In this document: in pieces, positions 1 to 41,046 of the stretch
Layout: each line of letters starts with the position of its first letter
Position numbering within the stretch: position 1 is the first letter of the stretch
Origin: Candidatus Nitrosopumilus sp.
GTDB taxonomy: Archaea > Thermoproteota > Nitrososphaeria > Nitrososphaerales > Nitrosopumilaceae
Assembly (NCBI GenBank): GCA_003702495.1
Contig: REGH01000007.1
Span: forward strand, 1-41,046
Length of the DNA: 41,046 nucleotides
Direction: 5' to 3'
The notes under the pieces: generated by a model
Told to the model about the DNA's origin: nothing
What the model saw: the letters and a program-made list of their open reading frames with translations, nothing else
Databases searched by the model: none
Made by a program: the position numbers and the translations under genes

Positions 1-134
1 GGCCCATGAATCACAAAATGGTATATTACCATACTTCATCACAAGCGCCGCCTATTGCGTTACGTATGCAAAAGCATCACATGCCAGAATCCATATAAAC
101 CATGCGAGAAATTATGCCTGATCGACCATATTTC

Positions 135-157
135 TTGTAAAATTTACAATTTTGTAA
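135..157. promoter_or_regulatory. Clustered alternating palindromic half-sites (TTGTAA/TTACAA)
   Basis: TTGTAA-AAT-TTACAA-TT-TTGTAA read directly at 135-157, upstream of the aminotransferase gene. Confidence 0.35.
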
Positions 158-248
158 CTATGCAAAACTATGCAGAATGAGGAAATTATGCATGATGGCC
201 ATGCTAATCCATGTTATTTTCAATAGTTAAAATGATAGTGATTATTTT

Positions 249-1556
249 GTGAATTTGGTTTTGGATTACATTAAAGAATACAAAAAGAAGACAACCACAT
301 CAGCTAAACTATTTTCAAAATCTGCCAAGTTGCATGTCAATGGAGTTTCTCATAACATAAGATTCTATGAGCCATATCCATTTGTTGTAAAAAAATCCGC
401 AGGAAAAAATTTGATTGATGTTGATTCAAACAAGTACACAGATTACTGGATGGGTCATTGGTCTTTGATTTTAGGACATGGTCAAAAAGAGGTGAAAAAA
501 AATCTGCAAAAACAAATTGAGAAATCTTGGATGTATGGAACAGTAAATGAACAAACTATTCAATTATCAGAATTAATTTCCAAAGTAGTTCCAGTAGCTG
601 AGAAAATTCGTTATGTGACATCAGGAACTGAAGCTACCATGTATGCTGTAAGATTAGCCCGTTCTGTTTCAGGTAAAAAAATCATTGCAAAAATTGACGG
701 AGGATGGCACGGATACACATCAGATTTACTTAAATCAGTAAACTGGCCATTTTCAGAATCTGAAAGTTCAGGGATTGTAAATGAAGAACAGATTGTTTCC
801 ATTCCTTACAATGATTTGGAAAAATCCTTATCCATTTTGAAAAAATATTCCAAAGATTTGGCAGGAGTGATTATCGAACCAGTTTTAGGAGGAGGAGGAT
901 GTATTCCAGCAGAGTCTGATTATCTAAAGGGAATACAAGAGTTTTGTAAGAAAAATAATTCATTATTCATGTTAGATGAAATTGTTACGGGATTCAGATT
1001 CAGATTTGGATGTCTATATCCTACAATGAAGTTGGATCCTGACATTGTCACCTTGGGGAAAATTGTTGGTGGAGGATTGTCAATTGGAGTAATGTGTGGT
1101 AAAAAGGAGATTATGGAATTTGCAGATACTACGGGTAAGAAAAAATCAGAGAGAAGTTATGTAGGGGGAGGTACATTTTCAGCAAATCCAGCCTCAATGG
1201 TAGCAGGGTATTCTACGCTAAATCAGCTAAAATCAAAAAAATCAGTTTATACAAAAATTAATGATTTAGGTAAATTTGCAAGAAAAGAGATTAGCAAGGC
1301 ATTTGATGGTAAAGTGATAGTTACTGGAAAGGGCTCTCTATTTATGACTCATTTTCTTAAAGATGGAATTTCTGAAATCAACAATTCAATTCAAGTTGCA
1401 AAATGTGATGGAGCCTTATTGGCAAAGTATCATTTCAAGATGATAGCCCATGACGGCATATTCTTTTTACCAGGAAAATTGGGGGCAATTTCAGATGTTC
1501 ACACGAAAGAAGATATCACAAGAATTGTAAAAGCATCAGAAGAATTTACTTGTTAG
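249..1556 (+). CDS. Class-III aminotransferase, glutamate-1-semialdehyde aminomutase-like
   Basis: 435 aa, GTG start; PLP-Lys region '[16 protein letters not shown]', 'LDEIVTGFR', '[17 protein letters not shown]' typical of GSA-AT/class-III aminotransferases. Confidence 0.85.
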
Positions 1557-1914
1557 AATCATTTGGGAAAAATTCTGATTTCCAAGATTTCAGTTTGCGG
1601 AAAATATCCATGTATTCTGATGACTTTACAGTAATGTGGATATGAGCAAATAATTCTCCAAATTGCGATTCAAAAATCATTCTGCATTCATCTTTGAAAA
1701 AAGGTACAGAAATTCCAATTTTTTTGATATGAGAAAACTCAAAGTCTTGAATTTTAATTGATTTCTCAAAAACAGTGATTTTTTTTGGTTCAGGGTTTTT
1801 AGAGATAGTCTCATCGAGCGTATGCTTAACTAAATCATCCCATAAAGGGGTATCATGTGGCCACCTATGAACAAATACTTTGTCAGCTAAAAATGAAATT
1901 TCAGACAATACCAA
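1546..1914 (-). CDS. Hypothetical protein
   Basis: 122 aa ORF, convergent with and overlapping the preceding gene end by 11 bp. Confidence 0.6.
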
Positions 1915-1958
1915 AAGAGACTTTTCATGTTTTTATAAAATAACTGATCTGGAAAATT

Positions 1959-2081
1959 ATGGAGAAGAAGAAAGTTGAAAAAGAATCCTACGCAACAGAA
2001 GACCCAACCAAGGCAGATGCAAAATCTCAAGAAGATATGGCAAGAGAGGCAATTAAGAAATTCAAATCATTGAATAGTTAG
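1959..2081 (+). CDS. Small hypothetical protein (40 aa, charged)
   Basis: Manual translation MEKKKVEKESYATEDPTKADAKSQEDMAREAIKKFKSLNS*; not in ORF track (<60 aa). Confidence 0.5.
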   Translation: MEKKKVEKESYATEDPTKADAKSQEDMAREAIKKFKSLNS

Positions 2082-2117
2082 CAAGGATTGATAGCACAGT
2101 AAAGGATGTAGAAAATT

Positions 2118-2939
2118 ATGGGATTATTTGGTAAAAAAGAAGACCCTGAAGATTTGATGTATGAAGGAATGGGAATGATGGAGAAAAATCAACCAAAAGC
2201 AGCCATTTCATTTTTCAACAAAGTTCTAAAACAAGAACCTGAAAATACAGAGGCGTTACTTCAAAAAGGATTAGCCTTGAACTTGGTAAAAAAATACCAA
2301 GATGCAATAACATGTTTTGATAAATTAATACAAATTGATCCTAAGGATGCTCAAGCCTTAAACAACAGAGGAATATCAATGGCGGAAACTGGAAACATAC
2401 AAGGAGCTGCTGAATATTACGACAAGGCAATAGAAGCAGATTCAAAATATGCATCAGCATATTTCAACAAAGGAGTTCTACTTGACAAACTCCAAGAACA
2501 TGAAGAGGCCTTGACAGTACTAGAAAAAGCAATAACACTTGATCCAAGAAAACCAAATGCCATGATCTATAAGGGAATTGTTTTAGGAAAATTGAAAAGA
2601 AACGAAGAGGCCTTGAATTGTTTTTCTAATGTTTGCAAAAAGTATCCAAATAATTTAGATGCGTTTTTTCAAAAGGGAGTTCAATTAGCAGAATTAGGCC
2701 AACACAAAAAAGCACTGGATGTTTTTGATGAAATATCTAAAAAATTCAAAGACAACGTAAATGTTGTATATGCAAAATCGCGTAGTATGGCAGCACTTGA
2801 AAGGTATTCAGAATCATTAGAATTATTGAAAAAAGCAGTTAGTGTAAGTCCCAAAGTTATTAGAGCATGGGCAAAAGAGGAACCAATTTTTACAAAATTA
2901 CACAGTGATGATCAGTTTAGAAAAATAGTAAGATTATAG
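2118..2939 (+). CDS. TPR repeat protein
   Basis: 273 aa with repeated TPR signatures (ALLQKGLALNLVKKYQDAITCFDKLIQIDPKDAQALNNRG...). Confidence 0.9.
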   Translation: MGLFGKKEDPEDLMYEGMGMMEKNQPKAAISFFNKVLKQEPENTEALLQKGLALNLVKKYQDAITCFDKLIQIDPKDAQALNNRGISMAETGNIQGAAEYYDKAIEADSKYASAYFNKGVLLDKLQEHEEALTVLEKAITLDPRKPNAMIYKGIVLGKLKRNEEALNCFSNVCKKYPNNLDAFFQKGVQLAELGQHKKALDVFDEISKKFKDNVNVVYAKSRSMAALERYSESLELLKKAVSVSPKVIRAWAKEEPIFTKLHSDDQFRKIVRL

Positions 2940-3638
2940 GATTTTCTTTCTAACTGCATCTATTCTAATTATTTCGACTTTCTTTTTTGGACCAATCAAC
3001 CTTGCCTCAAATATTGGAACATACAGTTCGGTTATTTCACGTAGGACGAATTCTTCAGAAAGTTCTCTAACATCAGTTTCCAGAGGTTTTTTTAGCTGAG
3101 ATTGAAGTTTTTCCAGTGCGGCATCATAAGTCATTTCAGGTCTTTTGACATTTGGTTCATTTTGTTCAAGTAATCTCTTTGGATAGTTTTCGACAGTTTT
3201 TGAATCAACTTTGAATGGGAATTTAATTTCTCTTCCATGATGATCAAACGCAAGTTCATCTTCTTCCTCAACAAAAACATGCTCTTCAAGTTTCATGTCA
3301 ATCTTATTTTTTCCTCTCTTACCAACAAACGCCCTCTCAAATCCTGACTTTGAGCGAATTTGGAATACTCCTTCTCCAAGTTCAACTTCTTTTACATTTG
3401 AAGGAACAGAAATGGTATGAACTGCTTTGCGATAATAATCAGCAATATACTTTCCAGAAACCAACAAAATGCATTCATAATATAGTTTGATAGAATGGAT
3501 GTGAACCTGTTCTTTTTTTGCTCTTGACAACAGTGATTTGAAAGGTTTTGTTTTCTTTTCCTCTACAATTTCTGTTGCATCCTCTAGTTCAATATTTTTT
3601 CGAAGAACAACTGTCTTTACATCATATGATTTAGTCAA
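2934..3638 (-). CDS. Hypothetical protein
   Basis: 234 aa ORF, charged; no family recognised. Confidence 0.7.
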   Translation of the reverse strand: MTKSYDVKTVVLRKNIELEDATEIVEEKKTKPFKSLLSRAKKEQVHIHSIKLYYECILLVSGKYIADYYRKAVHTISVPSNVKEVELGEGVFQIRSKSGFERAFVGKRGKNKIDMKLEEHVFVEEEDELAFDHHGREIKFPFKVDSKTVENYPKRLLEQNEPNVKRPEMTYDAALEKLQSQLKKPLETDVRELSEEFVLREITELYVPIFEARLIGPKKKVEIIRIDAVRKKIL

Positions 3639-3719
3639 AACTATACAAAGTAGAGAAATCCAGCTATTAAACCAATTCTGCTTGGAAAAGAATAATAGAT
3701 TTAAGATTAATCAAAATAC

Positions 3720-4082
3720 ATGGCCACAAAAAGAGCGGGATATATTGAAAAATTCCTAAAAAAAGCTGATAAAGCACTTCAAGATGGAGTGAAAAGAGCC
3801 GACGAGGTACTAGAAGATGCAGTAGAATTTGGAACAATGACTGCAAAACAAGCTTCACAGGCAAGCAAAGAACTTCGAAGTCAAGCAAAAAAAGAAAGAG
3901 AGCAACTACAGAAAAGAGGGGCTAAGAAAATTAGTGATGGAATTGCCGCTGCAAAAAGGTCAACATCAAATACTGAGGAAGACTTGGTAACGCTTCAAAA
4001 ACTAGGCAAGCTTAGAAAGTCAGGTGTAATTACAGAAAAAGAATTCCAGGCAAAGAAAAAGAAAATCTTAGGGCGAATATAA
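3720..4082 (+). CDS. Coiled-coil protein with C-terminal SHOCT-like domain
   Basis: 120 aa; C-terminal 'DLVTLQKLGKLRKSGVITEKEFQAKKKKILGRI' matches the SHOCT pattern. Confidence 0.7.
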   Translation: MATKRAGYIEKFLKKADKALQDGVKRADEVLEDAVEFGTMTAKQASQASKELRSQAKKEREQLQKRGAKKISDGIAAAKRSTSNTEEDLVTLQKLGKLRKSGVITEKEFQAKKKKILGRI

Positions 4083-4084
4083 TC

Positions 4085-4540
4085 ATGAAAAAAACAAACA
4101 TTCAAGGAACAAATGATAGAAGAAATGTAAATCCAAATTGGTTTACATCAAAGACATGGATGAAAGTTTTATCTGAAAAAATAAAATCAGAAGATCAGGA
4201 CATATATCATGTACATTTTGAAAAAGGTTCAAGAACAAAACTGCATGCACATAATGGAAACCAAGTGTTAATTGCAACTAAAGGTAAAGGTAGTTTAGAA
4301 ATTTTTAGAAGATACGGCACGAGTAAGAATAATTTTAAAATAAAAAAGATTCAAAAAATAACTCTTAATGAAGGAGATATTGTTCACATACCAGCAAAAA
4401 CATTGCATACTCATGGTTCAGTGGATAAAAAAAAGACATTTGCTCATATCGCCATAAACATTTTGCCAAAAAAGAATGCAGAATACAAGACAGTTTGGTG
4501 GGAATCAGATTTTAAAACTAAAGCAATTATAACAATCTAA
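4085..4540 (+). CDS. Cupin domain protein
   Basis: 151 aa; 'KLHAHNGNQVLIATKGKGSLEIF...EGDIVHIPAKTLHTHGS' cupin motifs. Confidence 0.8.
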   Translation: MKKTNIQGTNDRRNVNPNWFTSKTWMKVLSEKIKSEDQDIYHVHFEKGSRTKLHAHNGNQVLIATKGKGSLEIFRRYGTSKNNFKIKKIQKITLNEGDIVHIPAKTLHTHGSVDKKKTFAHIAINILPKKNAEYKTVWWESDFKTKAIITI

Positions 4541-4541
4541 T

Positions 4542-4901
4542 ATGTCATTGAGAAGGGATTCAGAAATAGAACCTATTCAAGGAAATGAAGGAACTAAAAT
4601 CAAACAATTTTTTCATCCCCACAATACGCTAGAAGGAATAGGATATAGTCTTGCGCAGTTTACCCTAGAGCCTGGAAAAAGCTCAAAACTCCACAAGTTA
4701 AAATCATCTGAGATATACTATATTCTGGAAGGAAAGGCAAATCTAAGAATTGAGGATGAAAATATGAAACTTGGAAAAGATGATTCAGCATATGTTCCAC
4801 CAAATGCTGTGCAAAATATCAAAAATATAGGAAATGATGATTTGAGATTTTTATGCATAGTAGAACCAGCATGGAAAGAAGAAGATGAGATCATACTCTA
4901 A
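4542..4901 (+). CDS. Cupin domain protein
   Basis: 119 aa; 'SSKLHKLKSSEIYYILEGKANLRIEDENMKLGKDDSAYVPPNAVQNIKNIG'. Confidence 0.85.
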   Translation: MSLRRDSEIEPIQGNEGTKIKQFFHPHNTLEGIGYSLAQFTLEPGKSSKLHKLKSSEIYYILEGKANLRIEDENMKLGKDDSAYVPPNAVQNIKNIGNDDLRFLCIVEPAWKEEDEIIL

Positions 4902-4966
4902 TAAACAATTCCTACGCAAAATAATATGAAATAATTTTTAAAATATGGCGAACTTCTAAAAATACA

Positions 4967-5644
4967 GTGAATACTTACCAGGCTCTCAAAGTATTAGATA
5001 TCGATTCTAATTCATCTCAAGAGCAGATCAAGGCAGCATTTAGGAAAAAGGCACTAGAACACCATCCAGACAAAAATAAGAATAAGAATGAAGATTTAGA
5101 ATTTAAGAAAATTACAGAGGCATATGAATATCTAAAGAAAAACCACAATCAAAAAAATGATGTTTACCACACCACACAGTCTGGAACACAATCAAAACCA
5201 AAATCTAATTTCAAAAGAAAACCATGGGGAGCTCCAGATGATGAAAAAATTCCAGAACAAGACTGGGGCAAATATACAAAAGAGTTTGAAGAAGGAGATC
5301 CTGAATTTTGGAAAGAATATGAGAAAAAATTTTGGGAAGAATACAATGCGAGAGTCCGTCCTGATGGCAGAAATGGAGAGTATGAAAAGGCACAAGAGCC
5401 TAAAAAACAACCCAACCTCTTTGTGGATGTAGACGAAAGTCTGTGTATTGGTTGCTGTAGTTGTGAGATAATAGCACCAGATGTTTTTGAAATTAATAAA
5501 GAAAGAATGATGAATCCAAAATCATCCGTAATTGATCCAAAGGGTGCAGGGGTAAACAAGATTATGGATGCAGCAATGACTTGTCCTACAAAGGCAATAA
5601 TTGTAGAAGATGTAGATACAAAAGAAAGAATGTATCCTTACTAG
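4967..5644 (+). CDS. DnaJ (J-domain)-ferredoxin fusion protein
   Basis: N-terminal J domain with HPD ('LEHHPDKNKNK') and C-terminal ferredoxin-like cluster motif 'CIGCCSCEIIAPDVF...AMTCPTKAI'; GTG start. Confidence 0.9.
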   Translation: MNTYQALKVLDIDSNSSQEQIKAAFRKKALEHHPDKNKNKNEDLEFKKITEAYEYLKKNHNQKNDVYHTTQSGTQSKPKSNFKRKPWGAPDDEKIPEQDWGKYTKEFEEGDPEFWKEYEKKFWEEYNARVRPDGRNGEYEKAQEPKKQPNLFVDVDESLCIGCCSCEIIAPDVFEINKERMMNPKSSVIDPKGAGVNKIMDAAMTCPTKAIIVEDVDTKERMYPY

Positions 5645-5645
5645 T

Positions 5646-6053
5646 CTAGAGTTTTAATTTTTTAGACAGTTCATCAAGTTCGGATTCAGATAATTTCAAA
5701 GTGCTATCAAACATACTATGTATTGCAGATGCAGAGTCATCAGATGAACGTGGAACCAAATGAACATGTACGTGAGGTACTTCCTGTCCTGCTTCTTTTC
5801 CATTATGAACAGCAACCAAGGTTGCATTAGTAAGAGAATCAACTTTAGATATCATCTTATGTACAAGTGAAAATAGATCAGTGTTTTCATCACTTGACAT
5901 ATCTTGAATTTTTTGATGATGTTTTTTTGGAATTACCAAAACATGTCCTTTGGCTAAAGGAAATGCATCATGAAAGGAAATTGATGAAGATGTTTCTCCA
6001 AGAATTTTACAAGGAATTTCTTTCGCAATAATTTTACAAAATATACAATCCAT
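5646..6053 (-). CDS. HIT family protein
   Basis: 135 aa; 'MDCIFCKIIAKEIPCKIL' and histidine triad 'HVHVHLVPR'. Confidence 0.93.
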   Translation of the reverse strand: MDCIFCKIIAKEIPCKILGETSSSISFHDAFPLAKGHVLVIPKKHHQKIQDMSSDENTDLFSLVHKMISKVDSLTNATLVAVHNGKEAGQEVPHVHVHLVPRSSDDSASAIHSMFDSTLKLSESELDELSKKLKL

Positions 6054-6089
6054 AGTAATTCATATTTTTTTTTAATATTAAATGATTAA

Positions 6090-6368
6090 TTATGGGTCAG
6101 TGATTTTAGCCCAGGCTAAACCCTCACCATAAGTAATAGTCACAACATCACCAGGCTGAAGTGTACAATCTTCAATTATTTTTGGAATATCATCAGTAGT
6201 TTCAACATAGCACAATCCATCGTCATTAGTCAAAATTTCTACTTCTTCATGGATGTCTTCTCGAATTAAATTCCAAAATGGGAAAACTAGTGTAGAGAGA
6301 ACCAGACCTGCAACAATTAAGGCACCACCAAAAACTAATCCACCTTTTTGGCCTGAACTTAGTTCCAT
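6090..6368 (-). CDS. Small membrane protein, hypothetical
   Basis: ORF 6090..6395; start placed at internal Met (MELSSGQKGGL...) because it directly follows the stop of the zinc-finger ORF at 6370; hydrophobic 'GLVFGGALIVAGLVLSTLVFPF'. Confidence 0.6.
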   Translation of the reverse strand: MELSSGQKGGLVFGGALIVAGLVLSTLVFPFWNLIREDIHEEVEILTNDDGLCYVETTDDIPKIIEDCTLQPGDVVTITYGEGLAWAKITDP

Positions 6369-6369
6369 T

Positions 6370-6540
6370 TTACCAAGTACCGCCATCGCCGGCATTGGGA
6401 TCTAGTTTCTTTGCAGGGACATTTCCATGTGCTTTTTTCATATGCCTTTTAAGACGTTCAGGATCATGAAGTTCAGTACCGCAAGTATCGCATTTTGTTT
6501 TACTGTCATCTTTGTCTTTGTTACGATTAAACAATCCCAT
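6370..6540 (-). CDS. C2H2-type zinc finger microprotein (56 aa)
   Basis: Manual translation MGLFNRNKDKDDSKTKCDTCGTELHDPERLKRHMKKAHGNVPAKKLDPNAGDGGTW*; CxxC-x12-HxxxxH. Confidence 0.75.
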   Translation of the reverse strand: MGLFNRNKDKDDSKTKCDTCGTELHDPERLKRHMKKAHGNVPAKKLDPNAGDGGTW

Positions 6541-6594
6541 AATTTCTTAAAATTTTGAAATACATTATAAAGGATACGTGATTCTTGCTAGAGC

Positions 6595-7734
6595 ATGACA
6601 GTAAAAAATATCACAATTTTGGGTTCTGGAGTAATGGGGCACGGGATTGCTCAGGTATCAGCTACTGCAGGATACAATGTAGTTCTACGAGATATTGAGC
6701 AGGGCTTTTTAGATAAGGCAATGGAAAAAATCAGATGGAGTTTAGATAAACTAGTTTCAAAAGAAAAAATTTCAAAAGAAGAAGGGGATGCAATTTTTGG
6801 CAGAATCAAACCAATTGTTGATTTGAAAGAAGCTGTAAAAGATGCAGAATTAGTTATCGAAGTAGTTCCAGAAATTATGGATCTAAAGAAAAAAGTTTAT
6901 GCAGAACTGGATCAAGTGGCAGCACCTGAAGTGATCTTTGCATCAAATACCAGTACACTACCAATTACTGAAATTGCAAATACAACATCAAGACCAGAAA
7001 AATTCATTGGAATTCATTTCTTTAATCCTCCACAATTAATGAAATTGGTAGAAGTTATTCCAGGTGAGAAAACATCTCAAGAGATTACAGAATTGACTAA
7101 AGATTATGTAAAGTCAGTGAACAAACAAGCAGTGTTATGTAGAAAGGATGTTCCAGGATTTATCATAAACAGATTATTCATACCAATGGTTCATGAGGCA
7201 TGTTATGCTAAAGATAGAACAGGGGCAACTCTTGAAGAGATTGATTCAGCTGTAAAATTTAATCTAGGATTTCCAATGGGAATCTTTGAGTTAGCGGACT
7301 TTACAGGAATGGATGTGATTCACAAAGCAACCGTTGAGATGCATTTGAGAGATAAAAAAGTAATCAATCCACATCCAACAGTAGAGAAAATGTTTGATGA
7401 AAAGAAACTTGGGCAAAAATCAGGGGAAGGATACTACAAGTATTCAGATGACAAATATGAAAGAGTAGAACTTTCTGAAGAGCTTGCTCAGAAATTTAAT
7501 CCAATTCAACTGGTGGCAAATATTCTAAACAATGCAGCATGGCTTGTAACAAATGGTGCAAGTGATATCGAGGAGATTGAAAAAGCAGCCCAATTAGGTT
7601 TAGGATTGAAAAAACCCCTATTTGAGACAGCAAAAGAAATTGGTATTAAAAATATTGTAGATGAGTTAAACAAACTTGCAGAAGAACATGGTGAGTTTTA
7701 CAAGCCGGATCCACTACTATTATCTATGCAATAA
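6595..7734 (+). CDS. 3-hydroxyacyl-CoA (3-hydroxybutyryl-CoA) dehydrogenase
   Basis: 379 aa; NAD-binding 'ITILGSGVMGHGIAQVSATAGYNV', 'FFNPPQLMKLVEVIPG', 'DVPGFIINRLF'. Confidence 0.93.
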   Translation: MTVKNITILGSGVMGHGIAQVSATAGYNVVLRDIEQGFLDKAMEKIRWSLDKLVSKEKISKEEGDAIFGRIKPIVDLKEAVKDAELVIEVVPEIMDLKKKVYAELDQVAAPEVIFASNTSTLPITEIANTTSRPEKFIGIHFFNPPQLMKLVEVIPGEKTSQEITELTKDYVKSVNKQAVLCRKDVPGFIINRLFIPMVHEACYAKDRTGATLEEIDSAVKFNLGFPMGIFELADFTGMDVIHKATVEMHLRDKKVINPHPTVEKMFDEKKLGQKSGEGYYKYSDDKYERVELSEELAQKFNPIQLVANILNNAAWLVTNGASDIEEIEKAAQLGLGLKKPLFETAKEIGIKNIVDELNKLAEEHGEFYKPDPLLLSMQ

Positions 7735-7983
7735 TCAAACATCGAGCCGTCTTTTGATTTCAGTGATATCCTCACCAAGCATTGAAATTTGACTGCTTAA
7801 TGCAAGTAAAGAATTTCTTGACTGAATATTTTGATTATTAAGATATTTAATTAGAGTTATAGTGTATTCAGAATTTTTTGTTTTTTCAAGATAAGATATG
7901 AGTTCATCAATCATTTGGGGAGGAATGCCTTTGTCCAGTTTATCGATGAGTTCTTTGCACTCTTGATCGTTTTCAATTGGCAT
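7735..7983 (-). CDS. Hypothetical protein
   Basis: 82 aa ORF, convergent, zero gap to 6595..7734. Confidence 0.6.
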   Translation of the reverse strand: MPIENDQECKELIDKLDKGIPPQMIDELISYLEKTKNSEYTITLIKYLNNQNIQSRNSLLALSSQISMLGEDITEIKRRLDV

Positions 7984-8016
7984 TGTATAATGTATAGTGT
8001 TTTTGATTAAATAAGA

Positions 8017-8526
8017 TTATGCAGATATCAATTCAAGAATTTTTGTGATTGCTTCTTGTGGAGTGTCAACCCCAATTATCTTCACATTTTCTCGGTGATC
8101 AATATAGCCATCAATGAAAGGATCAACTGAGCTGTTTAGGTTTCTTACTGCAACCATTGGTTTTTTGTGCATATATGCAGCACAGGTTTCAGACAAAGTT
8201 CCAGAACCTCCACCAACAATAACAATGCCATCAGCAGAAAGTGCATTAAGAAAATCACGAGCTAGACCCATGCCAGTTGGAATTACAATATCACAATAAT
8301 CATTCGCCTCAGAAGGTTCATTTTGAGGTATTATGCCAATAGTTAAACCACCTGCATCTTTTGCACCGTGTGCTGCTGCAGTCATCACACCTCCCAATCC
8401 CCCACAGATCAATACAGAGTCAGACTTTGCAATCTCAATTCCAACTTCATATGCAATTTTTTCATGTTCGGGCAGACATCCCTTTGTGTTGTGACCAATT
8501 ACTAGGATCTGTCTTTTCTTTGGCAT
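8017..8526 (-). CDS. TIGR00725/LOG-family-like protein (Rossmann, lysine decarboxylase-like fold)
   Basis: 169 aa; 'ICGGLGGVMTAAAHGAKDAGG' and 'GGGSGTLSE' similar to LOG PGGxGTxxE. Confidence 0.8.
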   Translation of the reverse strand: MPKKRQILVIGHNTKGCLPEHEKIAYEVGIEIAKSDSVLICGGLGGVMTAAAHGAKDAGGLTIGIIPQNEPSEANDYCDIVIPTGMGLARDFLNALSADGIVIVGGGSGTLSETCAAYMHKKPMVAVRNLNSSVDPFIDGYIDHRENVKIIGVDTPQEAITKILELISA

Positions 8527-8600
8527 AATTCAAAATAGAAAAGTGGTTTGAAATATCTTCCGAGAGAAAAGGATATTAGTAAAAAATCCTACTGTTTTTT

Positions 8601-8723
8601 ATGGAAAGACGTTCAATGCCAGTATGTTTTACTGAAAAACAATACAAAATGATCGAAGAATATGCCAAGAGAAATGGCATGCTCAATGCAAGTCAAGCTC
8701 TTGAGAAAATCCTAAGCGAATAA
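8601..8723 (+). CDS. Small hypothetical protein (40 aa), possibly ribbon-helix-helix-like
   Basis: Manual translation MERRSMPVCFTEKQYKMIEEYAKRNGMLNASQALEKILSE*; spacing resembles a short RHH domain. Confidence 0.55.
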   Translation: MERRSMPVCFTEKQYKMIEEYAKRNGMLNASQALEKILSE

Positions 8724-8787
8724 ACGCTTTTTTGTTATTTTTATTTTGTTTACATTTATAGAATAAGCTGTACTAGGTAGATTTGAT

Positions 8788-9198
8788 ATGGGATTATTTA
8801 GTAAAAAACCATCATTTTGTACTATTTGCAATAAAGAACTTACTCACAAACATAAGCCAAAAAGAGAATGGAACGTCAAAGGTCCACTTTGTGGTGATTG
8901 CCATTTTGAAAAACAAAAGGAGTACTATGAAGGGAAAGTAAGACAGCCTTGTGTTGAATGTGGAAAAACTCAGAAAATCACTGATTTGTGGGAACCAAGA
9001 TGGCAATGGGATATGGAAGGACTACTTTGCAAACCTTGTTTTGATAAAAAAGAAGAATCTCATGGAAAGAAGAAAAATTTTTGTGCGTTATGTGGAGGTA
9101 AAATGGGATTGATTAGATACAATCCAAAAGCGAAATGGAAAATTGAAGGTCAATTATGTAGAAATTGCTGGGATGAAAAAAAGGCAGAGTTAGGATAA
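8788..9198 (+). CDS. Triple CxxC repeat zinc-binding protein
   Basis: 136 aa; three repeats C-x2-C-(x)-W-x2-(K/E)G-x-LC-x2-C. Confidence 0.8.
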   Translation: MGLFSKKPSFCTICNKELTHKHKPKREWNVKGPLCGDCHFEKQKEYYEGKVRQPCVECGKTQKITDLWEPRWQWDMEGLLCKPCFDKKEESHGKKKNFCALCGGKMGLIRYNPKAKWKIEGQLCRNCWDEKKAELG

Positions 9199-9396
9199 TT
9201 GGGTTTTTTTAAAAAAATTAAATGCGATATTTGTAATAGTAAATTTTCAAAGCAAGAAGAGTTGATGAATCACAAACAGATTGTTCATGGCAAGGATTTA
9301 CAATACGATTGCAAAGAATGTAACAAGTTTTTCTCAAACATGGAAGATATGAGAACTCATTTACAAAGAGAGCACAGTTACAAAAAAGATAGATAA
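9199..9396 (+). CDS. C2H2 zinc finger protein (two fingers)
   Basis: TTG start abutting upstream TAA; 'CDICNSKFSKQEELMNHKQIVHG' and 'CKECNKFFSNMEDMRTHLQREH'. Confidence 0.75.
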   Translation: MGFFKKIKCDICNSKFSKQEELMNHKQIVHGKDLQYDCKECNKFFSNMEDMRTHLQREHSYKKDR

Positions 9397-9591
9397 CTAA
9401 ATTGCTTTTACGGTTTTGACTACTGGAGGTCTAACTTTAGTAAATACTCTGAATCCACAAATACATTTGATTTCAGGTAATCGAGATAACTCAGTATTTG
9501 AAACCATGGTACCACATCTAAGGCAAGAATAGTTTACATCAAATGTTTCAACAGGGGTTTCTTCTACTTCATCAAAGTTTTCTTCAGCCAT
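9397..9591 (-). CDS. rpoP: DNA-directed RNA polymerase subunit P (Rpo12)
   Basis: 'YSCLRCGTMVSNTELSRLPEIKCICGFRVFTKVRPPVVKTVKAI'; start set at MAEENF within ORF 9397..9603. Confidence 0.85.
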   Translation of the reverse strand: MAEENFDEVEETPVETFDVNYSCLRCGTMVSNTELSRLPEIKCICGFRVFTKVRPPVVKTVKAI

Positions 9592-9622
9592 GTTTATCAT
9601 CAAAATTTCTATAATTTAGAGA

Positions 9623-9931
9623 TTATGTTAATGAGAGTTCAATGTAGACGTCATCAGGGATTTTTAGTCTCATTAATTGTCTGATTGCTTTATCATCAGC
9701 GTTAATGTTGATAATTCTTCTATGCATTTTCATTTCCCATTTCTCATAAGTTTCAGTTCCATTACCGCATGGAGATTTCCTAGTTGCAACATGTAGTCTT
9801 TTAACAGGAAGTGGTGTTGGACCCTTCACCTTAACACCGGTTTTTTTCCCGATACCCATGATTTCCCCACATACACCATCTAACTTTGGTAGACTGGTTG
9901 ATGTGAGTTTTACACGGGCGGTTTGGGTCAT
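9623..9931 (-). CDS. rps10: 30S ribosomal protein S10
   Basis: 102 aa; 'ARVKLTSTSLPKLDGVC...GPTPLPVKRLHVATRKSPCGNGTETYEKWEMKMHRRIIN'. Confidence 0.95.
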   Translation of the reverse strand: MTQTARVKLTSTSLPKLDGVCGEIMGIGKKTGVKVKGPTPLPVKRLHVATRKSPCGNGTETYEKWEMKMHRRIININADDKAIRQLMRLKIPDDVYIELSLT

Positions 9932-9942
9932 AAAAAATCCGC

Positions 9943-11241
9943 CTATGGTTTGTACTCTTCGGTAATTTCCTTAACGATTCCTGCTGCGATAGTAGCACCC
10001 ATATCTCTAAGGGCGAATCTACCCATTTCAGGGAAGTCTTGGAAGGTCTCGATACAAGTTGGTCTTACCGGTCTAATTTTGACAATTGCAGAATCACCAA
10101 CTTTGAGGAATTTTGGATTTTCTTCCTCAACTGCACCAGATGCTGGGTTGATCTTTTGTAAGAACTCAGTAACTGTTGCTGCAACTTGTGCAGTGTGTGC
10201 GTGCATAACTGGAGTGTAACCAGGAGCGATTGCTGTTGGGTGGTGAATTACAATAATTTGTGCTTTGAATTCTTTTGCAACTGCAGGAGGAGCGTCAGGA
10301 CTTCCTAGAACATCTCCTCTCTTGATATCTTTCTTTTCAACACCTCTAAGGTTGAAACCAATGTTATCACCTGCTTCTGCAGATGGCATCTCTGTATGGT
10401 GAGTTTCAATAGATTTGATTTCACCAGGAGCGCCTGAAGGCATTACAACAATTTTGTCTCCTGCTTTCATAACACCTGTTTCAACTCTACCTACAGGTAC
10501 TGTTCCTACACCAGTGATGGTGTAAACATCTTGGATTGGAACACGTAGTGGTTTACCAATTGGTTTTTCAGATACTGTAAAGTCATCAAATGCTTCAAGT
10601 AATGTTTTACCAGAGTACCAAGACATATTCTCGGATTTTTTAACCAAGTTGTCGCCTTTCCATCCAGAAACTGGAATGAATGGTACGTTTTCTAGTTTGT
10701 AACCTACAGATTTAACTAATTTTTCACCTTTTTCTTTGGCTGTTTTGAATGCTTCTTCAGAATAGTTGCTATCATCCATCTTGTTGATTGCAACAATTAG
10801 TTGGTTTACACCTAAAGTCTTAAGCAAGAATGCATGTTCTCTTGCTTGACCACCTGCTGCAATTGCAGTATCGGTTTCACCTTCTTTTGCTGAAAGTACT
10901 AAGACTGCTGCATCGGCTTCAGAAGCACCAGTAATCATGTTTTTAATAAAGTCCCTGTGACCAGGAGCGTCAATCAAAGTAAAGAAGTACTTTGGAGACT
11001 CAAACTTTTGGAATGCAAGATCGATTGTAATACCTCTCTCTCTTTCATCCTTAATGTTATCCATAACCCAAGCGTACTTGAAAGTATCACCTTTTCCGGT
11101 CTTCTCGGATTCGGATGCATGGGATGCAATTGTTCTTTCATCTACAACTCCAAGATCCATCAAGAAATGACCCATAGTTGTTGATTTTCCATTATCAATA
11201 TGACCTGTAACAATCAGGTTCAAGTGTGGTTTATCTGCCAT
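9943..11241 (-). CDS. tuf: Translation elongation factor EF-1 alpha
   Basis: 432 aa; 'GHIDNGKSTTMGHFL', 'DAPGHRDFIKNMITG', 'NKMDD', 'GVGTVPVGRVETG'. Confidence 0.98.
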   Translation of the reverse strand: MADKPHLNLIVTGHIDNGKSTTMGHFLMDLGVVDERTIASHASESEKTGKGDTFKYAWVMDNIKDERERGITIDLAFQKFESPKYFFTLIDAPGHRDFIKNMITGASEADAAVLVLSAKEGETDTAIAAGGQAREHAFLLKTLGVNQLIVAINKMDDSNYSEEAFKTAKEKGEKLVKSVGYKLENVPFIPVSGWKGDNLVKKSENMSWYSGKTLLEAFDDFTVSEKPIGKPLRVPIQDVYTITGVGTVPVGRVETGVMKAGDKIVVMPSGAPGEIKSIETHHTEMPSAEAGDNIGFNLRGVEKKDIKRGDVLGSPDAPPAVAKEFKAQIIVIHHPTAIAPGYTPVMHAHTAQVAATVTEFLQKINPASGAVEEENPKFLKVGDSAIVKIRPVRPTCIETFQDFPEMGRFALRDMGATIAAGIVKEITEEYKP

Positions 11242-11362
11242 GTACAGAGCGTATCTGAGGGCATTTATTACTGTTATGAATTTTTGAAGAAAATTCTAAA
11301 ATTTTTCAATTAATTTCAGATCAGAAGACTTTGCTAAAAGCACATAAATCAAAGAGACAAAA

Positions 11363-12508
11363 ATGGAAAATATGAAAATTACAGTTTCAGTTATCAAAGC
11401 CGATGTCGGCGGTGTCGGAGGACACACAAAACCCAGTGACGGATTATTAGACGCAATCAGAAATACCGTTAAAAATTCAGCAGATTTGCTTATCGATTAT
11501 TACATAGGATATTGTGGAGATGATACACATATCGTAATGTCTCATACCCACGGAGTAGATAATCAACAAATCCACAAACTGGCATGGGATGCATTCATGG
11601 CAGGAACTCAAGTTGCAAAAGAAGAGGGATTGTATGGTGCAGGACAAGACTTACTCAAAGACTCATTTTCTGGAAACGTAAAAGGAATGGGTCCAGGTGT
11701 TGCTGAAATGGAATTTGAAGAAAGACCAAATGAAGCATTCACTGTATTTGCAGCTGACAAAACAGAACCAGGTGCATTCAACTATCCAATTTACAGAATG
11801 TTTGTAGATGCACTTAGCAATACAGGATTAATTGTAAACAAGAATCTCGCAGACGGAGTAAAAATCAACATCATGGATGTTGAAAAGGCTCAAATTGCAG
11901 AATTAGAATTATGGCAAGACAAACCAACAATCGAAGCTGCATTGATGTATCCAGGAAGATATGTTGTAGATTCAGTAACAACAAAAGATGGAGAACCAAT
12001 TCTTGCAGCATCAACTGACAGATTACACAATATTGCAGGAACCTATGTTGGAAAAGACGATCCAATTTGTGTTGTTAGAACTCAAAAAAAATTCCCAGCA
12101 ACAGAAGAAGTAGGAAGTGTCTTTAACAATCCTCATTTTGTTGCAGGAAACACAAGAGGAAGTCACAATATGCCATTGATGCCTGTGAAACTAAACTCTG
12201 CAGCCACAATCAACTTTTGTATTCCAATTGTTGAGGCACTTGTCTTTAGTATGCACAATGGTAAGTTCACTGGACCATTTGACGGATTCTCAACTCCAGA
12301 CTGGGATCTAATTAGAGAAAGAGCAACAGAAAAAGCAATGGCAATTAGAAGTCAAGGATTCATCCATCCAGCAACACTAGTTCCATCAGAGCTAGAATAT
12401 GCCGAAGGTTACAGAGCTAGAATGGATGTTTTAGAAAGCAAAATGAAGGCAATGGAAGGAACAGATTCTAGTGGTGACAGAAAAGAAAATTACGAAGATC
12501 CAGATTAG
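11363..12508 (+). CDS. Fructose-1,6-bisphosphate aldolase/phosphatase (archaeal bifunctional type)
   Basis: 381 aa; 'MKITVSVIKADVGGVGGHTKPSDGLL', 'YYIGYCGDDTHIVMSHTHG', 'AFNYPIYRMFVD'. Confidence 0.95.
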   Translation: MENMKITVSVIKADVGGVGGHTKPSDGLLDAIRNTVKNSADLLIDYYIGYCGDDTHIVMSHTHGVDNQQIHKLAWDAFMAGTQVAKEEGLYGAGQDLLKDSFSGNVKGMGPGVAEMEFEERPNEAFTVFAADKTEPGAFNYPIYRMFVDALSNTGLIVNKNLADGVKINIMDVEKAQIAELELWQDKPTIEAALMYPGRYVVDSVTTKDGEPILAASTDRLHNIAGTYVGKDDPICVVRTQKKFPATEEVGSVFNNPHFVAGNTRGSHNMPLMPVKLNSAATINFCIPIVEALVFSMHNGKFTGPFDGFSTPDWDLIRERATEKAMAIRSQGFIHPATLVPSELEYAEGYRARMDVLESKMKAMEGTDSSGDRKENYEDPD

Positions 12509-12576
12509 TAATTTTAAGAACTGCAAATCATAAGAAATAGTTAAATCAAAAAAGAGCCTATTAAATTAAGGTAGAA

Positions 12577-12984
12577 ATGGGTTTTCAGAAAATTTTTGAT
12601 TGGAAGACATACATCTTCACAGCATTAGCAGTCATATCATTTTCAAATTTCATGGTTGGGTTATTTGGTCAAACTATACCAAATGTGATAATAGACTTTT
12701 TCAAAGTTGCAGGGGAGTATGTCGTCCTAGGAGCAGTATTTGTGTTTGCACTCGCATGGTTACTCAAAGCAAAACCTCACAATCGTCCAAAACAATACTC
12801 AGTAGTAACCTTTGACGTATATGGAAAAAAGAGTCAGATTGATGGATTGAGAACAGAATTCAAAACACATGATGTTGCATGGAGTTTTATGAAACAATAC
12901 AAGAAATCTTATCCACTATACAATTTTGCGCTTGTGTCAGATCTTCCAAAGTCAGATAAGCCAACAATTTTTAGATACATCTAG
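12577..12984 (+). CDS. Hypothetical membrane protein
   Basis: 135 aa with two hydrophobic segments near the N terminus. Confidence 0.65.
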   Translation: MGFQKIFDWKTYIFTALAVISFSNFMVGLFGQTIPNVIIDFFKVAGEYVVLGAVFVFALAWLLKAKPHNRPKQYSVVTFDVYGKKSQIDGLRTEFKTHDVAWSFMKQYKKSYPLYNFALVSDLPKSDKPTIFRYI

Positions 12985-13020
12985 ATTCAATTTTTATTCA
13001 ACATTACATAAGGGATTAGA

Positions 13021-14787
13021 ATGGAGTTTTCTATCTTAGCTGATTCATTTAACAGGATGGAATCAACTAGAAAAAGACTAGAACTTACACAATATTTAGT
13101 GGAATTGTTTGAAAAAAGTCCACAAGAAGTGATTTCAAAGATTGTCTACTTACTACAAGGAAAGCTCAGACCGGATTTTGAAGGAATAGAGTTAGGAGTT
13201 GCTGAAAAGCTAGCAATAAGAGCAATTTCAAAATCATCGGGAATTCCAATTAAAAAAATTGAAGATGAATATAGAAAAGGAGGGGACTTGGGACATGCTG
13301 CAGCTATAATTCTTGAACAAAAAACTCAAACAACGTTTCTTGTAGAAGACATTACAGTTGAACGAGTTTATGAGACATTATTCAAAATTGCAAAACTAGA
13401 AGGCAACAGATCACAAGACATGAAGATGAAATACATATCCAGTCTACTTAATGATGCAAGTCCATTAGAGGCAAGTTTCATTCTAAAGATACTGTTAGGC
13501 ACACTAAGACTAGGAATTGCAGAGAATACAGTGATGGATGCATTAGCAATAGCATTTTCAGGAAGTAAAGAGAATAGAAAAATTTTAGAACATGCATACA
13601 ATGTTTCAAGTGATTTAGGAAAAGTTGCCGAAGTATTAGCAACTGAAGGACTAGAGGGTGTTGAGAAATTTGAAATAATTTTGTTCAATCCAATTCGACC
13701 AATGCTTGCAGACAGAGTAAAGAGTGAAAAAGAAGCAGTTGAAAAAATGGGGAATGAATTTGCAGCAGAATACAAACTAGATGGAGAAAGAGTTCAATTA
13801 CACATTGAAGGAGACAAAGTAGTTTTATTTTCAAGAAGTCTAGAAAACATTTCAAGTTACTATCCAGACATTATAGAAAAAATTCCAAAAACAATGCTAG
13901 CAGAAAATATTGTGCTAGAAGCAGAAGCAGTTGCAATAAACGAAAACACTGGAGAATTTTTACCATTTCAGGAATTAATGCATAGAAGAAGAAAATACAA
14001 AATAGAAAAAGCAGTTACCCAGTATCCAATTACAGTTAATCTCTTTGATATTTTGTATTGTAATGGAAAGAGTTGCTTAGAATTAGACTATAAGGAACGA
14101 AGAGAAAAGATGGAAAAAATGGTAAAAGAGGATGAATTTGTAAAATACATTCCAATGGCCATAGTCAAAAATGAAAATGACATTGAAGACTTTTTTGAAA
14201 ATAGTATTAATGCTGGAAGTGAGGGTCTAATGCTAAAGATGCTTGGTAGCCCATATCAAGCAGGTTCAAGAGGAAGTCACTGGTTAAAACTCAAAAGAGA
14301 ATATCAAAATGAACTCGGAGATAGTTTAGATCTTGTTGTAATAGGAGGATTCTTTGGAAAAGGAAGAAGAACAGGAAACTATGGTACTCTTTTGTTAGCA
14401 ACATACGAAGAAGATGAAGATACATTCACAAGTATCTGTAAAGTTGGTACAGGATTTTCAGATGAAGATTTAGATCAATTATATCAAATTTTAAATCCCA
14501 AAGTAACAATCAAAAAAAATCCACGTATCAATAGTGAAATGGAAGCTGATGTTTGGTTTGAACCAGAGTTAGTTATAGAAGTTGTCGCATCAGAAATTAC
14601 ACTCAGTCCAATTCACAAAGCAGCAAGAGATAAAATTAGAAAAGGCGCTGGACTTGCACTTAGATTTCCAAAATTTACAGGAAAGATAAGAGTTGAAAAA
14701 ATGGCTGAAGACGCATCCACAAATGAAGAAGTCATTACATTATACCAAGGTCAGAAAAAAGTGGCACATGACAAAAGTCTCATGTAA
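13021..14787 (+). CDS. lig: ATP-dependent DNA ligase
   Basis: 588 aa; nucleotidyltransferase motif 'AEYKLDGERVQLH', 'SEGLMLKMLGSPYQAGSRGSHWLKLKREY'. Confidence 0.97.
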   Translation: MEFSILADSFNRMESTRKRLELTQYLVELFEKSPQEVISKIVYLLQGKLRPDFEGIELGVAEKLAIRAISKSSGIPIKKIEDEYRKGGDLGHAAAIILEQKTQTTFLVEDITVERVYETLFKIAKLEGNRSQDMKMKYISSLLNDASPLEASFILKILLGTLRLGIAENTVMDALAIAFSGSKENRKILEHAYNVSSDLGKVAEVLATEGLEGVEKFEIILFNPIRPMLADRVKSEKEAVEKMGNEFAAEYKLDGERVQLHIEGDKVVLFSRSLENISSYYPDIIEKIPKTMLAENIVLEAEAVAINENTGEFLPFQELMHRRRKYKIEKAVTQYPITVNLFDILYCNGKSCLELDYKERREKMEKMVKEDEFVKYIPMAIVKNENDIEDFFENSINAGSEGLMLKMLGSPYQAGSRGSHWLKLKREYQNELGDSLDLVVIGGFFGKGRRTGNYGTLLLATYEEDEDTFTSICKVGTGFSDEDLDQLYQILNPKVTIKKNPRINSEMEADVWFEPELVIEVVASEITLSPIHKAARDKIRKGAGLALRFPKFTGKIRVEKMAEDASTNEEVITLYQGQKKVAHDKSLM

Positions 14788-14818
14788 TCATGCTCAAAAA
14801 TCATTTCAGATCATAGAG

Positions 14819-14828
14819 GATTTAAATT
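14819..14828 (+). promoter_or_regulatory. Candidate TATA box for the DUF47-family gene
   Basis: 'gatttaaatt' region about 25-30 bp upstream of ATG 14853, consistent with an archaeal leaderless promoter. Confidence 0.4.
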
Positions 14829-14852
14829 ACCTTGGGATTGGGTAGTTTTGTT

Positions 14853-15506
14853 ATGTATAGCGGAGAGCTTGAAGTTCAAGCAAAAAGAAAGGCTATAGCA
14901 GTTTTACAAGACGAAATCAACAGAATTCTAAATGCTTCCAGAGAACTAGCAACACTTCCTGAACTGATGATGAAAAAAGACAAAACAGGAATCAAAAATA
15001 CATTAGAACAAATTTCTACAATTGAAGAAGAGGTAGAAAACCTAAGAAGAAAAATTACACGTGAAGTAGCAGATGTTGGAGGTTTGATCATGAACAGAGA
15101 AAATCTTCTAAACACAGCATACACAATGGATGAAATTGCAGGTTACATTACCGGAATTTCATTCAAACTCTCAAATGTAAAACCAGCTACTCTAAAAAGT
15201 GCAAAACTAGACAAAGACTTGACAAAACTAATTGAATTAGTTGTAGACGAAGTCTACAAACTAAACGAAATCATTAGAAGTCTTAACACAAATACTGCAA
15301 ATGCAATTGAATTGGCACAAGAAACACAAACAATTGAAAGAGAAATCGACATCAAATACAGACAAGCAACAATAAAGCTTCTAACAGAAGTAACAAACAC
15401 AAAAGAATTGATGTTAATGAAAGACGTGATTGAAGGAATCGAAGAGATGGCAGACAAATGCCAAAGAGTATCAGATTCTTTCATTTTGTTAGCATTAAGC
15501 CTATAA
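14853..15506 (+). CDS. DUF47/PhoU-like family protein
   Basis: Helical protein (MYSGELEVQAKRKAIAVLQDEINRIL...IEGIEEMADKCQRVSDSFILLALSL); C-terminal 'IEGIEEMADKCQRVSDS' is DUF47/PhoU-like; start chosen at second Met of ORF 14832..15506. Confidence 0.75.
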   Translation: MYSGELEVQAKRKAIAVLQDEINRILNASRELATLPELMMKKDKTGIKNTLEQISTIEEEVENLRRKITREVADVGGLIMNRENLLNTAYTMDEIAGYITGISFKLSNVKPATLKSAKLDKDLTKLIELVVDEVYKLNEIIRSLNTNTANAIELAQETQTIEREIDIKYRQATIKLLTEVTNTKELMLMKDVIEGIEEMADKCQRVSDSFILLALSL

Positions 15507-15597
15507 CCAAATCACATCTACATTTTTACTTTATTTTCTATTTTTACAAGTATCAATAAGCTAATGAATTCATATACACTAGAAGTTTTAAAAAATT

Positions 15598-16134
15598 ATG
15601 AAGGGAGAGTTAATTGAAAACAGAGTGATTGTGTGGAACATCGAGGATTCTCGTAAGCTTTTCGCTAGTGGGTATTATGGAAAGCCAATTGGCATTCCAA
15701 AACCAAAGATTGAAGAGATTGACGCACCTCTAATTTTAGATTTGATTGAATCATTATATTTGTTAGAAAATAAAAAAATTACAATATCAAAATCAAAACA
15801 TAAAGTTACAGTTAATCAAATGACAGATATTTGTAAAAATGAACATCACGATTTTGATAAAAAATATCTAGTTTACAAAAACTTTAGAGACAAGGGATAC
15901 ATCATCAATCCGGGAATAAAATTTGGTTGTGACTTTGCAGTTTATGAGAAAGGTCCAGGAATTGATCATGCTCCATTTTTAATTCAAGTATACAATAGAA
16001 ACGAACCAATTACATCCACAGGAATTGTATTAGCAGGTCGATTAGCAACATCAGTAAAGAAACAATTCATCTTAGCAATTCCTAAAGGCAAAGATAATGT
16101 TGACTTTTTGGCGTTAGATTGGTGGAAAGCCTAA
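15598..16134 (+). CDS. endA: tRNA-intron (splicing) endonuclease
   Basis: 178 aa; 'FRDKGYIINPGIKFGCDFAVYEKGPGIDHAPFLIQV'. Confidence 0.9.
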   Translation: MKGELIENRVIVWNIEDSRKLFASGYYGKPIGIPKPKIEEIDAPLILDLIESLYLLENKKITISKSKHKVTVNQMTDICKNEHHDFDKKYLVYKNFRDKGYIINPGIKFGCDFAVYEKGPGIDHAPFLIQVYNRNEPITSTGIVLAGRLATSVKKQFILAIPKGKDNVDFLALDWWKA

Positions 16135-16508
16135 ATTGATTTTATGTGACCGGCAATACGATCATAGATGTCAAAAAGATCTTTTGTAATTCCAAATGCT
16201 AAATGATTATCCCATTTACTACGAATTCTGACTGCATTCTCTGTTGGTTCAACATAGATTGTTGCATCTTTTACGGATTGTTTTGCAATCATCTCGTTTA
16301 ATTCAGAATCTTGATTTAGTTTTTGTGCAATAGCACCAGGACCGTCCCAACTTACACTCTCAACAGTTTTTGATGCAAAATGACCTCTTGTTTTGAGTTG
16401 TGTTTTTGCAACATAGCTACTGACATTATTTCCAACATCTTTTCTTACGATAAAGTGTGCTTGATATCTATCTAGTGCGCCCCAAGGCATTGGATTTGGA
16501 TCTTGCAT
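16131..16508 (-). CDS. Hypothetical protein
   Basis: 125 aa ORF in a two-gene minus-strand unit. Confidence 0.65.
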   Translation of the reverse strand: MQDPNPMPWGALDRYQAHFIVRKDVGNNVSSYVAKTQLKTRGHFASKTVESVSWDGPGAIAQKLNQDSELNEMIAKQSVKDATIYVEPTENAVRIRSKWDNHLAFGITKDLFDIYDRIAGHIKSI

Positions 16509-16510
16509 TT

Positions 16511-16747
16511 TTACCCCTTTTGAATAATTTGAATTACGTCAATGTTAGAGTTCTTAACATCAAGACATCCTCTATTTGTTATCATTCTTGCTGTATGAGC
16601 AAAATATCTACTGTAATAATCACCTTGTTCAACATCATCGGTTCCAATCTCTTTGGATTCAGAATCTACACCGATCTCCTTTAACATACTACTAAATTTC
16701 TCAGGCCATGTCTGATAGACAAATGTATCTGGCTCTGTATCATGCAT
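16511..16747 (-). CDS. Hypothetical protein
   Basis: 78 aa ORF 2 bp upstream of 16131..16508. Confidence 0.6.
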   Translation of the reverse strand: MHDTEPDTFVYQTWPEKFSSMLKEIGVDSESKEIGTDDVEQGDYYSRYFAHTARMITNRGCLDVKNSNIDVIQIIQKG

Positions 16748-16843
16748 TAAAAATCCTGAATCATACCCACAAATAAAGATATCAAGAAAAAAGTCCTAGA
16801 GATCAATCCAAATAAATATCACAAGAGATTTGAGAATTCTATT

Positions 16844-18610
16844 ATGTTAAAATTCCAAGACAAAGTCGCACTGGTTACAGGAAGCGGAACAGGTATTGGA
16901 AAAGCCATTGCAACAAAATTTGTAGAAAATGGTGCTAGTGTAATTATTCTGGGTAGAAGAAAAGAGCCACTACAAGAGGCCGCAACAGAACTTGAGGGAA
17001 AAATTCCACAAGGAGTAAATGCTACAGTCAAAATTTTTGCAGGAGTAGATGTTGCAGATGAAACAGCAATGAATGAAATGTTTGACACATTAAAAAATGA
17101 AGGAACAAATGTAGATTATATCATTAACAATGCAGGAGTTTCAGGTCCTGTAACATGTTTTCCAAATTCACCATTAGATGAATTCAAAAGTACTATTGCA
17201 ATTCATTTGACTGGAACATTTTGGGGTTCAGTTCAAGCACTAAAAGTAATGAAAGAAGGAGGAAAAATAATTACAATTTCAACATTCTTTACTGAAGAAA
17301 AACCATTAGAACAAAGACCATACAGATTTAGAAGTCCATACACTGCATCACAAGGTGCAAAGAACAGACTTGCTGAATGCATGTCATGGGAATTAACTGA
17401 TAAAGGAATCATATCAATTGCAACAAATCCAGGTCCAGTTCATTCAGATAGAATTTACAAGACAGTATATCCAAAAGCAGCAGCAGAATTTATGAGAGTT
17501 AGCGGATTTGAAGACTTGACCCCAGTTCAAGTTGAAGAAGCAAAAGACGATTTACTAGAATGCATTCAAGCAGACGGAATTGATAAAGAAGGAATTGCCA
17601 AAACAGCAGAAAAATTAGCAAACGGAAGAGATGTTGCAAAATTAACAGAAACATATACAAATCTATTAACAAAAATTAAAACCATAGCTGAGAAAGTACA
17701 GAACAACACTTCTCACATGATTGCAAACAGAGAATTTTTGTCACAAGCACAAGTATCTGAAACAGTTCTCAATTTGTGTGATGATGAAATTGCAAAAATT
17801 ATCAACGGCAAAGTAATTCCAGGAGATAGAGTATTTTATCCAGTAAAACCTCACATCGGAACAACAGCACCAGGAGTTCATCAACCAGACTTTACAGGAA
17901 AAGCAGTAGTCTTTACAATTGATGGAACAGACAAAACAGATGCTGAAAGAGTCGAATTTTTGGCAAGTCATGTTGAGAAAAACGGTGGGAAAGTTGCATG
18001 TTTCATTTCACAATCAACACCTCAAGAGATTCAAGATTCCATTAGTGGAAAATTCCACTCTCATGTAGTAGATATCAAAAATCCTGAGGAAGTAGAAAGA
18101 TGGCTAAACACTGCCAAAACAAACATTGGAGAAATTCTAGCAGTAGTTCACGTTACAGGTAAACTACCAGAAGTAGGAAATCTAACTGAATTAACTAGAG
18201 CAGGCTGGGAAGAACTAGTTGCAAAATTCATCTCAACACCAGCAACTGTTGCCCAAAGAACACTAGAGCAATTTGTTCCAGGAGGAGGAAAAGATCCAAG
18301 ACTCTACAAAGATAAAACAGGCTCCATCATGATTATTGGCCCAGACTTGCCAGTTGGAAAAAAAGTTTCAGGAACACAAAGAGCACAAGTAGAAGTTTTC
18401 AGAGGAGCATTAAGACCATTCACAACAACAGTAAATCAAGAATTAAGTGATGTTCTAAAATCTAAAATCAGAATGTTTACTGTTTTCCCAGGTTCTGTAA
18501 CAGGAATAGAGCCAGACAATCAAAAAATTGCAGATGCATTTAATTTCTTAGTATCAGAAAATGCTGCTTCATCATCTGAAGTAACTTTCTGTGTTGACGA
18601 ATCAAGATAA
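16844..18610 (+). CDS. Tandem short-chain dehydrogenase/reductase-like protein
   Basis: 588 aa; first SDR 'VALVTGSGTGIGKAIATKFVENGASVIILGRR', 'YIINNAGVSGP', 'SPYTASQGAKNRLAECMSWELTDKGIISIATNPGPVHSDRI'; second half a degenerate Rossmann/SDR-like domain. Confidence 0.88.
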   Translation: MLKFQDKVALVTGSGTGIGKAIATKFVENGASVIILGRRKEPLQEAATELEGKIPQGVNATVKIFAGVDVADETAMNEMFDTLKNEGTNVDYIINNAGVSGPVTCFPNSPLDEFKSTIAIHLTGTFWGSVQALKVMKEGGKIITISTFFTEEKPLEQRPYRFRSPYTASQGAKNRLAECMSWELTDKGIISIATNPGPVHSDRIYKTVYPKAAAEFMRVSGFEDLTPVQVEEAKDDLLECIQADGIDKEGIAKTAEKLANGRDVAKLTETYTNLLTKIKTIAEKVQNNTSHMIANREFLSQAQVSETVLNLCDDEIAKIINGKVIPGDRVFYPVKPHIGTTAPGVHQPDFTGKAVVFTIDGTDKTDAERVEFLASHVEKNGGKVACFISQSTPQEIQDSISGKFHSHVVDIKNPEEVERWLNTAKTNIGEILAVVHVTGKLPEVGNLTELTRAGWEELVAKFISTPATVAQRTLEQFVPGGGKDPRLYKDKTGSIMIIGPDLPVGKKVSGTQRAQVEVFRGALRPFTTTVNQELSDVLKSKIRMFTVFPGSVTGIEPDNQKIADAFNFLVSENAASSSEVTFCVDESR

Positions 18611-18612
18611 GA

Positions 18613-19062
18613 ATGAAAAAATTTTCCGAATTCAGAGTAGGAGACACATTTCACTCTACATGTAGCATTTCAGATAAAGAATTACAAGAATATCTAAATT
18701 TTTCAAGAGTTAGAAATGCATTTTTAGAAGATAAACAAAGTGGAGAACAAATAGTTTCAGGGCGTGCAATTTTATCAAGAATGGAAGGTGAATTTACTAG
18801 ACTAAGTCAAATTTATGGAAACCATATTGTTTTTCTTGGAACAGATGGAGACCCAGAATGGAATAATAGAAACACAAGATTTCTCAAACCACTATACGCA
18901 GATCAAGTTTTGAAATTAAAATTCACAATATCACAAGTAGAAGACATGGATGATGAATTTGGAAAGATAGCAGTAGACTATGAAGGAACAGATAATGAAG
19001 GAGAAACAATTGTTCTTTCCAAAAGAAACATCTACAGAATAAAAAAAGAACCACCAAGATAA
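18613..19062 (+). CDS. MaoC-like hotdog-fold protein
   Basis: 149 aa; 'FRVGDTF', 'SGRAILSRMEGEFTRL', 'NTRFLKPLYADQVLKLKFTISQVED' pattern of MaoC/hotdog hydratases; 2 bp after the SDR gene. Confidence 0.65.
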   Translation: MKKFSEFRVGDTFHSTCSISDKELQEYLNFSRVRNAFLEDKQSGEQIVSGRAILSRMEGEFTRLSQIYGNHIVFLGTDGDPEWNNRNTRFLKPLYADQVLKLKFTISQVEDMDDEFGKIAVDYEGTDNEGETIVLSKRNIYRIKKEPPR

Positions 19063-19072
19063 TAATAAAACA

Positions 19073-19115
19073 GGAGAGCCGACTAGTCTCCCCCGCCCTT
19101 AGGTCAAAGACCTAA
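19073..19115. repeat. GC-rich palindromic element (two inverted repeats)
   Basis: GGAGA(GCCGACTAG)TCTCC at 19073-19091 (containing GACTAGTC) and TTAGGTC-AAA-GACCTAA at 19099-19115, joined by CCCGCCC. Confidence 0.6.
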
Positions 19116-19167
19116 CGAACACTATTCTTCACAAAATTACTATAAAAGCACAGAAAAATTTTTGAGG

Positions 19168-19950
19168 CTAAAATCCTACAAGTCCAGAACCAATTGCGGA
19201 ATCATAGAATAATTTCACAGCAGCAATTAAAATTACAACTGAAACTAGAACTTGCAAATATCTTTCTTTAATATCAATTGAGAGTCTTGCTCCAACCAAC
19301 CCTCCAAGAAATGAGCCAATTGCTAAAAATCCAGCTTGTGTAAAATCAGGATGTCCCAGTAAACTGTGAGTGATAACTCCAGAGAGAGATGCGAAAAGTA
19401 AAATCAACTGAGACGTAGGTGCAGCTCTTTTCATCGCCATTCCCAAACCTGCAACCATTAATGGAACAAAGACAATTCCTCCCCCTATTCCAAAAAAGGA
19501 TGAAATAATTCCTGCAAAAAAACTTGCACCAATTGCAAAGACCATCATCTGTTTTGAGATAATTTTTTGTTTGCTTTCGAGATTTCTTCGAAGAAAAATG
19601 TATGCAGCTGAAGCTATCAAGATCAATCCAAACAAAACTTTGAAAATATCAGGTGCAACATCAGATGAAACAACTGCACCCAAAATAGTTCCAGGAACAG
19701 ATAACAATCCAAGTTTCAATCCTAAAGAATATTCAATTCTCTTTTGTTTAGAGTAGGAAATAGTAGATGCAATAGCATTACTAAGCGCTGCAAACAAACT
19801 ATTACTTGCAGCTGCAGTTGGTGAAAATCCCAAGAAAGTTAAAACTGGAACTACAATAATACCACCACCAAGTCCAATCATTGAACCTAAAATTCCTCCT
19901 GCAAAGCCTAAGAGGATAAGCCATAATTGATCAATCATTGTAATCGCCAA
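19168..19950 (-). CDS. TauE/SafE family permease
   Basis: 260 aa; 'GGILGSMIGLGGGIIVVPVLTFLG' and 'SSFFGIGGGIVFVPLMV' repeats. Confidence 0.93.
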   Translation of the reverse strand: MAITMIDQLWLILLGFAGGILGSMIGLGGGIIVVPVLTFLGFSPTAAASNSLFAALSNAIASTISYSKQKRIEYSLGLKLGLLSVPGTILGAVVSSDVAPDIFKVLFGLILIASAAYIFLRRNLESKQKIISKQMMVFAIGASFFAGIISSFFGIGGGIVFVPLMVAGLGMAMKRAAPTSQLILLFASLSGVITHSLLGHPDFTQAGFLAIGSFLGGLVGARLSIDIKERYLQVLVSVVILIAAVKLFYDSAIGSGLVGF

Positions 19951-19973
19951 TCAAAGAATTTTGTCGTATATAA

Positions 19974-20618
19974 TTAGACGTGTTTTGTAATGATCAATGT
20001 TTGTAAAATAGAATCATCTTTGGGAGTTATCTCAAAGACAATTTCAGTGTCGGATAAATTATCTATTTTTGATTTGATACTACGATTATCTGAATCATAG
20101 TAGAAAGTATGTACAGTGTCTAGCCATTCAGATATAGTTGCAAATCCAATAGATTCCTCTTCTTCCCAGCAATCACAAACAAGTGTTTGAATTACAGTCT
20201 CAAATATAGCATATGTTGTTTCTTTATTAGATTCCAAAGAATCAGTTTCAAGATTTGCAATAGCTAGAATTGGAGATGTAGTACTGCCACCAATATTGAT
20301 GTTTCCAATAGTCTGACCATATGAATCTAGAACAGCTGTAGTGGTACAATATTCCATGGTTCTTGGAAGACCATTTTCAAAAAATGTACAGTATTGACTA
20401 ATTGTGTGATCAGTTATTGCGGTAGGAGAGGATACAAAAATGTCACGTTCCTTCAAAGATGTTTGAATGTCTTCAATATCATAATAAGTAAAACCAGAAT
20501 TGTAAATAGGAGTAGTAAGGGGTTCAGATGGTTCTTCAGAAACTAACATCGCATATGATGTAACAGCTGCAATTCCAAGAATTATTGGAATTAAAATGAA
20601 TTTATTCACAAACATCAA
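19974..20618 (-). CDS. Hypothetical membrane-anchored/secreted protein
   Basis: 214 aa with N-terminal hydrophobic segment 'FILIPIILGIAAVTSYAML'. Confidence 0.65.
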   Translation of the reverse strand: MMFVNKFILIPIILGIAAVTSYAMLVSEEPSEPLTTPIYNSGFTYYDIEDIQTSLKERDIFVSSPTAITDHTISQYCTFFENGLPRTMEYCTTTAVLDSYGQTIGNINIGGSTTSPILAIANLETDSLESNKETTYAIFETVIQTLVCDCWEEEESIGFATISEWLDTVHTFYYDSDNRSIKSKIDNLSDTEIVFEITPKDDSILQTLIITKHV

Positions 20619-20649
20619 CTAGGATATTCAAAGATAAGGTTTTGCAATG

Positions 20650-21141
20650 CTAGATAGAAATTATTGTTAGAACAGAATCTTTTGTAATATTATTTTGTTC
20701 GATGAATCCAGCAGTTACTTCAAGAACATATACTGCTTCTTGTTCGGGAACTACACTTTGGCAAGTTGCAATTTCTAATGCAGATTTGCATGGAGGAACG
20801 TCTTTTTCAATGTGGACTATTTTCCCATTTTCATCAAACCAAATCATATCAAGTGAGAATTGCATGTTAAGCATCCATAGAGAATAAAGCCCTGGTTCAC
20901 TAAAGACAAAAATCATTCCCTGATCATAAGGTAATTGATCTTGGAACATTAATCCACGTACTCTCCTCGGTTCAGTATCTGCTATTTGCACCTCAAGCGG
21001 CACATCATCAACTTTGATTGTACCTCGAGGGAATTCAACGGATTCTAGTTTACTTTCTTGAGGGATAGACATCAAGCCAACAACCCCAATAATTACAGCA
21101 GCAATTGTGATTGGAATTAGTGCCTGAGCCCTAGTAGTCAC
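20650..21141 (-). CDS. DUF192 family protein, membrane-anchored
   Basis: 163 aa; 'VQIADTEPRRVRGLMFQDQLPYDQGMIFVFSEPGLYSLWMLNMQFSLDMIWFDENGKIV'. Confidence 0.88.
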   Translation of the reverse strand: MTTRAQALIPITIAAVIIGVVGLMSIPQESKLESVEFPRGTIKVDDVPLEVQIADTEPRRVRGLMFQDQLPYDQGMIFVFSEPGLYSLWMLNMQFSLDMIWFDENGKIVHIEKDVPPCKSALEIATCQSVVPEQEAVYVLEVTAGFIEQNNITKDSVLTIISI

Positions 21142-21226
21142 ACTACAATTTGGCTGGGCCTTTTAAAATACGTTAATCAATTTTGAATTGAGGACATTTA
21201 TACAAACAATCAGAAATTTCATATGA

Positions 21227-21970
21227 TTGACTGAAGATAAAGTATTGCCAAAAGATAGTGATTTAGATTATAGTTTACCTGGTCGCTATGAAGAGAGTAA
21301 TTTTACATATAATCAGCCAATCACGCCCTATGAGAGTACAACAAAATCAAAGAGTAAGGGTCTTGTAATAGGAATCATAGTTTTTACAATTATATCAGCA
21401 GGATTCTTTTCATATTATTTATTGAATCAAAATGAAATTGATTCGCAAATTGTACAAAATACATTGAACATGAGTCAAGAACAAGTTTTGGCAAACCAAT
21501 ACAACATTGGAGAATATGGAAGTGATCATGTACATGCTGCAATACTTGTTGTGTTAGATGGGGAACAGTTGAATTTTGGATTACCACAATTTCAATTATC
21601 TGGAAAATATATTCATTTTGAGGATCATAATCCATATTTGATTCACAAACATGCAACAGGAGTACCATTAGAAATGTTGTTTGTATCAATTGGATTAAAA
21701 GTTACACAGGATTGTATTTTTGTTGAGTATGGTTTTTCTAAAAATACTAATGAATTTTGTGCAGATGAGAAAAAAAATGTTCAAATCTATCTTAATGGTG
21801 AAAAGTACCTATCAGATATTTCACAATATGAAATTCAACATAATGATAGAATACTGATTACAGTAGATGAAAAATCTATTTCAAAACATTTGAAGTATTT
21901 GGATTCATTTAAGATATTCGATGTTCCCAAAAAACCATTAGTAGATTCAGGGAAGGATATTCTAATTTAG
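21227..21970 (+). CDS. Single-TM protein with His-rich extracytoplasmic domain
   Basis: 247 aa, TTG start; TM 'GLVIGIIVFTIISAGFFSYYLL'; 'GSDHVHAAILVVLDGEQLNF' and 'YIHFEDHNPYLIHKHATG'. Confidence 0.75.
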   Translation: MTEDKVLPKDSDLDYSLPGRYEESNFTYNQPITPYESTTKSKSKGLVIGIIVFTIISAGFFSYYLLNQNEIDSQIVQNTLNMSQEQVLANQYNIGEYGSDHVHAAILVVLDGEQLNFGLPQFQLSGKYIHFEDHNPYLIHKHATGVPLEMLFVSIGLKVTQDCIFVEYGFSKNTNEFCADEKKNVQIYLNGEKYLSDISQYEIQHNDRILITVDEKSISKHLKYLDSFKIFDVPKKPLVDSGKDILI

Positions 21971-22323
21971 TGGTTCATAACTGATTTTTTAAAATCACTA
22001 ATTGAGGAGATTGTGTTTTTTGTTTGGTGGCCAATATCGTGAATTGTGGCACTATTGTATTTTTTTTCCAAGTATCTGCCTGCAACAATCATGGGACCAC
22101 CAACGGCACAAGTTACGCCTGTTGGTTCTGGAATCCACAACATCAAGAATCCTATTTTTTGGAGTTTTTTACCAGGAGCAGGTGCTTTTTGAAGTGCGCC
22201 CAATGAACGGGCAGTATGAGAATCATCCATTTTTGCAACATCACAATACAAATTTGCTCTCCGTTTTGCAGATTCAGAGATTTTTCGCAATTTATCAAGT
22301 CGTTCCTTTAGTGGGTCTGCCAT
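21967..22323 (-). CDS. Hypothetical protein
   Basis: 118 aa ORF with hydrophobic central segment. Confidence 0.7.
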   Translation of the reverse strand: MADPLKERLDKLRKISESAKRRANLYCDVAKMDDSHTARSLGALQKAPAPGKKLQKIGFLMLWIPEPTGVTCAVGGPMIVAGRYLEKKYNSATIHDIGHQTKNTISSISDFKKSVMNH

Positions 22324-22458
22324 TCCTACAGTAGATATTGGAAAAAATAGTTAAGATTCAAAGATCAACAACAGTTACTTCCAAGTCAACAAAGAGTAAC
22401 CAAAATCTCTGAAAAAGACACTCAATTATAGTAGATTGGGTTTAGATACAAAGATTAC

Positions 22459-22923
22459 ATGAAATCTAAAAACTCTAAAAGATTAGACTCCATCAAAGCC
22501 GCACATCAATCTGAAAGGGCTCGTTCTAGCACCAGAATGGAGGATTATTTGGAGATTATTTCAGAATTAGTAGAATTGAAAGGTTATGCAACAACTTTAG
22601 ACATTTCAAGACACATGAATGTTAGCGCTCCAAGTGTCACCAAGATGCTACAAAGATTAGACGAGGGAGGATATCTAGAATATGAAAAATATCATGGAAT
22701 CAATTTAACAAAAAAAGGTACAGAAGTAGCTGAGGGAATAAGACAAAAACACGGAATACTACTAGAGTTTTTTGAAATACTAGGTGTTGGATATGATACT
22801 GCAAATCAAGATGCAGAAGGGATTGAACATCATCTAAATCCAAAGACAATAAAACAATTAAGAAAATTCATTACTTTTCTAAAAGCAAATCCAAAGATTA
22901 TCGATAATTTTAAAAATCTTTAA
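22459..22923 (+). CDS. DtxR/MntR-family transcriptional regulator
   Basis: 154 aa; 'RMEDYLEIISELVELKGYATTLDISRHMNVSAPSVTKMLQRLDEGGYLEYEKYHGINLTKKG' winged helix. Confidence 0.88.
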   Translation: MKSKNSKRLDSIKAAHQSERARSSTRMEDYLEIISELVELKGYATTLDISRHMNVSAPSVTKMLQRLDEGGYLEYEKYHGINLTKKGTEVAEGIRQKHGILLEFFEILGVGYDTANQDAEGIEHHLNPKTIKQLRKFITFLKANPKIIDNFKNL

Positions 22924-24727
22924 GAAATAACTGAATATCATTTTGTGAAGATGCAAGTTTCGTTAAATTTCTTCCAACATCAGAACGTTTTGGAATTTTG
23001 ATTTGCCCCTTTTTACCAATTCTAGTTGATGTAATGTAATCATCATTGACATAAATATCAGCATGCATTGCAGTATACTCTTTACTGACATTAAAAATCA
23101 AAGCTGTCTTTGATTCTGAAAAACTGAAAGGTAAATCGCTTGAATCCAAATTATAGTGCTCAGAGTCTTTTTTAACAACATCAACATGGATTTGTAATTG
23201 TTTTTCAAGTTCATTAATGTTTGAGCCTCCTCTTCCAATAATAGATGGGATGTATTGCTCATCAACCAATACCTTAACCCTATTTTCAGAAAGAATTTCA
23301 ACTTGTGCTCGTGGATCATATTTCTTGAATGTCTCACGAATTTTATCCTCAGCTAGTTTTTCTATTCCTATTTTGGACTTTTTTCCCACAGGAACAATCA
23401 CATTTTCTTCGCCAAAAGTATAGATTTCATGCTCTAACAAATTATCATCAAAGTTTCGAATTTCTATAACAGGTCTTGCAAGATCAGACTCGGTCATTCC
23501 AGAAGGCACTTTGACTTTTAATTCCAAATCATATACTTTTTGAATTTGACCATCTTTTACAAAAACTACAGTGTCCAAAACATTTGGAATTATACCAAGT
23601 TCAATTTTTCCAATGAATCTTTGAATTGCATCTAAAGGAGAGTTTGCATGAACAACTCCCACCATTCCAACACCAGTTAATCGCAAATCAGCAAACGTTC
23701 TAAAATCTTCACGACGTCTTACTTCATCAAATACAGTGTAGTCAGGACGTACAAGAAGTAAGATGTCAGCAGTATTATCAAAACTGCCATCCAGTTTACT
23801 GTATTGTGTAATACCAGGCTCAACTTGCAAATCACGTGGAGATTCAAATGTTTTTACTATTTTTCCCTTGTTGTGATAAAAATTTGCGAGTCCTGAAGCT
23901 AAAGTACTCTTTCCAGAACCAGGGGCACCAGAGATAACAATTCCTTCAGCTCTGTCAGATAATCTTTCCATAAGTTTTTCAGAGATTGCATAATCTTCAA
24001 GAGACATTTGAATAATTGGATGAACAATTGTGATCTCAAAGGATTCAGAAAAGGGTGGATGGGTGATTGCTATTCTATAATCTTCGTGTTGAATGACAGA
24101 TGCACCAGTTTTAGAAATTTCAACAGTACTAGAATCATTTGTGTTTGCAACATCTAGAATTTGTGAGGACATCATCTCCAAATACTCTCGTGAAAGAGTA
24201 TCATCATTAATTTTTGTGAGTAAAAAGCTACCAGGTTTACCTCTTTTTGCAAGGGGGTGTTGATTTTCTTTAAGATGAATACTCATTGTTTCAGCATTAA
24301 AAAATTTTAGAAACTCCAAAGTTTCCTTTCTCATTTCAGTTTTTAGAAATACCGTTGGGATTCCTTTTGCTCGTGCAACTAAATCTTGAACATGATCAGA
24401 GGTGTAAAGAGTTGCATCAATTTGTTTTGCCATATCTGCAATTATTGCATCAATTCTTCCATCTCCTGCAAGTTTAATTTCATCAGGAGATAGGTGAGGA
24501 CCTTGGGAAATTATTTCTAATCCAAAACTTCCAGACAGATCTTTTAGTTTACTAATCTTCTCTAATCCAACAAAACCCTGTTCTTTATTTTTAGATGCCT
24601 GAGACTGTAATTCATCTAAAACTGCTTGAGGAATTATTATTTGGGAATTTCTTATTGATCCAATCTCTATTTGATTTATGAGTTGACCATTAATTATAAC
24701 ACTAGTATCAGCGACAATTTTTGACAA
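22910..24727 (-). CDS. PIN domain - ATPase - KH domain protein
   Basis: 605 aa; PIN 'MSKIVADTSVIINGQL', Walker A 'GAPGSGKSTLASGLANF', KH 'IPSIIGRGGSNINELEKQLQIHVDVV'. Confidence 0.93.
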   Translation of the reverse strand: MSKIVADTSVIINGQLINQIEIGSIRNSQIIIPQAVLDELQSQASKNKEQGFVGLEKISKLKDLSGSFGLEIISQGPHLSPDEIKLAGDGRIDAIIADMAKQIDATLYTSDHVQDLVARAKGIPTVFLKTEMRKETLEFLKFFNAETMSIHLKENQHPLAKRGKPGSFLLTKINDDTLSREYLEMMSSQILDVANTNDSSTVEISKTGASVIQHEDYRIAITHPPFSESFEITIVHPIIQMSLEDYAISEKLMERLSDRAEGIVISGAPGSGKSTLASGLANFYHNKGKIVKTFESPRDLQVEPGITQYSKLDGSFDNTADILLLVRPDYTVFDEVRRREDFRTFADLRLTGVGMVGVVHANSPLDAIQRFIGKIELGIIPNVLDTVVFVKDGQIQKVYDLELKVKVPSGMTESDLARPVIEIRNFDDNLLEHEIYTFGEENVIVPVGKKSKIGIEKLAEDKIRETFKKYDPRAQVEILSENRVKVLVDEQYIPSIIGRGGSNINELEKQLQIHVDVVKKDSEHYNLDSSDLPFSFSESKTALIFNVSKEYTAMHADIYVNDDYITSTRIGKKGQIKIPKRSDVGRNLTKLASSQNDIQLFLKDF

Positions 24728-24757
24728 ATTTCTTACAAATTGTAAATATAATCTGTC

Positions 24758-25126
24758 CTAATTATCGTTTCCTGAAATTTCAGTAATTGATTTTAGTACA
24801 CTGTTAAAATCAAAAGGTTTTGAAATGTATGATGATGCACCAGATTTTAGACATTCATTTATTATTTTTTGATCATCGCTAGCAGTGATTAAAATAATTT
24901 TTGCATTGGAATCAAATGCAATTACTTCTTTGACAACTTCCAATCCATCTTTTTTTGGCATAGCCAAATCAAGTAACAGGATTTCTGGATTGTATTGTTT
25001 GTAAAAATCAACTGCTTCCGCACCATCTTCAGCTTCGGCAACTACGTCATGATTTCCAATAGATAAAATATCCTTTAAAACTAGACGGATGGCGTCAGAG
25101 TCATCAGCTATCATAATTTTTGACAT
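24758..25126 (-). CDS. CheY-like response regulator
   Basis: 122 aa; 'IMIADDSDAIRLVLKDIL', 'ILLLDLAMPKKDGLEVV', 'KPF'. Confidence 0.95.
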   Translation of the reverse strand: MSKIMIADDSDAIRLVLKDILSIGNHDVVAEAEDGAEAVDFYKQYNPEILLLDLAMPKKDGLEVVKEVIAFDSNAKIILITASDDQKIINECLKSGASSYISKPFDFNSVLKSITEISGNDN

Positions 25127-25165
25127 AAGTGAATAAAATTTGCTACGTCTAAAAAATATTTAGTG

Positions 25166-25546
25166 TTATATGTTGCTTAGAAAATTTTTTGCTTCCTCAA
25201 TTACAGACTCCAAGTTAGAATCGTTATTCATGTTTTGCACCAGTTTTTGGTGAGAATTAGTCATAAAATCAAATACTCCTTGAGGAGTTTTTCCAGCCAT
25301 GATTTGTTTCAAAGTATCATCAAGAACAGTTGCGAAACTACCCATGCTACTTTTTCCCATCATAGGAGCTAGTCCTTTAATTTTATGAGTATGCTTTTGG
25401 AGATTATCAGAATTTTCAAAAACTTGAGCATCAGTATTGCAAGAGTTTAGAATATTTCCTATGCCTAAAATTTCTTCATTAATTTCTTTAGTTGCTAATT
25501 TGATAAACTCATCAGACATTCCAGTAACAAGATGAAATCCGACCAT
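25166..25546 (-). CDS. Hpt (histidine phosphotransfer) domain protein
   Basis: 126 aa; 'LQKHTHKIKGLAPMMGKSSM' matches HxxKG Hpt motif. Confidence 0.75.
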   Translation of the reverse strand: MVGFHLVTGMSDEFIKLATKEINEEILGIGNILNSCNTDAQVFENSDNLQKHTHKIKGLAPMMGKSSMGSFATVLDDTLKQIMAGKTPQGVFDFMTNSHQKLVQNMNNDSNLESVIEEAKNFLSNI

Positions 25547-25580
25547 TACTTTTATACTCTATGCTGGAAGATTTTTTCAT

Positions 25581-27470
25581 ATGAAAATAGTTACCAAGAC
25601 ATATCTATTGATATCAATATTGGTAGTAGTTGCTGCAATAAACTTGGTGTTATTGTATCAAGAAGGATTAAATCAAAATGCAGAATCACATGCAATTATC
25701 GAAATATCAGACATTAAAGTACGCGCCGAGTCAGTATCAGGATTTGCAATATCGGTAGCTAATGGAAACATAGAGGATAAAGAAAATTTAGAAAATGAGG
25801 TTGATGAAGTAGATTTTGTCATAAAGAAAATCCTAAGCGGTGATGATGTTCACGGACATGCAATAGTAGTTCCTTCAGGTGTAATTAGTGAACAGTTAAA
25901 ATATGTTGTAACATCATGGGATAATTACAAATCAAAAGCACTTAATGTTAAAGAAACATCAGTTTTTGATAAAGAAGCAACTGATGCAGTAAATTATGTA
26001 TTACAAAAAAATCAAGATCTAGTCTTACTTACAGACCAATTAATTGATGAATTAGAACCATTAGACAGGAATTACAATAAACATAAGAAAATTTCAGAAG
26101 AATTAGCAGAAAATGCAAGAATAATTGGTCAACAGACTTTGTTAATTTCCATTGGAGAAGATGGTGATTCACAAGAGATTCTTAAGGAGAAAAAATTAGA
26201 GTTCGAGATTGGACTCAGAAAATTACTAGGCATCCCAACATGGGGATTAGATGTTAACAGTGTCGGGGAAGTCCACGAAGATTTGGAGATAATTCCAAGA
26301 GAGAATGCCAGTACATTACGTGAGTTAGAGCCATTATGGGAGTCAATACAGATCAGAATTCAAATTCTAGAGGAAAGAGCACTATTGTCCCCCGAATTCA
26401 ATATAGCAAAAAATGAAATGATTGATGAAAAACTAGTTTTGTTTGATGATGTTAATCAATTAGTAGAAAAATGGAATGAAAAGTTAGTTTCAGAAAATAA
26501 TTCAGGAGAAGGAGTAGTTCAGGCACTACTGGCAGTAAATATTGCTGTTTTTGTAATAGTAGTAATTGTAGTCAGGCAGTCAATGTCTCCACTTGAATCA
26601 ATTACTCGTGCAATTTCCAAAGTCAAAGAGGGGGTTTACGGAGATAAAATCAACTATTCAGGTTCAGATGAAGTGGGACAGTTAGTTTCAAACTTTAACA
26701 TAATGTCGGATACCATTAAGGAAAAAGAAGAGGAGGCAAGAAAAACAGACATTGCAAAAGATGAATTCCTTGCAATGATTACACATGAATTGAAAACACC
26801 ACTTGTTCCAATTCAAGGATATGCAGACATTTTACTAAGTGAGCACTTGGGAAAACTTACTGCAAAACAAAAAGAAAGAATTTCAATTATCAAAAATAGT
26901 TCTGAGACCTTGTTATCAATTATTTCAGATTTGCTTGATGCACAGAAATTAGAATTGGGTCAACTAAGAATGAAAAAAGAAGTTAGAAACATCAATGAGA
27001 CAGTATGTAGTTCAGTTAATGCACTATTGACTGAAGCAGAACGTAACAATGTGCAATTAACTTCATACATTAAAGATATGAACATAAGTCACGATCCTGA
27101 AAGAATAAAACAAGTCATTACAAATTTGATTAAGAATAGTTTAACAGCAGTTGCTCCAGGTTCAGGTAAAATTGAAGTCACTATGGAAGATACACCAACA
27201 GAAATTAAAATTAATGTCAAAGACAACGGAATAGGTATTCCAGCGGATAAACAAAAAGATCTATTCAAAAAATTCTATCAAGTTGACGCCACTTTAACAA
27301 GAGAAACTGGGGGTAGTGGTCTAGGTTTAGCAATTTGTAAAGGAATCATAGATAATCACGGAGGACAAATTTCAGTAACTAGTAGTGCAAATCAAGGAGC
27401 CACATTTTCATTAACACTACCAAAAGAGGAATCTAGCAAACAACCAAAAAGTCCAATAGGAACTGCTTAA
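25581..27470 (+). CDS. Sensor histidine kinase (TM-sensor-TM-HAMP-HisKA-HATPase)
   Basis: 629 aa; HAMP 'MSPLESITRAISKVKEGVYGDKINYSGSDEVGQLVSNFNIMSD', H-box 'MITHELKTPLVPIQGY', 'VKDNGIGIPADKQKDLFKKFYQVD', 'GGSGLGLAICKGI'. Confidence 0.96.
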   Translation: MKIVTKTYLLISILVVVAAINLVLLYQEGLNQNAESHAIIEISDIKVRAESVSGFAISVANGNIEDKENLENEVDEVDFVIKKILSGDDVHGHAIVVPSGVISEQLKYVVTSWDNYKSKALNVKETSVFDKEATDAVNYVLQKNQDLVLLTDQLIDELEPLDRNYNKHKKISEELAENARIIGQQTLLISIGEDGDSQEILKEKKLEFEIGLRKLLGIPTWGLDVNSVGEVHEDLEIIPRENASTLRELEPLWESIQIRIQILEERALLSPEFNIAKNEMIDEKLVLFDDVNQLVEKWNEKLVSENNSGEGVVQALLAVNIAVFVIVVIVVRQSMSPLESITRAISKVKEGVYGDKINYSGSDEVGQLVSNFNIMSDTIKEKEEEARKTDIAKDEFLAMITHELKTPLVPIQGYADILLSEHLGKLTAKQKERISIIKNSSETLLSIISDLLDAQKLELGQLRMKKEVRNINETVCSSVNALLTEAERNNVQLTSYIKDMNISHDPERIKQVITNLIKNSLTAVAPGSGKIEVTMEDTPTEIKINVKDNGIGIPADKQKDLFKKFYQVDATLTRETGGSGLGLAICKGIIDNHGGQISVTSSANQGATFSLTLPKEESSKQPKSPIGTA

Positions 27471-27538
27471 AGAAAACAAGCTCTGAGAACTAAAATCACT
27501 CACTCTCCTGAAAAAATGTCAATTTGACAATATACAGC

Positions 27539-27676
27539 ATGAATGAGCACCATAAAAATAGAGATTTTTACACAAATTGTACTCAATATTTCGAATTCTT
27601 GAGAAAAGTAGGAAAGAAAGACTATGAGTTTGAAGATGAGTATTACTTTACCATGCCAGCTATCTCAAACAGTTGA
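27539..27676 (+). CDS. Small hypothetical protein (45 aa)
   Basis: Manual translation MNEHHKNRDFYTNCTQYFEFLRKVGKKDYEFEDEYYFTMPAISNS*; fills the gap between HK and TldD genes. Confidence 0.4.
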   Translation: MNEHHKNRDFYTNCTQYFEFLRKVGKKDYEFEDEYYFTMPAISNS

Positions 27677-27715
27677 AAACAGAAGACTTAGGAATAACTT
27701 CAAGTTTCGTAGCAT

Positions 27716-29137
27716 ATGGATGGACAGTTACAAGAATTAGCAGATTATGCCATAAAATATTCAGTTGATTCAGGCGTACAATATTGTGATGTTAGAGCAG
27801 AAGAACAAGAAAGAAAGTCAGCATTAATTGAAAACGGAGAAACAGAACATGTTAGATCAATTAATGACGTAGGTATAGGTATCAGACTAGTCAAAGATGG
27901 GACATGGAGTTTTTGTTCAATAACAAATCCAAAATCAAAAGAAGAAATCAAAAAAGCAGTTGAAGAATCCATTAAAAATTCTGCACATTACGCAGAAAAC
28001 AAAAAAGGGAAATTCAATCTATATCCAAATTCTGTTGTAAAGAGGAAGATAGACTATCCAATTTTAGAAAAACCAGAATTAGAAAAATTAGTTGAAATTG
28101 GAATAGAATGTAACAAAATTATTTTAGATGTACCAAAAATAATCAAATCGATCGTAAATCCATGGTATACTAACAATTCAAAATATTTTAAAAATAGTGA
28201 GGGCTCTGAAATTTTACAAAATTTTTCAGATGTAGTGATAGATATGATTGCAACATCACACGATTCAGGATTAACTCAATCAGTAAACATCACTGAAGGA
28301 GGGAGAGGAGGAATGGAACAACTTTCAAAAAATAATAAAGCACAAAATAGCGCACAAGAGATAGCTAAAAAAGCATCAGCACTATTAAGTGCAAAACCTA
28401 CAAAAGAGGAAAAAGTAACAGTAGTCATGAATCCAGATTTTGTATCATTACTTACGCACGAAATTTTAGGTCATCCATCTGAAGCGGATAGAGTTTTAGG
28501 AAAAGAGATGGCATGGGCAGGAGGAGCGTGGTGGAAAGGAAAGATTGGAGAAAAAGTCGGTTCTGAACATCTAAACGTCTTTGATGATCCTACAATTGAA
28601 GAAAGTTTGGGATGGTATTTGTTTGATGATGAGGGAGTTCAAACAAAGAAAACTACTCTAGTTGAAGAAGGTGTTTTGAAAAATCATTTGCAAAATAGGG
28701 AAACAGGGCAAATTTTCAACACTGGACCTACAGGAAATATGAGAGCAACAAACTATCGATTCATGCCATTGATTCGAATGGCGTGTACATGTATTGGGAA
28801 TGGGGATTGGAATGTAAATGAAATGATAAAGGAGATAAAAAATGGATATTTGATTTCGAATATGAAAATTCCATCAATCGATATGAAACGATACAATTGG
28901 AGTATTTCTTGCCAATATGCGCAAAAAATTGAAAATGGCGAAGTTACAGATTTGCTCAGAGATGTTATTGTAATGGGAACTGCTCCAGAATTTTTTGAGT
29001 CAATTGATGCGTGTGGAAATGACTTTACAGTTAGACCAATTACTAATTGTGGAAAGGGTGATCCAATGCAATCAATGATTATGGGTAACGGAGGTCCATC
29101 AATTAGAGGCATTGCAACTGTAAAGAGTGTGAATTAG
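27716..29137 (+). CDS. tldD: TldD/PmbA family metalloprotease (TldD type)
   Basis: 473 aa; 'HEILGHPSEADRVLG' (HExxxH), C-terminal 'GNGGPSIRGIATVKSVN'. Confidence 0.9.
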   Translation: MDGQLQELADYAIKYSVDSGVQYCDVRAEEQERKSALIENGETEHVRSINDVGIGIRLVKDGTWSFCSITNPKSKEEIKKAVEESIKNSAHYAENKKGKFNLYPNSVVKRKIDYPILEKPELEKLVEIGIECNKIILDVPKIIKSIVNPWYTNNSKYFKNSEGSEILQNFSDVVIDMIATSHDSGLTQSVNITEGGRGGMEQLSKNNKAQNSAQEIAKKASALLSAKPTKEEKVTVVMNPDFVSLLTHEILGHPSEADRVLGKEMAWAGGAWWKGKIGEKVGSEHLNVFDDPTIEESLGWYLFDDEGVQTKKTTLVEEGVLKNHLQNRETGQIFNTGPTGNMRATNYRFMPLIRMACTCIGNGDWNVNEMIKEIKNGYLISNMKIPSIDMKRYNWSISCQYAQKIENGEVTDLLRDVIVMGTAPEFFESIDACGNDFTVRPITNCGKGDPMQSMIMGNGGPSIRGIATVKSVN

Positions 29138-29728
29138 ATGAGTCAATTAGAGGCAATAAAACAAAAAGTGATAGAATGTACAAAATGTGAACTTTGTAAA
29201 ACAAGAACAAATTCAGTTCCAGGAAAAGGTAATTTTCAATCAGATGTCATATTTGTAGGAGAGGCACCGGGTAGAAATGAAGACAAGAATGGGGAGCCAT
29301 TTGTAGGCGCAGCAGGCAAAAAGCTATCGGCAGCACTCGAAGAGGCAGGTGTATCAAGAGAACAAGTATACATTACAAATGTTGTCAAATGCAGGCCTCC
29401 AAATAACAGAGTGCCAAATACAGCAGAAAGAGACACTTGTAAAGAATATCTAAAAAAAGAAATTTCAATAATTAAACCACAAATCATATGCGTGTTGGGA
29501 AATACAGCGTTTAATTCAGTTTTAGGAGGTTCTGAGATTACAAAGTTTCGAGGAAAGATAGTACGAAAAGACAACCAATTGTATTTTCTTACAATCCATC
29601 CTGCTGCAACCATATACAATCAAGAATTAATTCCAACATTAAACAAAGATATGAAAAAACTCTTTAATTTAATCAAAGAATTAAAAAATAACAAAACAGT
29701 TTCAGTAGATATTGAATACACTTCCTAG
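29138..29728 (+). CDS. Family 4 uracil-DNA glycosylase
   Basis: 196 aa; 'CTKCELCKTRTNSVPGKGNFQSDVIFVGEAPGRNEDKNGEPFVGAAGKKL', 'HPAATIYNQ'. Confidence 0.93.
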   Translation: MSQLEAIKQKVIECTKCELCKTRTNSVPGKGNFQSDVIFVGEAPGRNEDKNGEPFVGAAGKKLSAALEEAGVSREQVYITNVVKCRPPNNRVPNTAERDTCKEYLKKEISIIKPQIICVLGNTAFNSVLGGSEITKFRGKIVRKDNQLYFLTIHPAATIYNQELIPTLNKDMKKLFNLIKELKNNKTVSVDIEYTS

Positions 29729-30269
29729 AAAATTCTATTTACAAGACACAGTAACTGTTGCAAAAAATCTTTTAGGGAAAAAGATTGTTAGAAAAATAGG
29801 AAGAACTGAAATTTCAGGGATTATTACTGAAACTGAAGCTTATACACACAAAGATGATCCTGCAAGTCACGCATATAGAAAAATTACGGATAGAAACAAA
29901 GCAATGTTTGGAGAGGTGGGAATGGCATATGTCTATTTCACATATGGAATGTATTACTGCTTTAATGTTGTAGCCAGAAATTCAAAAGTTGCTGCAGGAG
30001 CAGTTTTGATTCGTGCGATAGAACCTGAAAAAGGGATAAAGATAATGCAATTAAATAGAAACAAAAAAGACTTGAAAGAACTTACAAACGGACCTGCAAA
30101 ATTAACTCAAGCCATGGAAATTACAAAAGAGCATTACGGTATAGATTTGACAAAAAATTCAAAATTATATATCACACAAGGAATTAAGATAAAAAATATT
30201 ATTTCATCTCCCAGAATAGGAATAAAACAGGCAACAGATAAGTTGTGGAATTTTAAAACAAATATCTAG
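29712..30269 (+). CDS. DNA-3-methyladenine glycosylase (AAG/MPG family)
   Basis: 185 aa, TTG start overlapping UDG end by 17 bp; 'ARDLLGK'-like 'VAKNLLGKKIV', 'ETEAYTHKDDPASHAY', 'MFGEVGMAYVYFTYGMYYCFNVV'. Confidence 0.93.
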   Translation: MNTLPRKFYLQDTVTVAKNLLGKKIVRKIGRTEISGIITETEAYTHKDDPASHAYRKITDRNKAMFGEVGMAYVYFTYGMYYCFNVVARNSKVAAGAVLIRAIEPEKGIKIMQLNRNKKDLKELTNGPAKLTQAMEITKEHYGIDLTKNSKLYITQGIKIKNIISSPRIGIKQATDKLWNFKTNI

Positions 30270-30898
30270 TCTTCATTATTTTCATCCAAAGTCCAAGGTG
30301 CAAATTTACCAAGGATTTTTTGCCAATCTAATCTCAAAAGCAAAACGACAACCGAAGTCATCATTGCTCCAAAGATAATAATTCCAATATAAACAGGGGT
30401 AGCATCATCAATGTTTTCTAAAAAAGGTTCAACTAAGGACAATCCAAGATAGTGGGAAATAAAGACAATTGCATAACTTAAAACAAATTTTCCTGTAAGT
30501 GTTGCAATAAAGAATCGTTTTGGATTATACTTTGCAAGTCCCAATGGAACATAAACTAAATCATCAGGGATAGGAGTGGCAGCAGCAAAAAATGCAGCAC
30601 CTGCACCATATCTTTTTACTAATCTCTCAAAAGGTCTCATTCTTTTTCGAGTCTCCTCTTTGATAATTTTTCGTCCACCATAACTCACATAGAATATGAT
30701 CTGTTTTGCAATAGTAGCAGAAACTGCAGATAAAATTGCCAACACATGAAGGTCAAATTGATCTCCAACGGACATTGTAGCTAATAGCAAGAAACCAGGT
30801 AAGGGAACAAAGGGTACAAGAGAACCAAAAAAATTTACAAGTGCTAAACTAAGATAGCCCACTTCGGGTGCGAATGGAAAAAGATCAACAAAATCCAC
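30266..30898 (-). CDS. DedA/VTT-domain-like membrane protein
   Basis: 210 aa multi-TM; 'FAAATPIPDDLVYVPLGLAKYNPKRFF'. Confidence 0.75.
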   Translation of the reverse strand: MDFVDLFPFAPEVGYLSLALVNFFGSLVPFVPLPGFLLLATMSVGDQFDLHVLAILSAVSATIAKQIIFYVSYGGRKIIKEETRKRMRPFERLVKRYGAGAAFFAAATPIPDDLVYVPLGLAKYNPKRFFIATLTGKFVLSYAIVFISHYLGLSLVEPFLENIDDATPVYIGIIIFGAMMTSVVVLLLRLDWQKILGKFAPWTLDENNED

Positions 30899-30988
30899 TG
30901 TTCAAACTGTTTTCACGTATTATTTAATTAAAACTAGATCAGAAAATGTAACAATCATTAAAATATCATATTTTTTCAAGACAAGTAA

Positions 30989-31363
30989 ATGGAACAGAAG
31001 GAATACAGAGAGATTTGTGATACAATCGCAACAATTAGTCCATACATCAGATTTGTAGGAGTGATAGGTGAGAGTGGAGAATTATTGGCATACAAAAGAA
31101 GACAAGATTTAGTGCCATTATTGAATGAAAAAAATACGCAATATCAGTTCTCGCATATTGCCATAAAGACAGATTTAGAAGGATTTTTTGATAAAAATCT
31201 AGGTGAAATAGAATTTGTGTGGGAAGAGCGAAAGAAGGTTCAAACCATATCATTTGCAATCAAAAAAGAAAGAGTATGGATTTCGATTGATAAAAAAGTA
31301 ATAAGATCGGAGATGCTAAGAATAATTGATTCCTGTCTACCAATTGTAAAGAAATATTCTTAG
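30989..31363 (+). CDS. Hypothetical protein
   Basis: 124 aa ORF, well-formed, no family firmly recognised. Confidence 0.7.
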   Translation: MEQKEYREICDTIATISPYIRFVGVIGESGELLAYKRRQDLVPLLNEKNTQYQFSHIAIKTDLEGFFDKNLGEIEFVWEERKKVQTISFAIKKERVWISIDKKVIRSEMLRIIDSCLPIVKKYS

Positions 31364-31366
31364 AAA

Positions 31367-31462
31367 TTGAAATGTCCATATTGTGAAATTAATTTAGACT
31401 CACTTAGTATGACAGACGGATTAAAACATGTTTTAGAACATAAAAAAGAAAATCAGGATTAA
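31367..31462 (+). CDS. Putative C2H2-like zinc finger microprotein (31 aa)
   Basis: TTG-start manual translation MKCPYCEINLDSLSMTDGLKHVLEHKKENQD*; CPYC...HxxxH, 3 bp after the upstream stop. Confidence 0.5.
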   Translation: MKCPYCEINLDSLSMTDGLKHVLEHKKENQD

Positions 31463-31493
31463 CTTTTTTGTATGGCTTTGGATATTAAATAAC

Positions 31494-31787
31494 ATGGATG
31501 AACCAGATGAAATTCAAAAATTAATTGATGAGATTAGTTTTAGAAAATCAAATTCTAAAGATTATAAAAAAATGAGTGCTGAAGAAATAGGAAAAGAATT
31601 AAGAGATGTAATGAAATTTGAACAAGAATCTTTTAAAAAAATAGAAGAGTTTGAAAAAACACAAGATAATCCTGATTTGATAAATTATGCTAAAATGATT
31701 TGTAAAAATACAACACAGAGAGAAATAACAGAAATTCAGGAAATTTATTTAGAAAAGATAGACAAAGAGTATCTCAAATCAAAATAA
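31494..31787 (+). CDS. Hypothetical protein
   Basis: 97 aa charged helical ORF. Confidence 0.65.
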   Translation: MDEPDEIQKLIDEISFRKSNSKDYKKMSAEEIGKELRDVMKFEQESFKKIEEFEKTQDNPDLINYAKMICKNTTQREITEIQEIYLEKIDKEYLKSK

Positions 31788-31788
31788 A

Positions 31789-32739
31789 TTATTTGTCTTC
31801 ATACAACCAACATCTAACATAACCAGTTTGAGTTTTAAATTTGGGTGGAATTTGTTTACACTTGTCAACAACTAGAGGGCATCTATCAATGAATCTACAT
31901 TGGGTAGGGGCATCAAGTAAACTGGGTGGAATTCCTTTGATGTATGTTGGTTTATTTCCATTTAGTGTAGGAATTGACTTTAAGAGACCTTGTGTGTATG
32001 GGTGTTTTGGATTTTTGTAAATTTCTTCTGAAGATCCAAATTCGATTATTTGTCCACCATACATTATACCAATTTTATCAGCAATCTCAGATAATACTGC
32101 CAAATCGTGTGTGATAAGCATAAAGGACATACCTGATTTCTTTAAAGATTTCAAAAGGTTAATGATTTGAGCCTGAATTAAGACGTCAAGTGCAGTAGTA
32201 GGCTCATCAGCAATGACAAACTTTGGTTTTAGCAACAAAGCCATAGCAATTACAACTCTTTGTTTCATCCCACCACTAAGTTCATGAGGATATTTTTTTA
32301 GCACATTTTGATCAAGATTGACCGAATTTATTGAATCATAAATTACCTGTTTTGAATCACCTTCAAAATCATGTTGTTTTAAAATCTCAAGAAATTGCTC
32401 ATTAATTGTAAAAACAGGATCAAGAGAATTCATTGCACCTTGAAACACCATGGAAATTTTCTTCCATCTATAATTTTCATCAAATTCAGTTTCATCAACA
32501 TCTAAAATGGATTTACCATCAAAGACAATCTTACCTTGTGTTTTTCCACCAGAAAGCATTCTAATGATGGATAGTCCCAAAGTACTTTTCCCACATGCAC
32601 TTTCTCCTGCAATTCCTATTGACTCCCCAGTATCAAGTGAAAAATCTACATCATCTACTGCATATACAGGACCTTTGGAAGAATCATATCTAGATGTTAA
32701 TCCATCAACAACTAGAAATTCCGTGATTTGCTCATCCAA
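31789..32739 (-). CDS. Oligopeptide/dipeptide-type ABC transporter ATP-binding protein (DppD/OppD-like)
   Basis: 316 aa; Walker A 'GESACGKSTLG', signature 'LSGGMKQRV', C-terminal oligopeptide-type tail 'CRFIDRCPLVVDKCKQIPP'. Confidence 0.93.
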   Translation of the reverse strand: MDEQITEFLVVDGLTSRYDSSKGPVYAVDDVDFSLDTGESIGIAGESACGKSTLGLSIIRMLSGGKTQGKIVFDGKSILDVDETEFDENYRWKKISMVFQGAMNSLDPVFTINEQFLEILKQHDFEGDSKQVIYDSINSVNLDQNVLKKYPHELSGGMKQRVVIAMALLLKPKFVIADEPTTALDVLIQAQIINLLKSLKKSGMSFMLITHDLAVLSEIADKIGIMYGGQIIEFGSSEEIYKNPKHPYTQGLLKSIPTLNGNKPTYIKGIPPSLLDAPTQCRFIDRCPLVVDKCKQIPPKFKTQTGYVRCWLYEDK

Positions 32740-32804
32740 ACTAGGATTTTTGTTTTGTACTAAGGGATATAAACAACTCTGTTAGAATGTAAAAAGCGAT
32801 TCAA

Positions 32805-33323
32805 ATGAAATTACCAATATGTGGCTTTGATGCAAAAAATGCAATATTATGTCCTCAGTGCGAAAGTAAGGTTGAATCAGGAGAATTAACAAAAGCAGAT
32901 GTTGATGCATCAATTGTTTTAGCTAAAGTTGCAAAAACAAATAATGAAATTGAAAATTTCACATTATTTTCATGTAAGGAGTTTCAAGGAAATTTTGTAC
33001 TTTCTTTAGCAAAAAACGACATTATGATTATTAGACAAAGCAGGACATTATACAGACTGTTACAAGAACAATTCAAAGGTAAAATTTGGCTTGTAGAGGC
33101 AGATGAAACAGACAATAAATTCATAGAAGATCTGTTCTTTCCTACAAAAATTCTTTCAATCAACTCAGTTTGGGCGCCAGGAGGGGTTCAAAAGACAAAA
33201 GCGGTTGTATCAGGAAAATGGACGCCTAAATTCCCAATTGATACAGAAAAAGTTGTTGAAATTGTAAAAAATGCCCGAAACCTTGACATTGAGATAGAAT
33301 TTGAGGATAAGGGTAGAAAATAA
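32805..33323 (+). CDS. Zn-binding, NusA/KH-like protein
   Basis: 172 aa; N-terminal 'CGFDAKNAILCPQCESKVESGELTKADVD'; position directly upstream of aspS with 1-bp overlap; KH-like assignment tentative. Confidence 0.6.
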   Translation: MKLPICGFDAKNAILCPQCESKVESGELTKADVDASIVLAKVAKTNNEIENFTLFSCKEFQGNFVLSLAKNDIMIIRQSRTLYRLLQEQFKGKIWLVEADETDNKFIEDLFFPTKILSINSVWAPGGVQKTKAVVSGKWTPKFPIDTEKVVEIVKNARNLDIEIEFEDKGRK

Positions 33324-34609
33324 TGGTCTTTGTAAAAACTCACGATATTTCAGAACTTACATCAGAACTTATTGGAAAAGAGGTTGTGTTAGGCGGTTGG
33401 ATTGAAGATTTAAGAAAATTAGGAAAAATGTCATTCATCACATTACGTGATGTGTCTGGAATTTCTCAAGTTATTGTGAAAGGAGAGTTAAATGACAACC
33501 TTGGAGAGATCAATCGTCAAAGTGTGGTAAGTGTAAAAGGAATTGTTCAAGAAACAAAGGCACGTGATTTTGCATTTGAAATCAAAGCTGAGGAAATTGA
33601 AGTGTTAGGAAAAGCAATTCACCCATTACCAGTTGATCCTATTGGGAGAATAGAGAGCAATATCGATACAAGACTGAATCATCGTGCATTAGATATGAGA
33701 AATCAAAAAACAGCATCTATTTTCAAATTAAGACATTATGTTTTACAATCATTAAGAAAAACATTAGCAGAGAAAAAATTCATAGAAATCACTACGCCGA
33801 AAATTATTGGTAGTGCAAGTGAAGGAGGTGCAAATCTCTTTTCATTGGAATATTTTGGAAAGAAAGCTTACTTGGCACAAAGTCCACAGCTATACAAAGA
33901 GCAAATGACCATAGGATTAGAAAGAGTATTTGAAATTTCAAACTTTTATAGAGCAGAAAACTCTCATACAGGAAGACATCTTAGTGAGTTTACCAGCATC
34001 GATATTGAAGCTGCATTTATGGATTACAATGATGTGATGGATGTTTTAGAGTCACTAGTAATGGAGGTGTACAAGTTTACTGCAGAAAATTGTAAAAAAG
34101 AACAAGAAACAATTGGACATACAATAGAGGTTCCAAAATCACCATTTGAGAGAATTACGTATAATCAGTGTGTTGAAGAACTAAAGAGTGCAGGCGAAAA
34201 GGTGGAATTTGGTGATGATTTGCTTGATTCCCACCTTAGAATTATCGGAGATAATCATCCAGGATTTTTCTTTTTGACAGACTGGCCTATGAAACTAAAA
34301 CCATTTTACATCAGAGAAAAAGATGAGGACCCAGAGTTATCACGCTCATTTGATTTGCAATTTGGATATCTAGAATTATCTTCAGGTGGTACTAGACTTC
34401 ACAATCCAGAGATGTTAAAGTCAAGACTAAAAGAACAAGATTTAGATCCTGCACAGTTTACTGACCACCTCAAAGCATTTGATTGGGGAATGCCGCCACA
34501 TTCAGGATGGGGAATGGGATTGGACAGATTGATGACCACATTAATTGGAATCGATAATGTTCGTGAAGTGGTGCTATATCCAAGAGATCCGGATAGACTT
34601 AGTCCATAG
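33323..34609 (+). CDS. aspS: Aspartyl-tRNA synthetase (archaeal type)
   Basis: 428 aa; 'VVLGGWIEDLRKLGKMSFITLRDVSG', 'SASEGGANLFSLEYFGKKAYLAQSPQLYKEQM', 'GWGMGLDRLMTTLIG'. Confidence 0.96.
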   Translation: MVFVKTHDISELTSELIGKEVVLGGWIEDLRKLGKMSFITLRDVSGISQVIVKGELNDNLGEINRQSVVSVKGIVQETKARDFAFEIKAEEIEVLGKAIHPLPVDPIGRIESNIDTRLNHRALDMRNQKTASIFKLRHYVLQSLRKTLAEKKFIEITTPKIIGSASEGGANLFSLEYFGKKAYLAQSPQLYKEQMTIGLERVFEISNFYRAENSHTGRHLSEFTSIDIEAAFMDYNDVMDVLESLVMEVYKFTAENCKKEQETIGHTIEVPKSPFERITYNQCVEELKSAGEKVEFGDDLLDSHLRIIGDNHPGFFFLTDWPMKLKPFYIREKDEDPELSRSFDLQFGYLELSSGGTRLHNPEMLKSRLKEQDLDPAQFTDHLKAFDWGMPPHSGWGMGLDRLMTTLIGIDNVREVVLYPRDPDRLSP

Positions 34610-34647
34610 TCATTCAGATTTTTATTGTGATAAAATTACACTAGTTT

Positions 34648-34893
34648 ATGATAGAACAAGAAGATGCAAAAAAAGTCGTCGAAGTCATTGGAAATAATTT
34701 GATTGGTGTTTCACATGATTCAAGTAGTTTTCAAAAATTACCAGATTCTTTTTGGGGATATTTTGCAAGAGGTCATGATAAGAAGGGAAACTTTGGAGTA
34801 ATTGTAACATATTCTGAAGATGGAAAAGATGTCGACGAGTTAATCAAAATGTATGAAGAATGGGCAGAAAAAAATAAGCCAAAATCAGAATAG
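34648..34893 (+). CDS. Hypothetical protein
   Basis: 81 aa ORF. Confidence 0.65.
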   Translation: MIEQEDAKKVVEVIGNNLIGVSHDSSSFQKLPDSFWGYFARGHDKKGNFGVIVTYSEDGKDVDELIKMYEEWAEKNKPKSE

Positions 34894-34894
34894 A

Positions 34895-35026
34895 TTATTT
34901 TGTTTCTAACAATAGTTTGCGATAGCCCTGGCATTCTTTACAGATGGGTTTCCCTTTGTATTTTGGATTACCTTCTTTAATTTTGAGTGTACCTTCAACA
35001 AGTTTACAGATACAGCATTTTGCCAT
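34895..35026 (-). CDS. Cysteine-rich microprotein, putative zinc ribbon (43 aa)
   Basis: Manual translation MAKCCICKLVEGTLKIKEGNPKYKGKPICKECQGYRKLLLETK*; CxxC...CxxC; not in ORF track. Confidence 0.7.
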   Translation of the reverse strand: MAKCCICKLVEGTLKIKEGNPKYKGKPICKECQGYRKLLLETK

Positions 35027-35098
35027 AATTATTCATCAGAAATGTGATTAATAAAAATTGGGAATTTGAAAAAGAGATAAATCTAAAGAAATGGATCT

Positions 35099-35461
35099 AT
35101 GTTAGTGTACAAATGTGATTTCTGTGGTTCAAATTTTGGAGACAGAATTTGCTATTTTTGTGAGAAGAATTGTTGCACATCATGTATGGTAGATGATAGA
35201 ACGCGTTGTAAGGAATGTTATATTCATAAAAGAAAGCTTAGTGCAAAACAACTAGTTAGAAAAAACAAACTGGTTTTTGTTTTCATAGGAATTTTATGGT
35301 TTTATGCAGTTTTTCCAGGCCCATTCATGCCTGGATTAGAAGGTGGATTCTATGTAATTTCAGTTGTTGCAGCGGTTCTAATTTTGATTCCAGTGTGCTT
35401 TGCCATGTTCTTTTGGTCTCTGAATCCACCAAAATCAGATCTTAGGAAAAGAAAAGACTAG
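35099..35461 (+). CDS. Zinc-binding N-terminal domain + two-TM membrane protein
   Basis: 120 aa; 'CDFCGSNFGDRICYFCEKNCCTSCMVDDRTRCKECYIHKR' followed by two hydrophobic helices. Confidence 0.75.
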   Translation: MLVYKCDFCGSNFGDRICYFCEKNCCTSCMVDDRTRCKECYIHKRKLSAKQLVRKNKLVFVFIGILWFYAVFPGPFMPGLEGGFYVISVVAAVLILIPVCFAMFFWSLNPPKSDLRKRKD

Positions 35462-36471
35462 AGATTATCAGTAATTTGTTTTGTAAATTCAGAGGTAGTT
35501 TTATCACCACCAATGTCTTTTGTTTTTACTCCAGTTTTCACTAAATCAAATATTGTAGATTCTAATTTTTGTCCTACTTCAAAGCATTTAGAGTCATTGT
35601 GTTTTGTTCCAAGCCAATCAAGCATCATTCTAATTGAGAGTAAGAATGAGGAGGGATTTGCAATATTTTTTCCTGCAATATCAAATGCAGCACCATGAAC
35701 TGGTTCAAATAATGCAAAATTATCACCAATGTTTGCAGCAGGTGCCATTCCCAAACCACCTACCACTTGGGAGGATTCATCAGATAAGATATCTCCAAAT
35801 AGATTAGTAGTAACTACAACATCAAATTCCTGAGGTTGACGAATCAAGTTCATTGCGCATGCATCAACATACATCTCTTCAAATTTAATTTCAGGATAAT
35901 CTTTTGATACTTCAGTACAGGCTTTTGCAAATAATCCATCAGTAACTCGCATTACATTTGATTTATGAACACAGGTTACTTTTTTCTTTGAGTTTCTCTG
36001 TTTAGCAGTTTCAAATGCATATTTTGCAATTCTCTTTGAAGCATTTTCAGAAATTATTCTCAAAGCTATTGCAGAATCACCTAAACTGAATTCCTTTCCA
36101 GTGTAAAGATCCTCAGTGTTTTCTCTAACAATTACCATATCAATATCATCACGTAATGCAGGCATGTGAGGATAAGATTTTGCGGGTCGGATATTGGCAT
36201 AAAGATCAAGCATTCTTCTTAATACAACAATCACATCTGCAGCACTTTCTCCAACAGGGGCTTTCATACAGGCATCAGATTGTTTTATTGCGTCAACTGT
36301 TTCATCAGGTAGTGCTTTTCCTGTTTGTTCTAATGCTTTATCCCCTGCAGATAATTTTGTAATTTCAAATTTTAAATCAAGTTTATCATTGATTGTAGTC
36401 AATACAGAAATTGCAGATTCTGATAATTCAGGTCCAATTCCATCACCAGTAATTAATGATATTTTATACAT
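35458..36471 (-). CDS. leuB: Isopropylmalate/isocitrate dehydrogenase family protein (likely 3-isopropylmalate dehydrogenase)
   Basis: 337 aa; 'ITGDGIGPEL', 'VIVRENTEDLYTGKE', 'NLFGDILSDESSQVVGGLGMAPAANIGD'; last gene of an ilv-leu operon. Confidence 0.88.
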   Translation of the reverse strand: MYKISLITGDGIGPELSESAISVLTTINDKLDLKFEITKLSAGDKALEQTGKALPDETVDAIKQSDACMKAPVGESAADVIVVLRRMLDLYANIRPAKSYPHMPALRDDIDMVIVRENTEDLYTGKEFSLGDSAIALRIISENASKRIAKYAFETAKQRNSKKKVTCVHKSNVMRVTDGLFAKACTEVSKDYPEIKFEEMYVDACAMNLIRQPQEFDVVVTTNLFGDILSDESSQVVGGLGMAPAANIGDNFALFEPVHGAAFDIAGKNIANPSSFLLSIRMMLDWLGTKHNDSKCFEVGQKLESTIFDLVKTGVKTKDIGGDKTTSEFTKQITDNL

Positions 36472-36497
36472 GTAATCACTTTATCAGAGTTTTGAGA

Positions 36498-38012
36498 TTA
36501 ACTTATCTGTTTTTCTTGGAGTAATTTTTTGAGCATAATTCTGTTAATTGCATCAATGACTGCTTTGACTGAAGTAGTAACAATATCTTCACCAACAGAT
36601 TTAGCTGAAACTTTGTTTCCTAATGCATCTTCAACTTTTACGGTTACCTCACATAATGCGCCAGAGCCTCCAGAAATAGATGCTAATCCATAATCTTTGA
36701 TTCTAATTTCAGAAAGTTTGCCAGTAACTTTTTGAATTGCATTGAGTGCTGCGTCAACTGGGCCAACACCATAATCGGTCCCAACATGATCCTCACCATC
36801 AATATTTAATTTCACAAATGCATAAGGCATCGTTCCAATTCCAGTAGATACTGAAAATCCAGTTAATTGTACAATTCGTTTAAGATCTTTATCGCCCATA
36901 ACTTCACTGGCAATAGAAAGTAGTTCAACATCAGTGAGTTGTTTGCCTTGATCACCAATTACTTTGACTTTGTCTAAGATTTCTTTTGATTGCTCTTCAG
37001 TTGGTTTTACACCATACTCAGATAGCATTGCATTCATTCCGTGAACACCAGCATGTTTTCCAATTTGAAGCCATCTTTTTCTTCCAACAAGTTCAGGGCT
37101 GATTGGTTCGTAGGTAAGTGGATTATTTAACACACCATGAGTGTGAATTCCAGATTCATGACCAAATGCATTTGCACCAACAATTGCCTTGTTAGGCTGA
37201 ACAATTATTCCTACAGTCTTTGAAATGAACCTAGAGGTATCATAAATTAACTCAGATTTGATATTAGTTTCATATTTTTGTTCATATGGTAAGCATTTGA
37301 GTGCCATGGAAAGTTCTTCCAGAGAAGCATTACCAGCTCTTTCACCAATTCCATTAATTGTAACATGAGCACATGCAGCACCAGCATGAATTCCAGATAA
37401 AGAATTTGCAACAGCTAATCCAAAGTCATTATGACAATGAACGCTAACAGGTAGTTTTGTAGCTTCAATTGTATCTTTTGTGATTTGTGCCATGTATTCA
37501 GGGGTAGAATACCCAACAGTGTCTGGAATGTTTACTCTGTCAGCTCCTGCTTTTGCAACTTCACCAAATACTTTTTTCAAAAACTCTCTATCAGTTCTTG
37601 ATGCATCTTCTGCAGAAAATTCTACTTGTAGTCCAAGAGATTTGCCATATTCAACTGCTTCAATTGCTTTTTCAAGTGCTTGTTCTCGAGTCATCTGAAG
37701 TTTGTGTTCCAAGTGGATGTCAGAAGTTGCAATGAATGTATGGATGTAATTTAATCCAGCATTTACTGCAGCATCAATATCTTTTTTGATGGTTCTTGTT
37801 AATCCAGCAATTTCACAAGACAATCCTTCAGAAGTAATCATCTTTACTGCTTTTAATTCACCGTCAGAAATTACAGGAAAGCCTGCTTCTATTGCATCTA
37901 CTCCTAAAGCATCAAGTTTTTTTGCAATAGATAATTTTTGTTCAGGAGATAAAGAGACACCAATTGTTTGTTCGCCATCTCTTAATGTTGTATCAAAAAT
38001 TCTAACTTTCAT
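36498..38012 (-). CDS. leuA: 2-isopropylmalate synthase
   Basis: 504 aa; 'IFDTTLRDGEQTIGVSLSPEQKL', 'HCHNDFGLAVANSLSGIHAGA', 'HESGIHTHGVL'. Confidence 0.93.
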   Translation of the reverse strand: MKVRIFDTTLRDGEQTIGVSLSPEQKLSIAKKLDALGVDAIEAGFPVISDGELKAVKMITSEGLSCEIAGLTRTIKKDIDAAVNAGLNYIHTFIATSDIHLEHKLQMTREQALEKAIEAVEYGKSLGLQVEFSAEDASRTDREFLKKVFGEVAKAGADRVNIPDTVGYSTPEYMAQITKDTIEATKLPVSVHCHNDFGLAVANSLSGIHAGAACAHVTINGIGERAGNASLEELSMALKCLPYEQKYETNIKSELIYDTSRFISKTVGIIVQPNKAIVGANAFGHESGIHTHGVLNNPLTYEPISPELVGRKRWLQIGKHAGVHGMNAMLSEYGVKPTEEQSKEILDKVKVIGDQGKQLTDVELLSIASEVMGDKDLKRIVQLTGFSVSTGIGTMPYAFVKLNIDGEDHVGTDYGVGPVDAALNAIQKVTGKLSEIRIKDYGLASISGGSGALCEVTVKVEDALGNKVSAKSVGEDIVTTSVKAVIDAINRIMLKKLLQEKQIS

Positions 38013-38503
38013 TCAGCACCACTCCTTTGTAAGGCGGCAACTCCAGTTCTTGCAACATCAATTATTCCAAAGGGTTTTGCTAATTCTTCAAATGCTTTGA
38101 TTTGATCAGGAGTGGCAGTTAATTCTACCATGATGGAGTCTTGTTTAACATCATGTACTTTGCCACCATATGCATTTGCCAATTTATTTACCTCCATACT
38201 ATCATTAGCATTACTTAGTTTAATCTTAAAAATACTCAGTTCTCGGTAGACGGTTTTATGCTCATCTAAACGCTCAACTCTGACAGTATCAATCATTTTA
38301 TCAAGTTGCTTTACAATCTGATCTATCTGCTTTTCATCACCAACAGTAGTGATGGTCATTTTGGAGTATTCAGGATTTTCCGTTACACCTACAGATATGC
38401 TATCTATATTGAAATCTCTTGCACGGAATAGGTGTGTGACTTTGAACAAGATTCCAGGTTTATTTTCAACTAAAATAGAAAGAATTGCCCACATGATTAT
38501 CAC
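38009..38503 (-). CDS. ilvN: Acetolactate synthase small (regulatory) subunit
   Basis: 164 aa ACT-domain protein; 'LSILVENKPGILFKVTHLFRARDFNIDSISVG'. Confidence 0.95.
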   Translation of the reverse strand: MIIMWAILSILVENKPGILFKVTHLFRARDFNIDSISVGVTENPEYSKMTITTVGDEKQIDQIVKQLDKMIDTVRVERLDEHKTVYRELSIFKIKLSNANDSMEVNKLANAYGGKVHDVKQDSIMVELTATPDQIKAFEELAKPFGIIDVARTGVAALQRSGAE

Positions 38504-40218
38504 TATGATGGTAGAATCATATCCTTAAGCGAAGTTCCAGGTGCAACAAATGGCAATACGTCTTCTTCAGGATCAATTGGAATATCAATTACTGTTGCAA
38601 CATCACTGCTCAATGCATCTCTGATTGCTTTATCAAGTTCATCCATAGACTGTGCTCTTATTCCCTGTGCACCATAAGATTCTGCAAGTTTAACATAATC
38701 AGGGCAGTATTTTCCTTGATCCACACCAATCATTCTTCTTTCATAAAATGTTCTTTGCCATTGTGCTACCATTCCCAATGTAAAGTTGTTTAATACAAAT
38801 ACAATTACCGGAATGTCTTCTAAAACTGCAGTTGCGAGAGAATTTTCAGTCATTGCAAAACTTCCGTCACCAGCAATATCCACAACGGGGACATCAGGTT
38901 TTGCTACTTTTGCACCAATTGAAGCTGGAAATCCCCAACCCATAGTACCAAGTCCAGTAGAGCTAAAGAAAGTTCCAGGTTGTATTACATCATAGAATAA
39001 TGATGCCCACATTTGGTGTTGCCCTACTTCAGTTGTAATGATAGATTCTTTAGGTAATATCTCCCTAAGTTTACGTAAAATCTTAGCTGCACCCATTTCT
39101 CCTGGATGAAGTTTCAAATTTTCTTGCCAGTAGGCTTTTGTTTCTTTAACATGTTTTACCCATGGACTCTCTTCAGTTTTTTTGATTACTTTTTGCAATA
39201 GTAATTTTACCATAATTCTAAGATTCATTTTCACATCACCAACTACTGCTAGTTGCGCAGTTTGGTTTTTACCAATCTCAGCAGGATCAACATCCATATG
39301 TATAATCTTAAGATTTTTCTCAAATTCTTCAAAAGTTCCAACAGACCTATCAGAGAATCTTGTTCCTATTGCTAAAACACAATCAGCCTCAGACATGATT
39401 CTGTTTGCTTCTGCATGCCCATGCATTCCAATAGGGCCTAATGATAAAGGATGGTTTTCAGGAAACGCACCTTTTCCTTTGAATGTAGTTACCACAGGAA
39501 GCATTAATGCTTCAGCAACAGCTTGTAATTCAGCAAAAGCTGATGAGATGATGGTTCCACCACCAGCTAAGATAACAGGTTTTTCAGAGTGAAGTAACAT
39601 GTCAATTGCTTTTTCCACTGCAACAATATCAGGATCAGCCCAAGGATGATAACCTTGAATTTTAAATTCATCAGGGAAAACCATTTCTGCTTCATTTTGT
39701 TGTACATCTTTTGGAATGTCAATCAAAACAGGTCCAGGTCTTCCAGTTTCTGCAATGAAAAATCCTTTCTTTACAACTTCTGGAATTTCAGAAGCATGTC
39801 TAGGTTGAAATGCATATTTTACAACAGGATTAGCCATTCCGATTATGTCACTTTCTTGAAATGCATCTTTGCCAATCATTGGTGTAGGTACTTGTCCAGT
39901 AACAGCAACCATTGGTGCAGAATCAGCTTGTGCAGTTGCAATACCAGTTAGAATGTTTGTTGCTCCAGGTCCAGATGTGGCGAAACAGACTCCAGGTTTT
40001 CTACTTACCCTTCCGAACCCATCAGCCATATGTGCTGCTGACTGTTCATGTCTTGTCAAAATGTGTCTAATATTACATCTAGCAAATTCATCATACATTG
40101 GAAGATTTGCACCTCCCGGTAAACCAAACACTTCCTTGACGCCCTCTTTTTCCATGGCAGTCATCAAGGCCTTTGCACCAATCATATTTTCCATATTATT
40201 CATCAAATTTCTCTCCAT
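38503..40218 (-). CDS. ilvB: Acetolactate synthase large subunit
   Basis: 571 aa; 'EVFGLPGGANLPMYDEF', 'GPGATNILTGIATAQADSAPMVAVTGQVP', 'GDGSFAMTENSLATA'. Confidence 0.96.
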   Translation of the reverse strand: MERNLMNNMENMIGAKALMTAMEKEGVKEVFGLPGGANLPMYDEFARCNIRHILTRHEQSAAHMADGFGRVSRKPGVCFATSGPGATNILTGIATAQADSAPMVAVTGQVPTPMIGKDAFQESDIIGMANPVVKYAFQPRHASEIPEVVKKGFFIAETGRPGPVLIDIPKDVQQNEAEMVFPDEFKIQGYHPWADPDIVAVEKAIDMLLHSEKPVILAGGGTIISSAFAELQAVAEALMLPVVTTFKGKGAFPENHPLSLGPIGMHGHAEANRIMSEADCVLAIGTRFSDRSVGTFEEFEKNLKIIHMDVDPAEIGKNQTAQLAVVGDVKMNLRIMVKLLLQKVIKKTEESPWVKHVKETKAYWQENLKLHPGEMGAAKILRKLREILPKESIITTEVGQHQMWASLFYDVIQPGTFFSSTGLGTMGWGFPASIGAKVAKPDVPVVDIAGDGSFAMTENSLATAVLEDIPVIVFVLNNFTLGMVAQWQRTFYERRMIGVDQGKYCPDYVKLAESYGAQGIRAQSMDELDKAIRDALSSDVATVIDIPIDPEEDVLPFVAPGTSLKDMILPS

Positions 40219-40286
40219 AATTTTAATGTGTTAAAATTTTGAGCACTCTTTAGAGTGTTAGTAGTACAACTGGCAATTCTTTGCCA
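40219..40286 (-). promoter_or_regulatory. Candidate leader/operator region of the ilv-leu operon: three consecutive perfect inverted repeats
   Basis: AATTTTAA-TGTG-TTAAAATT (40219-40238), CACTCT-TT-AGAGTG (40244-40257), TGGCAA-TTCT-TTGCCA (40271-40286). Confidence 0.5.
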
Positions 40287-40431
40287 AATGTTATCGTTAA
40301 TCTTGCGCTCATTGAAATCAAAAAAACAACCAATCTATAATTAATAAAGATTATCTGACGAAAAATCGGAATTTTGTCCTAATCGGTGCAGAAGATTTAA
40401 ACTGATTATTTTCATATTCGAAAATACGGTT

Positions 40432-40836
40432 TTGTCGGATAACGAAGAGATCATCCAAGTGATTGAGGCATTATTTCAAGCAGGAATTACAAAGGATACA
40501 TCGATTCTAAGAGATATTCACCTTAATGATCCAAAGTTTTCCAGTTTCAGTGATTTGCCACCATATGATCTCAAAGATTATCAGAATACTATAGAATTAG
40601 AAGAGCTCAGATTTGTTAGTATTTCAGATTACACTTATGAAATTAAACATCCAAAGATTAGCGTCTTTGGGGAAACAGCTGTAGTTGCAATGGAATTAAA
40701 TCAAAAAGGAATGCTAGTAGACAACAAAGCATTCACGGGAGAGCATATGGAGATTCAAGGGAGAGCAACTTTTGTTTTAGTAAAGCAACCAACATGGAAA
40801 ATTGCTCATATTCATCTATCAAAGATTAATGGATGA
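40432..40836 (+). CDS. Hypothetical protein, possibly NTF2/SnoaL-like
   Basis: 134 aa, TTG start; pattern 'IIQVIEALFQAG...FSSFSDLPPYD...GETAVVAMEL...GRATFVLVKQPTWKIAHIHLSKI' resembles NTF2-like proteins. Confidence 0.7.
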   Translation: MSDNEEIIQVIEALFQAGITKDTSILRDIHLNDPKFSSFSDLPPYDLKDYQNTIELEELRFVSISDYTYEIKHPKISVFGETAVVAMELNQKGMLVDNKAFTGEHMEIQGRATFVLVKQPTWKIAHIHLSKING

Positions 40837-40837
40837 A

Positions 40838-41046
40838 CTAGTTGTTTTTTGGTTCAGGTTTGTTTTGGGGTTTGTTTGATTTGTTTTGATTAGGTTTTTT
40901 GCCTTTTGATTTGTTTTGGGGTTTGTTTGATTTGTTTTGATTAGGTTTTTTGCCTTTTGATTTGTTTTGTGGTTTGTTTGATTTGTTTTGATTAGGTTTT
41001 TTGCCTTTTGATTTGTTTTGTGGTTTGTTTGATTTGTTTTGATTAG
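40838..41046 (-). CDS. C-terminus of a low-complexity K/N/Q-rich repeat protein (partial, runs off right edge)
   Basis: Minus-strand frame ending TAG at 40838-40840: (NQNKSNKPQNKSKGKKP)x3 then NQNKSNKPQNKPEPKNN*. Confidence 0.7.
   Translation of the reverse strand, partial: NQNKSNKPQNKSKGKKPNQNKSNKPQNKSKGKKPNQNKSNKPQNKSKGKKPNQNKSNKPQNKPEPKNN
40867..41046. repeat. 51-bp tandem repeat (about 3.5 units in window, continuing past the edge)
   Basis: 'gattaggttttttgcc' anchors at 40888, 40939, 40990 and the start of the next at 41041: exact 51-bp period, encoding 17 aa on the minus strand. Confidence 0.9.

Follow-up and report, generated by a model that had tools for sequence, protein, structure and literature searches.

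The closest described systems to the protein reported here are the malonyl-CoA reductases (MCRs), which hold four SDR domains and two active sites in one chain. Each half of an MCR, the N-terminal MCR-N (8hi6, 8aew, 6k8v) and the C-terminal MCR-C (Chloroflexus, Roseiflexus, Porphyrobacter; 8a8t, 8hi5, 6k8s), is a tandem SDR, and both share a YxxRxxY motif (PMC10470521). The active site of Roseiflexus MCR-N comprises Thr165, Tyr172, Arg175, Tyr178, Lys182, Ser213, and Arg215 (PMC10470521). In the first step of MCR, the CoA thiolate is proposed to be protonated by the pair Tyr743-Arg746 and not by a lysine; the aldehyde step is carried out by Tyr178, which is recharged via Lys182 (PMC10470521).

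Several reductases of the 3-hydroxypropionate/4-hydroxybutyrate (HP/HB) cycle of ammonia-oxidizing archaea (AOA) are described as unidentified. These are the malonyl-CoA and succinyl-CoA reductases of Nitrosopumilus maritimus, whose activities are present in extracts (PMC6038301; also PMC6964070), together with succinic semialdehyde reductase and acryloyl-CoA reductase (PMC6038301). No later identification of these enzymes, and no proteomics paper naming the tandem SDR, was found in the openly available journal papers searched. The malonyl-/succinyl-CoA reductase of Sulfolobales would act at the same step as proposed here, but belongs to the unrelated ASD family, and the Fe-ADH Nmar_1110, a malonic semialdehyde reductase, serves the neighbouring step in AOA and also comes from an unrelated family. 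The Nitrosocaldus genome paper mentioned that malonic semialdehyde reduction might fall to short-chain dehydrogenases sharing around 30% identity with the Chloroflexus enzyme (PMC5797428), so the resemblance to MCR described below was partly anticipated.

The window, that is, the whole stretch of 41,046 nucleotides analysed, encodes a tandem SDR protein (P0001) in a single open frame starting with ATG, opposite a strand with many stops. Its features are as follows.

16844 to 18610, forward strand: tandem SDR protein of 588 aa, candidate malonyl-CoA/succinyl-CoA reductase
16844 to 17458, forward strand: SDR1 catalytic core, residues 1-205 (Pfam adh_short, 1e-41)
16877 to 16900, forward strand: TGSGTGIG, residues 12-19, dinucleotide-binding loop (motif in sequence)
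16955 to 16960, forward strand: Arg38-Arg39, invariant in 52 of 52 aligned proteins
17126 to 17137, forward strand: NNAG, residues 95-98 (motif in sequence)
17282 to 17284, forward strand: Thr147, the catalytic Ser/Thr position, aligned with MCR-N Thr165, invariant
17321 to 17341, forward strand: YxxRxxY (Y160-RF-R163-SP-Y166), invariant, the motif that binds carboxylate and takes part in catalysis in both MCR halves
17351 to 17353, forward strand: Gln170, where MCR has its catalytic Lys (Lys182/Lys753), invariant
17360 to 17362, forward strand: Lys173, at Tyr+7, one helical turn beyond the usual Lys position, invariant
17441 to 17452, forward strand: HSDR, residues 200-203, invariant
17459 to 17878, forward strand: helical lid and linker, residues 206-345, with invariant Arg218 (helices from the AF2 model)
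17879 to 18607, forward strand: SDR2, a degenerate second Rossmann domain, residues 346-588 (AF2 of residues 340-588, pLDDT 91)

The sequence-only reading had described 588 aa with an N-terminal SDR carrying TGSGTGIG and NNAG, as is the case, and YxxxQ in place of YxxxK, which agrees with the codons TAC ACT GCA TCA CAA at 17339-17353 (Y166-T-A-S-Q170). Its account of a second, Rossmann-like half without the glycine-rich and YxxxK motifs was right about the motifs, as neither GxxxGxG nor YxxxK is found in the sequence of that half, and can be made more precise, since the half nonetheless folds as an SDR domain in the AF2 model. The chain therefore holds two SDR domains and one plausible active site instead of the four and two of MCR.

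The AF2 model of the whole protein (pLDDT 87.4, pTM 0.89) places its two SDR domains in an MCR-like orientation. When this model was compared with the PDB by Foldseek, MCR chains from both halves occupied ranks 1-24 and 26 (E 7e-25 to 5e-17, RMSD 6.6-9.2 A, aligned over the tandem length), in keeping with the MCR-like tandem layout that had been proposed from the sequence and not with a likeness to unrelated SDRs alone. The only other protein among the top 26 was the tandem SDR 2et6 (E 3e-17, RMSD 16.9 A), and single SDRs began at E 7e-14, about ten orders weaker than the MCRs. The top PDB matches by sequence were full-length malonyl-CoA reductases, 8hjw and 8hi4, at both halves, and the MCR-N string quoted in the sequence-only reading is correct, as 8hjw shows. 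By hhalign the protein is colinear with MCR-C along the entire length of that half; the Chloroflexus MCR half sequences used in the comparison were checked letter by letter against PDB chains.

Similarity of the core is not diagnostic by itself, because generic SDRs score as high as either MCR half (93.5 bits for 4iuy with the SDR core profile, against 86 and 75 for the MCR halves). The active site is more specific. Among the MCR-N active-site positions the protein differs only at Lys, Gln170 standing at Tyr+4, and Ser201 and Arg203 align with MCR-N Ser213 and Arg215, the latter also with MCR-C Arg785. YxxRxxY was found in none of 46 control SDRs, and a core tree grouped AOA, MCR-N, and MCR-C against 52 other SDRs, mainly from viral contigs, with a support of 94/84, which falls below the star of the tree program. 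SDR2 was dropped as a sign of kinship with MCR: modelled alone, its best structural matches are generic SDRs, its sequence score against SDR4 of MCR-C is weak (24.7, with a shuffle maximum of 22.9), and hhalign detected no likeness to SDR2 of MCR-N.

The specific kinship to the N-terminal half of MCR suggested earlier was not upheld. The SDR1 core scores slightly higher with MCR-C than with MCR-N (160 and 146 by hhalign, shuffle maximum about 20), the Thr-to-Tyr spacing of 19 is closer to the 18 of MCR-C than to the 13 of MCR-N, and an F..EK...PYxxRxxY block corresponds to MCR-C. With this half the protein further shares the lid, the long Ser/Thr-to-Tyr loop, the Arg past the PGP loop, and a degenerate second SDR, whereas it differs in being encoded by a stand-alone gene and in the changes of Lys to Gln and Ser to Thr. 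The Thr, YxxRxxY, the SDRI string, and the tandem SDR are common to MCR-N, from which it is set apart by the change of Lys to Gln, an additional helical lid, and a catalytic loop six residues longer. The lid, with AF2 helices at 202-220, 227-238, 248-258, and 264-294, measures about 92 aa from the PGP loop to the end of SDR1, where MCR-N has about 39 aa and MCR-C about 156; hhalign found no sequence similarity between it and the CoA-binding extra domain of MCR-C. Its invariant Arg218 is a candidate counterpart of Arg799 in that domain, and Arg1164, in SDR4 of MCR-C, has no clear counterpart. As the core tree leaves the branching order of the three groups unsettled, with AOA beside MCR-N in the best tree at a support of 83/19, it was abandoned as a means of choosing between the halves. 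The protein is best read as a stand-alone third branch of the MCR-type tandem-SDR superfamily.

The gene is almost always single-copy and is maintained, as indicated by dN/dS values of 0.04-0.18 against nine orthologs. Its NADP-binding motifs are invariant among the aligned orthologs, and Thr147, Tyr160, Arg163, Tyr166, Ser201, and Arg203 are invariant both in 59 orthologs from a genome search and in an alignment of 52 proteins, of which 51, with 45-96% identity, come from named GTDB genomes. The same applies to Gln at Tyr+4, which rules out a sequencing error: no ortholog with Lys, which had been named in advance as a possible refutation, turned up.

Orthologs (E <= 1e-60) occur in 268 of 400 genomes of the class and AmoA in 249 of the same draw, both confined to f1, f2, f3, and f5, the four AOA families sampled. 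Outside the AOA families no match at 1e-25 appeared in a draw of 300 genomes of the phylum, and in a scan of GTDB proteins the best 80 matches listed all bear AOA-type titles, beyond which bacterial homologs may follow. Homologs on plasmids and viral contigs were dropped as relatives of the whole protein, being single SDRs that cover about half of the query. Two confirmed HP/HB enzymes show the same pattern, present in all AOA and in AOA only (PMC8287830). Such a profile would fit any AOA-specific function, autotrophy and ammonia oxidation alike. HpaB/4HBD was not retained as a distribution marker, since it is broader (302 genomes of the class draw) and reaches non-AOA families. The families f4, f10, f12, f19, and f20 have HpaB/4HBD-type proteins without AmoA or the tandem SDR gene, and several of them have a carboxyltransferase too.

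Besides this distribution, the acyl-CoA reductase steps can be approached by exclusion. Of 28 AOA genomes, five (G046, G089, G103, G124, and G177) have no ALDH (PF00171) at all; each is at least 95% complete, and they include a complete genome of 1.2 Mb and another of 0.8 Mb. The ASD family, to which the tandem SDR does not belong by family or fold, has two copies in 27 of the 28, read as asd plus argC/lysY, the number expected for amino-acid biosynthesis. Alternative reductase families are thus absent from some AOA genomes or present in housekeeping number only, which supports the tandem SDR by exclusion.

Taken together, it is probable, if only just, that the tandem SDR is the NADPH-dependent, semialdehyde-forming malonyl-CoA reductase of the thaumarchaeal HP/HB cycle, possibly acting on succinyl-CoA too; the role in carbon fixation raised from the sequence is upheld as likely. 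SDR1 would bind NADPH, a preference suggested by the alignment of Arg38 with RfxMCR Arg41, which contacts the NADP 2'-phosphate (PMC10470521). Thr147, Tyr160, Arg163, and Tyr166 would hold the acyl carboxylate and carbonyl, with CoA covered by the lid between SDR1 and SDR2. Hydride attack would then yield the semialdehyde, and the leaving CoA thiolate would be protonated by the Tyr160-Arg163 pair, as proposed for MCR-C. Gln170 in place of Lys would weaken the Tyr-Lys acid needed for aldehyde reduction, so that the reaction would stop at the semialdehyde, to be reduced next by Fe-ADH or another enzyme. An enzyme that keeps the Tyr-Arg pair but has Gln for Lys would therefore fit a reduction of the thioester that halts at this stage. 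It is not obvious that such an enzyme can do without the Lys, because Lys753Ala abolished the activity of RfxMCR-C (PMC10470521); Gln170 may still orient NADPH. More tentatively, a single promiscuous tandem SDR, representing a third MCR branch, could reduce both malonyl-CoA and succinyl-CoA, the loss of Lys confining it to thioester reduction.

The protein might instead take the role of MCR-N and act on the semialdehyde of malonate or succinate, forming 3-HP or 4-HB, which we consider unlikely. The Thr at the catalytic Ser position, the SDRI..TV string past the PGP loop, and the weakly supported place beside MCR-N in the best tree would all agree with this, as would the gap at succinic semialdehyde reductase (PMC6038301) and the lack of Fe-ADH in Nitrosocaldus (PMC5797428); Fe-ADH has only weak matches in f2, and the strong, Nmar_1110 type is absent from several AOA that retain the tandem SDR. 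However, the Lys is lost exactly where MCR-N needs it, Lys182Ala having strongly reduced activity (PMC10470521), and the lid exceeds that of MCR-N. Reduction of malonate semialdehyde, the activity proposed in the sequence-only reading, becomes less likely in particular, since Fe-ADH is retained alongside the tandem SDR and already serves this step in most AOA genomes checked, while the acyl-CoA steps are without an enzyme.

Similarly improbable is an AOA-specific reductase or regulator outside the HP/HB cycle, or an NADPH-binding pseudoenzyme, the last of which had also been contemplated earlier. The lost Lys, the degenerate second SDR, and a profile that follows ammonia oxidation as much as autotrophy speak for it, against which stand the invariant carboxylate-binding YxxRxxY and NADP sites, the low dN/dS, and the retention of the gene in a genome of 0.8 Mb (G124). 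An acryloyl-CoA reductase, for which the gap at this step (PMC6038301) and an invariant FabI-like Tyr-x6-Lys spacing (Tyr166 and Lys173) could be invoked, is very unlikely, as the helix and PGP loop alignment rule out that register and put Gln170, not Lys173, at the classical Lys, acryloyl has no carboxylate for YxxRxxY, and the sole enoyl reductase among the 50 structural matches listed is 1yxm, at rank 46.

The surroundings of the candidate malonyl-CoA reductase gene include two further genes of interest.

18613 to 19062, forward strand: 149-aa protein, 2 nt downstream of the tandem SDR, next to it in 49 of 80 loci
6595 to 7734, forward strand: 3-hydroxyacyl-CoA dehydrogenase (HBDH) of the Nmar_1028 kind, about 9 kb upstream

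The first, without a significant Pfam match, is conserved beside the tandem SDR in Nitrosopumilaceae only and is possibly its partner. The second corresponds to Nmar_1028, a characterised HP/HB-cycle enzyme (PMC8287830). Among 19 single-contig genomes of the genera g1-g4 and g9, HBDH and the tandem SDR gene are separated by 8.7-15.8 kb in 17 (the exceptions being G073, at 30 kb, and G081, where they lie far apart). The f2 genome G067 has 12.9 kb between them, and the distance reaches at least 87 kb in the genera g8, g11, and g13 and in family f3. This linkage is weak support, because much of it is shared synteny, and no operon with cycle genes was found beyond the 149-aa neighbour of Nitrosopumilaceae and this loose association, lost in several families. 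Elsewhere in the window, 4967-5644 (forward strand) encodes a protein that combines a DnaJ domain with a 4Fe-4S ferredoxin domain, and 22910-24727 (reverse strand) a 605-aa protein with a PIN domain, a secretion-type ATPase, and a KH domain.

AOA, which are abundant microbes of ocean and soil, must have a carbon-fixation enzyme that is described as unidentified, and the tandem SDR, built like the bacterial MCR, is the strongest candidate for it in this analysis. If this is true, the gene would serve as a marker and supply a step missing from metabolic models, and the archaeal and bacterial pathways would have drawn on a single reductase superfamily, recruited separately into each.
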